Assembly: GCF_003590945.1 (NCBI RefSeq)
Contig: NZ_QYUK01000008.1
Location: forward strand, 558,001 to 622,000
Length of the DNA stretch: 64,000 bases
Source of the DNA: Oleomonas cavernae
GTDB taxonomy: Bacteria > Pseudomonadota > Alphaproteobacteria > Zavarziniales > Zavarziniaceae
Direction of reading: 5' to 3'
Shown here: positions 1 to 64,000 of the stretch, piece after piece
How positions within the stretch are numbered: position 1 is the first letter of the stretch
Layout: every line of letters begins with the position of its first letter
Program-made: the position numbers and the translations under genes
The notes under the pieces: generated by a model
Seen by the model: the letters and a program-made list of their open reading frames with translations, nothing else
Told to the model about the DNA's origin: nothing
The model's database searches: none

Positions 1-1239
1 CAGGTCCAGACGTTTGGCGAAGGCTTCCTTGGGCAGCCGTTCGTACCAGCTCATCAGCAGCAGGATCTGGGCGCTTTCCACCATGCGCCGCGACTGGCGC
101 GCGATGAGCTGAATCGCCCAGGTCGAATCGCCTTCCTCGATCGCGTGGTGGATCGCCTCGGAAATCGCCTCGCGAGCGGAAAACCACTGTGCCGCCCGGC
201 GATGCAGACCGACGAACTCGTCATGGGCCAGCAGCTTCACCTCGCCGGCCAGGAATTCGCGCAGCAGGGGATGCAGCCGGGCCCAGCCTTCCGCCCCCTC
301 CAGGGGAATGATGAAGGGCACCTCCTCGACCAGGCGGGCAATCCGCGCCGCCGAATCCGCCCGTTCCAGCACCTCGTCGCACAGGGCCGGACAGAAGCGC
401 GAGAAGATCGAAATGCGCACCAGCCAGCGGCGATCCTCCTCGTCAATCTGGCGAAACACGGTGTCGCGGATGTAATCGGTGATTTCCTTGGTCTGGCCGC
501 AGAAGGTCTCGACGAATTCCGAGACGTTCTTCTTGCGCGCCAGCGACTGGCTGGCCAGGCACAGGCCGGCGACCCAGCCCTCGGTCGCCTGGTTCAGCGT
601 GTCGATGTCGGTCAGGCGCAGCAGGTCGTGGCCGCGCAGGCGGAAAAACTCGATGGCTTCCGAAATGTCGAAGCGCATCTCGGCGATATCGGTTTCCTGC
701 ACCCGGCCCTGGACCTTCAGCCGCGACAGGCCCAGCCGGATGGCGGGCCGGCCGGCCAGCACGAAATGCAGGTTGGGCGGCGCGTAATGGATCAGGTCAT
801 AGAGGATCGACAGCGCCGCGGGGGCATTGAGATCATGCACGTCGTCGAGGAAGACATAGATATCGTCGCTGAGCTGCTGCACCTCGTTGACGATGAAGCC
901 GGCGACCAGATTGGGCGCAAGGTTGCCCGAGGCGGAGAGAAACGAGGTCGTCACCGCGCGATCGTTCTCGAACGCCTGGTCGAGCGCGCCCAGCAGGTAG
1001 CTGAGCAATTGCGCCGGCTCGTTGTCGTGTTCGTCGAGGCTGAGCCAGGCGACCCGGCTGCCGTCGAACAGCAGGCGTTTGCGCCAGTCGGCCAGCAGGG
1101 TGGTCTTGCCGAAGCCGGCGGGCGCGCGCACCAGCGTCACCGAATAGGCGGGCAGGTGCTCGAAATAATCTTCGAGGTTTTTCCTACGCACGAGGTTGGT
1201 CAACAGACTCGGCGGCAGAAATTTGGTCCTGACGAGCAT
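1..1239 (-). CDS. MalT/LuxR-family ATP-dependent transcriptional regulator, C-terminus outside window
   Basis: Reading the minus strand from an ATG at 1239 gives 413 residues that run off the left edge. A Walker A P-loop (APAGFGKT, residues 39-46) and a Walker B-like strand (VFLDDVH, about residue 133) sit in the order seen in MalT-type STAND ATPases, followed by a winged-helix-like part and the start of a helical repeat region. The family normally has about 900 residues and ends in a LuxR helix-turn-helix, which would lie outside the window. The inducer cannot be read from sequence. It is transcribed in the same direction as the ligase gene upstream but is separated from it by 200 bases, so it is probably a separate unit. 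Confidence 0.85.
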   Translation of the reverse strand, partial: MLVRTKFLPPSLLTNLVRRKNLEDYFEHLPAYSVTLVRAPAGFGKTTLLADWRKRLLFDGSRVAWLSLDEHDNEPAQLLSYLLGALDQAFENDRAVTTSFLSASGNLAPNLVAGFIVNEVQQLSDDIYVFLDDVHDLNAPAALSILYDLIHYAPPNLHFVLAGRPAIRLGLSRLKVQGRVQETDIAEMRFDISEAIEFFRLRGHDLLRLTDIDTLNQATEGWVAGLCLASQSLARKKNVSEFVETFCGQTKEITDYIRDTVFRQIDEEDRRWLVRISIFSRFCPALCDEVLERADSAARIARLVEEVPFIIPLEGAEGWARLHPLLREFLAGEVKLLAHDEFVGLHRRAAQWFSAREAISEAIHHAIEEGDSTWAIQLIARQSRRMVESAQILLLMSWYERLPKEAFAKRLDL

Positions 1240-1439
1240 TGCAGCCCCAATCCGATGTTGTCTCGGTTATCGTTATCCAGGCCCTGATGGTCGAACGGTG
1301 CTGCGCACCGCCGATGGCCGATTATTTCGGCCTTTCCTCCCCCAACCAGTCAGTGTCCCATTATGGGAGATCACCCCGAAAATTCGAGCATACATTCTCC
1401 CGAATAGGTACCAACAGTTCGGTATATCGGGGCCACCCC

Positions 1440-3437
1440 CTATGCAACAGCCGTGCGCTGCCGCCGCTGCGCCAGCGCAATATACCAATCCAGCGCCGGC
1501 GGATTGGTCATGGCGTCCCGGCTGGCGGCCTTGTCCGGCGCCCATCCCATCAGGATCTTGCGCACCGGGATCTCCATTTTCTTGCCCGTCAGGGTATAGG
1601 GCACGTCCGGCACCTGGTGGATTTCATCGGGGACGTGGCGCGGGCTGCAATCGGCGCGCAACTTGGCATTGATCGCCAGGCGAACACTATCGGTCAGATC
1701 GCATCCCGGCTTCAGCTTGACGAACAAGGGCATGTAGAAGTTTCCGCCCGGCAGTTCGCAGCACACGATCAGGCTGTCGAGCACCTCGTCGACCTGCTCG
1801 ACCGCCCGGTAGATTTCGGCCGTGCCGATGCGCACACCGTAGCGGTTCAGGGTCGAGTCCGAACGGCCATAGATGTAGCAGCCGCCGCGACCATTGATCT
1901 TGATGAAATCGCCGTGGCGCCACACGCCGGGGAACACATCGAAATAGGATTCGTGATAGCGCTTGCCCTTGGTGTCGCCCCAGAAAAAGATCGGCATCGA
2001 CGGAAATGGGTTGGTTACCACCAGCTCGCCGACTTCATCGGCCAGTTCCCGGCCGTCGTCGGACCAGGCATGGACGTCCATGCCCAGCATCCGGGTCTGG
2101 ATCTCGCCGGCATAGACGGGCAAGGTGGGCGACGCGCCGACGAAGCCCGAACAGATCTCGGTGCCGCCGCTCTGCGAGGTCAGCCACAGGTCGGATTTCA
2201 CCGCCCGGTAGAACCAGGCGAAGCTTTCCGGCGTCGCCGGCGAGCCGCCCAGCAGGATCGAGTCGAGGCGCGACAGGTCGAACGTCTTGCCCGGTTCCAG
2301 GCCCTTGCGCTCCAGGATCTGGACATAGGTCGGGCTGGCGCCGAAACAGGTGGTGCCGGTTTCGGCTGCCATCTTCCACAAGACGTCGGGTTCGGGATGG
2401 ACCGGGCTGCCGTCGTAGAGCACCACGGCAGCGCCGGCGAGCAGCCCGGACAGCACGATGTTCCACATCACCCAGCCGGTGGTGGTGTAGAAGAACATCA
2501 CCCCGCCCGGCTTCAGGTTGAGGTGGAAATGGCTCAGCTTCTGGTGCTCGAGCAGGGCGCCGATGTGACTATGCGCGATCGCCTTGGGCAGGCCCGTCGT
2601 GCCGGACGAGAACACCACCCACAGCGGATGATCATAGGCGACCTGCTCATAGGCGAAGAGGTGGCGCGGCACGTCGGAATGATCGAGCAGTTCGCGCCAC
2701 AGGATCGCGTCCGACAAGGGCGGCACGGCCGCCGCCTCGTCCAGATAGGGCAACCAGACCACGCAGGTCAGCGACGGCAGGGCCGCCACGATCTGCTTCA
2801 CCTCGGCGATGCGCGAGAAATCCTTGCCGGCGAAGCGATAGCCGTCGGCGGCGAACAGCACCTTGGGCTCGATCTGCGAGAAGCGCTCGATCACCGTGGT
2901 CACGCCGAACTCAGGGGCGGCACTTGACCACACGGCACCGATCGCCACCGCCGCCAGCATGGCGATCGCCGTCTCGGGGATGTTGGGCATGTAGGAAACC
3001 ACCCGGTCGCCCGGCGCCACGCCCAGGCCGCGCAACTGCGTCGCCACGATCCGCACCTGGCGGCCCAGTTCGCGCCGGTTCATGGTGGCCAGCGGCCTGG
3101 TCTCGCTCATGTGATGGAAGGCCGGGGCATTGCCGTCGCCCTCGGCGCGCAGCATGTGCTCGGCATAATTGACGCGCGAGCCCTCGAACCAGCGCGCACC
3201 CGGCATCACCCGGCGGTCCAGCACCCGGGCATAGGGCCGCGACGACTGAACCTCGAAATAATCCCACAGCGATTCCCAGAAGGCCTCGATCTCGGTCACC
3301 GACCAGCGCCACAGCGCATCATAGTCGGCGAAATTCAGGCCCCGGTTGTCACGCAGCCAGCGCAGATATTGCGTAACGTTCGAGTTCTCGACAAAGGCCC
3401 GCGACGGCGTCCACAACAGGTCCCCTTCCTTCACCAT
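1440..3437 (-). CDS. Acetoacetate/benzoylacetate--CoA ligase (AMP-forming)
   Basis: A 665-residue ANL-superfamily acyl-CoA synthetase. The P-loop-like FSSGTTGLPK is at about residues 276-285 and the C-terminal catalytic lysine region (LTGKKMEIPVRK) is near residue 625. The N-terminal tryptophan-rich segment and overall length fit acetoacetyl-CoA synthetases, about 650 residues. The start at 3437 is chosen because GGGAGGGGG precedes it and the family N-terminus begins there; the longer open frame upstream overlaps the preceding gene. In known acetophenone carboxylase clusters a paralogue of this family activates benzoylacetate after ketone carboxylation, so its place 20 bases after the last carboxylase gene suggests a beta-keto acid substrate. 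Sequence alone does not separate acetoacetate from an aromatic substrate. Confidence 0.9.
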   Translation of the reverse strand: MVKEGDLLWTPSRAFVENSNVTQYLRWLRDNRGLNFADYDALWRWSVTEIEAFWESLWDYFEVQSSRPYARVLDRRVMPGARWFEGSRVNYAEHMLRAEGDGNAPAFHHMSETRPLATMNRRELGRQVRIVATQLRGLGVAPGDRVVSYMPNIPETAIAMLAAVAIGAVWSSAAPEFGVTTVIERFSQIEPKVLFAADGYRFAGKDFSRIAEVKQIVAALPSLTCVVWLPYLDEAAAVPPLSDAILWRELLDHSDVPRHLFAYEQVAYDHPLWVVFSSGTTGLPKAIAHSHIGALLEHQKLSHFHLNLKPGGVMFFYTTTGWVMWNIVLSGLLAGAAVVLYDGSPVHPEPDVLWKMAAETGTTCFGASPTYVQILERKGLEPGKTFDLSRLDSILLGGSPATPESFAWFYRAVKSDLWLTSQSGGTEICSGFVGASPTLPVYAGEIQTRMLGMDVHAWSDDGRELADEVGELVVTNPFPSMPIFFWGDTKGKRYHESYFDVFPGVWRHGDFIKINGRGGCYIYGRSDSTLNRYGVRIGTAEIYRAVEQVDEVLDSLIVCCELPGGNFYMPLFVKLKPGCDLTDSVRLAINAKLRADCSPRHVPDEIHQVPDVPYTLTGKKMEIPVRKILMGWAPDKAASRDAMTNPPALDWYIALAQRRQRTAVA

Positions 3438-3457
3438 GGCAAGCCCCCTCCCGTTTT

Positions 3458-4312
3458 TCAAGGCAATGCCGCGAGCCGTTCGAGCACGAGCTCGGGCCGC
3501 GCATCCGCCGGAATGGCGCCAAACAGAAAATCCCCGCCGCCGCCTGGCATCGGCGCATCCGCCTCGGTCCAGAAGCCGCCGGGCAGTTGCAGCCCGGTCG
3601 CCGCCCCCGGCACCGGCAGCGGCGCGATCAGGAAATCGATCCCGGCCAGGCCCCCCGCAAGGTCGTCGGCCGCGCCGCCCAGCCGCAGGCCGATCTCCCA
3701 GCGATAGTGACCGGCAATGTTCAAGACCGCCTGATAGGCGGCAATGCCCTCGCGCGACACCGGCTCGCCCGGCCGCTCCTCCAGCAGCAGGAGGTCGATC
3801 CCGGCATCGCCGAAGGCGCGCAGGAAATCGGCCAGATACATCGACGCACTGTCCGCGTCGTCGTTCTCGATCGCTTCGTCCGCGTCGGCCGTCCCGGCCC
3901 AGGCGGCGGCAAGCTGGATGAAATGGCGCGGCGACGGCAGGACCAGGGCCAGCGGCAGGCCGGCATGGGTCCGGCGCAGGCCGTCGAGCGCACTGGCGAC
4001 ATGGCCACGCATGGCCTCGTCCGCCAGCAGGGTCTTGAGCGGATAGAGCAGGCGGCGGCGGCCGGCCAGCGCCTCGCGCAGGTCGCCATGGCTGACCAGC
4101 CAGGCCTCGACCAGCGGCCGCAGCGGCAGGGCCGCGACGTCCGACTTGAGCAGGCCCTGCGCCTTGCGGTGCCAGTCGACAAGACGCGTGACATCGCCCC
4201 AGGGGATGGCGCCCCCGGCCAGCAGGCGCCCGCAATAATCGGTATAGTCGAGCCAGCGTGGCTGCCGCCCGCCGGCCGCCAGCCGATCGCGGAATGCCCC
4301 CATGCCGGTCAT
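3458..4312 (-). CDS. apcE: ApcE-like accessory subunit of acetophenone-type carboxylase
   Basis: A 284-residue protein (about 30 kDa) without an obvious catalytic motif. Its start overlaps the stop of the HyuB-like gene in an ATGA, so it is translationally coupled to it. Size and position match the fifth, roughly 34 kDa subunit of acetophenone carboxylase, which in the characterised enzyme is needed in addition to the four-subunit core. The function is assigned by operon position and size rather than by a recognised domain, so it remains an inference. Confidence 0.6.
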   Translation of the reverse strand: MTGMGAFRDRLAAGGRQPRWLDYTDYCGRLLAGGAIPWGDVTRLVDWHRKAQGLLKSDVAALPLRPLVEAWLVSHGDLREALAGRRRLLYPLKTLLADEAMRGHVASALDGLRRTHAGLPLALVLPSPRHFIQLAAAWAGTADADEAIENDDADSASMYLADFLRAFGDAGIDLLLLEERPGEPVSREGIAAYQAVLNIAGHYRWEIGLRLGGAADDLAGGLAGIDFLIAPLPVPGAATGLQLPGGFWTEADAPMPGGGGDFLFGAIPADARPELVLERLAALP

Positions 4313-6579
4313 CCTTTCAGGGCCGCGACCTGGGCCTCGAGCTCGGCGATCCGCACCTCGCGCGGGTCGGGCATGAACACGGGCTGGATTGCGCCTGCGT
4401 CCATCTCCTGGCGGGCCTTGCCCGGCGTGGCCAGGATCACCGAATGATCGCCCCAGGAACCGAAATAGGGCAGATCCGCCGCCGGCCCCTCGGTCACCCA
4501 GTCCTTGACGAAGGCGGCATAGGGCTTGGCCCGGGCCTTGCGCGCGGCACGCTCCGCCGCGCGCGCCTCGTCGGTCGCCTTCACGTCGACCAGCAGGGTG
4601 CGCCGGCTGTAGACGACACGGTAGATGTCCCAGGCGCTTTCATGGGTGATCAGGTCTTCGCGCAGGTCCTTCATCACCAGTTCGGGATCGCGGTCCAGCA
4701 CATCGCCGTAACCGCCGCCTGCACCCTGGCAGATCATGTAGATCTCGCCTTCCTCGACCAGCTCGAAGGTCATGCCGGCATTGGCGGTGACATAGCGGGC
4801 ATTCTCGATCGGCTGCTCGTTCATCAGTTCGAGGATGTCATAGGGGAAACGGCTGGCGTTGCCCTGGCCCTTGAACCAGTCGAAGACGTTGATGTCCTTG
4901 ACCTTGGCGATCGGATAGGCCGGGCAGCTATAGCCGCCGAACAGGCCGGGCGCCGAGGGAAACCACGATCCGGACTGGCCGGTCATGAAGCCCCACATCG
5001 CCGTGCCGCGGGCCGAGACCATCTGTTCGTAGCCCAGGCCGCCGCGATACTTGCCCCAGCCCACCCGGTCGCGCGCCAGGTGCTGCGCGATCAGGCGCAC
5101 CATGGGCAGTTCTTCCTCGGCCAGTTCGTATTCGCCGGTGTCGCACATGAAGCCGAACAGGGGCGAGACGCTGCTTTCGCCGTCACGGTTCTCGCGCGCG
5201 CCCTGGCCGTTGCCGTTGATGTCGGCGCAGAAATTGCCGGTCACGTCCATGTGCTGGGTCAGGCCGCCATAGACGAAGGTGGCGGGCTGGTTGTACTGCG
5301 CGGCCAGGGTCACCGTGGCGCGGGCCTTGGCGCCGTCAGGCAGGCCGTAGAGGAATTTCGGGAAGGCCACCGTCGACATGGTGATGGTGCGGAACATCGG
5401 CAACAGGCTCATCGCACAAGGCGCGTCGTTGTTGGCGTCGATCAGCGAGTTCGGGTCGGTCTCGAAATCCAGGGCCGCGAGCACGCCCTGGTTATGCGGC
5501 AGGTCGGGCCAGATGTTCTGCAACAGGCCGGTGAGGAAGCACACCTTGGTCGAACCCAGCACGGCATTGACCGAGCGGTTGGAGAGCTGGGGCGAGGAGC
5601 CGCGGAAATCGATGGTCAGGCAGTCGCCCTTCACCCGGGCGGCGCAGGCGATCTTCAGCAGGGCCGGCTCGCGCAGGGTCGAGTCGATCCAGGAATTGAA
5701 GCGCACGATGCCGTCGGGCATTTCCTCGATGCGGCGATGAACCTCGGCCTCGGTATCTTCCAGGTTCCGGCGCAGATAGGCGACCAGGGCATCCTTGCCG
5801 AATTCGGCAATCACCGCGCGCACTCGGTCCATCAGCCGCATGCAGGCATGCAGCTTGACCTTCACGTCCTCGTACTGAAGCTTGGGATCGCGCACCGAGT
5901 TCTGCAGGAAGGTGAGGATGTCGCGCTTCACCTGGAAATTCTCGACGATGCGGAACGGGCTCATCTTGAGGCCCTCGTCCCAGCGCGATTCCGCCTTGGC
6001 CGGCATGCCGCCCGGCTCGATCGCGCCGTTCTCGCCCTCGTGAATGGTCGAGGAGACCCAGCATACCAGCTCGCCCTCGTGATAGACGGGCATGATCATG
6101 CTCTGGTCGGTATTGTGGATGCCGCCGTAACGCGAGTCATTATGGATGAAACCGTCGCCGTGGCGCACGCCGACGGTTTCGTCCTTGCTCCAGTACTTGT
6201 TGATGAACTTGATCGGGTACTGGCAGACGCCGGCGAAGGTGACGATGCCGGCCGGCGAAATGTCGGAGAGGTCGCCCGAAGCGGTGAACACACCGGTGAC
6301 CAGGTCGCCCCACTTGGCGCCCGGCGCCGCCCCCATCTGCTCGATCATGCGGAAGCTCTCGGCCAGGGCCGAGATCACCCGGCCGCGCACCTGGTTCAAC
6401 AGGTGCGAGTCCGTATGGCTTGCCAGTGCCGCCTCTTCCATGGCGCTGCGCGGTTCCAGCTTGTGGCTGCGCATGATCGCCGGGTCGGGGCCGTAGAACA
6501 GCTGATGCTCGTCGACGAAGTCCTGCAGCAGCTTGCGGTCACCGACGCTCAGCGTGGCAATTCCGGGCATGACGTTCAT
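4309..6579 (-). CDS. apcD: HyuB-like subunit of ketone (acetophenone-type) carboxylase
   Basis: A 756-residue member of the hydantoinase B/oxoprolinase family, which includes acetone carboxylase alpha and ApcD. The start at 6579 gives the expected N-terminus. It is separated by 31 bases from the HyuA-like gene upstream and overlaps the ApcE-like gene downstream by 4 bases. In ketone carboxylases this subunit works with a HyuA-like ATPase to phosphorylate the enolised ketone and bicarbonate before C-C bond formation. The precise ketone cannot be told from sequence. Hydantoinase or oxoprolinase activity is less likely because a zinc subunit and a CoA ligase are in the same operon. Confidence 0.8.
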   Translation of the reverse strand: MNVMPGIATLSVGDRKLLQDFVDEHQLFYGPDPAIMRSHKLEPRSAMEEAALASHTDSHLLNQVRGRVISALAESFRMIEQMGAAPGAKWGDLVTGVFTASGDLSDISPAGIVTFAGVCQYPIKFINKYWSKDETVGVRHGDGFIHNDSRYGGIHNTDQSMIMPVYHEGELVCWVSSTIHEGENGAIEPGGMPAKAESRWDEGLKMSPFRIVENFQVKRDILTFLQNSVRDPKLQYEDVKVKLHACMRLMDRVRAVIAEFGKDALVAYLRRNLEDTEAEVHRRIEEMPDGIVRFNSWIDSTLREPALLKIACAARVKGDCLTIDFRGSSPQLSNRSVNAVLGSTKVCFLTGLLQNIWPDLPHNQGVLAALDFETDPNSLIDANNDAPCAMSLLPMFRTITMSTVAFPKFLYGLPDGAKARATVTLAAQYNQPATFVYGGLTQHMDVTGNFCADINGNGQGARENRDGESSVSPLFGFMCDTGEYELAEEELPMVRLIAQHLARDRVGWGKYRGGLGYEQMVSARGTAMWGFMTGQSGSWFPSAPGLFGGYSCPAYPIAKVKDINVFDWFKGQGNASRFPYDILELMNEQPIENARYVTANAGMTFELVEEGEIYMICQGAGGGYGDVLDRDPELVMKDLREDLITHESAWDIYRVVYSRRTLLVDVKATDEARAAERAARKARAKPYAAFVKDWVTEGPAADLPYFGSWGDHSVILATPGKARQEMDAGAIQPVFMPDPREVRIAELEAQVAALKG

Positions 6580-6610
6580 GGTTGCTCTCCCAAGTCTTCG
6601 TACGGGCCGG

Positions 6611-8746
6611 TCACGCGTCGATCCGCGTGAACCAGACGGCCCCTTGTGCCGCGGCCTCGAAACGCCAGCCCGGCTCGATCAGGTAGGTGGTGTGGCTGGT
6701 GGTGACGATGGCCGGGCCGTTCAGCACCACGCCATGTTCCAGCGCCTTGTCGTCATAGACCGCGGTATCGATTGCTTTGTCGTGATCGACGAAATGGCAG
6801 GAGCGATGGCCGACCGGCTCGGGCGCCGGCACCCGCTTCTGGCCGGGATGGATGTTCTCGAAATCGACCGCGTCGATCTCGACATAGGAGCAGACGCGCA
6901 CGGTGTTGATGCGCACGCCCGCCTCCGCCGCCTGGCTGCCCTCGCCGAAGCGATCGCCGTAGGAGCGGTGGAACTGGGTGATCAGCTTCACCACGTCTTC
7001 CAGCGCGGTGAGGCGGTGCAGGTCGGTCACCACCGCGGTCTGCACCCGCTGATTGCCATAGCGCATGTCCAGTTCCAGGCGATAGCGGATCGCCTCGACC
7101 GCCATGCCCTGGCGCAGCAGGTCCTCGCGCCCGCGCCGCTCCAACTCCTCGACCATGGCGTTGAAGCGGTCGAAGTCGGTGAAGAGCTGCTTGGTGTTGG
7201 CGTCGAACATCACCGTGAAGGTGGACATTTCGTGAATGTGGAGCTGGCTCAAGTTACCCGCCCCGCAGGCCGAGAAGACGCTGGCGAACGGCGGCGCCAG
7301 GATGCGGCCGATCCCCAGGCCCTTGGCGATGCCGCAGGCGTGCAAGGGACCATTGCCGCCATAGGTCAGCAGGGTGAATTCCATCGGGTCATAGCCGAAG
7401 GTGCGCAATTCGGTGGCGACGCCATTGGCCATGTCGAGGTCGACGGTGCGCTTGATCAGCTTGCAGGCCTCGATCAGGTCCAGATCCAGGACATCACAGA
7501 TCTCGTCCTCGATCACCTGGCGCGCCCGCTTGGGGTTCAGCTTGATATAGCCGTTGGCGTAGTTGGCCGGATCGAGATAGCCAAGCAGCAGGTCGGCATC
7601 GGTCACGGTGGGCTTCAGGCCGCCACGGTCGTAGCAGGCAGGCCCCGGATCGGAACCCGCACTCTTGGGCCCGCACTGCACCGTGTCGTACATGCGGTTG
7701 TGCTGGGCGATCGAACCGCCGCCGGAGCCGAGCGTCGCCAGGTGGACCATGGGCACCGAGACCAGCCAGCGTTCGATGGTCGGCTGGAAGTCGTAGAACT
7801 TCACGCCGCCGTCGACCACCAGGCCGATGTCATAGCTGGTGCCGCCCATGTCGGTCGCCACCACGTTGCCGAGCTTGGCCTGACGCGCCAGATGCTCGGC
7901 CGCGGCAATCCCCGAGACCGGGCCGGAGTGCACGGTCTGCAAGGCGTCGGTCGAATTGAGCTGGGCCATGCCGCCGGAATTGTGCACCACCAGCATCGGC
8001 TTGGTGTAACCCGAACTGCGCAGGTTGCGTTCGAGCGAGGACAGGCCGAAATACATCGCCTTGTGCAGGAAGGCATCCATGATGGTGGACATGGAGCGGA
8101 CATACTCGCCCTTGCGCCCCGCCACTTGGTGCGACAGCAGCAGGGGCATCGCGCCCAGCATGTGTTCGGGATAATCCTCGACGAAGATTTCCTGCAGGCG
8201 CAGCTCGTGCACCGGGTTGACCACCGAATTGGCCAGGGTCACCACCAGCGCCTCGGCCCCGGCATCGACCAGGTCGCGGATCTGACGGCGCAGGTCGTCC
8301 TCGTTCAGCGGGATCAGCACCTCGCCCTTGTAATCGATGCGTTCACGCACGGTGCGGATCATCTCGATGGGCACCAGCGGGTGGGGCCGCTCGGCATTCG
8401 GGATATCCTGCTGCTGCTTCATCGACAGGCCTTCGCCATAGCCGCGACCGCGCGACAGGGGCACCACCGACTTGAAGCCGGCCGTGGTGATCAAGCCGAT
8501 CTTGGGGCCGCGCCGCTCGATCAGGGCATTAGTGCCGAGCGTGGTGGCATAGCGCACCGAGTCCACCTGCGATAGCATCTCGTCGCGCGTGGTCCCCACC
8601 TCGCGGCAGGCGAAGTCCAGCGCCTCGTTGAAGCCCTGGGCAAGGTTGTGCTTGGTCGTCAGGGCCTTGCTTTGGACGTAGCGGTCACCCCAGATGACGA
8701 AGCAGTCGGTGAAGGTGCCGCCGATGTCGACAGAAACGCGCTTCAT
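6611..8746 (-). CDS. apcC: HyuA-like subunit (alpha') of ketone (acetophenone-type) carboxylase
   Basis: A 711-residue hydantoinase A-type ATPase. The phosphate-binding motif DIGGTFTD is at residues 7-14 and a second nucleotide-site motif, DMGGTSYDIGL, lies mid-protein, as in the ASKHA-like fold of HyuA proteins. It lies 4 bases downstream of the small zinc subunit gene. The operon has a second, shorter HyuA paralogue; two paralogues are characteristic of the acetophenone carboxylase core and are not found in simple acetone carboxylases. Confidence 0.8.
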   Translation of the reverse strand: MKRVSVDIGGTFTDCFVIWGDRYVQSKALTTKHNLAQGFNEALDFACREVGTTRDEMLSQVDSVRYATTLGTNALIERRGPKIGLITTAGFKSVVPLSRGRGYGEGLSMKQQQDIPNAERPHPLVPIEMIRTVRERIDYKGEVLIPLNEDDLRRQIRDLVDAGAEALVVTLANSVVNPVHELRLQEIFVEDYPEHMLGAMPLLLSHQVAGRKGEYVRSMSTIMDAFLHKAMYFGLSSLERNLRSSGYTKPMLVVHNSGGMAQLNSTDALQTVHSGPVSGIAAAEHLARQAKLGNVVATDMGGTSYDIGLVVDGGVKFYDFQPTIERWLVSVPMVHLATLGSGGGSIAQHNRMYDTVQCGPKSAGSDPGPACYDRGGLKPTVTDADLLLGYLDPANYANGYIKLNPKRARQVIEDEICDVLDLDLIEACKLIKRTVDLDMANGVATELRTFGYDPMEFTLLTYGGNGPLHACGIAKGLGIGRILAPPFASVFSACGAGNLSQLHIHEMSTFTVMFDANTKQLFTDFDRFNAMVEELERRGREDLLRQGMAVEAIRYRLELDMRYGNQRVQTAVVTDLHRLTALEDVVKLITQFHRSYGDRFGEGSQAAEAGVRINTVRVCSYVEIDAVDFENIHPGQKRVPAPEPVGHRSCHFVDHDKAIDTAVYDDKALEHGVVLNGPAIVTTSHTTYLIEPGWRFEAAAQGAVWFTRIDA

Positions 8747-8750
8747 CTTC

Positions 8751-9200
8751 TCAGTCCTTCGCCGGGGCGTGGGCGTGGCTGTGGCCGTGGTGATGATGGC
8801 CCTCGAGCTTCGGCGGTTCCTTGCCCGGGTTGCGGTTGACCACTTCCTTGCGCTTGGACCATTGCGCCTTCAAGGCGTCGATATCGAACTCGATGTCATG
8901 GGTCGGCGGGTGGCCGGGCACGGTGTACTCGGTCTCGACCATGGTCCCGCATTCCGGGCAGTAATATTCCAGGATCCGGCACCAGGTCGGGTTGGGCGAA
9001 TAGGTGTAGTCGTACTTGGCGGGGTCCAGCAGCGGCTTGTGGATCTCGCGCGGGTCGCGGTTGTAGACCAGCAGGCCTTCCTTGTAGTTGCCGCGCGCCG
9101 GCGCGATGTCATGGTCGCAACGCCGGCATTCCCAGCGTTCGCTGTCCAGGTTGATGCGCAGGTATTCGGTGATCAGGACCTTCACGTCGGGTCTCCTCAA
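8751..9200 (-). CDS. apcB: Small zinc-binding subunit of ketone carboxylase (acetone carboxylase gamma/ApcB family)
   Basis: A 149-residue protein with cysteines C25 and C28 (CRRC) and C81 and C84 (CPEC), the pattern of a structural zinc site in the gamma/ApcB family. C74 is a further nearby cysteine. The last 16 residues are histidine-rich (HHHHGHSHAHA), which could help metal loading; I have not seen this described for the family. The start overlaps the stop of the first HyuA-like gene by 4 bases. Its length is close to the roughly 15 kDa subunit of acetophenone carboxylase. Confidence 0.8.
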   Translation of the reverse strand: MRRPDVKVLITEYLRINLDSERWECRRCDHDIAPARGNYKEGLLVYNRDPREIHKPLLDPAKYDYTYSPNPTWCRILEYYCPECGTMVETEYTVPGHPPTHDIEFDIDALKAQWSKRKEVVNRNPGKEPPKLEGHHHHGHSHAHAPAKD

Positions 9201-11118
9201 GCGTCGCGGCTGAGCAGGGTGTCGCGGTTGGAATTCACCGCGAAACGCCAGCCGCGGCCGATGCGCGCGGTGAAAAAGGCTTCTTCCAGGATGCAGGGGC
9301 CGGCGGCGAAGGCACCGGGACCCTGCGCTTCCAGCCGGTGAACGGGCAGCGTTACGCTGCCGTCGCCCGGCATCGTCAGTGCGCGACTGCCGGCAACCAC
9401 CGCGGCGATCGGTGTCGGCGCCGCGCCGTTGACGAGCTTGGCGTGATTGATGTCCTTGACCACCCGCAGCTCGACCGCCAGGTCGCCCGCGCCCGCCAGC
9501 TCGGCCGGCAAGGGCGTGCCGGGCTGCCAGGCGTGACGGCTGTCGTCATTGCCGCTGGCATGGGACACCGACCATTCCTGCCGGCACTCGGCAATGTCGA
9601 AGCCTTCGGCGAACATGTCCCGGCCGGCGCGGGTGCGCAGTTCGTCGACCGTGGCCGGCACCCCGTCCACCGCCGCCATCAGGCGATAGCCTTGGGCGAT
9701 GTCGGAGAAGCCGATGCCGAAGGCCGAGAACACGGCAGCCAGGCCGGGAATGATCACCTTTTGGATACCCGCCGCCTCGGCGATCGCCGAAACCACGAAA
9801 GGCCCCGCCCCACCGAACGCCGCCAGGGTCGTGTCGGCATCGATGCGGGTGAACTGCTTGAGACTGTCGGCGACCTTGGCGATCCAGGCTTTCTCGGCCA
9901 CTTCCAGCGCCGCCTCGAAGCCGAGGCCCAGGGGGCCGGCGATATTCGCCTCGATCGCGGCGCGGGCCCGGTCGCGGTCCAGGGTCATGGCCCCGCCGAA
10001 ATAGGTCGCCGGGTCGATCAGGCCGGTCAGCAGGAAGACGTCGGTGATGGTCGCTTCCTTGCCGCCCAGGCCGAAGCAGGCGGGCCCCGGGGCGCCACCG
10101 GTCGATTCCGGCCCGACATGCAGCACCCCATCCCGCACTTTCAGGATCGAGGAACCGCCGACGCCCACGCTGACGATTTCCGAGAGCGGGAAGGCGATCT
10201 CGATCCCCTCGACCTCGCCGCGGCGCTTGATGTGGGGCACGCCGTTCTCGACCAGGCCGATGTCGGTGGTGGTGCCGCCGATATCCATGGTCAGCAGCCG
10301 CTTGAAGCCGTAATGGGCGGCCAGCGCCCGCCCGCCTTCCATGCCGCCTTGGGGGCCTGAAGAATAGGTCTTCACCGCGATGGTGCGGGCAACGCGGGAG
10401 CTGTCGCCGTCGTTGCGGAAGATCAGCAGGGGGTTCTGGTGCTTGTATTCGCGCAAGATACCCTCGGCGTTATAGAGGAAGGTCTCCATCGCCGGGTGCA
10501 GGAAGGCGTTGATCAGGGCCGACCAGGCGCGCCGTTCGGGCTCGCTGTCGTCGACCAGGTCGCTGGCACACAGCACGGGCACGACGCCCAGCAGGTGGCG
10601 CGGGAACTTGCGCAGGATCGCCTGCTTCAGGCGGCGCTCGGCACCGCGATAATCGGCGCCGTCCAGGCTGATCACGATACGGTTGGCGCCGGCATTGGTC
10701 AGGCCGTTGATCACCTGGACCAGGGCGCTGTCGAACGCGTCGCCGTCCAGCGCGGTATCGATCACCTCGATGCGGGCCCCACCAGGGCGGCGAACATGTC
10801 GCGGGTCTGGGCCGTGCGGGTCAGGATCGCCGCGTCGCTGCCCTTGGAGAGGACCAGGCCCAGGCGCGGGCCCTTCTTTTCGACGATGGCATTGGTGCCC
10901 TGGGTGGTCGAATAGCGGATGTGGTCGGTCGCCAGCATCAGGTCGAGGAGCCGTTCCTCGCCATAGATCGCGACGGACGCCTTCTTCAAGCCCTCGAAGA
11001 AGCACTTCGACAGGTCATAGGGCGTGGTGATCGTCTTGGTGTGATGGACGGTTGCACCATCGATGACGCAGATGTCCGTCAGCGTGCCGCCGTTGTCGAT
11101 ATTGATGAGCAGACCCAT
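9197..11118 (-). pseudogene. apcA: HyuA-like subunit (alpha) of ketone carboxylase, apparent frameshift
   Basis: The N-terminal 115 or so residues read from ATG 11118 (DNGGTLTDICV, the HyuA phosphate motif) up to ...RDMFAALVG. The family sequence then continues in another frame from ARIEVIDTALDG to the stop at 9197. One missing G in the run at 10774-10780 explains the break; with it restored the gene would encode 640 residues, about 70 kDa, the size of ApcA. As printed, the frame closes within a few codons. Either the base was lost in sequencing or the first carboxylase gene is dead. All downstream genes are intact and tightly packed, which argues against long-standing decay. Confidence 0.8.
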
Positions 11119-11290
11119 GCCCCATTCCCGTCATCAAGGAGGGCACGGCCAGTGGCTGTTTCGCCTGGCGCAGGGCGCAAGCCGCCTGTGGCGGGCGGAA
11201 TGGCCGCTCGCGTTGAGGTGACTCGGGCTCTACCTGACCGTTTCCCCGTTTTCGTTGTCCGCAGTGTTCACCGGGGCGGTGCGGCGCTAC

Positions 11291-11308
11291 TCCCCCTGAT
11301 CGGGGGGA
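11291..11308. promoter_or_regulatory. Inverted repeat between the IclR gene and the carboxylase operon
   Basis: TCCCCC and GGGGGA arms of 6 bases around a 6-base loop, 19 bases after the IclR stop and about 170 bases before the first carboxylase start. There is no T-run after it on the minus strand, so it is either a weak, Rho-assisted end signal or an operator for the operon promoter that should lie in this gap (11119-11326). Confidence 0.3.
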
Positions 11309-11326
11309 CCGATAGAGGGGCCGGTT

Positions 11327-12097
11327 TCAGGGCTGGGGCTGGCCGAACAGCTTGGCCTCGATCGCCGCCGCGCAGCCGCGCAGGGCCGGAATCAGCACAT
11401 CGGTGCCAGGTGCCTGGAGATCGGCACTCGACAGGGAAATGGCGGCGATGACCCGGCCCTGGCCGTCATGGACAGGCACCGCGACGCAATGGACGTTTTC
11501 GGCCATTTCGGCATCGTCGATGGCATAGCCCTGCCCCTCCACCGCCGCCAGGCTGCGGCGCAGGTCGCCTGGTTCGGTCAGCGTGGTGCCAGTCAGGGGG
11601 ACGAACGGCCCCGCCGCCAGGTAGCGCTCCCTGGCGGCCGTATCGAGGCCCGCCAGCAGAACCTTGCCGATGCCGGTGCAATAGGCTTCCAACTGCATCA
11701 GTTCGCGGGTGAAGACGCCAGGGCCCCCGCCGTGTTCCTTCACCAGGTAGGTAACCATGTCGGCCTCGAGAATGCCTAAATGGGCGGTGCTTTTCTGCGC
11801 CCGCGCGACCCGGCGCAGCAAGGGGCGGCTGGCCTGGATCAGCACGGCCCGGCGATCGGGGCCCAGCTCGGCCAGCCCCATGCCGGCGACATAGCGCCCC
11901 CTGGCCCCGCGGGTGATCAGGCGCTGGCGCTCGAATGCCGCCATCAGGCGGTGCGCCGTGGAAATCGGGATGTTCAGCCGCTCGGCAAGCTGGCCCAGCG
12001 GTGTGCGGCCCCGGTCCTTCATCACCGCGACGAACAGCGCAAGGGCCCGGTCCAGCGCCTGGGCCCCCGTCTCCCGACTTGATGGCTCTATTTTCAT
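11327..12097 (-). CDS. IclR-family transcriptional regulator
   Basis: 256 residues: an N-terminal winged helix (LGQLAERLNIPISTAHRL) followed by the IclR effector domain (QLEAYCTGIGKVLLAGL; the final third contains the ISLSSAD-type region). The ATG at 12097 is preferred over an upstream start at 12157 because it directly precedes the helix-turn-helix with family spacing and is preceded by GAGAGA. It lies between the carboxylase operon (same strand, downstream) and the divergent aldehyde dehydrogenase/aldolase pair, so it probably controls one or both in response to a pathway intermediate. A dyad overlaps its own promoter. Confidence 0.85.
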   Translation of the reverse strand: MKIEPSSRETGAQALDRALALFVAVMKDRGRTPLGQLAERLNIPISTAHRLMAAFERQRLITRGARGRYVAGMGLAELGPDRRAVLIQASRPLLRRVARAQKSTAHLGILEADMVTYLVKEHGGGPGVFTRELMQLEAYCTGIGKVLLAGLDTAARERYLAAGPFVPLTGTTLTEPGDLRRSLAAVEGQGYAIDDAEMAENVHCVAVPVHDGQGRVIAAISLSSADLQAPGTDVLIPALRGCAAAIEAKLFGQPQP

Positions 12098-12100
12098 TCT

Positions 12101-12113
12101 CTCACAATATGAG
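12101..12113. promoter_or_regulatory. Dyad, candidate IclR operator
   Basis: CTCA-CAATA-TGAG is a 13-base interrupted palindrome 4 bases upstream of the IclR start codon, in the 93-base divergent intergenic region. IclR proteins commonly bind short dyads between divergent units and autoregulate. Assignment is by position only. Confidence 0.4.
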
Positions 12114-12132
12114 CAAACGGCGACGGCGTAAA

Positions 12133-12161
12133 TTGCCAGTGCCTTCGCCCTGCTCAATCAT
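12133..12161 (+). promoter_or_regulatory. Candidate sigma70-type promoter of the aldehyde dehydrogenase/aldolase operon
   Basis: TTGCCA (12133-12138) and AATCAT (12156-12161) are separated by 17 bases, 29 bases before the ATG at 12191. The -10 hexamer matches the consensus at four of six positions. The ribosome binding site GGGAGGAT follows. Confidence 0.35.
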
Positions 12162-12190
12162 CCGCCCAACATCGATCGGGAGGATAGGTC

Positions 12191-13132
12191 ATGAGTGAAA
12201 AGGTAAAGGTGGCAATCATCGGGTCGGGCAATATCGGCACCGATCTGATGATCAAGATCATGCGCACCTCCAAGGTGCTGGAAATGGCCGCCTTTGTCGG
12301 CATCGACCCGGAATCGGACGGGCTGAAGCGGGCGCAGCGCCTGGGCGTCGCCATCACCCACGAAGGCATCGAGGGCCTGCAGAAGCTGCCCGTGTGGCCT
12401 GAAATCGGCATCGTCTTCGACGCCACCTCGGCCGGTGCCCACCGGCACCACAACGCGGTCGCCCAGGCGGCGGGCAAGGTCATGATCGACCTGACGCCGG
12501 CGGCGATCGGCCCCTACGTCATTCCGGTGGTGAACGGCGACGATCACCTGGATGCGCCCAACGTGAACATGGTCACCTGCGGCGGCCAGGCGACGATCCC
12601 GATCGTCGCGGCGGTTTCGTCCGTCGCCACGGTGCACTATGCCGAGATCGTCGCCTCGATCTCGTCGAAGTCCGCCGGGCCCGGCACCCGTGCCAATATC
12701 GACGAATTCACCGAGACCACGGCCAAAGGCATCGAGCAGGTGGGGGGTGCCGCCAAGGGCCGGGCGATCATCATCATGAACCCGGCCGAGCCGCCGATGA
12801 TCATGCGCGACACCGTCTTCACCCTGTCCTCGGGCGCCGACACGGCAACCATCGAGGCGGCCGTGAAGGCCCAGGTCGAGCGGGTCCAGGCCTATGTCCC
12901 GGGCTACCGCCTGAAGCAGGAAGTGCAGTTCGAGCATTTCGGTGCCAATAACCCGGTGCATATCCCCGGCCACGGCACCTTCGAGGGCGTCAAGACCAGC
13001 GTCTTCCTGGAAGTCGAGGGCGCCGCACACTACCTGCCCGCCTATGCCGGAAACCTGGACATCATGACCTCGGCCGGGCTCAAGACCGCCGAGAAGATCG
13101 CCGCCCGCAAGCTGCTGAAGGACGCCGCATAA
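12191..13132 (+). CDS. mhpF: Acetaldehyde dehydrogenase (acylating)
   Basis: 313 residues, the family's usual length. The NAD-binding GSGNIG is at residues 11-16 and the catalytic cysteine is C130 in TCGGQA. The enzyme oxidises acetaldehyde (or propanal) with CoA to acetyl-CoA (propanoyl-CoA) and forms a channelling complex with 4-hydroxy-2-oxovalerate aldolase, whose gene follows with a 1-base TAATG overlap. The pair normally closes the meta-cleavage route of aromatic degradation. The hydratase and ring-cleavage genes are not in this window. Confidence 0.95.
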
Positions 13133-14169
13133 TGGCCCTCGATCCGACCACCACCAAACTCTACATCCAGGACGTGACCCTGCGTGACGGCATGCATGCC
13201 ATCCGCCACCAGTACGGCCTGGACCACGTCCGCGCCATCGCCAAGGCCCTGGACGAGGCCGGCGTCGACGCGATCGAGATCGCCCACGGCGACGGCATCA
13301 ACGGCGGCACCTTCAACTACGGTTTCGGCCGCCATACCGACTGGGAGTGGATCGAGGCGGTCGCCGATGTGGTGAAGCACGCCGCCATCACCACCCTGCT
13401 GCTGCCCGGCATCGGCACGGTGGAGGAACTCAAGCACGCCTATTCGCTGGGCGTGCGGTCGGTGCGTATCGCCACCCATTGCACCGAGGCCGACGTCTCG
13501 AAACAGCATATCGAGGCGGCGCGCAAGCTGGGCATGGACACCATCGGCTTCCTGATGATGAGCCACATGATCGAGCCCGATCACCTGGCGAGCCAGGCCA
13601 AGCTGATGGAGAGCTATGGCGCCACCTGCGTCTATGTCACCGATTCGGGCGGCGCCCTGGACATGGATGGTTACCGCGCGCGCTGCGAGGCCTATGACCG
13701 GGTGCTGAAGCCTGAGACCCAGCGCGGCATCCATGCCCACCACAACTTGTCGCTGGGCGTCGCCAATTCGATCGTCGGCGTGCAGGCCGGCGCCATCCGC
13801 GTCGACGCCAGCCTGGCCGGCATGGGGGCGGGTGCGGGCAATGCCCCCCTGGAGGTCTTCATCGCCGCGATCGAGCGCAAGGGCTGGAAGCACGGCTGCG
13901 ACCTCTACAAGCTGATGGACGCGGCCGAGGACCTGGTGCGGCCGCTGCAGGACCGCCCGGTGCGGGTCGACCGCGAGACCCTGACGCTCGGCTATGCCGG
14001 GGTCTATTCCTCGTTCCTGCGCCATGCCGAGAAGGCCAGCAAGGATTACGGCGTCGATGCCCGCGCCATCCTGGCCGAGGCCGGCGCCCGGCGCATGGTC
14101 GGCGGACAGGAGGACATGATCGTCGACATCGCCCTGGACCTGGCCAAGAAGCAGCAGGCGGTGGCCTGA
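13132..14169 (+). CDS. mhpE: 4-hydroxy-2-oxovalerate aldolase
   Basis: 345 residues with the DRE-TIM start TLRDG (residues 16-20) carrying the catalytic Arg-Asp pair, and the metal-binding HAHHN near residue 200. It splits 4-hydroxy-2-oxopentanoate into pyruvate and acetaldehyde, the latter passed to the partner dehydrogenase. It is translationally coupled to the upstream gene and followed by a strong terminator. Confidence 0.95.
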
Positions 14170-14179
14170 CAACCACAGA

Positions 14180-14216
14180 CCTCATGCCCGGGCAGGATAC
14201 CCGGGCATGAGGTTTT
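14180..14216 (+). terminator. Rho-independent terminator after the aldolase gene
   Basis: A perfect 13-base-pair stem (CCTCATGCCCGGG at 14180-14192 with its complement at 14200-14212), a 7-base loop and TTTT, starting 10 bases after the aldolase stop codon. Confidence 0.9.
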
Positions 14217-14256
14217 GCCTCATCGCAAGTGCTGGCGAATCCGCTAGGTTTCGCTC

Positions 14257-15417
14257 ATGACCAGCGCCACCCGCAAACCCGTCGCGATCACCAAGACCCA
14301 GGCCCGGCGCCTGTGGCTGCGCGCCCAGCGCCTCGATGTCCCCGAGCCCTTCGGCAGCGGCCCTCAGGCGGCGACCGCCGCGGTGGAGCATCTGGGCTAT
14401 GTCCAGATCGACACGATCAATGTCATCGAGCGCTGCCATCACCACATCCTGTGGAACCGCATCCCGGCCTATCAGCGCGAGCACCTGCGCCAGGCCCAGA
14501 GCGTCGACAAGAGCGTCTTCGAATACTGGACCCACGCCCTGTCCTATGTCCCGACCAGGGACCTGCGCTTCTTCATCAACGATATGAAGCGCCACCGGCA
14601 ATCGCCGGGCACCTGGTTCGGTTCGGTGAAGCCCGAGGATCTGCGCAAGGTCCTGACCCTGATCCGCAAGGACGGCCCGCTCTCGATCCGCGATATCGAC
14701 GATGACGTCCTGGTCGAGAAGGATCACGCCTGGGCCAGCCGCAAGCCGTCGAAGCGGGCCTTGCAACTGGCCTTCTTCACCGGCGCCCTGACCGTCAGCG
14801 AACGGGCCGGCATGCTCAAGACCTACGACCTGATGGAGCGGCATTTCGCCTGGGAGGCCAGGCCCCGGCCCGCCTCGGAAACCCAGACCCTGAACTACCT
14901 GCTCGACCGCGCCCTGCGGGCCCAGGGCCTGGTCAGCCTCGATTCGATCTGCCACCTGGATGCCAAGCGCAAGGCGCCGATCCGGCAGTTGATCGAGGGC
15001 CGGGTCCGGCGCCGGGAACTGGTGCCGCTGGCCGTCGACGGGGCCGGCAAGGTGGAACATTGGGCCCCGCCCGAAGCGCTCGATGCACTCGCCGAGGCGG
15101 CCCCGCCGGCGGTGGTCCATGTCCTGTCGCCCTTCGACCCGCTGATCATCCAGCGCAAGCGGCTGCACCTGCTGTTCGACTACGAGCACCGCTTCGAGGC
15201 CTATATCCCGAAGGAGAAGCGGGTGTTCGGCTACTTCGCCCTGCCCGTGCTGGTCGGCGATGAAATCGTCGCCGCCGTCGACCTGAAGGCCGATCGCGAG
15301 GGGCGCAAGCTGCTGGTCCAGCAATGGACCTGGGTCGGCCACGGTTCAGCCAGGACCCACAAAAAGCTGATCGAGCAGGAACTGCATCGCTTCGAGGCTT
15401 TTCAGCTCGACACCTGA
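14257..15417 (+). CDS. ycaQ: YcaQ/AlkX-type DNA glycosylase (winged-helix, crosslink-repair family)
   Basis: A 386-residue protein of the HTH_42/YcaQ family. The QID triad at residues 50-52 corresponds to the Q-phi-D catalytic motif that marks AlkX/YcaQ enzymes, as opposed to Q-phi-Q in AlkZ. It is followed by winged-helix modules and the conserved FDPLI segment. Members unhook DNA interstrand crosslinks made by nitrogen mustard-like agents. It stands alone between a terminator and the MucR-like gene. Confidence 0.8.
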   Translation: MTSATRKPVAITKTQARRLWLRAQRLDVPEPFGSGPQAATAAVEHLGYVQIDTINVIERCHHHILWNRIPAYQREHLRQAQSVDKSVFEYWTHALSYVPTRDLRFFINDMKRHRQSPGTWFGSVKPEDLRKVLTLIRKDGPLSIRDIDDDVLVEKDHAWASRKPSKRALQLAFFTGALTVSERAGMLKTYDLMERHFAWEARPRPASETQTLNYLLDRALRAQGLVSLDSICHLDAKRKAPIRQLIEGRVRRRELVPLAVDGAGKVEHWAPPEALDALAEAAPPAVVHVLSPFDPLIIQRKRLHLLFDYEHRFEAYIPKEKRVFGYFALPVLVGDEIVAAVDLKADREGRKLLVQQWTWVGHGSARTHKKLIEQELHRFEAFQLDT

Positions 15418-15488
15418 CGACGCACCCCGAAAGTCTGCCCGCAACCATCGAGCAGTTGATAGATATTGGAAGACCTGCAAGTAATGAG

Positions 15489-15519
15489 TTGCGCCGCGCC
15501 CCTGCCGCTGGCGTATGAT
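15489..15519 (+). promoter_or_regulatory. Candidate promoter of the MucR-like gene
   Basis: TTGCGC (15489-15494) and TATGAT (15514-15519), with a longish 19-base spacer, precede the GAGG ribosome binding site and the ATG at 15544. This supports the 15544 start over upstream in-frame starts at 15466 (TTG) and 15484. Confidence 0.3.
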
Positions 15520-15543
15520 GATGTTTTCCGAGGTCTCCCCCCG

Positions 15544-16265
15544 ATGAATTCCGACGATCTGCCGGCACTGTCGCCCGGCACTTCAGCGAACGGCACAGGC
15601 GAAAGCCAATTGACCCTGGCAACACTTGCCCAGCTTGTATCGGCCTATTGTGTTGGCAACAGCGTTACCGCCGCCGATTTGCCATCGGTCATCGTCGCTA
15701 TACACGACACTGTTGCCGGATTGGGACAGGCGCAACCCAAGGCAGAGGCCGTTCTTGTCCCGGCCGTGCCCGTGAAGGACTCGGTTACGCCGGCGCACAT
15801 CGTCTGCCTGGAAGACGGGCTGAAGTTCAAGTCGCTGAAGCGCCACCTGGGCGCCAGTCACGGCTTGTCGGCCGAAGAATACAAACGCAAATGGGGCCTG
15901 GACGCGCACTATCCGATGGTCGCGCCCGATTATGCCAAGCTGCGCTCCACCCAGGCCGTGGCGATCGGGCTGGGCCGAAAGGCACCGGCAGCACCGCCCC
16001 CAAGCCGGCGAAGGCACCGGCCCCTGCCGCCAAAGCGGCAAAGCCGGCAAAATCGGCAGCGTCCGTTCAGCCGCCCGCCAAAGCCGCCGCCCCGGCACCG
16101 GCCAAGGCCGCACCGCCCGTGACCAAGGCCACCCAGCCCCCGGCCAAGGCCGCCCAGGCCACGGCCAAGGCTACCCAGGCACCGGCCAAAGCCCCGAGCG
16201 GCGAGGCGAAATCGCTGCCCCCGTTCCGCTATCCCGCCAATCGCTTCGCCAAGAAGGGCAATTGA
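15544..16265 (+). CDS. MucR/Ros-family zinc-finger transcriptional regulator, apparent frameshift in the C-terminal tail
   Basis: The N-terminal part matches MucR: a helical TLAQLVSAYC segment, then the single zinc finger region beginning IVCLEDGLKFKSLKRHL and the LSAEEYKRKWGL motif. The first finger cysteine is present; the second position is occupied by E-D-G, as in several MucR proteins that lack the canonical CxxC. As printed, the frame continues to a stop at 16122 as an Arg/Pro-rich stretch. If one base is added near 15977-15981 the reading instead continues as a lysine/alanine/proline-rich tail with PAKA repeats and good GC3, ending at 16265. The tail frame is more plausible. MucR regulators control exopolysaccharide, motility and cell-cycle genes in alphaproteobacteria. 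Confidence 0.75.
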
Positions 16266-16422
16266 CCAGCCCCTCGGCGGCTAGCGGGTTTGGCCTTGAG
16301 GCGTCGTCCACGGCTGTGTCGCGGGCGGCGTCCATTGTGTAACCAAGAAAATCTCGCCGGACGAGTTGGTGGCCCGCATCCGGGCTACCGCCATGCTGGC
16401 ATCGCGCCGCTTCACAAGCTCA

Positions 16423-17433
16423 CTAAGGCTTGTATCCGATCACCATCGAATCCGGCCCCACCAATGGCTCCACGCGCGTGGAGACGAAGCCGGCCTCGCG
16501 CATCCACGTCTGGCAGTCGGCGCCGGTGTAGTCGAAGCCGCCATGGGTTTCGATCAGCATGTTCAGGCTCATGAGAAGGCCGAAGGCATTCTCGCGGCGC
16601 TCGTCATCGATGACGGCGTCGTAGACGATCACGGCCCCGCCCTTCGGCAGCGCGGCGAAGGCTTTATCGAGCAGAAGCCTTTTCTCCGCGAGATCCCAGT
16701 CGTGCAGGATGTGCCCCATCACGATCACTTCTACGCTGGGCATCGGATCGTCGAAGAAGCTGCCGGCCTGGAAGCTGATGCGGTCGCTGAGCCCCTGCTC
16801 GGCGATGAATTCCTCGAAGACCGGCCGCACGGCGGGCAGGTCGAAACCGACGCCGCGCAGGTGGGGGTGGGCCCGCGCGACCACCACGGGCACCATGCCC
16901 TGCGCCGCACCCACGTCGGCAAAGGTCTTGTACTTCGACCAGTCGAACTTGGCGGCGATCGCCTGCGCCGCACCGGCGCTGATGCCGCTCATGGCACGGA
17001 GGAAACCACGCAGCCGTTCGGGCTCGGCATAGAGTGCCGCGAAGAAGTCCTCGCTGTTTTTGCCTTCGTTCTGCGCCTCGCCCGTCTGCAGGGCTTCCGT
17101 GAGCGAGCCCCAGAAACCGTAGAGCCGGGCATTGGCCATTTCCAGGATGCCGCCCACATAGGACGGCTTCGCCTTATCGAGGAAGAGATCCGTATCGGGG
17201 CTGTTGCGATAGGCGCCGTTGTCACGCTCGAGCAGCTTCAGGGCCACCAGGGCGTCGAAGAAGTCGCGCGCCGCGCGGGGATGCAGTTTCAGCCTGGCCT
17301 GCAAGGTCGGCAGGTCGGCCGGACCCGCGGCGAGTTCGGTGAAGACGCCGAGCTCGACAGCGCTCAGCAATGTCTTGGAGTCCCAGAAGCCCAGGCCAAG
17401 CTGCATGATTTTGTCTGGTGTCACGTCGACCAT
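16423..17433 (-). CDS. Class I SAM-dependent O-methyltransferase (methyltransferase family 2)
   Basis: 336 residues with an N-terminal winged-helix dimerisation domain ([14 protein letters not shown]) and a SAM-binding glycine motif (ADVGAAQG, about residue 170). The HILHDWD segment is typical of small-molecule O-methyltransferases related to hydroxyneurosporene and caffeate-type enzymes. The start at 17433 has GGGGGA upstream and gives the family N-terminus; the longer open frame to 17637 adds Arg/Pro-rich, non-family sequence. The substrate is unknown. Confidence 0.85.
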
Positions 17434-18028
17434 GATCCCGTCCCCCGGCTTCAAGTGCGCGCTGAAATCGTGGCACCGCTCGGCGGGGCGCCCTGCCAAG
17501 GGCACCGGTGCCACGGTAAGAAATTGTTTCGAAAAGTCCGTTTCGGCCTGCCGTTCGGTGACACGGGCGAGCCGTTTGCGTCTCCGCACGGCACACCTTT
17601 TGAAACAGCCCCAGATATCCCCCGGCCGGAACGCCAACGAACCAGCCCTGTTTTCCCCAAGCAGGCAGACGTTAGCAAAGCCGTTGCAAACGGCAATACA
17701 TTCCCCGTGCGGCTGCGTCGACTATTTTGCCAGCCGGCCAGCAGCCTCGGATCTGGGCGAAACCGCCGGTGGCGACATGTATAGCGCGCCAAGAAGTTTG
17801 AGCACACACGCCTAGCAGTTTGAGCACAGAGCCGAAGCGAAAAATCGGCCAGATCAGCGCCTGCTTCGGGGTAGCAACCAATACCCACAAGGGCCGGCCA
17901 CCTCGGTGTGTACTGCGGTCCTATCTGGCGACCGCCAGAAAGCGCGCCAGCCGGCGACAATTCGGATCGGCAGGGCGACTTGGCAGCGACCCTGCTCGGC
18001 CTGCCGATCGGCACCGACTAACGCACGA
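17434..18028. other. Gene-free stretch with a short direct repeat, near the prophage right end
   Basis: About 600 bases without a credible gene; the open frames here are short, overlapping and lack family features. The 12-base repeat AGTTTGAGCACA occurs at 17795-17806 and 17817-17828, 22 bases apart (two helical turns). No transposase, tRNA or terminator was seen. The host/prophage junction may fall in this stretch or in the following 350 bases. Confidence 0.5.
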
Positions 18029-18280
18029 TCAGCGCGTCACCTTGTCGAGCAGCAGCTCCACGAAGCCCTTCTTGTTGCAGCCCTCGCACTTCAGCCGTGG
18101 CCGCAGATCCTTGAAGTAGACGCTGGCGAGCCCCAGCGCCTCGAATTGCTCCCTATTCAGCACCTTCCGGTGCTGCCGGCAGGCCAAGCACCGTACAACC
18201 ACAACGTCCCATCGCCGCAGATCGCTGGGGCAGAGCGGGCCGTGGGGCAGCTCTGAAAATGGGGTGGGTTCCTTGACCAT
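18029..18280 (-). CDS. Small zinc-ribbon-like protein of unknown function
   Basis: 83 residues with two cysteine pairs, CLAC and CEGC, about 33 residues apart, in a pattern likely to bind one zinc ion. The C-terminal half (KCEGCNKKGFVELL) resembles small cysteine-rich proteins frequent in alphaproteobacteria. It follows the prophage methylase gene on the same strand after a 94-base gap, so it may be the last gene of the prophage or the first host gene. No function is assigned. Confidence 0.55.
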   Translation of the reverse strand: MVKEPTPFSELPHGPLCPSDLRRWDVVVVRCLACRQHRKVLNREQFEALGLASVYFKDLRPRLKCEGCNKKGFVELLLDKVTR

Positions 18281-18374
18281 GCCCCATCCTAAAATGAGAA
18301 CATTGCAGGAACAAGACGAGTCTCATTCCCGGTGGTCATTCACAATGTCAAAGAGCGGGTATCGCCGGCCGCGA

Positions 18375-19154
18375 TCAGCGGCCGGGTGACGTGATGATCA
18401 GCTCGGCCGCCTTGATCGGCCGGATGCTGCCGTAAGTGGTTTCGACGGCCTGGATGGATGCCCAGGCGAACAGGCGCCGGATCTCGGGGCGGTCGTTGAG
18501 GGACAGCACGAAGCGGCCTCGAAGGCCCTTCAGAACCGCTTCGAGCCGCCCGAAATCCGCCCGCGAGAACAGGCCGTCGCCATAGTCCGCCTCGCAGCCC
18601 CAATAGGGCGGGTCCACATAAATTAATGTGTCCGGCCGGTCGTAGCGCTTGATGAAGACCTCGAAATCCAGCCGCTCGATGGTGACCCGCGCCAGACGCC
18701 GATGGGAGGCCAGCAGGTGCCGGCGCACGGCCACCGGCGACTTGCCGCGCGCGGTTGCGGGGTTGCTGATGAAGGAGCCATCGGTGGGGTCAGATCGGAA
18801 CCGCGCCCCCTGAAGCATGTGGAACCGGGCTGCCCGCTCGATATCAGTCAGCGTCGCCGGGTTGCTGGCCAGCAGCCGGTCGAAGGTGGCGCGGGCATGG
18901 AGATCGAGGCGCAATTGGTCGAGCAGGGCCTTGGGGTGGCGCTGGACGATGCGGAAGAGGTTGACGATCTCGCCGCCGGCATCGTTGATCGCCTCGACCA
19001 CGGCCGGCTTGGTACGGCGGAAGAAGATGCCGCCGGCACCGACGAAGGGCTCGGCATAGCAGCGATGCGGGATGGCCTCGATCATGGGGACGATGCGGCT
19101 CGCGAGATTGCGCTTACCGCCGAGGTAGGGGACCAGGCCCTTGGCCGACTTCAT
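18375..19154 (-). CDS. Phage D12-class DNA adenine N6-methyltransferase (Dam family)
   Basis: 259 residues. The SAM motif region PYLGGKR begins near residue 9, EPFVGAGG follows, and the catalytic DPPYWG is at about residue 177, in the order of D12-class (alpha) enzymes. The ATG at 19154 is chosen because the family begins there; the longer open frame to 19481 has no similarity upstream. The start lies inside the com-like gene (41-base overlap), the arrangement Mu uses to make mom translation depend on Com. It probably methylates phage DNA late in infection to evade restriction. Confidence 0.85.
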   Translation of the reverse strand: MKSAKGLVPYLGGKRNLASRIVPMIEAIPHRCYAEPFVGAGGIFFRRTKPAVVEAINDAGGEIVNLFRIVQRHPKALLDQLRLDLHARATFDRLLASNPATLTDIERAARFHMLQGARFRSDPTDGSFISNPATARGKSPVAVRRHLLASHRRLARVTIERLDFEVFIKRYDRPDTLIYVDPPYWGCEADYGDGLFSRADFGRLEAVLKGLRGRFVLSLNDRPEIRRLFAWASIQAVETTYGSIRPIKAAELIITSPGR

Positions 19155-19314
19155 GAAGATCTGCCGACGCTCGCGGGCGCTCTGGCGTCGGGCTCGTGGC
19201 CCTGAAATGGGTGACCAGGCCGCAACGGCGGCACTTGATCTCGATGCCGTCCAGGCAGGCCGAAGGAGCCGCCCGGAACAAGAGAACATTACAGCAACAT
19301 CTAATAGCGCGCAC
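19114..19314 (-). CDS. com: Com-like zinc-finger translational activator
   Basis: 66 residues from a GTG start. The N-terminus reads IRCCCNVLLFRA and is followed by IEIKCRRCGLVTHF, the signature of Mu Com: an N-terminal cysteine cluster and a CxxC zinc finger. Mu Com binds the mom mRNA and opens its translation start. Here the gene overlaps the adenine methylase start by 41 bases, so the regulated target is probably the methylase. The start is uncertain because no strong ribosome binding site precedes the GTG. Confidence 0.75.
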   Translation of the reverse strand: MRAIRCCCNVLLFRAAPSACLDGIEIKCRRCGLVTHFRATSPTPERPRASADLHEVGQGPGPLPRR

Positions 19315-19468
19315 GCTCGAATCACCGCATTCTTGGCCCCGCCTGGTCGACAGGTGGCGGGACGGCCTAGCAGAGGCCTGGCGAAGTCGTGCGGGTGCCC
19401 TCCCCGCGGTTCGGGGTGCGTCAACACCCCGTCCCCCGCCGGCCGGTGGCCGCCAAGGAAATCAGCCG

Positions 19469-20119
19469 TCACGTTGGCCACCCCGCGTCGAGATCGAGCA
19501 GGTCGAGCGCGGTGTGCGTGTCAGCCGCGTCGATCGCCGCCTTGCCTTCCCAGGCCACGGCATAGAGTGCGGCGACCCGCATCGTGACCGCCTGAGACAG
19601 CCCGATCACCTGCTCTGGGGTCAGCAGCCTGGTCAGGTCGTCGGCTGCCCGGAAGGGGATCAGCACATTCTCGGCTTGGGCGGTGATGGCGAGCAGGGCA
19701 AAGGTGGTGAGCCCCAGGATATTGCGGAAGTCGGTGTCGTTCCTGGTGTCGACGGTGAACACCAAGCCCCCGCCCAGGTCGACCGGAACCCCCGCCGCGA
19801 TATGGCTGTCGCGGATCACGTCAACCTCGGCGCGCAGGGCCAGGCGGTAGGCCTGCAAGGCCGGCGGCGGGGTCAGCCCGCCTGCCGGTACCGGCTCGAT
19901 GTCCGCCCCCGCGACCTCGAACGGCGCCAGCGCTGCCGGCATCCGGTCGATGCTGGCCAGGAAGGCGGAACCAGGCCCGCGCTCGCCCTGGTCGCCCTCG
20001 CTCGAAGGGTCGGGTCTGCGCAGCCAATGGTCCACGGCCTGCGCGCCCACCGCCGACAACGCGGCATCGACCGCGGCGGCCGCCTCTGGACTGTCGAAGA
20101 TCAGGACAACGCTGCGCAT
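19469..20119 (-). CDS. Phage tail fibre-associated protein with DUF4376-type domain
   Basis: 216 residues. The C-terminal 110 or so (from RLALRAEVDVIRDSH to AWEGKAAID) match the DUF4376 pattern seen at the ends of tail-fibre or chaperone genes in phages. The N-terminal part has a short proline-rich linker. It is the last gene of the tail operon, 7 bases after the spike-like gene. Confidence 0.65.
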   Translation of the reverse strand: MRSVVLIFDSPEAAAAVDAALSAVGAQAVDHWLRRPDPSSEGDQGERGPGSAFLASIDRMPAALAPFEVAGADIEPVPAGGLTPPPALQAYRLALRAEVDVIRDSHIAAGVPVDLGGGLVFTVDTRNDTDFRNILGLTTFALLAITAQAENVLIPFRAADDLTRLLTPEQVIGLSQAVTMRVAALYAVAWEGKAAIDAADTHTALDLLDLDAGWPT

Positions 20120-20126
20120 GTCGGGC

Positions 20127-21368
20127 CTATGCCGCCAGGGACTGCAACTCGGCGTCGGCGATCCGCGCCGGCCAATACTTCAGGCGGCGCAGATACCCGT
20201 CGAGATAGGAGGTCGCGCCGGCCGCCTCGCTCTGGCCGATGGTCAGCTTGTTGACGCCCGTGGGCATGTCCGCCGCTGTGTCGCTGACCACCGTCGCCGG
20301 GGTGTAGACCGCGGCGACGCTGTCCTTCACCCAGGCCGTAGCACAGCGGGCGACGGCGCCGGCCGAGAGCACCGCCCCCGAGAGCTGTGCCTGGGCGACG
20401 CCCGCGGTGGTGACGCGGGCGCGGGGCGTGCCGCCGGCATCGACGCGCAGGTTGACGGTGTTCGAACTCGACCCGTCCGACAGGGTGGCGATGTAGTAGG
20501 TCTGGGTCACCCCCGACTGCGTCGGATAAGCGTGGTCGGCCGACCATTCGGCGAGGAAGGCACCCGCCAGCGCATTGAAGCTGATGCCGGTAAAGGGAAA
20601 CGACACGGTATCGACCGCCCGCGTCACCGTCGCCGCCGTGGTCGGGATATAGGAGCTGGGATAGGCGCCGATCTCGCACTGGGCGCCGCCAAGGTAGAGG
20701 CCCGACGTGCCGTCGCCGGCATAGGCTGACGCCCCCAGCGCATCGAGCATCTCGACCTCGGCATTGCCCGACGCGGTCGCGGTCGCCGTGCCCACCACAT
20801 AAGCATAGAAGAAGCCGTTGACCGCCGGCAGGATGCCGCCGCGCACGGCGCCGCCGCCGGTCGCCGTCACCGCACCGGTCGACAGGTCGACGTCCACGAA
20901 GCAGTTGGCCGCGAACTGTGACGACGGCAGCCGGATCCGAGCACGGGTGCGCTCGCCCTTCAGCAAGCGCGCGCCCCAGCAATAGTCCTGGCCGGTGGTG
21001 TAGGCGATCGACTGCGCCGCGTAGTGTCGCACCGACGATGCCGCCTCGACCAGCTTGTCGGCGGTGACGGTACCGAAGGGGCCGGCGACGGCATTGGCGG
21101 TGACGCTCGCCGCCGACTTGATCCAGGCGGCGTTGTCGATCTCTTCCGAGCGCAGCGCCAGGTTGGTTCGAGAACCTTCGATCTGAAGGCCTCGGCGCTC
21201 GCGCGTGACCGGGTCATAGGCGATGCGTGGTTCATTGACCTGGGCGGTGCGCAGCAGGCCGTCCTGGCCGATGCAGGTGGCGATCGATGCGCGGCTGAAG
21301 GTCAGGCGCGGGTCGAGCATGCCGGCATGGACGAATTCAAGGGTAAGGCCGGGCGCGGGAATGGTCAT
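20127..21368 (-). CDS. Phage tail fibre/spike protein
   Basis: 413 residues from ATG 21368, which overlaps the preceding stop in a TGATG. The segment from LTFSRASIATCIGQDG to EGSRTNLALRSEEI is the phage head-spike/fibre module that precedes carbohydrate-binding jelly-roll (LamG-like) domains; the last 180 residues look like such a domain. It is a probable receptor-binding component. The open frame upstream of 21368 is Arg-rich and not part of the gene. Confidence 0.7.
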   Translation of the reverse strand: MTIPAPGLTLEFVHAGMLDPRLTFSRASIATCIGQDGLLRTAQVNEPRIAYDPVTRERRGLQIEGSRTNLALRSEEIDNAAWIKSAASVTANAVAGPFGTVTADKLVEAASSVRHYAAQSIAYTTGQDYCWGARLLKGERTRARIRLPSSQFAANCFVDVDLSTGAVTATGGGAVRGGILPAVNGFFYAYVVGTATATASGNAEVEMLDALGASAYAGDGTSGLYLGGAQCEIGAYPSSYIPTTAATVTRAVDTVSFPFTGISFNALAGAFLAEWSADHAYPTQSGVTQTYYIATLSDGSSSNTVNLRVDAGGTPRARVTTAGVAQAQLSGAVLSAGAVARCATAWVKDSVAAVYTPATVVSDTAADMPTGVNKLTIGQSEAAGATSYLDGYLRRLKYWPARIADAELQSLAA

Positions 21369-21922
21369 CAAAGCACCTCGTAGTTGGTGGCGCTGGAGGC
21401 GCCGATGTTGACGGTGGTTTCGGACGCTATAGTGAGGTCGGCGGCGGTTCGATTGATCGTGTCGCTGCCGGCACGGGCGACGGTGAGCGAGGTCGCTCCA
21501 CCCCGCTTGATGATGACCCGCCACGGATCACGCAGGCTTGCAGCGGGTGGCAGGGCGAAGGTCAACGCGCCGCTGATCGCGATGAAGGTCTTGCGGTTGT
21601 CGGCCGCCGACAGGGTGAAGCTGTTGGTGACTTCCAGGATGGGCGCCGTGCTCAAGGCTTCGGCCGGCAGGAAGGCTGCGCTGCCCAATTGGTGGAAACG
21701 CACGAGGTCGAGCATGCCCCAGCCCAGGTGTGCCGGGATGCGCGTGAGATCGAACCAGACCGCGGCGGCGGCGGCCGCATCCACGCAGACGTAGATGGTC
21801 GAGGGCGTCGTGGTGGTGTCGAGCCAGAGCGAGCCGAACCAGGCGCCGACGCTCAAGTCGTCGGTCGCGATCGGCGCCCGCGCTTCCTTGAAGTGGGCGA
21901 CCTGGCCGGCAGCGATCCGCAT
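21368..21922 (-). CDS. Phage tail/appendage protein of unknown function
   Basis: 184 residues from ATG 21922 (MRIAAGQVAHF), coupled to the upstream stop by TGATG. Its C-terminal half shares with the next upstream gene a beta-rich module (trailing ALTFALPPAA and GSDTINRTAADLTI versus HPLTLPAF and GADTIDGGAGPLSV), so the two genes look like diverged duplicates of a fibre domain. A baseplate or fibre role is inferred from position. Confidence 0.6.
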   Translation of the reverse strand: MRIAAGQVAHFKEARAPIATDDLSVGAWFGSLWLDTTTTPSTIYVCVDAAAAAAVWFDLTRIPAHLGWGMLDLVRFHQLGSAAFLPAEALSTAPILEVTNSFTLSAADNRKTFIAISGALTFALPPAASLRDPWRVIIKRGGATSLTVARAGSDTINRTAADLTIASETTVNIGASSATNYEVL

Positions 21923-22530
21923 CAGATGCTCCTGAAGCCCGTGGCGGCGCGATAGATCTCCTTCGCGGTGCCGGCCGTCACCGACAGGGGACCGGCGCCA
22001 CCGTCGATCGTGTCGGCGCCGACGACGGCGACCGAGACGGCGGTGGAACCGTGGATGTTCTTGGTCTTGCACCACCAGCCGTCACGGCAAGAGGCGAAGG
22101 CCGGCAGCGTGAGCGGATGGCCGTTGCTGAAGATCACCGCGCCCACCTGGTGGGGCGAGATCGTCAAGGCCCCGGTGGTCTCGATCGGCAGCAGCAGGGG
22201 CGCCACCTGGTCGAGGAAGGCGAGCGCCCCCAGGACGGCGATACGCGGGATGCCGGTCGGGGTCAGGTTGATGCCCCCGGTACCGCCGACGATGGCCGCG
22301 ATGTTGCTCGCATCGGCCGCCGTTTGAACCGCGCTCGCGGCCACTTCGAGGGCCATTCGAGCAGCACCCTTCATGACCAGGGCGACGTCATCGAGGGACG
22401 GCTCGAAATTGACCTGGTGACCACCCGCCGCCATGCCGCCGGCATTGCTGGTCGGGTTGTAGGCAGCGCCGTTGTAGAAGGCTTCGAGGCGCAGCCGGGC
22501 GGCCTCTTCAAGCGTGGTGAGCCCGCTCAT
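21922..22530 (-). CDS. Phage tail/appendage protein of unknown function
   Basis: 202 residues. It overlaps the upstream gene by 4 bases. The C-terminal module resembles that of the following gene; the N-terminal half is alanine-rich and helical. It lies between a putative baseplate protein and fibre genes, so it is probably an appendage component. Confidence 0.6.
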   Translation of the reverse strand: MSGLTTLEEAARLRLEAFYNGAAYNPTSNAGGMAAGGHQVNFEPSLDDVALVMKGAARMALEVAASAVQTAADASNIAAIVGGTGGINLTPTGIPRIAVLGALAFLDQVAPLLLPIETTGALTISPHQVGAVIFSNGHPLTLPAFASCRDGWWCKTKNIHGSTAVSVAVVGADTIDGGAGPLSVTAGTAKEIYRAATGFRSI

Positions 22531-23390
22531 GCGAGGATCTCCTCAAGTTCAAGGGACAGGGTCCAGAAGCGCCGATCCTGGCGCCTCGGCTCGCCACCGC
22601 CCGTGATGCGGGCGGGCCAGGCTTCGCGGAACAGATTGCCGGTGTCGTCGATATCGGGAACGAACAGGACAGGGTCGACCACGTCGCGGTTGATCGACAT
22701 GTCGTAGAGGCGCATCGCCTCGTCTTTCGACAGCATCGACCACTGCATGGTCTGGCGCCGGGCGATGCGGCGGCGATCGACAATCACGCCACCGCCTGGT
22801 GTCTCGTCGACGATCGAGCGGCTGCGGCGATTGAGCGAGCGGCCGAGGTCGAAGTTGTACTCGGCCACGATCGGGTCGCCCATCATCAGGTAGCCGATAT
22901 CGAACTGACCGGCCGTGTTCGCCGTGTCGGACAAGTCGATGCGCCAATAGCGGGCGACGGTGCCGCCAGCCAGCGGGATGACCAGGTGGCGGGAATAACC
23001 GGCGATGTCCTTCACCCGCGGCTGGCCGGTCCAGAAATTGGGCTCTTCCCAGGGCAGCGAGAGCGATGACACCACGCGGCCCAGGACGAGTTGCGAGGCG
23101 ACGTTGAGGATATCACCGGTATGGCCTGACGTGGTCGAGGCGCGATAGGCAAAGGTCGCCTGCAGGGACAGGGTGTGATGGCACAGGGCAATCCAGCGCA
23201 CGGCCTTGTTCGCCCCCAGGTCGATCTCGATGCGGCTGTTGACCGGGTTGGCAATGGCGGTGCAGCGGGCCGGCCGGGCGATCATCCGCGGGTCGAGCAG
23301 GTTGGTCAGCGGCAAGGCCCAGGTGCCGCCGGAAAGCACCACGCCGGTATCGAGGCTCAAGTTGTCGTGAAGGATTGCGCCCTTCGCCAT
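22527..23390 (-). CDS. Phage baseplate/tail-tip protein, unknown function
   Basis: 287 residues with beta-sandwich-like repeats (SRIEIDLGANKAVRWIALCHHTL resembles the discoidin-like module found in phage tail-tip proteins). It starts 1 base after the end of the hub-like gene. A structural role is inferred from context. Confidence 0.6.
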   Translation of the reverse strand: MAKGAILHDNLSLDTGVVLSGGTWALPLTNLLDPRMIARPARCTAIANPVNSRIEIDLGANKAVRWIALCHHTLSLQATFAYRASTTSGHTGDILNVASQLVLGRVVSSLSLPWEEPNFWTGQPRVKDIAGYSRHLVIPLAGGTVARYWRIDLSDTANTAGQFDIGYLMMGDPIVAEYNFDLGRSLNRRSRSIVDETPGGGVIVDRRRIARRQTMQWSMLSKDEAMRLYDMSINRDVVDPVLFVPDIDDTGNLFREAWPARITGGGEPRRQDRRFWTLSLELEEILA

Positions 23391-23391
23391 A

Positions 23392-24954
23392 TCAGCCCCA
23401 CAACCTCAAAGTGACCAGATGCCGCGCGGGCGTCAGGGGGCGCTTACCGATCACGCGGTAGAGCCCGGAAATCGCCTGCTGGGGATAGTCGAGCTGCACG
23501 CAGTCGTCGCCCAGGCGCAGCCCCAGGCTGACCTCGTCCAGTTCGACCACCACGCGCCAGCTCTCCCGCGCGACGCCGAACAGGGCGCCGAGGCTGTCCG
23601 CCAGTGCCTGGGCGTCGGCGGCGGCAACCAGGGGCGTATCGATTGTCAGCTCGCGGGCATTGGGATAGGCCGCGGCGATCGTGGGCGACGTCCAGACCGC
23701 GGTGCGCCATTCCTCGGCCAGCTCGCGCGCCCGGTCGGTGCCGATCACCGCGCCGGCCAGGTCGGCCTCGCGCATGACCGTGTAATTGCGGGCATAGCGC
23801 ACGGTGATCTTCTTGGCCGGGACCAGGCTCTCGCTGTCATCGACCTCGATCGAGCGGACGGCATACTGGTCGATGGTCAGGGCGGCGGGGCCGGATGGTG
23901 CGGTCAGCCGGCCGACCTGCCACACGCCCGCGGCATCGGGGATCGCCCAGCCAGCGAAGCCTCGCGCCAGGGCGCCGATGGCCTCGGCATAGGTGGTGGC
24001 GTCGGGCAGCCACAAGCCGCAGGCGGCGGGCGCTGAGAGCGTTCCGAAGCTGGCGCCAATATCGCCTGGGGGCGTGCCGCGGCGCTCGAGCAGGCGCTTG
24101 ATCAGGGCGGGTGCGGTGGCGGTGTAGCCGCCAGCCCCGATGGTGCCTTGCATGCCCACGGTCACGGTGCCGCCCAGGCCGCCGCCGTACTTCAGCAGGC
24201 CGCGGGTGCGGTCGCGCAGATAGTGCCCGGAAACCGGCGAAGCTGCGTCGAAGGCGGCGCCGGTCAGGTCGGCATCGCGCACCAGGTTCGCATCGCCGCC
24301 ACGGTCGCGGATCGTCTCGGTGGTGAAGTCGCCGCCGTCGTTGATCTGAAGCACCTGGGCGGGGCCGTTCGCACGCGGCGGCGTGATGTTGGCCTTGGTC
24401 AGGTCGCCCAGGGCCAGCGGCACCGGCTTGCCCTTGAGATCGTCGGACAGGCCCTCGTAACCGGTGGCGCCCACGTTGGTGCCCAGATAGAGGCGGGTCT
24501 GCACGTCCTGCTCGATATCGGCGCGCTTGTCGTGGATCGCCAGGCGCAGGCGCGACGGGCCATCGGTTCGGACCTCCCATTGCGGCCGTTCGACCCGGCC
24601 TTTCAGCAGGCAGGTCCAGGTGGCGAAGGGATCGGGCGTGCCATCCTGCGCCGCCCGGCCGAGATAGATGCCGATGTCCTGCCAGCGCCAGGTGCGATAA
24701 CCCGACAGGCTGCCATCAGCGTTGCTCACCACCAGGTCGCCGGCACCCAAGGCGCCTTCGAGCCGTGACAGGTCGGCATAGACGTCGAGCGAGACGTCGC
24801 CGCCTTCCAGCAGCCGCGGGTCGCATAGCGCGTTCGCGCGGTCGGGATCGGTCGCGGCAAAGGGCCGGATCGGGGTATCGGTCCACCGGAAGGTGTTCGT
24901 CGAAACCCCATCGGTGGCCGTCACCTCGGCGAGCAGGACGCGGGTCGCGCTCAT
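23392..24954 (-). CDS. Phage tail tip/baseplate hub-like protein
   Basis: 520 residues in the position of a hub or tail-tip protein directly after the tape measure. It overlaps the tape-measure stop by 4 bases (ATGA). The C-terminal part (DDCVQLDYPQQAISGLYRVIGKRPLTPARHLVTLRLWG) ends like hub proteins of siphophages with a hexameric ring fold. No enzymatic motif was seen. Confidence 0.6.
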   Translation of the reverse strand: MSATRVLLAEVTATDGVSTNTFRWTDTPIRPFAATDPDRANALCDPRLLEGGDVSLDVYADLSRLEGALGAGDLVVSNADGSLSGYRTWRWQDIGIYLGRAAQDGTPDPFATWTCLLKGRVERPQWEVRTDGPSRLRLAIHDKRADIEQDVQTRLYLGTNVGATGYEGLSDDLKGKPVPLALGDLTKANITPPRANGPAQVLQINDGGDFTTETIRDRGGDANLVRDADLTGAAFDAASPVSGHYLRDRTRGLLKYGGGLGGTVTVGMQGTIGAGGYTATAPALIKRLLERRGTPPGDIGASFGTLSAPAACGLWLPDATTYAEAIGALARGFAGWAIPDAAGVWQVGRLTAPSGPAALTIDQYAVRSIEVDDSESLVPAKKITVRYARNYTVMREADLAGAVIGTDRARELAEEWRTAVWTSPTIAAAYPNARELTIDTPLVAAADAQALADSLGALFGVARESWRVVVELDEVSLGLRLGDDCVQLDYPQQAISGLYRVIGKRPLTPARHLVTLRLWG

Positions 24955-26069
24955 GCCGCACCTCGCCGGGCCGCCAGCTTGGTCACCTGGGCATTGGTGG
25001 TGGCCAGCTCGCGGGTCATCGCATGCACTTCACGGCGCAGCTCGGCGTTGTCCTCGGCCTGGCCGTTCTGACCCGACACCAGGACATCGACCACCTGGCG
25101 CAGCATCTCGGCCATGGCCTGGATGTCCCGGCGCAGGGCATTGAAATCGGCGGCGGCGACCGAAGCCCCGCCGTTGCTGCCCGTCGCGGACGCGTCGGCG
25201 ATCGGCGGCGGGGTGACGAGCGCGATCGGCGTGTTGACCGGCTGGCGGCCGGCGGCGTCGATCGCGCGCCGGGCGTCGCGGCCGACGTCCAGGCGCAGGG
25301 TGCGGATGATGCCGTCAAGGCCGTTGTCGTTGGCGGGGAGCCGGCCGGTGCGGTTGACCATGTCCAGCCAGGGACGGGTTTGCGCGGTGACGGACGATGC
25401 GCGGGTGACCCATTCGCCACCAGCCAGGCCGATGGTGCCGCCGCCGGCATATTGGGCCAGCACGCTGTCGACGTTCCACGTACCGTTGCCGACCTGGCCG
25501 CCGTCGCGCATGGCGGCGACGGGCGGGACGAAGGGATGCGCCGCCCGCTCGATCGCCTCGGCCAATGCCTTGACGCCCGCCTGGGGATCGCTCCAGTCGA
25601 TGCCCTTCATCGCCTTGCGATCGTCGCCGTCCAGCCCACCCATGGTGCCCGACAGATTGGCCAGCCACTGGGCGATGATCCCGTCGTAATCGTTGGGGTC
25701 ATCGACAAGCAACCGGCGCTCGCCACCCGAGGCCGCGTTGATGATCAGGCGCATGCCATAGCCATCCGCGCCGCCGACGCCCTGGGAGCGCATGGTCAGC
25801 TTGAAGCCGGGCAACGTCCCTCCCACCAGCTTCTGCACTTCCTTGCCCATGTCGCTGATCATCTTGCCGACGGTCTGCAGGCGGGGGATGTTGGTCTCGC
25901 TGCCGATATCGGTGTTTTTGACCACCTCGCCGAAGGTGTCGGTCGCACCGTCGTAGCTCTGGGTCACCGCCCGCATATGGTGGCCGTCTTCGACGGCATC
26001 GGCGATGCCGCTGGTCTGCGCCATCACGTTGCCAGCACCCTTCGCCGCGGCATCGCCCTTGGCGCTCAC
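24951..26069 (-). CDS. C-terminal part of the tail tape measure protein (separate frame)
   Basis: This open frame (372 residues from a GTG at 26069) continues the tape measure. Reading the same frame further upstream gives alanine-rich helical sequence (ASLVAAVVAGSEKVAALLAQ) that joins the main tape-measure frame at the C-run 26248-26252 if one base is added. There is no ribosome binding site for an independent start. The C-terminal 100 residues form a coiled coil, as is usual where the tape measure meets the tail tip. Confidence 0.7.
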   Translation of the reverse strand: MSAKGDAAAKGAGNVMAQTSGIADAVEDGHHMRAVTQSYDGATDTFGEVVKNTDIGSETNIPRLQTVGKMISDMGKEVQKLVGGTLPGFKLTMRSQGVGGADGYGMRLIINAASGGERRLLVDDPNDYDGIIAQWLANLSGTMGGLDGDDRKAMKGIDWSDPQAGVKALAEAIERAAHPFVPPVAAMRDGGQVGNGTWNVDSVLAQYAGGGTIGLAGGEWVTRASSVTAQTRPWLDMVNRTGRLPANDNGLDGIIRTLRLDVGRDARRAIDAAGRQPVNTPIALVTPPPIADASATGSNGGASVAAADFNALRRDIQAMAEMLRQVVDVLVSGQNGQAEDNAELRREVHAMTRELATTNAQVTKLAARRGAA

Positions 26070-29000
26070 CTGGGCGTCATAGGAGGCGCGGGCGGCAGCG
26101 ACAGCGGCTTCATGCGCCTTTCGGGCCGCGTCGGCATCCAGGATGGCCTGCTGGTCGGCGTCCAGCTTGAGGTATTGCGCCAGCAGCGCCGCGACCTTCT
26201 CGCTGCCGGCGACGACCGCGGCGACCAGGCTGGCCTGGGCGGCATTGCCCCCGCGATCACCTGTTTGATCTGCTCGCTGACCGCGCCTTGCTCCTGCGCC
26301 AGGCGCGCCAGGATATCGGTGGTGGCATTGCCGGTGATGATCTCGCCGGTCTGATCCTCGATCGCGTTGCCCAGGGCATCGGACAGGTCGAGGCCGTCCA
26401 GCAGCGCCTTGACCTGGGCATCGGTCAGGTCTCGGATCTTCACCACCTGGCCGGTGGTGGCGTTGGTCGCGACGACCTGGTCGCCGAGCAGATCGGCCAA
26501 AGCCTCCTGCACCTCGTGCAGGCGCTCGCGGATGGGCCCGCCCGCCGCCGTCTCGCTCAAGCCGGTCGCGGTGATCGCCCGCAAGGCCTGGATGACCTCG
26601 CGAATGCCGGTCGCGCCGGCCGTGGTGCGACCGCTGATGCCCTGCTCGGCCGCCTGCAATGCGGCAGTGACCGCCGCGGCCTTGGCCGTGCTGGAGAGCC
26701 CGCTATCGGTGATCGCCGACAGGGCCGCCAGCACCTTGCGGGTGGCCAGGCCCTCGGCCGTGTCGTTGCCGGCCAGCAGTTGAGACGAGGCCTGGATCGC
26801 GGCCTTGAGCGGCGCGGCTTCCGAGACGCTGACCAGGCCATCCGCCGTCGCCACTGACAGGGCATCGATCACCCCCTTGAGGGCGCGGGCCTCGTCGGAA
26901 TTGTTGCCGGTGATGCCGATGGTGGCGCGGCCGAGCGCATCGCGCACCGTGTCGGCGCGGGCGACCGCCACCAGGCCGGTGCGGGTGACATCCTGCAGGG
27001 CGGCGATCGTGCCGCGCAGGCTGGTCGCCGCGGCGGTGTTGTTGCCGACCAGGGCGGTCTGCGCCGCGTTCAGGGCGCCGGTGATACCCCGCGCGCGGTT
27101 GACATCGATGCCGCCTGCGATCTCGCTGCGGACGTCACGCACGGCCCGGATGGCATCGCCCAGCTTGCCGGTTGCCGAGGTGGCCTGGCCGACCGAAAGG
27201 GTGTTGGTCCGCTCGATCAGATTGCCGATGACATCGAGCGCCGAGAGCTGCTCGCGCAGCAGGGCCGCATTCGGGCCTTCGGGCGCGGTCAGGTTCTCGC
27301 GAATGGCTTCCAGGACGCGGGTCTGGGCATCGAGCAGATCGGCCTGAGTGTCAGCCGACCCGGCCAGGCCCCCGGCCGAAACGCCCGCCTGTTGAAGCAG
27401 CTTCGAAGCCCAGTCGAAATCGCTTTGATAGGCGGGCGCGGAGGCGTTGTAGGCGCGGCTGTCTTCCAGGAAGGCCTGGACGGCGGCGGGCAGGTTCTTC
27501 ATGGCGTCCAGGTCGCCGCCCTTGGCCTTGGTGGCGGTCTGCGTCAGTTCCTGGCGCCGCTGGGCCAGGATCTCGGCCGGCGACAGGGTCGAGAGGTCGC
27601 CCGTCTTCAGGGCGGCAATCGCGTCGTTGATCGAGCCCAGGGCATCGCGATAGGCGGCCGCCGATCGGCGCGCCGCGGTGGCGGCATCCATGGACGTCGA
27701 GATCTGCTCGTCGATCGCCCGGCTCACCAAGCCCAGCGACAGGCCCAGCTGCGCGCCCAGGTTCTCGCTGGCATTCACGATCTCGGCGATGCCGGCGAGC
27801 TGGGCGTCGGTGGCCTGGCGCACGGCGGCGGCGACTTCCAGCGCGGCCAGCCGGGCGACCTTGGACATATCGAGGCCGAGCGTCGCGGCTTCCTTCTGCC
27901 GGATCTCCTGGGCTTTGAGCAGATCGGTGACCTGATCGAAGATCCCGAAGCCGGCGCCCTGGTTGATCGCGCGGTCGAGGCCGTCGTCGAAGCTGTCGCG
28001 GATCTTCTGCATCGACGCGGCATAGCCCGCGGCGACCTCGGTCTGGGTCAGCCCCAGGTCGGACGCCCGCTCGCGCAGCACCTTGAAGGTCTCGTCGAGC
28101 GCCTTCATGGCGGCCTCGGTCTGAGTGATGTCCGTCTTGGCGTCCTTCAGCCCGACCAGAACGAGGGCATACTCGCGCACCGCCGCGGTGGCGCCGCCCA
28201 GGTCGAGTTCCTCGGCATCGTCCTGGAACTTCTTCAGCGCATCGATCTGCGCCGTGAGGCTGTCCCTGATCCCCTTGCGCATGTCGTCTTCAATGCCGAC
28301 GCCGCCGCGCAGGGCGTCCACGGCATCCTTGAAGTCGGCGGCGAAGACGAGCAGGCGCAGCGCTTCGTCGATGTCACCCGAGAAGTCCACCTTGCTCAGG
28401 GCCTTGGTGACCTCTTCGGGCAGCTTGTCGGCATAGAGTTCGCTGATCTTGATGATGGTGCGGCCGATGATCGACTTGACCCCATCGGTGCTGGTCTCGC
28501 CCCGGATCTGGCCGAGATCCTTGCCGTCCTGCCAGAGCTGTGAATAGGAGCCCTCGCGGCTGCCGATCTCGAACTTGAGCTGCAGGTCGCTGAAGTCGAC
28601 GTATTTGCCGAAGGCGGCAAGGGAGGCATCGCGCACCGCGGCACCGGCACCCGTGGCGGCATCGAGATTGGCCTGGCTGAACTTCTTGCCGTTCTGATGG
28701 AACGTCCGCGGGTCTTTGTAGAAATCGTCATAGACCACGTTGGCCGTCTTGTTGCTGGGCTTGTCGTTGTCCATGCCGCCGATCAGGCCGGCGATGGCGC
28801 CGATGATGGCGCCGATCGCCGTGCCGATCACCGGGACAACCGAGCCGATCGCCGCACCGGCCGCGGCGCCGCCCACGGCACCGCCGCCCATCGACACCAG
28901 CTTGTTGCCGGGCGCAATGCCGCTGAGCAGCTGGCCGATGCCGTAACCCGCCGCCAGGATGCCGATGCCGGGGATGATCGTGCCGCCCAGCGTGACACCG

Positions 29001-32000
29001 CCCGCCGCGGCACCGCCGCTGGCCGAGAGGCCGCCGGCAACGGCCCCGCTGGACGCCGCCCCGCCGCCGATGGCAAAGCCGCCCGCACCCGAGGTCAGGC
29101 CGCCGGCCAGGGCGCCGCCAGCGGCAGCGCCGCCGCCGACCGCAAAGCCCGAGCCCACAGAGGCCACGCCCGTCCCGAAGAGCGGCGTGCTCATGAGGCC
29201 GCCGACGCCCGTGATGCCCAGGCTGTCGGTGATGCCGGCGAAGATCGACGAACCGGCGCCGCCGCTCAGGCTGTCGGCCAGGCCGAGGACTTGCTGGCCG
29301 GCGCCCAGATAGTCGAAGCCGCCACCGGCACCCCCGTTTATGCTGGGCATGGGCACGCCGCCGCCCGTGGTCAGCCCCAGCTGCGAGGCGGTGCCCTGGC
29401 CGAGGAAGGCATTCGCCACGCCGCCGACGATCGGCTGGAACACCAGCAGTGCTGCGATCTGGGCGGCGACGTCCTTCATGATGTCCAGCAGCCGGTCGCC
29501 GAAATCCTCGAAGCTGTCGACATTGCCGTCGAGGACGTCGCGGAAGGTATCGCCCAGGCTCTCCTGGATGGCTTCGCCGGCCTTGCGCACGGCGCCGGTC
29601 AGGGCGTCCGAGATCTCGGTGCGCTGGCGCAGGGCTGCGTTGGTGCGCAGGGTCTCGTCGTAGAGCCGCAATTCCTCGCCGGCCTGGACGCGCCAGTTGT
29701 CGCCGTACTGGCGCTGCAGCTCCAGTTCCTTCTGGCGCAGGGCGACCAGATAGGCCCGGCGCTCGGCGGTCTCGCCGGCCAGGCTGAGTTCATATTGGGC
29801 GAGGCCCAGGCTCTCCCGCTGGGCCTGAAGGGCGGATGCGGCACTGAAGCCGGCGGCGGCATCGTTCGCCTCCCCGTAGGCATCCCGCAACAGCTGGATG
29901 ATGCGGGTCAGTTCCTTCTTCGCCGCCCCTTCGGCGTTGGCCTCGGCCACCAGCAGCGGGCGCAAGGCCTGCTCGAGTTGAAGCTGCTTCTGGGCCTCGG
30001 CCTGCGTCATGGTGCCGGCAGCGACGGCCTCGGTGACCCCGCGGTGCGCGGCGGCCTGGTCGCGCAGGTCGGTGACCTGGCGAGCCCCCTCCACGGCGGT
30101 CTGCGCGACCTGCTGGGCCAACAGTTCGCGGGCGCGGGCCTCGGCATCCACGCCACTGGTCAACGATGCCTGGACGGCCTCGCGCTGGGCCGCGGCGGCC
30201 TCGCCGGCCGAGGCGCTGGTCAGGTAGGCATCGGCGACGGCGTAGAGCGAGGTGACGTTGGCAGACAGCGCCGCGCTCTCGCGGCCGATCGCGACGGTGC
30301 CTTCAGCCAAGGCACGCGCGCGGGCCTGCTCTACCCGGGCGGCGGCCTCGCCGGCCGTGACCTCTTCGCCGGACAGGGAAATGCGCTCTCGCTCGCCGGC
30401 CAGCCGCGCCCGCTCGGCGGGCGACCTGGCGCTCAAGAGTTGGATATCGATCTGGGAGAGCTGCTGGGCTTTCTCGGCAGCCGGAATGTAGGTCGTAATT
30501 GCGCGACTGGTCGCGTCGATCGCGGCCGCGATCTGCGCTTGCTCGGCAGCGGTTTGACCAGGCGCCCCGACGCCAGTCTTGAGCGCCGTAAGCTGATCCC
30601 CCAGGCGCTGTTGGCGCAACATGTCGGAGGTCGCGGGCGATCGTCCAGCCACACCCAAAGCGGCATCACCTGCGGCTCTGGCGGCGCCAAGTGCAGCTTG
30701 CTCGGCCGCGGCGGCGTCGCGAACCTCTACCCTGCTTTCCAGGTCCCTAAGCTCGCGCTCCATCTCCACGATGCGGGCATCCGCCGACGCGCTACCTGGC
30801 ACTGAGCCGGGCCTGTTGCGCCGATCGGCTTCAATCAGGCGGCGCACCTCAGGCGGTGTGTCGGCCGAGATTTCCGGGGCACCCTCCCTGAGCCTGGCGA
30901 TAGCCGTGCGCAGTTCTGCAATCCGGTCATCATCGGATGGCCCGGATATAGCCCTGTCCACCGCGCTACCGATTGCGCCCATGGCATTGGATGCCATGCG
31001 TGCCACAAAATCCCATGCCCGACCGAGAGCTGTAGTCGCTTCGGTGGCATCCACCAACCGCGGCCGAAGCGCGTCGAGCAGCACCTTCTGGGCTTCGGTC
31101 CTGTTGTTCTGGTCGACCAGGCGCTGGACGTAGCGGGCAGTGGCGCCATCGACCAGGCCGAGGGTCTGCGACAGGGTCTGGGCACCGCGCGCCGGGTCGG
31201 CGAACAGCTCGGCCAACTGGCCGGTGGCGGTCTCGACGTCGGCGCCGATCGTCGCCGCGAAATCCTTTGCAATGCCGATGAGGCCCTCGAACTGACCCAC
31301 CCCGATCTTGCCGGTGTGCAGGAGGGCGACCTCGATGTCGCGAGCGGCCGCGACCGAGATCTCCCCGGCATCCGATGCTTCGTCGGCGATACGCCGCAGC
31401 TGCTCGACGGTGGCGCCACTGGCCCGCCCGACGCCGGCGGCGGCAACCTCGACCTGCTTGGTCGAGGCGATGTAGCTGTAGAAGGCCAGGCCGGCGGTAA
31501 TGACGCTGCCGGCAAGCGCACCGAAGCCCACGCGGGCAACTGTCACCTGCTCGCCCAAAGCCTTCAGGGTATTGCGGGCACCGCCAAAGATGGGCGTGAT
31601 CTGACTTCCCTGCTGCAGCAGGACGAGCAGCGGGTTCATGCCGCCGGCCAGCGACACCGCGACGTCGTTGAGCTGGAAGGAGAGTTGGCCCAGTTCACGG
31701 CCGGTCAGCTTGCCGGTGGCCGCGTAACCCGACATGGCGCGATTGTGGCGGTTGAGCGCCTGCGTCGCCGCCTCGAATGCGACGCCGCTCTTGGTGACGG
31801 CTGCCGCGGCCTCGGCTTCACTGATTGCCCCGATCTTCAGTGCGCGCGAAATCTCGTCCAGGGCGGCCTTGTGCTGTGCCTCGGCGGCATAGAGGGGCAC
31901 GTATTTCGTCCGCAGGCCATCGACCTCGGAAGCATGCTGCGAGACGCCGGCGGTCAGGTTCCGCCAGGACGCCCGGATGTTCTCGATCTCCGTTGCCTGT

Positions 32001-32365
32001 AGGGCCACCGCGGCCGAGATACCGCTCCAGGACGAGGCGACCGCATTGCCCGTCACCGTCGCCTGCTGCGCCAGCTCGCGGATCTCGGTTCGCGCCGCGG
32101 CGGTCTCGGCGGCCAGGCGATCCGCCGCGGCAGCACCCGCATCAACCGCTGCCGCCTCTTTGGTAACGGCCGTCGACACGATATCGAGCGTGCCGGCAAG
32201 ATCGCTCGCTGCCGTCTCGCCCTGCTTCAGGCCCGCGTCAAGCTTTGCCCCGGCTGCCGTGGCCGCGGCGCCCAGGATGGTCAGAGCCTCCTTGGAGCCA
32301 ACCAGTTCGGCCTTGAGTTCACTGCCATCGGCGGTGATGCGGAGACGCAGGGACAGATCAGCCAC
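26066..32365 (-). CDS. Tail tape measure protein (main part)
   Basis: 2099 residues as printed. The N-terminus begins MADLSLRLRITADGSELK, the usual start of prophage tape measure proteins, followed by long alanine/glutamate-rich helices, a glycine-rich hydrophobic stretch around residues 1050-1200 and degenerate repeats containing SLSVGQA- and GNNSDEARAL-like units near residues 1750-1950. After about residue 2040 the frame turns into an Arg/Pro-rich shadow; the true C-terminus lies in the adjacent frame. The full protein would be about 2470 residues, predicting a tail of roughly 350 nm at 1.5 angstrom per residue. Confidence 0.9.
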   Translation of the reverse strand: MADLSLRLRITADGSELKAELVGSKEALTILGAAATAAGAKLDAGLKQGETAASDLAGTLDIVSTAVTKEAAAVDAGAAAADRLAAETAAARTEIRELAQQATVTGNAVASSWSGISAAVALQATEIENIRASWRNLTAGVSQHASEVDGLRTKYVPLYAAEAQHKAALDEISRALKIGAISEAEAAAAVTKSGVAFEAATQALNRHNRAMSGYAATGKLTGRELGQLSFQLNDVAVSLAGGMNPLLVLLQQGSQITPIFGGARNTLKALGEQVTVARVGFGALAGSVITAGLAFYSYIASTKQVEVAAAGVGRASGATVEQLRRIADEASDAGEISVAAARDIEVALLHTGKIGVGQFEGLIGIAKDFAATIGADVETATGQLAELFADPARGAQTLSQTLGLVDGATARYVQRLVDQNNRTEAQKVLLDALRPRLVDATEATTALGRAWDFVARMASNAMGAIGSAVDRAISGPSDDDRIAELRTAIARLREGAPEISADTPPEVRRLIEADRRNRPGSVPGSASADARIVEMERELRDLESRVEVRDAAAAEQAALGAARAAGDAALGVAGRSPATSDMLRQQRLGDQLTALKTGVGAPGQTAAEQAQIAAAIDATSRAITTYIPAAEKAQQLSQIDIQLLSARSPAERARLAGERERISLSGEEVTAGEAAARVEQARARALAEGTVAIGRESAALSANVTSLYAVADAYLTSASAGEAAAAQREAVQASLTSGVDAEARARELLAQQVAQTAVEGARQVTDLRDQAAAHRGVTEAVAAGTMTQAEAQKQLQLEQALRPLLVAEANAEGAAKKELTRIIQLLRDAYGEANDAAAGFSAASALQAQRESLGLAQYELSLAGETAERRAYLVALRQKELELQRQYGDNWRVQAGEELRLYDETLRTNAALRQRTEISDALTGAVRKAGEAIQESLGDTFRDVLDGNVDSFEDFGDRLLDIMKDVAAQIAALLVFQPIVGGVANAFLGQGTASQLGLTTGGGVPMPSINGGAGGGFDYLGAGQQVLGLADSLSGGAGSSIFAGITDSLGITGVGGLMSTPLFGTGVASVGSGFAVGGGAAAGGALAGGLTSGAGGFAIGGGAASSGAVAGGLSASGGAAAGGVTLGGTIIPGIGILAAGYGIGQLLSGIAPGNKLVSMGGGAVGGAAAGAAIGSVVPVIGTAIGAIIGAIAGLIGGMDNDKPSNKTANVVYDDFYKDPRTFHQNGKKFSQANLDAATGAGAAVRDASLAAFGKYVDFSDLQLKFEIGSREGSYSQLWQDGKDLGQIRGETSTDGVKSIIGRTIIKISELYADKLPEEVTKALSKVDFSGDIDEALRLLVFAADFKDAVDALRGGVGIEDDMRKGIRDSLTAQIDALKKFQDDAEELDLGGATAAVREYALVLVGLKDAKTDITQTEAAMKALDETFKVLRERASDLGLTQTEVAAGYAASMQKIRDSFDDGLDRAINQGAGFGIFDQVTDLLKAQEIRQKEAATLGLDMSKVARLAALEVAAAVRQATDAQLAGIAEIVNASENLGAQLGLSLGLVSRAIDEQISTSMDAATAARRSAAAYRDALGSINDAIAALKTGDLSTLSPAEILAQRRQELTQTATKAKGGDLDAMKNLPAAVQAFLEDSRAYNASAPAYQSDFDWASKLLQQAGVSAGGLAGSADTQADLLDAQTRVLEAIRENLTAPEGPNAALLREQLSALDVIGNLIERTNTLSVGQATSATGKLGDAIRAVRDVRSEIAGGIDVNRARGITGALNAAQTALVGNNTAAATSLRGTIAALQDVTRTGLVAVARADTVRDALGRATIGITGNNSDEARALKGVIDALSVATADGLVSVSEAAPLKAAIQASSQLLAGNDTAEGLATRKVLAALSAITDSGLSSTAKAAAVTAALQAAEQGISGRTTAGATGIREVIQALRAITATGLSETAAGGPIRERLHEVQEALADLLGDQVVATNATTGQVVKIRDLTDAQVKALLDGLDLSDALGNAIEDQTGEIITGNATTDILARLAQEQGAVSEQIKQVIAGAMPPRPAWSPRSSPAARRSRRCWRNTSSWTPTSRPSWMPTRPERRMKPLSLPPAPPMTPR

Positions 32366-33100
32366 GGCGCGACCTCGCCTGCTGGCGCTCGCGTTCCTCG
32401 CGGCCGCGGAACACGGCCAGTGCCTCGATCTCCATGGCTTGCAGGTCGGCCATCACATTCCCGTCCAGCGTCAACCCCTGGGCATTGGCCACCACCGCGA
32501 CGGCGGCGTAGTTGAGGCCGACGATCGAGCCCCCCATGCCGGCGTGCAGCCATTGGGTGGCCACCGACTGAAAGAACGCGAAGGCGGCCAGGTTCTCAGG
32601 CCACAGCTCGATCTCGGTCTCGGTCGCGAAGCGGGCGCGAAGCTGGTCCGCGCCCGGCCCGACGATGCCGAAGCCCGCGAGTTCTTCCTCAAGAGCCTCG
32701 CGGGCTTTGGTGGTACTGCCGCCGCCCGTTGCCCAGGTCCGGGCGGCGTCGCTCAGTTTTTTCGCTTGGCCATGCCGTTCGACAGGCTGGGGAAGTAGGC
32801 CTGGGCGACAGCGATGGCGACCGGGGGATTGCGCAGGAGCGCGTCCCGGATCTCGTCGCTGAAGGAGATCGGCTGGTTGGTGTCTTCGTCGATCAGGCCT
32901 TCCCAGCCGATCCACGCCTCGCGCAGCACTTCCTTGTCGGGATCCTCGGTGATCGAACTGCGCAGCTCGCGCTGGCGGTCGTGATCGATGACCTTGAAGC
33001 GGCCCTTGAACGACTCGGTGTCGAAGCCGCCCCGCTCGTTGGGCTGCTTCACGGTGACGGTCGCGGTGAAGGTGCGCTCTTTGCCGATCGAGATCTTCAT
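32358..33100 (-). CDS. Tail assembly chaperone GT fusion (made by -1 frameshift)
   Basis: The upstream chaperone frame (33100 to 32753) and a second open frame ending at 32358 overlap at the heptamer A_AAA_AAC (32762-32756). A -1 slip there continues as LSDAARTWATGGG for 132 codons, giving about 247 residues. The second frame has no start codon of its own downstream of the first gene's stop before deep inside its DUF1799-like domain (LWPENLAAFAFFQSVATQW). This is the gpG/gpGT arrangement of long-tailed phages, always just before the tape measure gene. Confidence 0.85.
32753..33100 (-). CDS. Tail assembly chaperone (G-like product)
   Basis: 115 residues ending SLSNGMAKRKN, with the stop TGA immediately after the slippery heptamer. 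It is located between the tail tube gene and the tape measure, as expected for a tail chaperone that coats the tape measure before tube polymerisation. Confidence 0.85.
   Translation of the reverse strand: MKISIGKERTFTATVTVKQPNERGGFDTESFKGRFKVIDHDRQRELRSSITEDPDKEVLREAWIGWEGLIDEDTNQPISFSDEIRDALLRNPPVAIAVAQAYFPSLSNGMAKRKN
32756..32762 (-). promoter_or_regulatory. Programmed -1 ribosomal frameshift site (A AAA AAC)
   Basis: On the minus strand the zero frame reads CGA AAA AAC TGA. The heptamer fits X XXY YYZ exactly, in the correct frame, with the zero-frame stop directly following, which increases the pause. Slipping gives AAA AAA CTG and continues into the GT extension. Confidence 0.85.
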
Positions 33101-33148
33101 GACGAAATCAGTTCCTGTCGTTGAGTGGATGCTTGCGGTTACGCCGCG

Positions 33149-34078
33149 TTACTGGATCGTGATGGTGAAATCGTCCGTCGCCGAGTTGACGCAGAGGTTC
33201 AGCCCGGCCTGGATCATCAGGAGCTTCTGATCCTCCTGGTACTGCGGGTCGACCAGCTGGGTCTTGCTGCCGGTGACGATGACCTTCTTGCCCGCGGCCG
33301 AGCCGTGGGTGATCGACAGGACGTCACGGGTCTCGGTTTTGATGGTGGCGATCCAGTCCTTGGTCAGGATGTCCGGGGCTTCGAACAGGATCGTGCCGAC
33401 CGCCTTGCGGTCGACATAGTTGATGCCCTCGTAGTTAGTGTTGTTGCGGTAGACGTTCTCGACCCCGAAATCGACCTCGAACGACTTCACGCCCAGCGTC
33501 GTGCCGTGCAGGGTGATCACGGTGTTGGCGAAGGAGACTTCCTCGGGATCCTTGAACGCGGTCAGGGTCGCCGAGGGCATGGCCGCATCGGCGATGCCGC
33601 CATAGAGGCCCATGAACGAGAACTGGAAGCGCGGGATGGCCAGGGCGGCGCCGACCAGCTTCACGGTACCGCGGCAGCCCAGGGCCTTGTGGCGCAGCCG
33701 GCCGATGTAGAAGTAGATGCTGGCCGAGGTCTCGCCGCTGTCCACTGGCTTGTAGTCGACGCGGGTGGTGGCGACGACGGTTTCCGCCATGGCGCAGGCG
33801 ATCAGGGCCGGGCCATAGCCAGGCGCGGTGCCCAGCGGGGTGCCGGCGCCGGCCGCTTCGACCTCGAAGCTGATCATCATGTGCTCGCCGACGATCAGGG
33901 CGCCCTCGTTACCGAGGCGGCCACCATCCAGGTCGCGTTCCACCTTGTCGGCCTTCAGCGGCTCGATGCTGCCGTTGTAGGTCATGACCGCGTTGCTGCC
34001 GCCGACCGGCACGCTGTCGACCCCGTAGGTCGCCTCGGCCTTCAGCAGGACGATCTTCTGTTCCCATTTGTAGGCCAT
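33149..34078 (-). CDS. Major tail tube protein
   Basis: 309 residues, beta-rich, with the N-terminal pattern MAYKWEQKIVLLKAEATYG and the central TRVDYKPVDSGETSASIYFYI common to tail tube proteins of B3-like phages and related siphophages. The position between the tail terminator and tail chaperone genes supports the assignment. The C-terminal ending TDDFTITIQ resembles an Ig-free tube end. Confidence 0.75.
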   Translation of the reverse strand: MAYKWEQKIVLLKAEATYGVDSVPVGGSNAVMTYNGSIEPLKADKVERDLDGGRLGNEGALIVGEHMMISFEVEAAGAGTPLGTAPGYGPALIACAMAETVVATTRVDYKPVDSGETSASIYFYIGRLRHKALGCRGTVKLVGAALAIPRFQFSFMGLYGGIADAAMPSATLTAFKDPEEVSFANTVITLHGTTLGVKSFEVDFGVENVYRNNTNYEGINYVDRKAVGTILFEAPDILTKDWIATIKTETRDVLSITHGSAAGKKVIVTGSKTQLVDPQYQEDQKLLMIQAGLNLCVNSATDDFTITIQ

Positions 34079-34091
34079 TGGTCAGGTCTCC

Positions 34092-34361
34092 TTAACGCTT
34101 GGGCTTGAGCGAGGGCGGCGGGGGCGGCGAGAGGGTGACCGGATCGCCACCCTCTCCATCGACCTGCTCGGCTCGCGGGGTATCGGGGACTACCGGCGCC
34201 GCCGGCTTGAACTTGTCGGTGGTGTAGACGCTGCTGCCGTCCGCATTGCGCGGGCCTGCGGCGCTGGGCGTGGTCGGCCCTTCGACCTGGACCAGCTTGC
34301 CGCCATCGTCGACGCGATAGCGGCCACCCTGGGTCGGCGTTGCGGGAGTCTCGTCGGACAT
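34092..34361 (-). CDS. Small proline-rich phage protein, unknown function
   Basis: 89 residues, rich in proline, with a terminal PPPPPSLKPKR. It overlaps the tail terminator stop by 1 base. Similar short linker proteins occur before the tail tube gene in other transposable phages. No fold or function is assigned. Confidence 0.6.
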   Translation of the reverse strand: MSDETPATPTQGGRYRVDDGGKLVQVEGPTTPSAAGPRNADGSSVYTTDKFKPAAPVVPDTPRAEQVDGEGGDPVTLSPPPPPSLKPKR

Positions 34362-34792
34362 CAGGAGACCTTTCGGATGTAGCGGTCGGTCGACCAGGTC
34401 GTAACAAACCAGACGACGCCGTTGCCGGCCGGGGCCGAGCGGGAGGCGACGAAATTGATCGGGGCGTGGCGCTCCACGTCCGGGGTCCAGCCGGCGAGGG
34501 CGTCCTCGGTCGCGTCGCGAAACTGATCGACCGCCGAGATCCGCTTGCCGCCCTTGGCATCGTCGTATTGGCGGATCACCACGGCGGTCAGGAATTCGAC
34601 CTGGACGCGCTGGCTATGGGCGCCGGTGCTGCGCGTGTTGGGTTCGCCCGCCTCGTCGTAGGGCAGAACGAAGCAGGTGCCGTGCCGCGGCTTGGTGCCG
34701 GCGGCCAGCGCTTCAAGGGCCTCGGCTCCCTCGATCGCGATGAAGGGCGGCATCGCGGCGGCGACCAGGCGGTCGATGATGGCGCCGATCAC
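34361..34792 (-). CDS. Tail terminator-like protein (Gp37 family)
   Basis: 143 residues. The pattern VQVEFLTAVVIRQYDDAKGG...AVDQFRDATEDALAGW matches phage tail terminator/Gp37 proteins, which cap the tube at the head side. It overlaps the DUF1320 gene by 4 bases. Confidence 0.7.
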   Translation of the reverse strand: MIGAIIDRLVAAAMPPFIAIEGAEALEALAAGTKPRHGTCFVLPYDEAGEPNTRSTGAHSQRVQVEFLTAVVIRQYDDAKGGKRISAVDQFRDATEDALAGWTPDVERHAPINFVASRSAPAGNGVVWFVTTWSTDRYIRKVS

Positions 34793-35214
34793 AGGAAACC
34801 CTCCAGATTGGCGTCCGTGAAGACGGGGTCGGACCCCGCATACTGGACACCGCCCGCAGTGCCCGCCTGGGGGGTGATGCCCGCCAGATCGGGCAGCAAC
34901 AGGCGGCCGGCGGCAGCATCGCGCAATTCCGCCAGCGCATCCTTGTAATCACGCACGACATGATCGGGGGCGCCGTCGCGGTGCAGGTGGTAGCGGGCGA
35001 TCGAGACCGCCCACTTGAGCACGATGCTCGGCACCGTCGACAACGGCATGAGGTATCGGATGGCGAGGTAGGCGTCGATGGTCTGGCCAGCGGTGTCGAT
35101 CGCCGCCGCGATCACCGCGGGGTCGGCGATGTCGTCGTTGTCGCGATCGGCGATCTGAAGGATCTCAGCTGCGCCGGCCCGTTCGACCAGGTCATCGAGG
35201 GTGGCGTAGCTCAC
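34789..35214 (-). CDS. DUF1320 (Mu gp36-like) head-tail protein
   Basis: 141 residues beginning MSYATLDDLVERAGAAEILQIADR, with the aspartate-rich segment and IDTAGQTIDAYLAIRY typical of DUF1320 connectors. These are thought to act as head-completion or adaptor proteins between portal and tail terminator. Confidence 0.8.
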   Translation of the reverse strand: MSYATLDDLVERAGAAEILQIADRDNDDIADPAVIAAAIDTAGQTIDAYLAIRYLMPLSTVPSIVLKWAVSIARYHLHRDGAPDHVVRDYKDALAELRDAAAGRLLLPDLAGITPQAGTAGGVQYAGSDPVFTDANLEGFL

Positions 35215-35426
35215 GGGGTCTGCCCCGCGGCACGCGTAGCCCAGAAGACCGCCTCTTCAAGCCGCCGCTGAGCGAGGATGGCCTCGGCCTTGTTGGGCAG
35301 CTCGTCGAGCAGATCCCAGAGGGCGGTGGCGGCGTAGAATGTGGCGTGGACGCAGAAGGCCACCGGCTCGGTTTCCGGCGGCACCGCGCGCTTACCAATG
35401 AAGTCCTTGAACGGGTTGACCGCCAT
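35211..35426 (-). CDS. Small helical protein resembling the Acb2 (DUF7681) anti-CBASS family
   Basis: 71 residues from ATG 35426. The second half follows the Acb2 pattern: A-x-x-L-x-x-L-P, then a short loop, then LAQRRLEEAVFWATRAA, a pair of helices ending in an aromatic-alanine motif. Acb2 proteins are cyclic-oligonucleotide sponges that shut off CBASS immunity and are known from phages including transposable ones. The start lies within the end of the preceding gene and the stop overlaps the next by 4 bases. The match is by eye and moderate; a plain structural role is the alternative. Confidence 0.5.
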   Translation of the reverse strand: MAVNPFKDFIGKRAVPPETEPVAFCVHATFYAATALWDLLDELPNKAEAILAQRRLEEAVFWATRAAGQTP

Positions 35427-35820
35427 GATCAGGCCCCCTGCCGGGGCGCTTGCCGGGCTTCTGCGAACCCTTCGAGGCGGCTTCGGCACGCATGGCCACG
35501 ATGGCGGCGTCAAGGCGCGACTCACGATCGTCGTCAGGCAGGCCATTCCACGCATCGACCGTCAGTCCGCTGTCGCGGTGGGCGCGGACCACCACGGTAC
35601 CCAACTGGACTTGGGCACCGCCGATATCGATGTGCGAGGGCTGGACCGAACTGCCCACGAGGGCCTTTGCGGGGTCAGGCCCGCCTTTGCCCGCGTCCGT
35701 AAGCTCGACGACGCCATCGGGCAGGCCGGCGATGATCTCGTCGGGAAGATCGATGACCTTCCCGCCGGCCTCGTACAGCTTGCCGTCACAGTGCAGGTCG
35801 CGGAGGATGCGGACCTTCAT
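35392..35820 (-). CDS. Mu gp35/HI1506-like capsid-region protein, unknown function
   Basis: 142 residues from ATG 35820 (TGATG overlap with the capsid stop). It begins MKVRILRDLHCDGKLYEAGGKVIDLPDE, a compact beta-barrel-like start seen in small proteins after the major capsid gene of transposable phages, followed by a basic, disordered tail. Its last 35 bases overlap the Acb2-like gene. Confidence 0.6.
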   Translation of the reverse strand: MKVRILRDLHCDGKLYEAGGKVIDLPDEIIAGLPDGVVELTDAGKGGPDPAKALVGSSVQPSHIDIGGAQVQLGTVVVRAHRDSGLTVDAWNGLPDDDRESRLDAAIVAMRAEAASKGSQKPGKRPGRGPDHGGQPVQGLHW

Positions 35821-36755
35821 CACGCCACCGCGCTCTCGAAGAAGTAGCCGAGGTCGGGCGCCGTGATCAGCTCCTTGACGCTTTCGCCCGCACGCACGCG
35901 GATGGAGCCGCGCAGGCCGGTCTTGGGCTCGGGGATCTGGCCCGCGACCTTGCCGCCGTACTGCATGGTCATGCCGAAGGTGGCACGGCCATTCTTGTTG
36001 CTGGCAAGGCCGTCGCGGCGGATCAGGGCGGCATGCTTGCCCCAGAGGCGAGCCTTGGCCAGCGCCTGGCCCTTCTTGGCGGTATTGACGAAGGCCGAGC
36101 CGACGATGATCTCGTCGAGTTCGAACAGATCCGCCACGGCCTGGCGCGTCGCAATGCCCTTGTCACCGTCGTTGCGGTGCACGGCCTTCAGGATCGCCGG
36201 GTTGGTCGAAAGGGCGGTCCACGTGGGCCGGCCCAGCACGAGCACATTGGCCCGCATGATCAGCGCATCCTGTGCGGCCGTGATGGCCGCGACGGGATCC
36301 GACGATGCGTGCGACCACTGTGAGGTACCGGCCAGCACCACCTTGTTGCCCACCGGATAGGTGGCCGCTGCGAAGACGGAATTGGCCACGCGGCGCTCGC
36401 GATCCAGCAGGACCAGGTCCATGACACCCTGGGCGGCGTGCGAGAGCGGGTTGTAACCCACCGGGGCATTGTTCACGTCGTCGATCGGCACCACGTCATC
36501 CAGGCCGTAGTCGATGGTCTTCGAGGTATCCTCGGTGGCCGAGAATTCGACCTCGTTGGGTTCGCCCTTGCGGCCGACAGTGGTGTCGGGGATGGTGATC
36601 TGCTCGCCGAACTCGAACTTCAGCCATTCGAAGGTCTGCTTGCTGAGAAGCGGGCTGATACGCGGCAGCACACGATCGGCGACCAGGTCGCCATTGGCGT
36701 AGGAGATGACAACCCCGGTCAGCTCGGGATCGACAGGAAACGGAAAGCCGGTCAT
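35820..36755 (-). CDS. Major capsid protein
   Basis: 311 residues with the HK97-type start of B3-like capsids (DPELTGVVISYANGDLVADRVLP) and the central ERRVANSVFAAATYP segment. The length is typical for Mu-like capsids (about 300). It lies between the decoration protein and the DUF1320 module. Confidence 0.85.
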   Translation of the reverse strand: MTGFPFPVDPELTGVVISYANGDLVADRVLPRISPLLSKQTFEWLKFEFGEQITIPDTTVGRKGEPNEVEFSATEDTSKTIDYGLDDVVPIDDVNNAPVGYNPLSHAAQGVMDLVLLDRERRVANSVFAAATYPVGNKVVLAGTSQWSHASSDPVAAITAAQDALIMRANVLVLGRPTWTALSTNPAILKAVHRNDGDKGIATRQAVADLFELDEIIVGSAFVNTAKKGQALAKARLWGKHAALIRRDGLASNKNGRATFGMTMQYGGKVAGQIPEPKTGLRGSIRVRAGESVKELITAPDLGYFFESAVA

Positions 36756-36766
36756 GTGGAAGCTCC

Positions 36767-37138
36767 TTAGCCCTGGACCTGGGCGGGCAGGATGAAGACG
36801 AGGGCGATATCGCCTGCGACGGCCGATACTTCGGCCCGGCCAACGACGCCGTTGTTGGTGCCGGCCGCCGGGGCCGCCGCGACGGCCTTGCCGTCCACGT
36901 CGGCGGTGACGTAGCCGCCGCGGGTGACGGTGCCGCCGAATTCGACCTCGGTGAAACCCGAGCGAACCACGTCGACACGCTCGCCCGATGCCGCGCCGCC
37001 AGGATGGTCGGTCACACCGATCAGCCCCTCGGTGGCCGCGGTGGCCTGGAGCACGGCGCCATCGGCGGCACCGAACTTGACGATGCGGCGATGCGCGATG
37101 GCACCGCCGGCGGTGTAGGTTTTCACGAGCTTGCCCAT
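36767..37138 (-). CDS. Capsid decoration/cement protein (DUF2190-like)
   Basis: 123 residues from ATG 37138: a small beta-rich protein (IVKFGAADGAVLQATAATEGLIGVTDHPG) with alternating glycine turns typical of DUF2190 capsid cement proteins found next to the capsid gene. Confidence 0.7.
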   Translation of the reverse strand: MGKLVKTYTAGGAIAHRRIVKFGAADGAVLQATAATEGLIGVTDHPGGAASGERVDVVRSGFTEVEFGGTVTRGGYVTADVDGKAVAAAPAAGTNNGVVGRAEVSAVAGDIALVFILPAQVQG

Positions 37139-37142
37139 AGGC

Positions 37143-37613
37143 TCAGGCCCCCTTCTGCTTGAGACGGTCCAAGGCGTCGGCAGGCGAGATCGTCTCGCCC
37201 TTCTTCTTGGCGTCCTCGATTTCGGTGTTGATGGCGCCGGCAATGGCGACGGGGTCGGCGAAGTCGACCGAGTGGGCCTTGCCACCGGCGATCTCCTTGG
37301 TCACGACGGGCAGGGGCAGACCTGCCAGCAGGTCCCGAAAAGCCTGGCGTCCGGTGCTTGCCTTGGTCTCCCCGCCATCGGCGAAGGACAGCGTGCCGTC
37401 GTCGAGCTGCGAGAACAGCGCGGTGGCAGTAGCCTGCATGCCGATCGGCAGGCGGCCGGCGGCGACGACGGACGTCACGAAGGCCGCGTCTTCCTCGGCG
37501 CGGGCCTTGGCCTGGCTGTCGGCAAACTGCGCCTGATCGGTGGCGAACTTCGCCTCCTTTGCGGCAAGCTCGGCCGCGCGCCGTTCGAGTTCGGCTGCAT
37601 TCGCAGCGGTCAT
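37143..37613 (-). CDS. Nested scaffold protein (Mu gpZ-like, internal in-frame start)
   Basis: An internal ATG at 37613 is preceded by AAGGAG five to six bases upstream, the best ribosome binding site in this gene. It begins MTAANAAELERRAAEL, a coiled coil of about 60 residues that continues to the shared C-terminus (156 residues). Mu produces a separate scaffold in the same way from the end of its protease gene. Confidence 0.75.
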   Translation of the reverse strand: MTAANAAELERRAAELAAKEAKFATDQAQFADSQAKARAEEDAAFVTSVVAAGRLPIGMQATATALFSQLDDGTLSFADGGETKASTGRQAFRDLLAGLPLPVVTKEIAGGKAHSVDFADPVAIAGAINTEIEDAKKKGETISPADALDRLKQKGA

Positions 37614-38246
37614 GTCAGGCTCCTTGGTGGGGTCGGTGTAGAGAGGGGACGGGTCCGGCCGGGCTTCGACGGCAGTTTCGGTCAGGCTCTGGATTTCCCA
37701 CTCGGACAAGATTTCGTCGGCCTTCGCCAAGCCCTCCTTGCCGATCATCCAGTCGCGCAGGCGGCGGAAGAGACGCGCCGCGGTACCGGCGGTGGCCGAG
37801 GTCGACCAGTCCGAGAATTCGATGGTGACCACGCCGTCGCCGCCGGCTGCGAATTCGACGGGCTTGAGGCCCTTCACGGCGGGGGCGGCGGCGCCCAGGA
37901 AAGCGACGTGGCGCAGGTACCAGCCGCCAGGGGTGGGGTTGTTGGGTGAGGTGGGCGTGTAGAACGCCGCCGAGATCGTCTTGAAGCGCTTGGCCTTCAC
38001 CAGGTCGGCGAAGGCGGGGTCGATATCGGTGGGCGTCGCCACCAGGCGGTCGCCGTCGACGGCCAGGCCGCCGATCCACCCATAGGCGGGCGCGTCGGTC
38101 TTGGGATGGCCGACGCAGATCGGCGCCTGGTGGTTGGCCGGGTCGTAGGCATCGGCGATCACGGCGAGGTCGCCCTCGGCATATTCGAGGGTCACCCCCT
38201 CGTTCGAGGTATGGGTGCCGGCGCGGAAGATTTGAAATGGCTTCAT
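37143..38246 (-). CDS. Phage prohead protease (Mu gpI-like) with fused scaffold
   Basis: 367 residues. The N-terminal half carries the Mu gpI pattern (FRAGTHTS, PICVGHPKTDAPAYGW, with a histidine and SAAFYT as likely catalytic region), and the C-terminal third is a lysine/glutamate/alanine coiled-coil scaffold. It is the first gene of the morphogenesis operon and has a candidate late-promoter element 31 bases upstream of its ATG at 38246. Confidence 0.85.
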   Translation of the reverse strand: MKPFQIFRAGTHTSNEGVTLEYAEGDLAVIADAYDPANHQAPICVGHPKTDAPAYGWIGGLAVDGDRLVATPTDIDPAFADLVKAKRFKTISAAFYTPTSPNNPTPGGWYLRHVAFLGAAAPAVKGLKPVEFAAGGDGVVTIEFSDWSTSATAGTAARLFRRLRDWMIGKEGLAKADEILSEWEIQSLTETAVEARPDPSPLYTDPTKEPDMTAANAAELERRAAELAAKEAKFATDQAQFADSQAKARAEEDAAFVTSVVAAGRLPIGMQATATALFSQLDDGTLSFADGGETKASTGRQAFRDLLAGLPLPVVTKEIAGGKAHSVDFADPVAIAGAINTEIEDAKKKGETISPADALDRLKQKGA

Positions 38247-39031
38247 GGGGGCCGATCGTGCCCGCGCGGGGCGTCTCGATCAGACCGAAGGAATGACCCC
38301 CGAGCCGAGCCCCCGGATGGCCCCGCGAAGCCTTTCCGAATGCCCCCGAATGATGAGCAAACAGTTTTCAGGGCCCAAGGGTGCGCCAGGCAGCTTCCGG
38401 CGCTGTAGCACCCGCTTTTGAGGGGTCGGCCCTCAAGGGCCAGATTGTCCCCCGACGCCAGGTCGAGGAAGTCGCCCAGGATCTCCAAAACCGCGACCTT
38501 GTCCTCGGCCGAGATCCCGAGGAAGGGCCGGGCCGGGATCGGGATGGTGTGCTCGCCGATCGTCACCCACCTGGCACTGCTGCCGGGTGAGCCCGGCGCG
38601 GCGAAGCGCAGCTTCGAGCCGGCCTTGGTGCCATCCTTTTTGGTAAAGGCCCCCTCGGAAGCCGTGCGGAACGACATCTGCCGGCTGCGGGCATGCCGGG
38701 TCACCGAGCCGCCGAACTGGTGGATGGCGGCGTAGATCGCATTGGTGCCGACATCGAGCTGGCCGTCGGCGGCCTGGTAGACGATCTGCGCCAGCGTGCC
38801 GGTCTCCCGCAGGATCCCCGGCCCCTTCTTGGTCTTGGCATAGGCCGGGCTCAAGGGCTTGAAGGCCGTGCCGTCCGGCGATTTCTCGGCCTTGATGCGC
38901 GCGATCGTGCTCTCGCGTAGGTGCTCGCCGATATTCTTCAGGGCGGGTTCCGGCCGCTCGCCGGCCGCGATCAGGCCCTGCAGCGCGGCAATAATCGCCG
39001 AATCATCGACGGTGATCTTAGCGCCGGCCAT
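38243..39031 (-). CDS. Phage virion morphogenesis protein (Mu gpG-like) with unusual C-terminal extension
   Basis: 262 residues. Residues 1-180 match tail completion/virion morphogenesis proteins (ITVDDSAIIAALQGL, RPFLGIS). The remaining 80 (from about LDLASGDN) are low-complexity Gly/Ser/Arg-rich and cross the 38278-38300 promoter-like element, so part of this reading frame doubles as regulatory DNA. The tail may be real or simply read-through in the absence of an early stop. Confidence 0.8.
   Translation of the reverse strand: MAGAKITVDDSAIIAALQGLIAAGERPEPALKNIGEHLRESTIARIKAEKSPDGTAFKPLSPAYAKTKKGPGILRETGTLAQIVYQAADGQLDVGTNAIYAAIHQFGGSVTRHARSRQMSFRTASEGAFTKKDGTKAGSKLRFAAPGSPGSSARWVTIGEHTIPIPARPFLGISAEDKVAVLEILGDFLDLASGDNLALEGRPLKSGCYSAGSCLAHPWALKTVCSSFGGIRKGFAGPSGGSARGSFLRSDRDAPRGHDRPP
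38278..38300 (-). promoter_or_regulatory. Candidate late activator-binding element upstream of the protease gene
   Basis: 23 bases differing by one base from the element upstream of the hydrolase gene at 46392-46414. The core is a dyad, TCANNCCNNNGGNNTGA. The element ends 31 bases before the ATG of the protease, the same distance as at the other site. Mu-type C/Mor activators bind dyads about 43 bases upstream of transcription starts. Confidence 0.6.
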
Positions 39032-39153
39032 GTGCCCTCACATTGCAAAGGCGGCCCAGCGGGCCTATGTTGTGGGTGTCCTGGCCGAGGCGCCGAACGC
39101 CCTCCGTAGGCTTCAGGACATGAGCGGGTGCCGGTCGGCCGGCCCCGCTCTTT

Positions 39154-40401
39154 CTATTTGCTGGCATAGAGCAAAGCGCCACGGCGGAACTGCTCCACAT
39201 AGGTTTCGGTGGTGTCGAAGCCGGTGATGCCGAACCAGCCCCGCGGCGACCACTCGAAGCGCACGAACAGGGTCTTGCCGTTGGGCAGGAGCACCCGCTT
39301 CAAGTAGGACCGGCGCAGGGCGACCCCGCTGGCCACCGCAACCCATTCAGCCCAGATCTCGTCGGGATCCTTGATCGCATCGGCCAGCAGCAGCGTGTAG
39401 AGCCCGCGGTCGCGCTTCATCGACTTGAAGCCATAGACGGCACCGTTCGGGCCGCGCTGTTCAAATAGCGACTTGTCGATGCCGATGATCCCGCCCGATG
39501 GGTCGCGCCACTCCACCGGTGTCGCGAGGTCGGCGCCGAATTCCTTGAGGAAGCTCTCGACATACTCCTGGTCCGGCCGGCCGGCCGGCAGCACGCGCGA
39601 CGCCGGCACGGCCTGGGCTGGACGCAGCAGCGGCAGCTTGGCCGGTGCCGGCGGCGGCGTCAGCGGCGACAGCGGCGCCTGCAGCTCGACGGGGACCACA
39701 CCCTTCAGCGAGGCCTCGCCGACGTTGTATTCCCAGCCGCGGTCGATGCCGGGATAGCGGGTTTCGGGCTGGCCGGTGCGCGGATCCACCGTCTCGATCG
39801 GCCGCTCGTAGGGCGCCTTGTCCGGCCCGCTCTTGCCCAGCGCCGTCAGCTGCCGCTTGCTCAGGGCCACGACGTCGCAGTTGCAGCCCCAGCCGTTGGG
39901 GGGAAAGTGGGTCTTCCACCAGGGATCGTCGGCCGCCAGGCACTGGCCGTTCCAGGCGACGTGGTGCGGCCGGGGATAGCGGCTGTCGTTGTGCCTGTAC
40001 TGCCAATAGGGCCGGTACTTCAGCACATCCGGGTCGGTCATCTGCGCGTAGCGGCCGGCCATGTAGGACGTGCGCAGGTTGGTCTTGTAGATCAGCCTGG
40101 CGCGCCAGGCGCGGCGCTCGGCATCGGTCTTGCCGCGGGCATAGAACTGCCAGCCGGTGCGGGCGACGATGTTGTCGAAGTCCTTCTGGAACTCCTGCAG
40201 GCTGACGCCCTTGGTCACCGCCTTGTCCACAGCGGCGCGAAAATCGGCCAGCATGTCGGCCTGGACGACGCCGGCCACCGAGAAGGCGCGGGCGTGCGCC
40301 TGGTGGCGCAGGTCATCCCATTTCCGGGTGGGCAGATCGACCTTGCGCTGGAAGAAGTCGATCGCCTCCTGGAAGGGCAGCGAGACCCCTTCAATTGCCA
40401 T
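39154..40401 (-). CDS. Minor head protein (Mu F-like) with a C-terminal PBECR-type nuclease-like domain
   Basis: 415 residues. The N-terminal 225 or so match the Mu gpF minor head (SPP1 gp7-like) fold, including the cysteine/tryptophan-rich NGWGCNCDVV. After a proline-rich linker (SPLTPPPAPAKLPLLRP) comes a domain of about 140 residues ending WFGITGFDTTETYVEQFRRGALLY, which resembles the PBECR (phage barnase-EndoU-colicin-RelE) nuclease fold attached to MuF proteins. Such toxin domains may act on the next host or on the producing cell. Activity and key residues cannot be verified by eye. Confidence 0.75.
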   Translation of the reverse strand: MAIEGVSLPFQEAIDFFQRKVDLPTRKWDDLRHQAHARAFSVAGVVQADMLADFRAAVDKAVTKGVSLQEFQKDFDNIVARTGWQFYARGKTDAERRAWRARLIYKTNLRTSYMAGRYAQMTDPDVLKYRPYWQYRHNDSRYPRPHHVAWNGQCLAADDPWWKTHFPPNGWGCNCDVVALSKRQLTALGKSGPDKAPYERPIETVDPRTGQPETRYPGIDRGWEYNVGEASLKGVVPVELQAPLSPLTPPPAPAKLPLLRPAQAVPASRVLPAGRPDQEYVESFLKEFGADLATPVEWRDPSGGIIGIDKSLFEQRGPNGAVYGFKSMKRDRGLYTLLLADAIKDPDEIWAEWVAVASGVALRRSYLKRVLLPNGKTLFVRFEWSPRGWFGITGFDTTETYVEQFRRGALLYASK

Positions 40402-41860
40402 TCGAGACCTCGTTGCGGCCGGCCAGGCCGGCGACGGTGATCGCCTTCTCCATCACTTCGGCCAGGTTGGAGGGGTCGATATCCGGCAAGATTGTCAGCA
40501 GGCGCTCGGCCAGGTCCTCGTAGGAGGCCGCGGCAAAGACCTGCTCGCGGATCCTGGCGATCATCGCGCTGATCGCCGGGGCGGCGGCCTGGTCGAGCTG
40601 GTCGACCAGCGGCGCCAGGTCATCGTCCTCCTGCGGGTCGGCGAACTCGGCCTCGGGCCGGGGCGGCGGCACAACCAGGCTGTCGTCTTCGTCGGGCTCG
40701 TCTTCCTTCTCGACCCAGTCGCCGCCGTAGGTCTCGTTGATATACTCGGCATCCTTGGGCCGGTAGCCCATGTCGTAGATGGTCTTGTCGCGCGCCGCCC
40801 GTTTATCCAGATCCTCGGCCTCCGAGAAGTCGCGCCAGACCTGGGGCAGACCGGCGCCGGGCATGTTGACCTCGACGATCCACTTCACCAGCGTGTCGTT
40901 GAGCGTGCTCGAGACAAGGTCGGCATCGGCCTTGGCAATCGCCACGCGCACCTCGTTGTGCACCTCGCCCAGCGACCGGGAACCGCGCTCGCCCGAATTG
41001 GTCGACAGGGTCTCGCCCAACACTGCCTCGGACATCAGCTCGTCGAGATAGCGGGCCAGGCCTTCCTGGGTATCACCGCCGCCGCCCCGCGCGGCTTCCA
41101 GCAGCTCGATCACGACGCCTTCGGGCACGACGATGCCGGCATCACGGATCATGGCCCGGATCGACGCGAGCAGCTTGTCCTGCTTTTCCTTGTCGTACCC
41201 GCCGGGATAGGTGGCTTTCACGGTCGGCGCCGCGAAGCGCTCGCTCGCCTGGAGCCAGTGGCCCAGCACCTGACGCTTGAACCAGGCCGGCCAGAACAGG
41301 ACCGTGCCCAGGCCCAGACCATAGGGCTCATCATCGTCATGGTCGACGTTGTAGCGGTGCACCACGAACTTGCGGCCGGGCAGCTCGATGCCGTCAAAGC
41401 CGCTCTCGCGGGTAAGCAGGCGGGGCTCACCTTCAGGCGTGAAGCGGAACCGCCGCTGTTTGCGCACCTTGGTCCTGGCAACCGTCCACACACCGCCGCG
41501 GTTCTCCCACATCGCCTCGGCGACGGCATAGCCCTTCAGCACCGCGCCCATCAGGCCCATGGTCAGACGATCAAAGCCGATGCCCTTGAGCTGCTGCTTG
41601 ACCAGCTCGGCCGCCTTCTTGTCGCGCAGCCGGTCGGAGGCCTCGATGACCGTCCATTCGCGCGAGGTGACCTCCAGGGTGCGCTTCTGCAGGACCGAGA
41701 AGGCATGCGGGTCGCGCTTGATCTCGTCATAGAGTGCCAGGCCCTTGCCGCCGCCCCGCGCGATGATGGTCGCGTCGGTCGGGTCGATGGTGGTCGAGAA
41801 CTGCGGCACCATCGGGTCACGGGCGACGGTGGCGATCTCCTGGGTCGTGGGATTGGCCAT
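40391..41860 (-). CDS. Portal protein (DUF935, Mu gp29-like)
   Basis: 489 residues with the DUF935 pattern (RDPHAFSVLQKRTLEVTSREWTV, GKGLALYDEI, GFDGIELPGRKFVVHRYN), the portal family of transposable phages. It lies directly upstream of the F-like minor head gene, with an 11-base overlap, as in Mu. Confidence 0.9.
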   Translation of the reverse strand: MANPTTQEIATVARDPMVPQFSTTIDPTDATIIARGGGKGLALYDEIKRDPHAFSVLQKRTLEVTSREWTVIEASDRLRDKKAAELVKQQLKGIGFDRLTMGLMGAVLKGYAVAEAMWENRGGVWTVARTKVRKQRRFRFTPEGEPRLLTRESGFDGIELPGRKFVVHRYNVDHDDDEPYGLGLGTVLFWPAWFKRQVLGHWLQASERFAAPTVKATYPGGYDKEKQDKLLASIRAMIRDAGIVVPEGVVIELLEAARGGGGDTQEGLARYLDELMSEAVLGETLSTNSGERGSRSLGEVHNEVRVAIAKADADLVSSTLNDTLVKWIVEVNMPGAGLPQVWRDFSEAEDLDKRAARDKTIYDMGYRPKDAEYINETYGGDWVEKEDEPDEDDSLVVPPPRPEAEFADPQEDDDLAPLVDQLDQAAAPAISAMIARIREQVFAAASYEDLAERLLTILPDIDPSNLAEVMEKAITVAGLAGRNEVSNGN

Positions 41861-41864
41861 GTCA

Positions 41865-43538
41865 TCACCTCAGATAGTCGAAATCGGCGCGCAGGCCGTA
41901 TTCGCCAAACGCGTCGCCGCGGGGCAGGCCTGGTCGGTCAGCTGCACCGAAGGTGGCGTCGAGCATTTCGGCGCTCGCCCGCGGCGCGCCGATCGGCAGC
42001 ACGTCGCCGTCGACGACATTGGCCACCGTGGCGGCCCAGGCCAGTGCCAGGGCCACCGCGAAGTCGCCATGACGGCCCTTGCCATCACTGCCCTTGTGGG
42101 TGACCTCAGGCACGCGCGGCGTACCCTTGACCAGCTTGATCTGGCGCAGATCGTCGATGTGGTCGGCATCGGCCGGCAGGTCGACGTCGCGGTCGGCAAC
42201 GCCGGCCACCATGCGGGGCATGTTCTCCAGGTACCAGGCCTCGGTCATGTGGACCGGCTCGACGATCGAATAGCCGTACTTCTGGGCAGTCAGCTCGCCC
42301 AGGTGCGCACCGTTGCCGGTGGCATCAAGCTTGACCGCACCGCGCCGGGGCAGATGGTCGATCAGCCACCACAGGATCTGGCGCTGCTGGTCGAACGGCA
42401 CGTTGCGCATTTCAATGACGAAAGGCGCGTGACGGCGCAGCGCCTGCATGACGGCGAGTGGCACGATGACCGAGACGGCGCCCGATCGCGCGAAGTCCTG
42501 CCCCACCGAGTAGCGCCAGCGCGGATCCAAGGTCTCGACCAGGGGCGCCAGGTGGTCTGCTATCCAGGCCGCGGCAAAGGCCTCCCGAGCCTCCCTCGTC
42601 TGCATCTCGAAGCCAGGCGGGCATTCCAGGCGCAGCACCGGCAGGCCCGGCACCATGCAGGCCTCGATCTGGGCTCGGGTGAGCACCACGCCGGAACCCT
42701 GGCTGGGGATGCAGCGCAGTTCCTCGTCGGCGTCGGCGCCGTAGCTCTTGTAGATTTCGGCACGCCACTTGGCTTCGCCCTCCGGGGACCATTCAATTCC
42801 CCGTGTCAGGCAGACGCGTTGGTATAGGCCCTGCTCGATCGCGTCATCGAAGGTGCACCGAACGACTGCGCCCGGTCGCTTGCCTGCGCGGATCTCGTTG
42901 ATCAGTTCGTTGAAGGGGTTGTCGACGCCGTTGTGCGTCGAGATCACCAGCACCTTGCCGCCCCAGATCAACAGCGCCATTGCCGCCTTCAGGAGGGCTG
43001 CAGCGTCGTCGTGGAAGGCGAATTCGTCGAGGATGACATAGCCCTGGCGACCACGCAGCGACCGCGGCCGGGACGAGAGGGCGACGATCTCGTAGCCTGA
43101 CGCAAAGCCGATGCGAAAGGCCTGGATGGTCCGCGGGTCGCCGTGGCTGTCGACGTCCTGGAACAGGAATTCCCCGACCTCGGTGATGCCGGGCATGAAG
43201 GCCTTGGCCCACATGGCGCAAGTGTCGATGAACTCCCGCGCCATATCGAGGTTGTAGCCGATATAGAGGACGTCCATGCCGCCGGCCGCGCGCTGGGCGC
43301 CGGCAGTCAGGACTGCATCGGCCCCCACCGCCCAGGTGAAGCCGACGCGGCGCGACTTGTCCGATACGACCAGAGCATTCGTGGCGGTGGACCGAAGCAG
43401 TTCCTGTTGCTTGGGCAGCAGCACGTCGGGCAGCGATTTGCCCACCAGCATGGGGGGCAGTGACTGGGTCTGTATCCGCCGATGCTCTGCCCACTCCTGG
43501 TCGGTGATCGGCCCCAGGCCGCCGTCCGGCGGGCTCAT
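41865..43538 (-). CDS. Terminase large subunit (Mu gp28-like)
   Basis: 557 residues. SDKSRRVGFTW corresponds to a Walker A-like loop, GYVILDEFAFHD to Walker B, and GQDFARSG and DATGNG are acidic residues of the RuvC-like nuclease domain. It packages phage DNA from integrated copies by headful cutting. Confidence 0.9.
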   Translation of the reverse strand: MSPPDGGLGPITDQEWAEHRRIQTQSLPPMLVGKSLPDVLLPKQQELLRSTATNALVVSDKSRRVGFTWAVGADAVLTAGAQRAAGGMDVLYIGYNLDMAREFIDTCAMWAKAFMPGITEVGEFLFQDVDSHGDPRTIQAFRIGFASGYEIVALSSRPRSLRGRQGYVILDEFAFHDDAAALLKAAMALLIWGGKVLVISTHNGVDNPFNELINEIRAGKRPGAVVRCTFDDAIEQGLYQRVCLTRGIEWSPEGEAKWRAEIYKSYGADADEELRCIPSQGSGVVLTRAQIEACMVPGLPVLRLECPPGFEMQTREAREAFAAAWIADHLAPLVETLDPRWRYSVGQDFARSGAVSVIVPLAVMQALRRHAPFVIEMRNVPFDQQRQILWWLIDHLPRRGAVKLDATGNGAHLGELTAQKYGYSIVEPVHMTEAWYLENMPRMVAGVADRDVDLPADADHIDDLRQIKLVKGTPRVPEVTHKGSDGKGRHGDFAVALALAWAATVANVVDGDVLPIGAPRASAEMLDATFGAADRPGLPRGDAFGEYGLRADFDYLR

Positions 43539-44095
43539 GCGGCGACACCCAGGATCTGCTTCTTGATCTCGTCGATCGTATCGCGGGACATGCCGCGTTG
43601 CTTCATGACGCCCTCGGCCGCCTTCACGGCGTCACGCTTCGCCTTCTCGGTCGCCCGCTTCTCGATCTTCTCAATACGGTCGGCATCGGTCTTGGCGGCG
43701 CTCGCGATATTCTTCATCGCGCCGGTCGCGAACAGCAGTTCTTCAGGCCCCAGCACCACGCCCTGGCCCTGCATGGCGGCGCGACTGAACTTGAACAGCA
43801 GGCCTTGCATCAGTTCCAAATTGAGGCGGAACAGCTTGTCGTCGGGCTGGTCGCCATACTTCGCTAAGATCCCCTCGGCCATCGCCCGCTGTGCCCGCAT
43901 CTCCTTGCCCAGCTCGTCCATCTCGGCCAGGTGCCTGCCCATGGCAGATCGCGAGATCGGATCCGAGGCCATGGTGCCCAGTGCCTCGTTGATCCGTTCG
44001 ACGATCTCGTCGAGCGTATGACCGGCCTGGCGCAGCGCGCCGATCCGGTTGCGGACCTCCGGCGGCAGGCGGTCGATCTTCGAGGGACGGGGCAT
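43535..44095 (-). CDS. DUF3486 protein (Mu gp27-like small terminase component)
   Basis: 186 residues from ATG 44095. It begins MPRPSKIDRLPPEVRNRI, the DUF3486 helix-turn-helix signature, and continues as a long helical protein. It overlaps the large terminase start by 4 bases. In Mu-like phages this family is the candidate small terminase. Confidence 0.85.
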   Translation of the reverse strand: MPRPSKIDRLPPEVRNRIGALRQAGHTLDEIVERINEALGTMASDPISRSAMGRHLAEMDELGKEMRAQRAMAEGILAKYGDQPDDKLFRLNLELMQGLLFKFSRAAMQGQGVVLGPEELLFATGAMKNIASAAKTDADRIEKIEKRATEKAKRDAVKAAEGVMKQRGMSRDTIDEIKKQILGVAA

Positions 44096-44099
44096 GGGC

Positions 44100-44405
44100 T
44101 CAGTCCCGCGGTTCCGGGCGGCGGATACCGTGGACAACCAGCAGCCCGGCGGCGACTTCGCAGCCACGCTCTGTTGGATGGACAACAACGAGGTCGCCGA
44201 GATGGTCGAGTCTGACCATGCCACCGTTTTCGAGGAACGAGAGTTCGGCGCGGATATTTCCCCGGGTTGCCTTGAACCCATAGGGGGCGACCAGGTCGAC
44301 CAGCATGAAGTCATTGGCGCCATGGAGCCGCCAAAGGAGGTCGAGAAGGCACAACCTCAGGCCTTCGCGCCAAAGAGTGCTTACCATGCGCTGCAGATCG
44401 TTCAT
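44100..44405 (-). CDS. Winged-helix-like phage protein (Mu gp26 region)
   Basis: 101 residues predicted to fold as a winged helix (LVDLVAPYGFKATRGNIRAELSFLENGGMVRLDHLGDLVVV). It is located between the small terminase-like gene and a second winged-helix gene. A DNA-binding role in packaging or regulation is inferred. Confidence 0.6.
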   Translation of the reverse strand: MNDLQRMVSTLWREGLRLCLLDLLWRLHGANDFMLVDLVAPYGFKATRGNIRAELSFLENGGMVRLDHLGDLVVVHPTERGCEVAAGLLVVHGIRRPEPRD

Positions 44406-44414
44406 TGCGAAACC

Positions 44415-44726
44415 TCACACGCCCATGGAAGGGTATTCGATGCCGGACACCGGATCGACCTGGCGGGCCAGGAAGGAGACACCGCGCTTGGTGAGCGTGG
44501 CGATCCGCACTCTACCCTGGTACCACTCGTCCACTATCAGACCCGCTTCCTTGAGCATGTCGAGGTCGCTGCGCACGGCATCGTCGGTGGCCAGGCGGCC
44601 CCGGAAGCCAAGTGCGGCAAGGGCGACCTTGATCACGCTCTCGTTGGCGCTGCCCTCGTTCTCGGCCAGCACCCGCAGCAGCGCCAGGCGGCGGGACCGG
44701 GCATTGGCATCTGCGTAATCGGTCAT
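44415..44726 (-). CDS. Winged-helix phage protein (VpaChn25_0724-like family)
   Basis: 103 residues with an ARSRRLALLRVLAENEG helix and a wing (GRVRIATLTKRGVSFLAR), the pattern of a common Mu-like phage wHTH protein. It overlaps the DUF2730 gene by 4 bases. Confidence 0.7.
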   Translation of the reverse strand: MTDYADANARSRRLALLRVLAENEGSANESVIKVALAALGFRGRLATDDAVRSDLDMLKEAGLIVDEWYQGRVRIATLTKRGVSFLARQVDPVSGIEYPSMGV

Positions 44727-45082
44727 GCCCGTCCCCTATTGGCCAGCAGGTGATCCTCGATCCGGCTGAGGGTGGCGCGCTGGGCCGACTGCTCCTGGGC
44801 CACCCCGCTCATCTTGCCGCTCAGCCCGGAGATCTCGGCGCGCAGTTCGGAAATGTCGTCGCTGGACGGCAGGTGTTTCAGCTCGTTCTCGATCAGCAAG
44901 GTACGGCTGCCCAGCGTCGCCATTTCGCTGTTGGTCGTGGTGAGCTTCGAAAGCAGGGCCTTCTCCACCTTCTCCAGGTCCTCCTTCGACGCCAGCCCCT
45001 TGCGGATCGCCCAGCCGAGAACGGTCAGCGCCCCCGCGATGCCGAAAGCGATTACCCCCCACCATTCACGCACCCAATCCAT
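44723..45082 (-). CDS. DUF2730 membrane protein (Mu gp25-like)
   Basis: 119 residues from ATG 45082, which has GGAGA upstream and a TGATG overlap with the previous stop. One membrane helix (VIAFGIAGALTVLGWAI) is followed by a coiled coil (EDLEKVEKALLSKLTTTNSEM). Mu-like DUF2730 proteins sit near the lysis genes and may be spanin- or holin-associated. Confidence 0.75.
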   Translation of the reverse strand: MDWVREWWGVIAFGIAGALTVLGWAIRKGLASKEDLEKVEKALLSKLTTTNSEMATLGSRTLLIENELKHLPSSDDISELRAEISGLSGKMSGVAQEQSAQRATLSRIEDHLLANRGRA

Positions 45083-45291
45083 CACCGTCTCCGCTCGGCT
45101 CGCGTTTGACATTCGATGCACCGCATCGTTCCGGGAACCGCCCGGCGCCGGTCTTCAGGGATCTCTTCCCCGCAGTCGACGCACCAACGGTGCTCGGGGC
45201 CGATCACCCGGCGACGATGCGCATCGAGCGCCTCGTCACTCAGGATCTCGGCCCGGCGCTGTGCCAGGTCCATCGCATCAGCCACCGCCAC
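45082..45291 (-). CDS. TraR/DksA-type C4 zinc-finger protein
   Basis: 69 residues. CVDCGEEIP and MRCIECQ form a C4 zinc finger after a short helix (DLAQRRAEIL), typical of phage-encoded TraR-like proteins that bind the RNA polymerase secondary channel. Confidence 0.85.
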   Translation of the reverse strand: MAVADAMDLAQRRAEILSDEALDAHRRRVIGPEHRWCVDCGEEIPEDRRRAVPGTMRCIECQTRAERRR

Positions 45292-45297
45292 ACCAGG

Positions 45298-45879
45298 TCA
45301 GGGCTGGACGGTGCCGGCCGGCAGCAGGAAGGGCTGATCGATGCGAGCCAACGCCATCTCGTGCAGGTCTTCGTGATCCAGGGCGAAGCGCTTCACGGCG
45401 TCGGGGAACTTCTGCGCCAGGATCTTCGCCGCATCGGCCGCCAGGCCTTCCTTGACTTCCACGGTCAACTTGCCGTCGAGCATCTGACTACTTCGGGCCT
45501 TGGCCAGGTCGATCGCGGCATAGGCGCCCTGGTAGAGATATTGGCGCACCACATCGTCGCTCTTGAGCTTGAGCCAACCGGCCAACAGCTTGACGCCCAG
45601 CCCGACCAGGGCAGCCAGCGCCAGGCCGATCGCCTCGGTCACGGACGGCTGGAAGTCGATGGCGGTCGAGCCGTCCGCGGCATAGGCCTGCGACACGAAT
45701 GTGGCAGGAACGAGCACGACGTCGGCCTCATCGGCCAGGGCCGGCTTCAGCTCGAAGTCGGCCGGGGCCACGGTGACGACGGTGGGCGCCACGAACGGGG
45801 ACGCCTCGGCGATCGAGGTCATGGAACCAGCCGCCACGAGAACGGCGGCGGCAGCGAGGACAAGGCGAAGAAACCGCAT
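45298..45879 (-). CDS. Exported/membrane protein of the lysis region, holin-like
   Basis: 193 residues. An N-terminal signal-like segment (FLRLVLAAAAVLVAAGSM) is followed by a low-complexity linker, a membrane helix (IGLALAALVGLGVKLLAGWL) and a helical tail (QYLYQGAYAAIDLAKA) reminiscent of LLH-type holins. It is next to the SleB hydrolase, so holin function is likely but unproven. Confidence 0.6.
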   Translation of the reverse strand: MRFLRLVLAAAAVLVAAGSMTSIAEASPFVAPTVVTVAPADFELKPALADEADVVLVPATFVSQAYAADGSTAIDFQPSVTEAIGLALAALVGLGVKLLAGWLKLKSDDVVRQYLYQGAYAAIDLAKARSSQMLDGKLTVEVKEGLAADAAKILAQKFPDAVKRFALDHEDLHEMALARIDQPFLLPAGTVQP

Positions 45880-45889
45880 TGGTTTTCCT

Positions 45890-46360
45890 TCAGTCGATAT
45901 CGTTGAAGAACAGGTGCCCGCCGATCGTGCAGAGCGGTGTCTTGCCCCGGCTCCAGGGCGGGGAGACCGCCGGGGTGTGGTAGTGGGTCGAGCCCGAGGT
46001 GTTGTCGGCGGCCTGGCCGTGCAACACCATCAAGGCGGCGCAGGTCGCGCGCTGCAGCCGGGCATCATCCAGGTTCGCCGCCACCACGGCGCGGTAGGTC
46101 GGATCGCCCTGGTTCCAGCAGCTGAACTGCAGACGGGCCTTGCAGGCGCTGCCGATCGTGCCCGAGCCGTAGAGCGGGTGGCTCTTGCCGTTCTTGGTGA
46201 AATACGCCTGGGCGATCCGAACACGGTTCAAGATCACATTGGCGACGGCGATCTGCCCCTGCATGGTCTCGCCGCGGGCCTCGCCGAAGATCGTTCGGGC
46301 GAAAACATCGACGTCGAAGGCGGTGGCAATGACCGGTGTGGGCTTGGGTGCGTTTGGCAT
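45890..46360 (-). CDS. SleB-type cell wall hydrolase (endolysin)
   Basis: 156 residues from ATG 46360. The motif TIFGEARGETMQGQIAVANVILNRV is characteristic of SleB hydrolases, with the glutamate of GEAR as the likely catalytic residue. It has no signal peptide of its own. The ATG lies 31 bases downstream of the shared dyad element, the same distance as in the protease gene, which supports this start over the GTG at 46375. Confidence 0.8.
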   Translation of the reverse strand: MPNAPKPTPVIATAFDVDVFARTIFGEARGETMQGQIAVANVILNRVRIAQAYFTKNGKSHPLYGSGTIGSACKARLQFSCWNQGDPTYRAVVAANLDDARLQRATCAALMVLHGQAADNTSGSTHYHTPAVSPPWSRGKTPLCTIGGHLFFNDID

Positions 46361-46391
46361 GGCCCGCAGTTTCACGCGTGCGGGCAGGCGT

Positions 46392-46414
46392 GATCAGACC
46401 GATGGAATGACCCC
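46392..46414 (-). promoter_or_regulatory. Candidate late activator-binding element upstream of the lysis operon
   Basis: 23 bases with one mismatch to the element at 38278-38300 and the same dyad core (TCANNCCNNNGGNNTGA). It overlaps the last bases of the Mor-like gene. If Mor binds here with Mu-like geometry, transcription would begin at or within a few bases of the hydrolase ATG. Confidence 0.6.
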
Positions 46415-46909
46415 GGAGGCCTGGGCGATGAAGCCGAAGCACAACTGGCTGGAGCTGGCGGCGGCGGGTTTTCTGGCCCGGTGCTTGTGGCCGCACACCG
46501 GGCAGTGGGGTGCCTGGTCCTCGATCGGCGGGCCGCCATTGCCCTTCACGATGCCGTCCGTCAGGCGCTTGACCAGGCCGCGCGACAGGTGGGTCTCGGC
46601 GACGATCTCGTTGATCGACTTGCCGTCCGCCCACAGGCGCCGCACCGAGACGGCATTGCGCTCGGTCTTGGCGGATGGGATCACCATGCTCTCGCCACGA
46701 TGATGGGCGGCAAACAAGCGGGCGGCCTTCACCCCCAGCGCCTGGGCCAGCCAATGCGCCCGATCGATGGTGTCGGGTTCGGGAATGTACTTCTGCTGGC
46801 CGCCGTGCCGCTCGCCGAAGGCAAGGGCAACGTCGACGCCGGCCAGGGTGGCGACCAGTTTGAGCACACCCGGCAGGGTCTCAGGCTTGGGATACCAGTC
46901 TGGGCTCAT
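46394..46909 (-). CDS. Mor/C-family late transcription activator
   Basis: 171 residues from ATG 46909. The middle matches the Mor dimerisation domain (ALAFGERHGGQQKYIP) and the C-terminal part carries a helix-turn-helix (VRRLWADGKSINEIVAETHLSRGLVKRL). An extra tail with CPVCGHKHRARK could bind zinc, which is unusual for Mor. It is the last early gene, as in Mu. Confidence 0.8.
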   Translation of the reverse strand: MSPDWYPKPETLPGVLKLVATLAGVDVALAFGERHGGQQKYIPEPDTIDRAHWLAQALGVKAARLFAAHHRGESMVIPSAKTERNAVSVRRLWADGKSINEIVAETHLSRGLVKRLTDGIVKGNGGPPIEDQAPHCPVCGHKHRARKPAAASSSQLCFGFIAQASGVIPSV

Positions 46910-47436
46910 GACTTCCCGCCTCCCGGCCAGTCGTAGATGACGCGCTTCACTTGCCAGGCCTGGCGCACTTCGGCGTCCCACCGCTCTCGGATGGTGTCCG
47001 CCACGAACTTGTTGGCGGCCCGGACGATCAGGGTCGGGACACCGTCGCGTTTCTCGACGGCGAACTGGGAATGACCGAACCAGGCGCGGGCAGAGGCTTC
47101 CTCTATCCCAGCCGCCATCAGGCGGTCGTAGAGCGGATCCTGGCTGGCCGACTTGTCGATCGTGAGGTGACGCTCGACCGGGTCGGGGTAACTTTCGTGT
47201 CCGGCATCGTTCAGCCAGGTCGAGACCAGCGGCAGGAACAGCGGCTCTGATTTCAGGCGCTTGCACTCGGCAGCATATCGGGCGGCGGCCCTGGCCAGAA
47301 AGTGGGGGTCTACACCGGCGGCCACGGCCTTGGCGAAGGCCGCACGGGCCTTGCCGGGCCGGTCCTGGGGCCGCCGCGGGAAGACCTGCCAGAAGGCTTC
47401 GAAGGGCTCTTGAAGATGGGTCGGAAAGGGTTTCAT
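46906..47436 (-). CDS. Phage replication-associated protein, DnaA domain I-like C-terminus
   Basis: 176 residues. The first half (FEAFWQVFPRRPQDRPGKARAAFAKAV) resembles replication protein C-terminal domains, and the second half (GVPTLIVRAANKFVADTIRERW) resembles the DnaA N-terminal interaction domain. It overlaps Mor by 4 bases. Interaction with a host helicase or DnaA partner is a guess. Confidence 0.55.
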   Translation of the reverse strand: MKPFPTHLQEPFEAFWQVFPRRPQDRPGKARAAFAKAVAAGVDPHFLARAAARYAAECKRLKSEPLFLPLVSTWLNDAGHESYPDPVERHLTIDKSASQDPLYDRLMAAGIEEASARAWFGHSQFAVEKRDGVPTLIVRAANKFVADTIRERWDAEVRQAWQVKRVIYDWPGGGKS

Positions 47437-47612
47437 AGGTAGGCACCATGCAAAATTCGGTCAATCACTTGGACGACCTCAGCGCTTTTGCCCTGCTCGA
47501 TCAAGTCGACGGGCAACTGGCCATCGAGTTGGGGGTGGGGCGAGACCAGCCACAGCTTGGCCTCGGCCTCCGTGTAGATCTCCAGCAGCCGGGCCATCAC
47601 CTCGAACATCAT
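47433..47612 (-). CDS. Orphan ParS/MbcA/Xre antitoxin C-terminal-like domain (DUF2384)
   Basis: 59 residues. The sequence pattern AEAKLWLVSPHPQLDGQLPVDLI...VVQVIDRILHGAYL matches the toxin-binding domain of RES-Xre type antitoxins (DUF2384). There is no N-terminal DNA-binding domain and no RES toxin gene next to it. It is linked to the upstream GemA gene by ATGATG and to the downstream gene by ATGA. It could neutralise a host RES toxin or be a structural relic. Confidence 0.65.
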   Translation of the reverse strand: MMFEVMARLLEIYTEAEAKLWLVSPHPQLDGQLPVDLIEQGKSAEVVQVIDRILHGAYL

Positions 47613-48256
47613 GCTTGGCCTCTCTTTGCCTTGCGGATCAGGTCGCCATAGCCGCGGATGATCGTGGCGACTTGTTCCTTGCGCGCCTCTCGGACGCTGG
47701 CGGTTCCCCAGACCAGCGTTACGTCGGCACTGTCGATTGCCCCCTGTTCTGCCAGGGCGATCAGCTTTGCCATCTGCGCGGTGACCAGCAGGCGATTGGC
47801 TTCCTCGGTATCGACGCCGGGCTTGACCTTAAAGCCCTCGCGCTCGCACCAGGCGCGCAGGGCCTCGATGATCCGGCTGGCGTCGTGCGCCGACACCCAT
47901 TGCAGTGCCTGGACGCCGCACTGGCGCTCGGCGAATGAGGCGATCGCCCCCTCGCTGGCATCGTCGACGGCGCCCAGCGCCCACAGGGAGAGCCACAGGG
48001 CGCGGATCTTGCGCGCGTGGGCGCTGTCGGCCAGGGCACGGCCCTTCGGTGCCCTGGCGCGCGCGCCTGAGCGCCCCTTGATGGCGTCCAGGGCCTTGCC
48101 CAGCTCGTTGTTCGTCAACTCGGCGGATGAACGCTTGCCGGTGGCCTGGAAGATCACCTCCCGGCGCAGCTCGTCGTCCAGGCCCTGCCGCTTGGCCTCG
48201 GCATGCACCGCCGCGATCAGCCGCTTGCGGGCGTCGGGGTTGTGAGCGCCCTTCAT
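47609..48256 (-). CDS. gemA: GemA-like regulatory protein (Mu gp16)
   Basis: 215 residues from ATG 48256. RKRLIAAVHAEAKRQGLDDELRREV and LTNNELGKALDAIK match the GemA family of transposable phages. In Mu it affects host gyrase expression and supercoiling. It overlaps the upstream gene by 4 bases. Confidence 0.85.
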   Translation of the reverse strand: MKGAHNPDARKRLIAAVHAEAKRQGLDDELRREVIFQATGKRSSAELTNNELGKALDAIKGRSGARARAPKGRALADSAHARKIRALWLSLWALGAVDDASEGAIASFAERQCGVQALQWVSAHDASRIIEALRAWCEREGFKVKPGVDTEEANRLLVTAQMAKLIALAEQGAIDSADVTLVWGTASVREARKEQVATIIRGYGDLIRKAKRGQA

Positions 48257-48897
48257 GACTTCAGTTCCTTCCCCATTGCGTTGAGGTAGCCGCGGCACGT
48301 GCGCATGGCGCGCGCGTCGTAGGTCCCATCGGGTTTTTTGGGATAGGCGAAGCCGACGTCGTCGCCCTTCGAGAGCGGCACGCCCTTGTGGCAATAGAAG
48401 CCGGCAAACGCCTTCACGTTCGCCATGACCTGCGCCCAGGTCTCGGGATCGGATTGTTCCGGCGAGCCTTTGCGAAACGCGCAGTTGTCGCAGGGCTTCT
48501 CGAACGGCCATTGGGCCTCGAAGGCGCGATACCCTTCCGGCAGCGGCTCCCACAGCGACCGGCAATCGACGCAGCCGGTTATCTGGCGGCCCTTGTAGAA
48601 GCCCCCCTGGTCGAAGGTGACGGTATGGGTGCGGAGCGACAGGCACCGCGGGCAACGCCGAGCCGAGCCTGGGAGATTGACCACCTCCCATAGGGCCGAC
48701 GCCGCGTTGGATGCCGGCGACCGCCGGACCTCCCCGGCCGCTTCGAGTTTGCGCAGTGCCGCCCGGGCCTGGGCCGAGGTCAGTTGATGGCCTTGGCGCC
48801 GAAGATGGCCGCGCAGGTAGCAGGTCGTTGCAGGCCCCATGCCGGTCGACAGCACCTGGATCAGGAGGCGAGAGAAATTGGGGGCGGAAGCGGTCAT
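48253..48897 (-). CDS. Phage early protein with winged helix and zinc-binding cysteines, unknown function
   Basis: 214 residues: an N-terminal winged helix (QARAALRKLEAAGEV) followed by several cysteines in pairs (CPRC, CVDC, CDNC) and a separate FYCHKG. The arrangement suggests two zinc ribbons. No family recognised. Confidence 0.6.
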   Translation of the reverse strand: MTASAPNFSRLLIQVLSTGMGPATTCYLRGHLRRQGHQLTSAQARAALRKLEAAGEVRRSPASNAASALWEVVNLPGSARRCPRCLSLRTHTVTFDQGGFYKGRQITGCVDCRSLWEPLPEGYRAFEAQWPFEKPCDNCAFRKGSPEQSDPETWAQVMANVKAFAGFYCHKGVPLSKGDDVGFAYPKKPDGTYDARAMRTCRGYLNAMGKELKS

Positions 48898-49613
48898 TTT
48901 CCACCTCCGATCAGCGCCGGGCCCTCGGCCTGGCCACCCGTCATCGCTTCGGACAGATGGACACCTTCGGCTGCCTTAATGCCCTGGCTGTAGCCCGCGT
49001 GATTGAAGATCTGATCGATCCGCTTCGCGGCACGCTTTTCCTTCTTGCTCAAGGCGCGCGGCTCGGCCGTGGCGGTATCGGGGACAGTGACCTCGGGCCT
49101 CACCAGGCGCGCCGCAAAGATCGAATTCATGCGCTCCCACAGGCGCAGGCAGAAGCCGGTCATGTGGGCTTCCATCGCAAGGTCGCGGGTTTTGCGGGAA
49201 CGTTTCAGGCGCCAGGTCTTGTCCTTACGAAAATCGGCGCAGACACGGCTGATCGCCCGATCCAGCACCTCGTACAGATACTCGGCCATGAGCATGTCGG
49301 GCTCACGCGCGGCGAACACCAGGCGATACTCCCAGCCCTTGCCGCGCCGGACGGCCTTCCAGCTACTGCTGGCTCGGCAGACATCCTCGATTGCGTGCCA
49401 CAGCAAGCTGTAGGGGAAAAGGTACCGGGCCCTTGTCAGCGCGATCGGCGCGCTGCTCATGATCTCGGCGCCTTCGGCGTCGACCCCATAGGTCGCCATC
49501 AGCGCCGCCGCCTTCTGCATCGCGGCCGACGCCTCCGCCTCGGTGCAGCCGTTGGCCATCGTCTTGGACCGCAGGGCGCGGATCTTCGCCTTGATGCCTT
49601 CCAGGTTACTCAT
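48894..49613 (-). CDS. DUF2786-domain phage protein
   Basis: 239 residues. The N-terminal IKAKIRALRSKTMANGCTEAEASAAMQKA is the DUF2786 pattern found in phage early proteins. It overlaps the previous gene by 4 bases and the next by 8. Function unknown. Confidence 0.75.
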   Translation of the reverse strand: MSNLEGIKAKIRALRSKTMANGCTEAEASAAMQKAAALMATYGVDAEGAEIMSSAPIALTRARYLFPYSLLWHAIEDVCRASSSWKAVRRGKGWEYRLVFAAREPDMLMAEYLYEVLDRAISRVCADFRKDKTWRLKRSRKTRDLAMEAHMTGFCLRLWERMNSIFAARLVRPEVTVPDTATAEPRALSKKEKRAAKRIDQIFNHAGYSQGIKAAEGVHLSEAMTGGQAEGPALIGGGK

Positions 49614-49863
49614 GGCCGACCTCCAGCATCTCGTTGCCTGCCGCCGTGATCTTGAGATGCTCGATCATCACGCTGGCACGGCGCCGAAATGGGGACGGAC
49701 GGAGGACGATCTCCACAAGCCCCCCGCGCAGCAGGCGGTTGACGACGCCGGGATTGACCGAGCAGCGGGGCACGGGTGCGACAGCGATGTTCCGCAGCTC
49801 GGCAGTTGCATAACTGGAAAGAGGGCGGGTCTTGGATCCATTGAGGGGCAACACATGGTTCAT
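49606..49863 (-). CDS. Small phage early protein, unknown function
   Basis: 85 residues from ATG 49863 with a possible winged-helix fold (VVNRLLRGGLVEIVLRP). It overlaps both neighbouring genes. No family recognised. Confidence 0.55.
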   Translation of the reverse strand: MNHVLPLNGSKTRPLSSYATAELRNIAVAPVPRCSVNPGVVNRLLRGGLVEIVLRPSPFRRRASVMIEHLKITAAGNEMLEVGHE

Positions 49864-50120
49864 CGGCCTGCCTCCCCATGGGTATCGGTCAGAGCCGCCG
49901 CGCTCGCCTGCCGGCGATACATCGTGGCGAGCTTCTCGAACTTCGACCGGTCCTGCCGCTGTTGCGGCGTCTTGGGGCACCGGGCCAGGAAGTCGTGCCA
50001 ATCGGCGTGCCACTGGAAATAGGCCGCGGTGTTGGGCTGATAGGGGTTTGCCGTCACCGGATGGCCAGCACGGGCGCACACGTCGCCGCGCTGCATTTGG
50101 GGTGGGATGTGGCTGGTCAT
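49860..50120 (-). CDS. Small early protein with an Rmf/CrpP-like motif
   Basis: 86 residues. The segment NPYQPNTAAYFQWHADWHD resembles the ribosome modulation factor/CrpP core (NPY...W..GW). The rest is basic and helical. It overlaps both neighbours by 4 bases. Confidence 0.5.
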   Translation of the reverse strand: MTSHIPPQMQRGDVCARAGHPVTANPYQPNTAAYFQWHADWHDFLARCPKTPQQRQDRSKFEKLATMYRRQASAAALTDTHGEAGR

Positions 50121-51052
50121 GACTTGTCTCCCCGCGTCGCCTTGAAGCGGCGCATCTGCTCAGCCCGGCGCGCCTTCATCCGGTCGACGGCGCCCTTGTG
50201 GACGCTCCAACTGCCATCGTCGTCCAGCACCGGCACATTCAGCCGCTCGCCGCCCTGCACCACGCCGACATAGGCGGGCGGGCAGACCGTGACCTTGCCA
50301 TCGGCGATGGCCGCGGCGACCAGGTCCGCATCGGGATCCTTCTTGTCGACGATCGGTGTCGGCGGGGGCGGCACGAATGGCGCGGAGACGATGCGCACGG
50401 GCGCGGCGGGTTGCTTTGTCGGGCGGGTGGCCAGCAGCTTGAGCCGGGATGCCACGCTGGTCGCCGGACGGCGCAGCTTGGTGCCGATCTGCGCCTGGGT
50501 CAGGCCCTTGGCCGCCAGGTTGCGAAGCTGCAAGTCTTCGGCCTCGGTCCAGCTGCGGAATTTTTTCGGGGCGGCCGTTCGCGCGGCCGGCCGCGCCTTG
50601 GGCTCCGCATTCGGGGCAGCACGCTGACCTGCCCCTACTGACTTCACCTCGACCGCCCCACCGGCGACGGGCACCACGGCCCCACCGGGTTTCAAATTCT
50701 GCTCTGGCGCCGCGTCAAGCCGGCGATAGCGCCGGGTGGAGGCAGTCCCCCCGGCCTGGACCAGGCCGCGCTCGCTCAGCACACGCAACGCGCCGTGGAC
50801 CTGGTCGCGGGAGAGGCCCGTCGCCAGCTCGATATCCAGCGCCTTGAAGGCGACGCCGACAGCCCGCCACATCACCGAGCGGCGCACCCGCTCGGTCACC
50901 TGATCGTCATCGGGCTGGTCGACCGCTTCGGGCGGCACCTCCACAGGCAGTTGCAGCCAGGCGCCCACCAGGCCGACAAGGGCAACGGCCATCATGCCCT
51001 GGGCGACCAGGTAGGCATTGCCCGAACGCAGGGCGGATGCGTCGATTTCCAT
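50117..51052 (-). CDS. Early DNA-binding protein with winged helix and Myb/SANT-like helix-turn-helix
   Basis: 311 residues from ATG 51052, with GGAGGG upstream. A winged helix (HGALRVLSERGLVQAG) is followed by a basic Ala/Pro linker and a SANT-like motif (SWTEAEDLQLRNLAAKGLTQAQIG). It could regulate early transcription or bind phage DNA. The open frame upstream of 51052 is a shadow. Confidence 0.6.
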   Translation of the reverse strand: MEIDASALRSGNAYLVAQGMMAVALVGLVGAWLQLPVEVPPEAVDQPDDDQVTERVRRSVMWRAVGVAFKALDIELATGLSRDQVHGALRVLSERGLVQAGGTASTRRYRRLDAAPEQNLKPGGAVVPVAGGAVEVKSVGAGQRAAPNAEPKARPAARTAAPKKFRSWTEAEDLQLRNLAAKGLTQAQIGTKLRRPATSVASRLKLLATRPTKQPAAPVRIVSAPFVPPPPTPIVDKKDPDADLVAAAIADGKVTVCPPAYVGVVQGGERLNVPVLDDDGSWSVHKGAVDRMKARRAEQMRRFKATRGDKS

Positions 51053-51063
51053 CGGTCCCTCCT

Positions 51064-51381
51064 TCAGCGGTCGGGCGCGCGGCGCGCCCGGTCGTTCACG
51101 ATTTCGACGAGATCCTGCCAAGGGATCGCCCCGGTGCTGACGATCAGCGACACCAGGGTTTCCATTGCCGCTCGGGCGGCCTGGGGCGAGGCGTCGAGGC
51201 CGGTCACCCGCTCGACGATGGCGAGCCGGCCGGCACTGGCGCGCAATTGGTCGCCGGCCTGCGCAATGCGGCGCCTGGCGGCTTTGCCCATGCCGCGGGA
51301 CAGGTGGGCTGTCGCCACGTCCCAGGCGCGGGTGGCGGCATCCAGTTCGAGGACGTCCTCGGCAACGGGGCGCACGGTCAT
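51064..51381 (-). CDS. Small phage early protein, unknown function
   Basis: 105 residues, helical, rich in alanine and arginine. It overlaps the next upstream gene by 4 bases. No family recognised. Confidence 0.5.
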   Translation of the reverse strand: MTVRPVAEDVLELDAATRAWDVATAHLSRGMGKAARRRIAQAGDQLRASAGRLAIVERVTGLDASPQAARAAMETLVSLIVSTGAIPWQDLVEIVNDRARRAPDR

Positions 51382-51722
51382 GCCTCCCTCGGCGCGATCG
51401 GCTCGGGGCCGGTGGCGGTGACATCGATGGAGGCCTGCCGGTCGGCTTCGAGCGCGCCGGCCTCGCGATCCAGCATTTCGAGAGCGCCCACTGCCGGCTC
51501 GATGTGCGAGTAACGCCAGGGAAGGCCCATCACGACGAAATACAAGCCGATGTACCGGTAGTGGATGCCCGCGCCCATGTAGACATCGACGCGCGCCAGC
51601 CGGGCATCGGCCACGCTGCGATAGAGGACATGATCCTCGTCGCGCAGCGTAGTGTCGGCCGCGCGGGCCCAGCCCATATCCCTGGCCTGATCGACCGTTA
51701 GGGGCACTTTCCTGTCAACCAT
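51378..51722 (-). CDS. Small phage early protein, unknown function
   Basis: 114 residues from ATG 51722, which is preceded by AGGAGGTGAAC, a near-perfect ribosome binding site; this decides the start over the ORF beginning at 51785. A tyrosine-rich segment (GIHYRYIGLYFVVM) is the only feature. Confidence 0.6.
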   Translation of the reverse strand: MVDRKVPLTVDQARDMGWARAADTTLRDEDHVLYRSVADARLARVDVYMGAGIHYRYIGLYFVVMGLPWRYSHIEPAVGALEMLDREAGALEADRQASIDVTATGPEPIAPREA

Positions 51723-51781
51723 GTTCACCTCCTGGTAGGGGCGCCCTGCCTCGCGTGCACGTGCACGCGCGAGAGGCGCGG

Positions 51782-52057
51782 TCATTCGTCACCTGCCGGG
51801 GCCTTCATGCCCAAGGCTTCGAGGTAGAGGTCGAGGATGGCGTCCATCTCCTGGCGCTCGGCTTTGTCGATCTTCCGCAGGCGGATGACCTGGCGGATGA
51901 TTTTGGTATCGAAGCCGTTACCCTTGGCCTCCGAATAGACCTCGGCCTTATCGGCATTCAGGGCGTGGATCTCGCCATCCAGCCGCTCGATGCGCTCGAC
52001 GAACCGGCGAAGCTGATCGCCCGCGATGCCGACGACGTTGTGCCCCAAACTAGCCAT
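51782..52057 (-). CDS. GapR-family DNA-binding protein (DUF2312/UPF0335)
   Basis: 91 residues from ATG 52057. [20 protein letters not shown] and [21 protein letters not shown] match the GapR/UPF0335 pattern of alphaproteobacteria, including the conserved KGNGFD and RLRKxDKAERQE. GapR binds overtwisted DNA ahead of polymerases. A phage copy in the early operon may support replicative transposition or alter host supercoiling. Confidence 0.85.
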
Positions 52058-52388
52058 GTTCCACCTCGTGATAGGGCCGACCGGCAGCTTCCAAGAGCGC
52101 CTGGCGGGTCGCGATTTCGTGCTCGTAGGGGGCCAGCAGGGCGGGGTTGTCCCGCACCATCTCAAGCCATTGGCCGGCCAGCTTCTCGATCGCCTTGCGG
52201 CGCGGCAGCCGGGCCTCGGCCAGGCGGCCCAGCATGGTCACCGCGCGCGACGGGGCATCGCCCTGCCGCATGACGTGGGACACCTGCTCCGCCGCCACGC
52301 GTTGTGCGACGTCACCGATCGCCTCGGCGAGCAGCAGCAGACGCCGGCGGGCGTCCCTGCTGATCATGTCGAGGGCGGTGACGCGCAT
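52050..52388 (-). CDS. Phage early protein, unknown function
   Basis: 112 residues, helical. It overlaps the GapR-like start by 8 bases. No family recognised. Confidence 0.5.
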
Positions 52389-52397
52389 GGCCGTGCC

Positions 52398-53018
52398 TCA
52401 GACCCGCGCCAGGTCGAGCGGGATCTGCTCGAAATTCTGGTCGTGCGCCGGCCGGCGATAGAGACGGATGTATTCCTTGGTGCGCGTGACCCGGATGCTG
52501 TCGTCGATCGCCTTCATCGCCGCCTGCCAGGTCTCGTCGGCGATGTTGAACCGGCGCAGATCGAGGATGCGCTGCGGGTCGAGCCGGCCCTGCTTGTTGA
52601 CCTCGAAGGCGCTGGTCACGAAGTTTTGCAGATCGGGGTGAGCGCCTTCCGACCAGGTCGTCAGGCATTTGTCGATCAGCGCCTTGGCGACTTGCAGGGT
52701 CGGCCCGAACTCGACGAAGTCCCCGACAGAGATCTCCACCTTCAGCGTGCCGTCATAGCTCTGCAGGGTCATATTGCCCTTGGGGCCACCCCGCGCGACA
52801 CCGTACTTCTCGCCGAGCAAGTCGATGAACGCGGCGATGTCACTGCGCAGGTCATTGCGCAGGGCAACCAGGCTGGCCGAGGCCTTGTCGGCCTTGGCGA
52901 CCATTTCCTTGACCAGGTCGTCTTCCAAGACGTCCTGTTGCCGGACGTTGGCGATCGGCACATAGCGTCCTCGCTTGTCCTTCATCATTTGGCTGGTGTC
53001 GGGGGCGATATCGGTCAT
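52398..53018 (-). CDS. DUF3164 phage protein
   Basis: 206 residues from ATG 53018 with GGAGGA upstream. KDKRGRYVPIANVRQQD and LRNDLRSDIAAFIDLLGEKYG match the DUF3164 family, widespread in Mu-like early regions. Function unknown. Confidence 0.85.
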   Translation of the reverse strand: MTDIAPDTSQMMKDKRGRYVPIANVRQQDVLEDDLVKEMVAKADKASASLVALRNDLRSDIAAFIDLLGEKYGVARGGPKGNMTLQSYDGTLKVEISVGDFVEFGPTLQVAKALIDKCLTTWSEGAHPDLQNFVTSAFEVNKQGRLDPQRILDLRRFNIADETWQAAMKAIDDSIRVTRTKEYIRLYRRPAHDQNFEQIPLDLARV

Positions 53019-53125
53019 CAAAGGATCCTCCGAAGGTATTTCGAGAGACGGTCGAACAGGCCCCGGCGGCGGCGCGCCGGGGCGGTGAAGGCGCCCGACA
53101 GGGCGAGGAGGGCGAGGCCGGTCAT
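53018..53125 (-). CDS. 35-residue early microprotein
   Basis: Encodes MTGLALLALSGAFTAP followed by a basic helix (RRRRGLFDRLSKYLRRIL). It overlaps the upstream stop in ATGA and the DUF3164 start in TGATG, so it is read within the operon. The hydrophobic start plus basic amphipathic tail suggests a membrane-associated peptide. It is not detectable by length-filtered gene finding. Confidence 0.55.
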   Translation of the reverse strand: MTGLALLALSGAFTAPARRRRGLFDRLSKYLRRIL

Positions 53126-53391
53126 GCGCTGGCCGCCCGCTTGCGCAGTCCGCGGTCGAACCCGGCCTGGAGTTCGTATTGCACGGCCGCTAGGAGGCTG
53201 GCTGGGTCTCCGGGCTCAGGGCCTGCGGCACGAGCCGACAGGTATCCCACCAGGTCGGCAAGTTGCAGCACCAGCATCCCTGCGGGGATGCCCTGGGCCA
53301 CGAAGGCCGAGCGAAGCTGGATCACATGTTTTGCGCACAAGGCCGATCCCCTTGCGGCCTGGTCGGATGTGATTGATACGATTTCAGTCAT
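53122..53391 (-). CDS. Small phage early protein, unknown function
   Basis: 89 residues from ATG 53391, overlapping the upstream stop by 4 bases. The ORF upstream of this ATG is Arg/Gly-rich shadow. No family recognised. Confidence 0.5.
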   Translation of the reverse strand: MTEIVSITSDQAARGSALCAKHVIQLRSAFVAQGIPAGMLVLQLADLVGYLSARAAGPEPGDPASLLAAVQYELQAGFDRGLRKRAASA

Positions 53392-53612
53392 GCCCGGCCC
53401 CCCTCGGCGACCAGGCTGGCGAGCAGCACGCCCGGCCGCAGCGGCAGGAGCTGGCATTCGCAGACGAAGTAGCTTCCGGTCTCGGTGGTGCAGCGCCAGA
53501 TGGCGCAGCCCGTGAATGGGTCGATGCCCTCCCGGTTGCGGACGGTCACGATTTCGGCGCCAGCGCTCAGCGCTCGGTCACCGGCGGAGACCCAATTGGC
53601 TCGCAGGCTCAT
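53388..53612 (-). CDS. Small phage early protein, unknown function
   Basis: 74 residues with a C-x-x-x-x-W core (GCAIWRCTTETGSYFVCECQ). It overlaps both neighbours by 4 bases. Possibly a small zinc-binding fold. Confidence 0.5.
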   Translation of the reverse strand: MSLRANWVSAGDRALSAGAEIVTVRNREGIDPFTGCAIWRCTTETGSYFVCECQLLPLRPGVLLASLVAEGGRA

Positions 53613-53908
53613 GCCGCCGCTCCCTCGTAGATGTAGGGGCAGGGGTAGATCTCGATGCCTGGATAGCGCTCAATCTTCGCCTGCCAGCGGCCAATGGCGA
53701 GCATGGCCTCATCCCGATCCTTGGCCTCGGGCACGCCCGGCACGTCGTATTGCCGCGAAAACGGCGGGCGCGACCGCCCGCAGGCCTCGACACAATTCTT
53801 GCCCAGAACCCACTTGGTGGCGGAGGCGATGACCAGTGCGCCCTTTGGCGGGAGCCCCCAGGTCACATGGCCGTCCGACTGGACGGCGATAAGGGTTGCG
53901 GCGTTCAT
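53609..53908 (-). CDS. Small phage early protein, unknown function
   Basis: 99 residues from ATG 53908, beginning MNAATLIAVQSDGHVTWGLP. It overlaps both neighbours by 4 bases. No family recognised. Confidence 0.5.
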   Translation of the reverse strand: MNAATLIAVQSDGHVTWGLPPKGALVIASATKWVLGKNCVEACGRSRPPFSRQYDVPGVPEAKDRDEAMLAIGRWQAKIERYPGIEIYPCPYIYEGAAA

Positions 53909-54162
53909 ACTGCACCCCCGCGGATCAACCGAAGGCGCGTCGACACCCGACTGCGGATCTCGGCCATGCTGGTGACCTTCGCGTCGAGCGCCAGCAGCGC
54001 AGGCGGCATGGGCGACTCCAGCGCCTGCACCTGGTCGGCCCAATAGGTCATGATCTCGACCAGGGTGATGGCGGTTTCCAGGCGCATCCCTGCGCCGTAC
54101 TGCGACGGGTGCTTCGGGTCGAGAAATCCTGCAACCTTACGGATATCGTCACTTAGCGACAT
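53905..54162 (-). CDS. Small phage early protein, unknown function
   Basis: 85 residues, all-helical. It overlaps the upstream HTH gene by 14 bases. No family recognised. Confidence 0.5.
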   Translation of the reverse strand: MSLSDDIRKVAGFLDPKHPSQYGAGMRLETAITLVEIMTYWADQVQALESPMPPALLALDAKVTSMAEIRSRVSTRLRLIRGGAV

Positions 54163-54538
54163 TGCTACCTCCCTGCTTGCGGTTGGGGCATGTGGGGCAC
54201 CGGCGCGACAGCTTGACCTCGGTCGTATTGACTGGGCGGCGGGTGCGGTTCTGGTGGGACAGGCACTTGTCGCCGGCGATCTCGCCCAGCACGGGGCAGA
54301 TCACGGTGTCGCGCATCAGCGCGGCACGCACGGCGCTCTCGACGTTGGGATAACTGCCCTTGTAGTCGCGGCGGATGACCTGCCAGACGACAGAGGCGGC
54401 ATAGCCGATGCGGATGGCCGTCGCCTTCTCGGTGGTGGCGTCTGCCTCCGCCGCCAGGACCTGGACCCAGCGGGGCAGTTCGGTGCCCCAGGCCTCGCGC
54501 GCGGCCTGGGCGGCCGAGATCTTCACGCGGGCGGTCAC
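54149..54538 (-). CDS. Helix-turn-helix phage early regulator with zinc-binding tail
   Basis: 129 residues. ATAIRIGYAASVVWQVIRRDYKGSY is a helix-turn-helix, and the C-terminal RRCPTCPNRKQ suggests a zinc knuckle. Similar proteins follow the transposition genes in D3112/B3-like phages. It overlaps its neighbours. Confidence 0.7.
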   Translation of the reverse strand: MTARVKISAAQAAREAWGTELPRWVQVLAAEADATTEKATAIRIGYAASVVWQVIRRDYKGSYPNVESAVRAALMRDTVICPVLGEIAGDKCLSHQNRTRRPVNTTEVKLSRRCPTCPNRKQGGSNVAK

Positions 54539-55179
54539 GGCGCCACCTCGATCGCGTCCTGGCCGACAATCGGCCAGACGACTTCGCCGACGTTCGGGTC
54601 GAACACGACCTTGATGCTGGTCACCTGGGGCGCCTTCGGCCCGGTGAAGCGGCTCTCGATGAAGGCCAGCCTGGACACCTGGCCGGCGTGCTTGCTCTTG
54701 AGCCGATAAGCGAGAAAGCCTGCCTTCACCAGGTAGTTGATGTAGCTCTTGGCGTCGGTTTCAGAGATCCCGCTGGTGACATGCAGATCGCGGATGGTGA
54801 ACACCTTGAGCGAGCGCATTGCCCGCCAAGCCGCGGCACGCAGATCACCCTGGGTGACGCGCTCACCGTCCTTGCCAATGCGCGGCACGGCGGCGCCGGC
54901 GTCCTTGGCAAGCTGGAAGCGCAGTTCCTTGGTGTCGGGGTTAGGGTCAAGCCGAACGAGATAGCCCGCCTTCTCCAGGCCGAACACGAAGGTGCGGGCC
55001 GACGAGCGGTCTACGCGAGCCGGCGTCGCAACCTGGTCGATGGTGAAGGTCTGCAGCTGGCGGATCTTTGCCCAGATGATCTCCCTCGGCGGTCGACGAT
55101 CGTTCGCCGCCAGGGCCGCTGGGCTCTTCCGGCCGCGAAGATTGACGCGCTTGAGCGCCATGGGTGTCGTCTTCGCCAT
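54535..55179 (-). CDS. Winged-helix phage early protein
   Basis: 214 residues from ATG 55179 (TGATG with the ATPase stop). Two winged-helix segments (TIDQVATPARVDRSSARTFV and TIRDLHVTSGISETDAKSYI) suggest a tandem wHTH DNA-binding protein. It probably acts with transposition or early regulation. Confidence 0.65.
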   Translation of the reverse strand: MAKTTPMALKRVNLRGRKSPAALAANDRRPPREIIWAKIRQLQTFTIDQVATPARVDRSSARTFVFGLEKAGYLVRLDPNPDTKELRFQLAKDAGAAVPRIGKDGERVTQGDLRAAAWRAMRSLKVFTIRDLHVTSGISETDAKSYINYLVKAGFLAYRLKSKHAGQVSRLAFIESRFTGPKAPQVTSIKVVFDPNVGEVVWPIVGQDAIEVAP

Positions 55180-55916
55180 CACAGCCGCCTGGTCGGGGCT
55201 TCGCCGGTGTCGAGGCTGCGGTCGGCCCACCACGCGCGGGTGGCCTTGGTAACGCGCTCCCGGTCGGCCGTGATCTGGATCTGTTCCAGGTTCGTGACGA
55301 TCTTGCGGATGCGGCCCCGGCGCTCGGTGACGATGTAACTCAGCAGATCGTCGGCGACCTCGATCCCGTCGACATACATCTCGGCCAATTGGCGGGCATC
55401 GGCCAGATTGGCGGGCTGTGCGGGTACCCAGGCCAGCACCCGGTTGTGGACGCGCTCGAACCGCTTCAGCTTGTTGGGAAGGGCCTCCTCGCCGACCAGG
55501 ATGATCGGCGTCTCGCTGACCATGTGCAGTTCGCGCACCAGCTCGATCATGCCTTTCTCAACGAGGATATCGGCCTCGTCCATCAGCAGCACCGGCTGGT
55601 ATTCGCGCAGGTGGTCTCCGACCGCTTGGGCCGTCCTCGCGATGGTCCTTCCCGGCATGACGCCGAGAGACAGGGCAACGGTTTCCAGAAACTCGCGCTT
55701 GCCCCAGGACGAGCGGGCCTCGATATGGATCGCGCCCTTGTTCGCCGCCGCGGTCGCGCAGGCTACAGTCTTACCAAAGCCGCTGGGGGCAAACATGCAG
55801 CCCAGGCCCGGCAGGTGTTCGGCGCGGCCCTGAAGGCGCTCGATCGCCTCAAGCAGGGCGCCTACGTTGTGCAGCATCGCTGCCGCCGGCTTGCCAATAT
55901 TCGCGTGTCGTGTCAC
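55179..55916 (-). CDS. MuB-like AAA+ ATPase (target selection)
   Basis: 245 residues from GTG 55916, preceded by AGGAG at good spacing, preferred over the ATG at 55961. Walker A is FAPSGFGKT and Walker B is VLLMDEAD, with an arginine-rich sensor region. MuB proteins polymerise on DNA and steer the transposase to targets. It lies directly after the transposase gene, as in Mu. Confidence 0.9.
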   Translation of the reverse strand: MTRHANIGKPAAAMLHNVGALLEAIERLQGRAEHLPGLGCMFAPSGFGKTVACATAAANKGAIHIEARSSWGKREFLETVALSLGVMPGRTIARTAQAVGDHLREYQPVLLMDEADILVEKGMIELVRELHMVSETPIILVGEEALPNKLKRFERVHNRVLAWVPAQPANLADARQLAEMYVDGIEVADDLLSYIVTERRGRIRKIVTNLEQIQITADRERVTKATRAWWADRSLDTGEAPTRRL

Positions 55917-55974
55917 GTTCTGATCTCCTGAGTTGAATACCTGACCCCGTCCGACTGCCATCGGGCGGGGTTGT

Positions 55975-58188
55975 TCATGCCGACCGGCTGCCGGTTACCT
56001 TCCCCTCCGCTTCGAGACGCTCGATCAAGACCAGGGCTCTGCACTCGGCGTCGCGGCCGTAGCGCAGGTGCCACCGGGCATCGCCTTCGTTGAGTTCCTC
56101 GCCGGCCGCGATCCGCGCGCTAAGGGCCTTCCACTCCGCATAGCGGCGGTGCTTGGCGTCCTGCTCGGCATCGATCGCCGTGGGCGACCGGCCGAGGCTG
56201 ATGATCTGGGCGGGCGCCAGGGGTTGCACGGCAACGACCGGGGCCGGTGCCGGCGCTTCGCCCGCCGCGTCAGCCGCGGCGGCCAGTGCCGGGGTGGTGT
56301 AGGTTTCGGTCGGGCGCGGGAAGGCCACGACTGGGGCCATCCGTTCGCGAGCGGCGTCGAGGGTGGCTTCCAGCAGATCCTTCTTGAAGCCCGCCTTGGA
56401 GCGACGTAGGGCGGCACGTTCCAGCTTGATTTTCTCGGCCTGTACGGCCTTGGCGCGGGCCGCCATCTTGGCCCTGTCGATGCCCAGGCGTTCGGGGTTC
56501 TCGGCCACGCAGACGAAGGCGTCGTCGTCGGCCGTGTAGACGTAGACCCGGCCCATATCGACCGGATCCAGGCGGACTCGAACCTTGTGGCCGACTTCCA
56601 GCCCTGGCCCCCAGAAGGAGGCGTTTTCCAGGCGAATGCCCTTTTTGCTGACCTTGCGGAAGCCCTCGCCGCCCGGCAGCTCCATCAACAGCATGTCGAG
56701 GGCGCGCTCGCTCTCGACCCGCCGCACGGTACCGGTGTAACTCGCGGCCTGCGCAAAGGGAGACAGGCCGTTCAAGCCGCCATGTTCGTCGCGGTCGTAG
56801 TAGATCTCGACCCAGTCGTTGATCCGGCCCTGCAGGCGCGCCTGGTCGAGTTCGACGCAGAAGGTCTCTTCGGGGGTTTCGCCCAGGCGGGCGGCGAAGC
56901 TCTTGCGGTTCTCGATCGCGGTGCGGTCGGTCACGTTGTGCCCGATGAAGCCGGGCAACTGAGGCATCAGATTGTGCTGCAGGGTGCCGATCGCGCGCTC
57001 GACATGGGCCTTGTCTTCGGGGGTGTAGGCCCGCGCGACGTCGTGCTCGATCTTGAGCATGCGAAGCACGCCCCGCACCCGCATGGCCAGGAAGTCCGAC
57101 CCGTTGTCGGTCCTCACCTCGTTGGGAACGCCCCAGGCCAGGATCGCCGCCCGCAGCAGCGCGACGACGGCCTCGGCCCGCGGTGTCTTGGTCACCAACA
57201 CCATCATTCGCCGCGACCACAGGTCGAGCAGCACATAGACCGAGTGACGGCCGTCGAGCAGTAGGATGTCGGCCGGACTGGCGTCGATCAGCCAGATATC
57301 GTTGAGGCCCTTTCCGGTCGGCTGTGTGCCGAAGGCGAAGCGATTGCGGCCCTTCCAGGCGTCGGGGTTGGTCTCGCGCAGGATCAGGCCGGCATGGTCT
57401 TCCTTCAGACGGTCGACGTACCGCTGAAACTGGCGCAGGCCCGGCAACGGCGCCCGTTTGGTCAGCTCGCCCTGGTTGGTGGCCCATTCGACTTCGATCC
57501 CGAACCGGGCGACGATCTGGGTGCGCAGGGTCTCGATCGACAGGTGCGGCTGCATCGTGATCATGGCCAGGATGGCGGTCTTGATCTCGCCGGCGGCACC
57601 CCGATCCAGCACGCCGCTGCCGGCGCGGTTGCGATAGGCGCCAGCCAGGCGCGCGACCTGGCCCTTGCGGATGTGTTCGCAGATGCGCCGGATCGTGGCC
57701 GCGGACATCTTCGGATGGGCTTCGAAGACCCATTTAGGCAGCTTTGAGATCGCCTCGGGGCCATCGACCGCTAAAGTCATTTTAACGGCCGCCACGGCAT
57801 GGATGTAGAAGGCGGCGAACACCGGCCAAGCCTTGCGATCGGTATAGCCCAGGCTCGCCCGGAACCGCTCATAGGCTTCGAAGATCGCGACCTTCACGTC
57901 GCGCCGCTGCGCCGCCTTCGGCCCGGCGGAGAGTTCGCCTAGAACCGCGGCTGGGACCGGCGGGGCCAGCTTAAGGGCCAGATCGGCCCCCACCCGCCGC
58001 AGCGCCGCCGACGTGAGGGCGTCACGCACATCTGCGGGCAGAGCCTTTACGTCGTAAATACGGCGCCGGTTGCCGGTGGGAAGGGTCTGTTCGGAATAGG
58101 CCCAACCTGCTTCAGCCCGGATCTCGGCCGCACGCTTGCTAAGCCCGAGCGCCGATGCGATTTCGCCGATCGTTACCCAGGCTTTCAT
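55975..58188 (-). CDS. MuA-like DDE transposase
   Basis: 737 residues from ATG 58188. An N-terminal helix-turn-helix (TIGEIASALGLSKRAAEIRAEAG) is followed by the catalytic core with DDE residues in WLIDASPADIL, VRTDNGSDFLA and KAHVERAIGTL, and a C-terminal MuB-interaction-type region. It integrates and replicates the phage by transposition. It overlaps the upstream gene by 4 bases. Confidence 0.93.
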   Translation of the reverse strand: MKAWVTIGEIASALGLSKRAAEIRAEAGWAYSEQTLPTGNRRRIYDVKALPADVRDALTSAALRRVGADLALKLAPPVPAAVLGELSAGPKAAQRRDVKVAIFEAYERFRASLGYTDRKAWPVFAAFYIHAVAAVKMTLAVDGPEAISKLPKWVFEAHPKMSAATIRRICEHIRKGQVARLAGAYRNRAGSGVLDRGAAGEIKTAILAMITMQPHLSIETLRTQIVARFGIEVEWATNQGELTKRAPLPGLRQFQRYVDRLKEDHAGLILRETNPDAWKGRNRFAFGTQPTGKGLNDIWLIDASPADILLLDGRHSVYVLLDLWSRRMMVLVTKTPRAEAVVALLRAAILAWGVPNEVRTDNGSDFLAMRVRGVLRMLKIEHDVARAYTPEDKAHVERAIGTLQHNLMPQLPGFIGHNVTDRTAIENRKSFAARLGETPEETFCVELDQARLQGRINDWVEIYYDRDEHGGLNGLSPFAQAASYTGTVRRVESERALDMLLMELPGGEGFRKVSKKGIRLENASFWGPGLEVGHKVRVRLDPVDMGRVYVYTADDDAFVCVAENPERLGIDRAKMAARAKAVQAEKIKLERAALRRSKAGFKKDLLEATLDAARERMAPVVAFPRPTETYTTPALAAAADAAGEAPAPAPVVAVQPLAPAQIISLGRSPTAIDAEQDAKHRRYAEWKALSARIAAGEELNEGDARWHLRYGRDAECRALVLIERLEAEGKVTGSRSA

Positions 58189-58634
58189 ACGCCGCCCCCG
58201 AGGAGGTCGCGCAGGCGCTGCTTGTCGGCGCGGATCTCGCGTTGCAGGCGGCCGATCTCCGCGTCGCGGCCATCGCGTGGGGTCATGATCAGCGTGCCGC
58301 GCTTGCGGGCGAGGAGCAGTTGCAGGCACTGGCTGCCGGTCGCCACCTCAAAGGCAGGCGCAAACTCGAACGGGAACCGCCAGCCGTCATGGGCCTTGCT
58401 GGTCCAGGAATTCAGCATCGCCTCGGTGATCGCCTTGCCCGTCAGGTCGGACATGCGGGCGGCGATCTCCGCCCGGCTCAGCGGGCAATCCTTGATCGCC
58501 CGAGCCAGCGCTGCGCACAGCTCGGCCGCGATATCCAGGCTGCCCTCGGCCGGCCCGGGCGGCTGCCCGACAGCCTCGAATTCCACGAGCAGGCTGCCCT
58601 GTCTGGTATCGGCAGAACGAGCGCGTGGGGCCAT
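58185..58634 (-). CDS. Phage early protein upstream of the transposase, unknown function
   Basis: 149 residues with a helix-turn-helix-like segment (SRAEIAARMSDLTGKAITEAML). Proteins of this type occur before the transposase gene in B3-like phages. It overlaps the transposase start by 4 bases. Confidence 0.55.
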   Translation of the reverse strand: MAPRARSADTRQGSLLVEFEAVGQPPGPAEGSLDIAAELCAALARAIKDCPLSRAEIAARMSDLTGKAITEAMLNSWTSKAHDGWRFPFEFAPAFEVATGSQCLQLLLARKRGTLIMTPRDGRDAEIGRLQREIRADKQRLRDLLGGGV

Positions 58635-58729
58635 GGTCAGGCCACTTCGCCGAAATTTCGCGGGGACTCCGCGAGGTTGCTCGAATCAGCTACACTAATA
58701 TCTCTAGTCGTAGAGGGCGCTGAAACACC

Positions 58730-59260
58730 ATGGTCCTGACCGAAATCGCAACTGGATTGAGCGTCGTGAATGGCGCCGTGACGGCCTTCAAGGCTGGCCG
58801 AGAGACCATTAAAGCCATCGGCGGCAAGCTCGATCGGGAGAACCGGCTCAAGATCGAGGCGATGATCGACGACATGACCGATAGGTTGAGAGAGGCGCAG
58901 GAGGCGGTTCTGGCGCTCACGGATCGATGCCGAGAGCTTGAGCAAGAGAACAACCGCTTGGTTCAGTTTAAGATCGATGCTCAAAACTATGAGCTTCGGC
59001 AGATTGCCCCGAACTCGTTTGCATACGCGGTAAAACCGGACGTCGAGCATCTTCAGCGCGACGCCCACCTCTGTGCAAATTGCTTCGACCAGTCCCAGAA
59101 ATCGATACTCCAGCTTGAGAAGCAGGGGCCATTTGGGATGGACACGTTGAAGTGCCCGCGCTGCGAGACGCGCGTCATGTTCGACAGCGGGCGTTCGGGC
59201 GCGGCCGGCGTCACTATTGCGACAGTCAAGAGGTCCAGCAGGTTTGACGGCGACTGGTAG
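58730..59260 (+). CDS. Coiled-coil plus zinc-ribbon protein, likely phage moron
   Basis: 176 residues on the plus strand, opposite to the surrounding early operon. Residues 40-80 form a coiled coil (LREAQEAVLALTDRCRELEQ) and the C-terminal part has two cysteine pairs (CANC, CPRC) 33 or so residues apart, a zinc ribbon. The sequence is less GC-rich than its neighbours, and a TAATAT-like -10 lies upstream. An independently transcribed cargo gene is inferred; function unknown. Confidence 0.65.
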   Translation: MVLTEIATGLSVVNGAVTAFKAGRETIKAIGGKLDRENRLKIEAMIDDMTDRLREAQEAVLALTDRCRELEQENNRLVQFKIDAQNYELRQIAPNSFAYAVKPDVEHLQRDAHLCANCFDQSQKSILQLEKQGPFGMDTLKCPRCETRVMFDSGRSGAAGVTIATVKRSSRFDGDW

Positions 59261-59289
59261 GTAGCGCGCGTCCTCATTGCCCGCCATGA

Positions 59290-59583
59290 TCAGCGCTCTT
59301 CGCTGGCATGGTTGGCGGCGCCGGCCAACAGTATGTCCATCGTTTCGCCCATGGTCCGGATACCCACCCCCGCCATCGGCAGCGTGTTCGCGATATTGAA
59401 GGCGATCAGGTACCGAATTTCGCGCAGTAGGGTGATCACCTCGCCCTCGCTTTCTCGCTCAGCCGCAGTCTGCTTTGAGCGCCTTACCTGCGCCCTCTGG
59501 CCCTCGACCTTTTCGCGCTGGCGGTGAAGCACTTCGGCGCGGGCTTTGCCGGCCATGTCCCACGGCTTCTGGTTGTCTTCCAT
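59290..59583 (-). CDS. Small phage early protein, unknown function
   Basis: 97 residues from ATG 59583, mostly helical (EVLHRQREKVEGQRAQVRR). It starts 1 base after the Ner-like stop. The coiled-coil gene is inserted directly downstream on the other strand. Confidence 0.55.
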   Translation of the reverse strand: MEDNQKPWDMAGKARAEVLHRQREKVEGQRAQVRRSKQTAAERESEGEVITLLREIRYLIAFNIANTLPMAGVGIRTMGETMDILLAGAANHASEER

Positions 59584-59584
59584 G

Positions 59585-59923
59585 TCAGGCGGCCTCCGTC
59601 TTTTCGACATTGTGTTGCGCCGCAGGGCGGCTACCCTTGCCAATGCGTTCGGTTGAACGTGCAAGCGGAAGCCGCCGGCCATTTTTGTCGTAGTGCTCGG
59701 GGAAGAGTTCCTGTTGGCGCACGCCAATTCTGGCTGCCAGGGCTAGCTCGATATGGCGCGACGGCATGCCGCCGGCGGCGATCGAGATGGCTTGGTGGCT
59801 GCACCCTAACTCCCGTGCCAGGGCACGGAAGTTCGAGCCCTTGCACTTCAGTCGGTAAAGGATCCACGCCCGCCTTTCGGCGGGATTTTTTGGGATGTCT
59901 AAAGTTGACGTTGCGATTGCCAT
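59585..59923 (-). CDS. Ner-like (Nlp family) early regulator
   Basis: 112 residues from ATG 59923. PKNPAERRAWILYRLKCKGSNFRALARELGCSHQAIS is the Ner/Nlp winged helix. In Mu, Ner limits early transcription. The gene is divergent from the repressor and has a promoter whose -10 lies only 7 bases before the ATG, so the mRNA is probably leaderless. Confidence 0.8.
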   Translation of the reverse strand: MAIATSTLDIPKNPAERRAWILYRLKCKGSNFRALARELGCSHQAISIAAGGMPSRHIELALAARIGVRQQELFPEHYDKNGRRLPLARSTERIGKGSRPAAQHNVEKTEAA

Positions 59924-59930
59924 GTCGGCG

Positions 59931-59959
59931 ACGATAACAGGACAAAAACGGCTAAACAA
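59931..59959 (-). promoter_or_regulatory. Early promoter of the Ner-transposase operon
   Basis: On the minus strand: TTGTTT (59959-59954), a 17-base spacer, TATCGT (59936-59931). Only 7 bases separate the -10 from the ATG at 59923, predicting transcription from or next to the start codon. Confidence 0.5.
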
Positions 59960-59960
59960 G

Positions 59961-60098
59961 CCGGATTTGTCATTTCGCGATGCTTAGGCGCGCGAAGATG
60001 GCTGGACCCTTGCCTATCTCATTGCCAGATATGGCAAATCCGGGGCGGCGGGAGCATTGCGAAACGAGGTGGCATTGCGAAACATTTTTTCGCAATGC
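59961..60098. promoter_or_regulatory. Repressor/Ner switch region with two families of repeats
   Basis: TTTCGCAATGC (or its complement) occurs at 59973-59983 (one mismatch), 60054-60064, 60072-60082 and 60088-60098. The last two form a 12-base-pair palindrome (60071-60099) just upstream of the repressor. Separately, CCGGATTTGTCAT (59961-59973) has its complement, with one mismatch, at 60031-60043, and a perfect dyad (TTGCCA...TGGCAA) lies next to it. The first family is the likely repressor operator, the second a likely Ner site. Confidence 0.7.
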
Positions 60099-60113
60099 CG
60101 GTGGGGCCGACAC

Positions 60114-60770
60114 ATGACCGTGGGTGCGCGCCTAAAGCAATTTCGGGAGAGCAAGGGACTCTCGCAGGAGGAATTCGCCGACGCGATTGGCACTACCCAA
60201 CGGTCGTTGAGCCGATACGAGGCCGACGAGACAGAACTCAAGGTTTCAGCCGTCCAGCGGCTAGCCGAAATTGGCTGCGACACGGCTTGGCTAGTCACCG
60301 GCGCCACGCCTTTGAGCCATCCGTCAGAGGTGTCGGCGGTGGGCTTGTTGTTGATCGAGATACCGCACTATGCGGTTGCATTCTCTGCCGGCAACGGGCG
60401 CTCAGCGGCGCCAGAGGATGAGGCTTTTCATAGCCTTACGGTACCGGAGGAGTGGGCGAGGAGAGTTACGCGGCGCAATCCAAAGCACCTGATCATGGCC
60501 CTGGCCGAAGGCAATTCGATGGAGCCGACGATCGGCGACGGCGCCACCCTTCTGATCGACAAGACCGACCAAGCCCTGTCCAATGGGCGTATCTACGCCT
60601 TGGTCGTGGATGACACGCTGTTCGTGAAAAGGGTCAGGCGCACCCTCAAGGGCGAGATCTTCCTAACCTCCGACAACAAGTCATTTCCTGAAGAGCAATT
60701 AGACAATGACGAGACCCGCGATATCCGCATAATCGGTCAGGTAGTGTGGAGCGGAGGGGCTCTAGCGTGA
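60114..60770 (+). CDS. Phage repressor, XRE helix-turn-helix with S24 LexA-like peptidase
   Basis: 218 residues from ATG 60114. An XRE HTH (LSQEEFADAIGTTQRSLSRYE) is followed by an S24 domain with the catalytic serine in EGNSMEPT and lysine in LFVKRVRR. It is a self-cleaving repressor that would respond to RecA. This differs from the Mu c repressor, which lacks the S24 domain, and matches B3-like phages. Confidence 0.9.
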   Translation: MTVGARLKQFRESKGLSQEEFADAIGTTQRSLSRYEADETELKVSAVQRLAEIGCDTAWLVTGATPLSHPSEVSAVGLLLIEIPHYAVAFSAGNGRSAAPEDEAFHSLTVPEEWARRVTRRNPKHLIMALAEGNSMEPTIGDGATLLIDKTDQALSNGRIYALVVDDTLFVKRVRRTLKGEIFLTSDNKSFPEEQLDNDETRDIRIIGQVVWSGGALA

Positions 60771-61096
60771 CCAAGTCTCTAGTAGCAACAGCCTCACTTT
60801 TAGGCGTGATAGCCTTGTCCGGTTGCCAACTGGATGGCGGCGTTTCTGAATGCAAAGAGAAGGTCCGCCAAATGGCGGTCTCTCCTTCGTCGGTTGACTT
60901 TATTTCCGTCAAGCAGACCGCGGATGACCGATGGGCTCTGGGTCGAGATCTCCTCTACGAGATCACCTTCGACGCCAGCAACAGGATGGGCGTTCCGCTG
61001 CGGGCAATCGCTACATGCAAAGCGGCCCTCTATGACGACGGCCAGGTAAAGGTCTACGTCACTAAGATGGTCGACCATCAAGGCAACCCTATTTAG
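60767..61096 (+). CDS. Lipoprotein co-transcribed with the repressor
   Basis: 109 residues from a GTG at 60767 (GGAGGGG upstream, GTGA overlap with the repressor stop). The N-terminus (SLVATASLLGVIALSGC) is a lipoprotein signal with an LSGC lipobox. The mature part shows no known domain. Expression in the lysogen makes it a candidate for lysogenic conversion or superinfection exclusion. Confidence 0.7.
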   Translation: MTKSLVATASLLGVIALSGCQLDGGVSECKEKVRQMAVSPSSVDFISVKQTADDRWALGRDLLYEITFDASNRMGVPLRAIATCKAALYDDGQVKVYVTKMVDHQGNPI

Positions 61097-61186
61097 GTGC
61101 ACCCCTAAACGTCGCGTCGCCCCTCTGCTCGTCGGGAATTCGCGGACCAATTTTTATTGATTGTCTATGTTTTCTGCGGGTTTAGG

Positions 61187-61226
61187 TCCCGCCTGGTCCC
61201 GTTATATCCCGGATAATCCCGGATCC
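61187..61226. repeat. Four TCCC units at exact 10-base spacing near the prophage left end
   Basis: TCCCG or a close variant starts at 61187, 61197, 61207 and 61217; the last two units are TCCCGGATAA and TCCCGGATCC. The units share one face of the helix. They lie between the lipoprotein gene and the tRNA terminator, where the phage left end should be, so transposase binding is one possibility. Confidence 0.4.
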
Positions 61227-61274
61227 CTGAGTGTGTTCATCCTATCGTTCACCTCACAACATGGCCATGCCGCG

Positions 61275-61302
61275 AAAAGCAAAAGGCCGCCTTGCGGCGG
61301 CC
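61275..61302 (-). terminator. Rho-independent terminator of tRNA-Pro
   Basis: GGCCGCC (61285-61291) and GGCGGCC (61296-61302) form a perfect 7-base-pair stem with a 4-base loop, followed on the minus strand by TTTTGCTTTT. A second small hairpin lies between it and the tRNA (61310-61326). Confidence 0.85.
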
Positions 61303-61329
61303 CAGTGCGTCGATCCAAAGGATCGATGT

Positions 61330-61406
61330 TGGTCGGAGTGAGAGGATTCGAACCTCCGGCCCCTAGCTCCCGAAGCTAGTGCTCTACCAGGCTGAGCTAC
61401 ACTCCG
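61330..61406 (-). tRNA. tRNA-Pro (anticodon CGG)
   Basis: 77 bases. The acceptor stem pairs CGGAGTG with CACTCCG, then discriminator A and encoded CCA. The anticodon loop TTCGGGA, flanked by CTAGC/GCTAG, gives CGG. The T-loop reads GGTTCGAATCC. It lies just outside the prophage and is intact. Confidence 0.95.
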
Positions 61407-61611
61407 ACCGGGAGGCGCGCCTTGTAGCATCGGCATGGGGCCGGTTCAAGCACTCACTTTGCCCATCCTGCCAAACAGCGCTTGCCCGATACGGCAGGGC
61501 GCCCTAAAGAACGCCCGCGACAGGGCATTGCCCGGTCGCCTTCAGCAATGGGAGGCCATCGTGTGCAAGGACAAATTCGAAGCCCGCTTCTGCTTTTGAG
61601 CCGCTGAGCAA

Positions 61612-61806
61612 GCGCCGGAGGGGCTTTCAACTCGGAAACCCGGGTCAAGCGGGGCATCCGCATCGTCCACGGCGATAAGGAACTCGTCGAGAAACTGGGC
61701 CGCAACGATCCCTGCCCGTGCGGCTCGGGACGCCGGTTTCAAGCGCTGCTGCCTGGCCAGTGGCCGGCGTGACGGCGTGATGCGCGACGACTATTTCCGT
61801 GATTGA
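61612..61806 (+). pseudogene. Degenerate SEC-C motif protein
   Basis: One frame gives ...[16 protein letters not shown], the SEC-C zinc motif, then shifts because of an extra T in TTT. With one T removed it continues [12 protein letters not shown] to a stop at 61806. No start codon is found in frame upstream. It is a fragment or a casualty of a sequencing indel. Confidence 0.5.
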
Positions 61807-61860
61807 GCCGGCGAAAAGCCATCCGCCCGCGCGGGCGGATGGCTGATCCGGGCGGAAGCC

Positions 61861-62937
61861 TCAGTAAGCCCGCTCGATGCAGAAATCGATGATGCCTTCC
61901 AGGGCCCGGCGATAGGCGCTGTCGGGGAAGATTTGCAGTGCCGCGCGGGCAAGGTCGCCATAGTGTCGCGCCCGGGCGATGGTCTCGGCCAGGGTGCCGT
62001 GGCGGGCCATCAGGGTGGTAGCCCGCACCAGATCGTCCTCGGTCTGCTCGCGGTCTTCCATGCAGCGGCGCCAGAACGCCTGCTCTTCCGCATCGGCGCG
62101 GGCAAAGGCCAGTACCACCGGCAGGGTGATCTTGCCTTCGCGGAAATCGTCGCCCACCGACTTGCCCAGGGTCTTCTCGTCCGCCTGATAGTCGAGCGCA
62201 TCGTCGACCAGTTGGAAGGCGATGCCCAGGTTGTCGCCATAGGCTTGAAGCGCTGCTTCCTCGCGCTCGTCCCGGTCGGCCACCACGGCGCCCACCCGCG
62301 TCGCCGCGGCGAACAGGGCGGCGGTCTTGGCCGCGATCACCTTGAGGTAGGACTCTTCGGTGGTGGCGAGGTTGTTGGCGGTGGTGAGCTGCATCACCTC
62401 GCCCTCGGCGATCACGGCGGCGGCCTCGCACAGGATCGAGAGCACCTTGAGCGAGCCGTCCTCGGTCATGATCTGGAACGAACGGGTGAACAGGAAGTCG
62501 CCCACCAGCACGCTGGCCTGGTTACCCCAGACCACATTGGCGGTGGCCTTGCCCCGGCGCAGGGCCGATTCGTCGACCACGTCGTCATGGAGCAGGGTCG
62601 CGGTATGAATGAATTCGACGCAGGCGGCGAGGCGAATATGGCGGATCCCGCCGCCATAGCCGCACATCCGGGCCGCCGCCAGCAGCAGCACCGGGCGCAG
62701 GCGCTTGCCGCCCGAGGCGATGATATGGCCCGCCAATTCGGGGATCAGCGCCACTTCCGAGACCATGCGGGTGCGGATCTCGTGATCCACCGCGGCAAAA
62801 TCGGCGGCGACCAGGGCAAGCAAGGTGTCGAGCGCGTTGGCAGATGGCGCATTGGCAGACGACGCCGCCGCCGGCCGGGCTGCCTGCCCGTCCTTGTTGC
62901 GCCCGTCTTCGAGTGTTACGACCACGGCCAAGCCCAT
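61861..62937 (-). CDS. ispB: Polyprenyl (octa/decaprenyl) diphosphate synthase
   Basis: 358 residues. The first aspartate-rich motif is LLHDDVVDES and the second is QLVDDALDYQAD; GGKRLRPVL binds the pyrophosphate. It makes the long side chain of ubiquinone. The N-terminal 30 residues are low-complexity and the true start could be slightly downstream of 62937. Confidence 0.9.
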   Translation of the reverse strand: MGLAVVVTLEDGRNKDGQAARPAAASSANAPSANALDTLLALVAADFAAVDHEIRTRMVSEVALIPELAGHIIASGGKRLRPVLLLAAARMCGYGGGIRHIRLAACVEFIHTATLLHDDVVDESALRRGKATANVVWGNQASVLVGDFLFTRSFQIMTEDGSLKVLSILCEAAAVIAEGEVMQLTTANNLATTEESYLKVIAAKTAALFAAATRVGAVVADRDEREEAALQAYGDNLGIAFQLVDDALDYQADEKTLGKSVGDDFREGKITLPVVLAFARADAEEQAFWRRCMEDREQTEDDLVRATTLMARHGTLAETIARARHYGDLARAALQIFPDSAYRRALEGIIDFCIERAY

Positions 62938-63048
62938 ACTCCTGCCGGCATAGAGTTGCGCGCAGCATATTGGCCCGGTCCAAGGCCGGTCAACCTAACC
63001 GATTGCGGCTCTCCGCCGCGTCACCGGCGCAACTGGGAGAATACCGAC

Positions 63049-63270
63049 GTGGAAGAACTGATCCGGACCAACGATCTCGTGCTGATTTCCTTCGTCGAAT
63101 CGATGCTGAAGGCCGAGGGAATCGTGGTCGCGGTGCTGGACGGCCACACCAGCGCCGTGGACGGGTCGCTGGGCCTGCTGCCCCGGCGGATCATGGTCGA
63201 TGTCGACGACAAGGACCGGGCCCGCTGGCTGCTGGCCCAGGCCGGCGTCGGCCACGAACTGCGGCCATGA
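63049..63270 (+). CDS. DUF2007 family protein
   Basis: 73 residues from a GTG at 63049 with GGGAGA upstream. MEELIRTNDLVLISFVESMLKAEGI matches DUF2007 (putative signal-transducing protein). It overlaps the methyltransferase start by 4 bases and is divergent from the prenyl synthase. Confidence 0.85.
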   Translation: MEELIRTNDLVLISFVESMLKAEGIVVAVLDGHTSAVDGSLGLLPRRIMVDVDDKDRARWLLAQAGVGHELRP

Positions 63271-64000
63271 GCGATTTCAGCGTCACCGAGAATACCCTGC
63301 TGGGCGGCCGCGTCCGCCTGCTGCAGCCCGCCCAGGGCTATCGCGCCGCGATCGACCCGATCCTGCTGGCCGCCTTCGTCGCCGCGCCCAAGGGCGCCAA
63401 GGTGCTGGACATGGGCTGCGGCACCGGCGCCGCCCTGTTCTGCCTGGCCGCCCGCCGGCCCGACCTGCGCCTGACAGGTCTCGACGCCAATCCCGCCGCG
63501 CTGGAACTCGCCGCCCGCTCCACCGCCCTGAACGGCATGGCGGAGCGGGTGCAGTGGCAGCAGCGCGCGATCGAGGACGGCGTCCCCCGCCAGGGCTTCG
63601 ACGCGGTCATGACCAACCCGCCCTATCTGGAGGCCGGCCGCGGCACCGTGCCGGCCGAGGACCTGCGCGACGCCCATATGGAAGGTGGTGCCGACTTGGG
63701 CACCTGGATCGACGAGGCGATCAAGGCGCTGAAGCCCAAGGGTCGCCTGCACCTGATCCACCGGGCCGACCGCCTGCCCGAAATCCTCTACCGCATCGAA
63801 GGCCGCCTGGGCGCCATCACCATCCTGCCCCTGTGGCCCAAGGCGGGTGCCGAGGCCAAGCGGGTGCTGGTGGCCGGCACCATGGGCCGCAACACCCCGG
63901 CCAGCCTCCTGCCCGGCCTGGTCCTGCACCAGGCCGACGGCGCCTTCACCGCCGCCGCCCAGGCTGTGCTGCGCGACGGCGGCCCCTTGCCGGCTCAATA
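63267..64000 (+). CDS. tRNA1(Val) adenine-N6-methyltransferase-like protein (TrmN6), stop codon cut by window edge
   Basis: 244 complete codons, ending in TA at the window edge; only the last base of the stop is missing. SAM motif VLDMGCGTGAA and catalytic NPPY (TNPPYLEAG) mark an adenine-N6 methyltransferase of the TrmN6 family. It is coupled to the DUF2007 gene by ATGA, a pairing found in many alphaproteobacteria. Confidence 0.85.
   Translation, partial: MSDFSVTENTLLGGRVRLLQPAQGYRAAIDPILLAAFVAAPKGAKVLDMGCGTGAALFCLAARRPDLRLTGLDANPAALELAARSTALNGMAERVQWQQRAIEDGVPRQGFDAVMTNPPYLEAGRGTVPAEDLRDAHMEGGADLGTWIDEAIKALKPKGRLHLIHRADRLPEILYRIEGRLGAITILPLWPKAGAEAKRVLVAGTMGRNTPASLLPGLVLHQADGAFTAAAQAVLRDGGPLPAQ

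Follow-up and report, generated by a model that had tools for sequence, protein, structure and literature searches.

In an Oleomonas cavernae prophage, the operon encoding the tail chaperone very probably uses programmed −1 ribosomal frameshifting to produce a 247-aa G-T fusion protein. The region lies on the minus strand of the 64,000-nt stretch of contig NZ_QYUK01000008.1 that was analysed, referred to below as the window. Its features are as follows.

33149-34078, minus strand: tail tube protein gene, just upstream of G (PF18906 Phage_tube_2, E 7.9e-13)
33100-32753, minus strand: G, tail assembly chaperone, an ORF of 115 aa ending ...GMAKRKN, with its stop codon TGA at 32755-32753
32762-32756, minus strand: slippery heptamer A_AAA_AAC, in the G frame and touching the stop
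32756-32358, minus strand: −1 frame (T part), 132 aa, with its stop codon TGA at 32360-32358; 247-aa fusion with G
32740-32748, minus strand: 5' arm of a predicted hairpin, 7 nt past the heptamer (9 bp, −21.4 kcal/mol)
32720-32728, minus strand: 3' arm of the predicted hairpin, pairing with 32748-32740 across a loop of 11
32415-32627, minus strand: DUF1799 domain (PF08809; E 1.6e-12, 47.9 bits against a cut-off of 26)
26066-32365, minus strand: tape measure gene, just downstream, overlapping the T stop (PF06791 TMP_2, E 3.8e-44)

The tail chaperone locus

The last codons of G read ATG GCC AAG CGA AAA AAC TGA. The heptamer thus stands in the register (CG)A AAA AAC TGA, and the original prediction of a slip site in the correct frame directly before the stop is confirmed. 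The −1 frame is open from well within G down to the TGA at 32360-32358 and reads CTG AGC GAC GCC GCC CGG ACC at the junction. There is no ATG, GTG or TTG near the junction in this frame of the window, the nearest being GTG 32915, inside G and 153 nt 5' of the heptamer, and GTG 32564, inside the DUF1799 core. The further claim that the second frame has no start of its own is correct for these three codons; a CTG at 32756 in the −1 frame overlaps both the slip site and the G stop.

The presence of the heptamer is unremarkable. AAAAAAC was counted twice in the window against 1.10 expected from shuffling, which is not significant alone. Its significance lies in its position: only one of the 358 window ORFs of at least 60 aa has an X_XXY_YYZ heptamer adjacent to its stop.

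G and T are located between the tail tube and tape measure genes, the gene order of G/GT. The genes upstream encode the tail tube protein, a tail terminator, a Mu gp36-like protein, the capsid protein and a Mu F-like protein, suggesting that the prophage joins a head of Mu type to a long-tail module. At its C-terminus, the Mu F-like head protein (39154-40401, minus strand) bears a domain resembling PBECR2 nucleases (PF18810, E 1.3e-28). The tape measure ORF, 2099 aa in length, seems to switch frame near a GGGGG run at 26200-26300 on the minus strand, past which coherent coil-like sequence goes on in another frame into the ORF at 24951-26069. This break may be due to a sequencing error, a mutation or a second recoding site; the contigs of relatives end within the tape measure gene and a search there for its 3' part found nothing. 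One contig, L002, is identical over its 6396 bases and seems to be the same prophage as the window.

The G protein of the window matched the PHROG profile phrog_569 (E 2.4e-15) and had no Pfam match at E up to 1, PF08748 Phage_TAC_4 included. Phage_TAC_4 was matched by 8 of the 11 members of the G alignment at E up to 1, and G of Escherichia phage HK639 gave 97.4 bits with this family and E 6.3e-41 with phrog_569. The predicted model of G had a mean pLDDT of 78.8. When solved chains were re-aligned to the model, the highest row was 3klu, YqbN (Z 4.8, rmsd 4.6, 86 aligned), which we take to be a tail chaperone, followed by a weak match to the HK97 tail chaperone 2ob9 (Z 4.4, rmsd 3.9, 84 aligned); these Z values are low by the tool's own note and the third row, an exosome subunit at Z 3.5, is where unrelated rows start. 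A Foldseek search of the G model against the PDB gave nothing significant, the best match being an unrelated protein at E 0.71.

The DUF1799 match of the T part is the sole one at E ≤0.001 in the genome. The T part also matched phrog_680 (E 1.2e-19), as did all 11 members of the T alignment. The T model (pLDDT 82.1) had two nameless viral fold matches below E 0.001, followed at E 0.003-0.008 by viral proteins of 133, 210 and 277 aa named 'tape measure chaperones'. Re-alignment of the T model against the PDB reached a best Z of only 3.6, searches of the G and T sequences against solved structures found nothing credible and none of G, T and the tube protein matched NCBIfam. The analysis as a whole lends support to DUF1799 being a T-type domain.

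Conservation and selection at DUF1799 loci

PF08809 searches were positive for 4 of the 7 genomes in the order, for 30 of 398 in a phylum sample and for 18 of 385 and 10 of 369 in two class samples; the samples overlap. The 74 loci read comprised the window, genome matches, viral contigs and three phages; seven DUF1799 genome matches gave no locus and fall outside this number, as do L001, L002 and L058-L062, which are copies of the window, L006 or L009. A non-redundant set with T identity under 80% contained 61 loci. The heptamer of a locus was defined as the last one in frame with A or T as its second triplet and lying at most 150 nt before the G stop.

An in-frame heptamer with DUF1799 in the −1 relation was found in 73 of the 74 loci. 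The sole exception, L074, has its DUF1799 match near the contig start, with no G-like ORF upstream in the −1 relation. The heptamers of the 61 loci were AAAAAAC (46), GGGAAAC (13), AAAAAAT (1) and AAAAAAG (1). They were adjacent to the stop in 49 loci (TGA 38, TAA 7, TAG 4), 3 nt from it in 5 and 9-105 nt from it in 7; the 12 non-adjacent cases are weaker because of the search rule, and L041 and L078 are doubtful. Among 656 other ORFs of the same loci, serving as controls, 3 had a stop-adjacent X_XXY_YYZ and none of these was AAAAAAC or GGGAAAC.

RNA polymerase slippage on the A run could also give access to the extra frame, and there is an A6 run in the window and A7 or A8 in some relatives. 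However, the 13 GGGAAAC loci contain no long homopolymer, and A6 falls short of the lengths above 7 given for transcriptional slippage (PMC3711429). Transcriptional slippage was rejected on the strength of the GGGAAAC loci and we regard it as highly improbable.

The codon after the heptamer in the 61 loci was CTG in 37, CTA in 12, CTC in 8 and another in 4. This bears on whether the DUF1799 frame might instead be translated separately, through reinitiation after termination, from CTG 32756, an in-frame codon that overlaps the TGA in the manner of ATGA. Exactly this CTG is annotated as the start of T in the RC1 phage record, the junction codon is TTG in L044, an ATG lies 3 nt further on in L050, and 15 of the 61 loci have some ATG, GTG or TTG between −60 and +30 relative to the slip site. 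Against this, the heptamer is kept whether or not CTG follows it, 11 of the 12 CTA loci having an adjacent TAA or TAG, and in 11 of the 61 there is no ATG, GTG or TTG anywhere from the upstream T-frame stop to the DUF1799 core. Reinitiation would also leave the codon fixation and the hairpin described below unexplained. The TAA and TAG loci lacking CTG led to its rejection, and for the window it is very unlikely. Separate initiation of T is possible in some loci and, as the start codons stand, cannot be a general rule.

The slip-site codons are fixed at the synonymous level. Elsewhere in the two frames of these 61 loci, G and T, lysine is AAA 233 times and AAG 364 times, yet all 48 A-type slip sites use AAA (log10 P −22). 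All 13 G-type sites use GGA for glycine, although only 82 of 1000 glycines elsewhere are GGA (log10 P −13.9), the rarest glycine codon in these frames. The slip site is both conserved and under selection on its synonymous codons. Arginine at the second T residue was encoded by AGR (AGA or AGG) in 10 of 13 cases against a background of 71 in 1093 (P 3e-10, all 61 loci). Since AGR at this position keeps the G-frame stop, and given both this rare codon and the stop adjacency in 49 of the 61 loci, the adjacent stop itself seems to be selected.

Mismatches between the window and L006 fell on the three G-frame phases as 30/34/46 within G and as 41/57/37 past the heptamer, so variability peaks at the third codon position of G up to the heptamer and at that of the −1 frame beyond it. 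Two further comparisons, with L009 and L043, show a switch in the same direction. This pattern of substitutions indicates constraint on the protein encoded in the −1 frame. By chance alone, AAAAAAC should turn up about once in 64 kb and could in principle have fallen next to two independently expressed or decayed genes, but the heptamer conservation, the control ORFs and the constraint on the −1 frame contradict such a coincidence, which is barely conceivable.

The downstream hairpin and a mechanism for frameshifting

The hairpin predicted 7 nt past the heptamer had a mean pair probability of 0.63-1.00 in 16 contexts. The window hairpin alone is not significant (z −1.62, sliding rank 0.17), and the fold of 66 nt of the window preferred another structure (z −0.80). 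Four distinct sequences, those of the window and of close relatives, had 97.2% of cells paired and two compensatory pairs; this was equalled in 27 of 500 shuffles and is modest. The signal is found across the family. Over the 61 loci, the 45 nt starting at +5 were more stable than synonymous shuffles with a Stouffer z of −10.1 (−10.0 on repeat), a value that takes related loci as independent. At six offsets further on, the Stouffer z was only −0.2 to −2.9, so that the signal peaks at +5. The z of individual loci was below −1 in 38 and above +1 in 4 of the 61, with HK639 at −1.32. A perfect stem of −8 kcal/mol or better was present in 48 of the 61 loci, the commonest spacer being 7 (14 of 48). 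Inspection by eye of the 21 nt before the window heptamer revealed no Shine-Dalgarno-like stimulator.

Gene order, protein families, heptamer conservation, codon bias, phase switch and hairpin agree with one another, and the G/GT fusion put forward in the original prediction is well supported. Most ribosomes would terminate at the TGA to give G. In a small fraction, tRNA-Lys and tRNA-Asn would be positioned on AAA AAC while the ribosome is slowed by the hairpin, and both tRNAs would re-pair one base back on AAA AAA, so that translation would continue in the DUF1799 frame to give the 247-aa G-T fusion. Slippage probably occurs, most likely at an efficiency of a few per cent. By analogy with lambda gpG and gpGT, G would coat the tape measure protein and the T part would recruit tail tube subunits.

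The junction peptide needs a correction. Tandem slippage keeps the Asn of AAC and, under the standard model, the main junction would therefore be KRKN-LSDAART. The sequence KRKKLSDAART, proposed earlier as the peptide to look for, would arise only if slippage took place in the P site before AAC is decoded.

A_AA.A_AA.C and G_GG.A_AA.C are described as low-efficiency sites in E. coli, and −1 slippage has been proven at A_AAA_AAC for one cluster of insertion sequences (PMC4066793). A weak slip site suits a low fusion ratio. We tentatively suggest, as an idea that may well prove wrong, that DUF1799-type chaperones share a stop-coupled cassette made up of a weak X_XXA_AAC site, a selected stop as the next codon and a hairpin mostly 6-8 nt further on, with the G:GT ratio set by the release factor against slippage. 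Slippage would then take place partly with the stop codon in the A site, as a −1 counterpart of the +1 site in prfB. Ending G without a tail would be a simpler reason for the adjacent stop. When a stop is introduced behind the slip site of HIV-1, it can be read before slippage takes place, and in Rous sarcoma virus and barley yellow dwarf virus an adjacent stop occurs naturally (PMC4373837). Given these viral precedents, competition between release factor and slippage is possible at the present site.

Relation to known systems and to annotation

The slip site of phage lambda is G_GGA_AAG. The present locus resembles lambda G/GT in having a −1 slip at the end of G, a fusion of chaperone and T domain and a low-level product, here predicted, and differs from it in the A_AAA_AAC heptamer with a directly adjacent stop and in the DUF1799 nature of the T part. 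The lambda frameshift is programmed (Levin 1993; Xu 2004, as cited in PMC5009743). It is crucial in lambda that gpG and gpGT stand at 30:1, and the partner bound by T is the major tail subunit (PMC5009743). Frameshifts in tail chaperones are classical, and by sequence the locus represents the lambda G/GT mechanism in a TAC_4-related/DUF1799 group.

Other systems can be compared. In Acinetobacter phage Loki, AAAAAAC touches the stop of the chaperone gene and a G-T fusion of gp12 and gp13 was predicted; the available text gives this as a prediction only, without a family survey or a downstream hairpin (PMC5313236). The HK97-like tail chaperone cluster has a prokaryotic frameshift measured at 6-7% in E. 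coli (PMC3711429). HK639 shares the PHROG family of G, an unannotated DUF1799-like T frame and AAAAAAC TGA, and differs in its gammaproteobacterial host. T TTT TTC has been proposed as the slip site of Mu-like phages of P. aeruginosa (PMC4378225). For VarioGold, the chaperone and DUF1799 are given as separate genes and the main text, as far as available, is without 'frameshift' words (PMC9658991).

Thirteen of the 60 phage records matching the T part were read, 3 of them within the 74 loci and 10 kept apart and unpooled. Eight of these 10 had AAAAAAC or GGGAAAC, stop-adjacent in 7 and three nt off in 1. None of the 13 records joins the two frames, which bears out the original prediction that standard annotation would miss the DUF1799 gene or give it a wrong start. 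The HK639 record has no T gene, that of RC1 starts T at the junction CTG as noted above, that of Ymer starts it at a TTG lying 9 nt upstream of the codon next after its own G_GGT_TTG, and that of NewHawk has two small ORFs in place of T. The remaining 9 set the start of T 21-168 nt downstream. Mis-annotation of recoded genes as such has already been published (PMC3711429). A DNA-level search of G-GT in phage records gave no match at E 1e-5.

Two of the records have other junctions. Klebsiella phage NewHawk has a DUF1799 frame, but the final 120 nt of its G contain no in-frame X_XXY_YYZ. In Pectobacterium phage Ymer, which has neither AAAAAAC nor GGGAAAC, a G_GGT_TTG ends 9 nt short of the G stop. 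Both junctions show CAA AAG by eye, and an A_AAG tetramer is a possible slip site in these phages. In Acidovorax phage Aval, the DUF1799-frame gene (L083, 1489-1800) is named 'FAD-dependent oxidoreductase', an apparent misannotation.

The analysis bears out and refines a gene model of a kind that annotation gets wrong. To the known G/GT system it adds a conserved adjacent stop and a hairpin, as parts of what appears to be a family-wide recoding cassette. The DUF1799 loci would also lend themselves well to the question of whether bacterial −1 slippage is in competition with termination.
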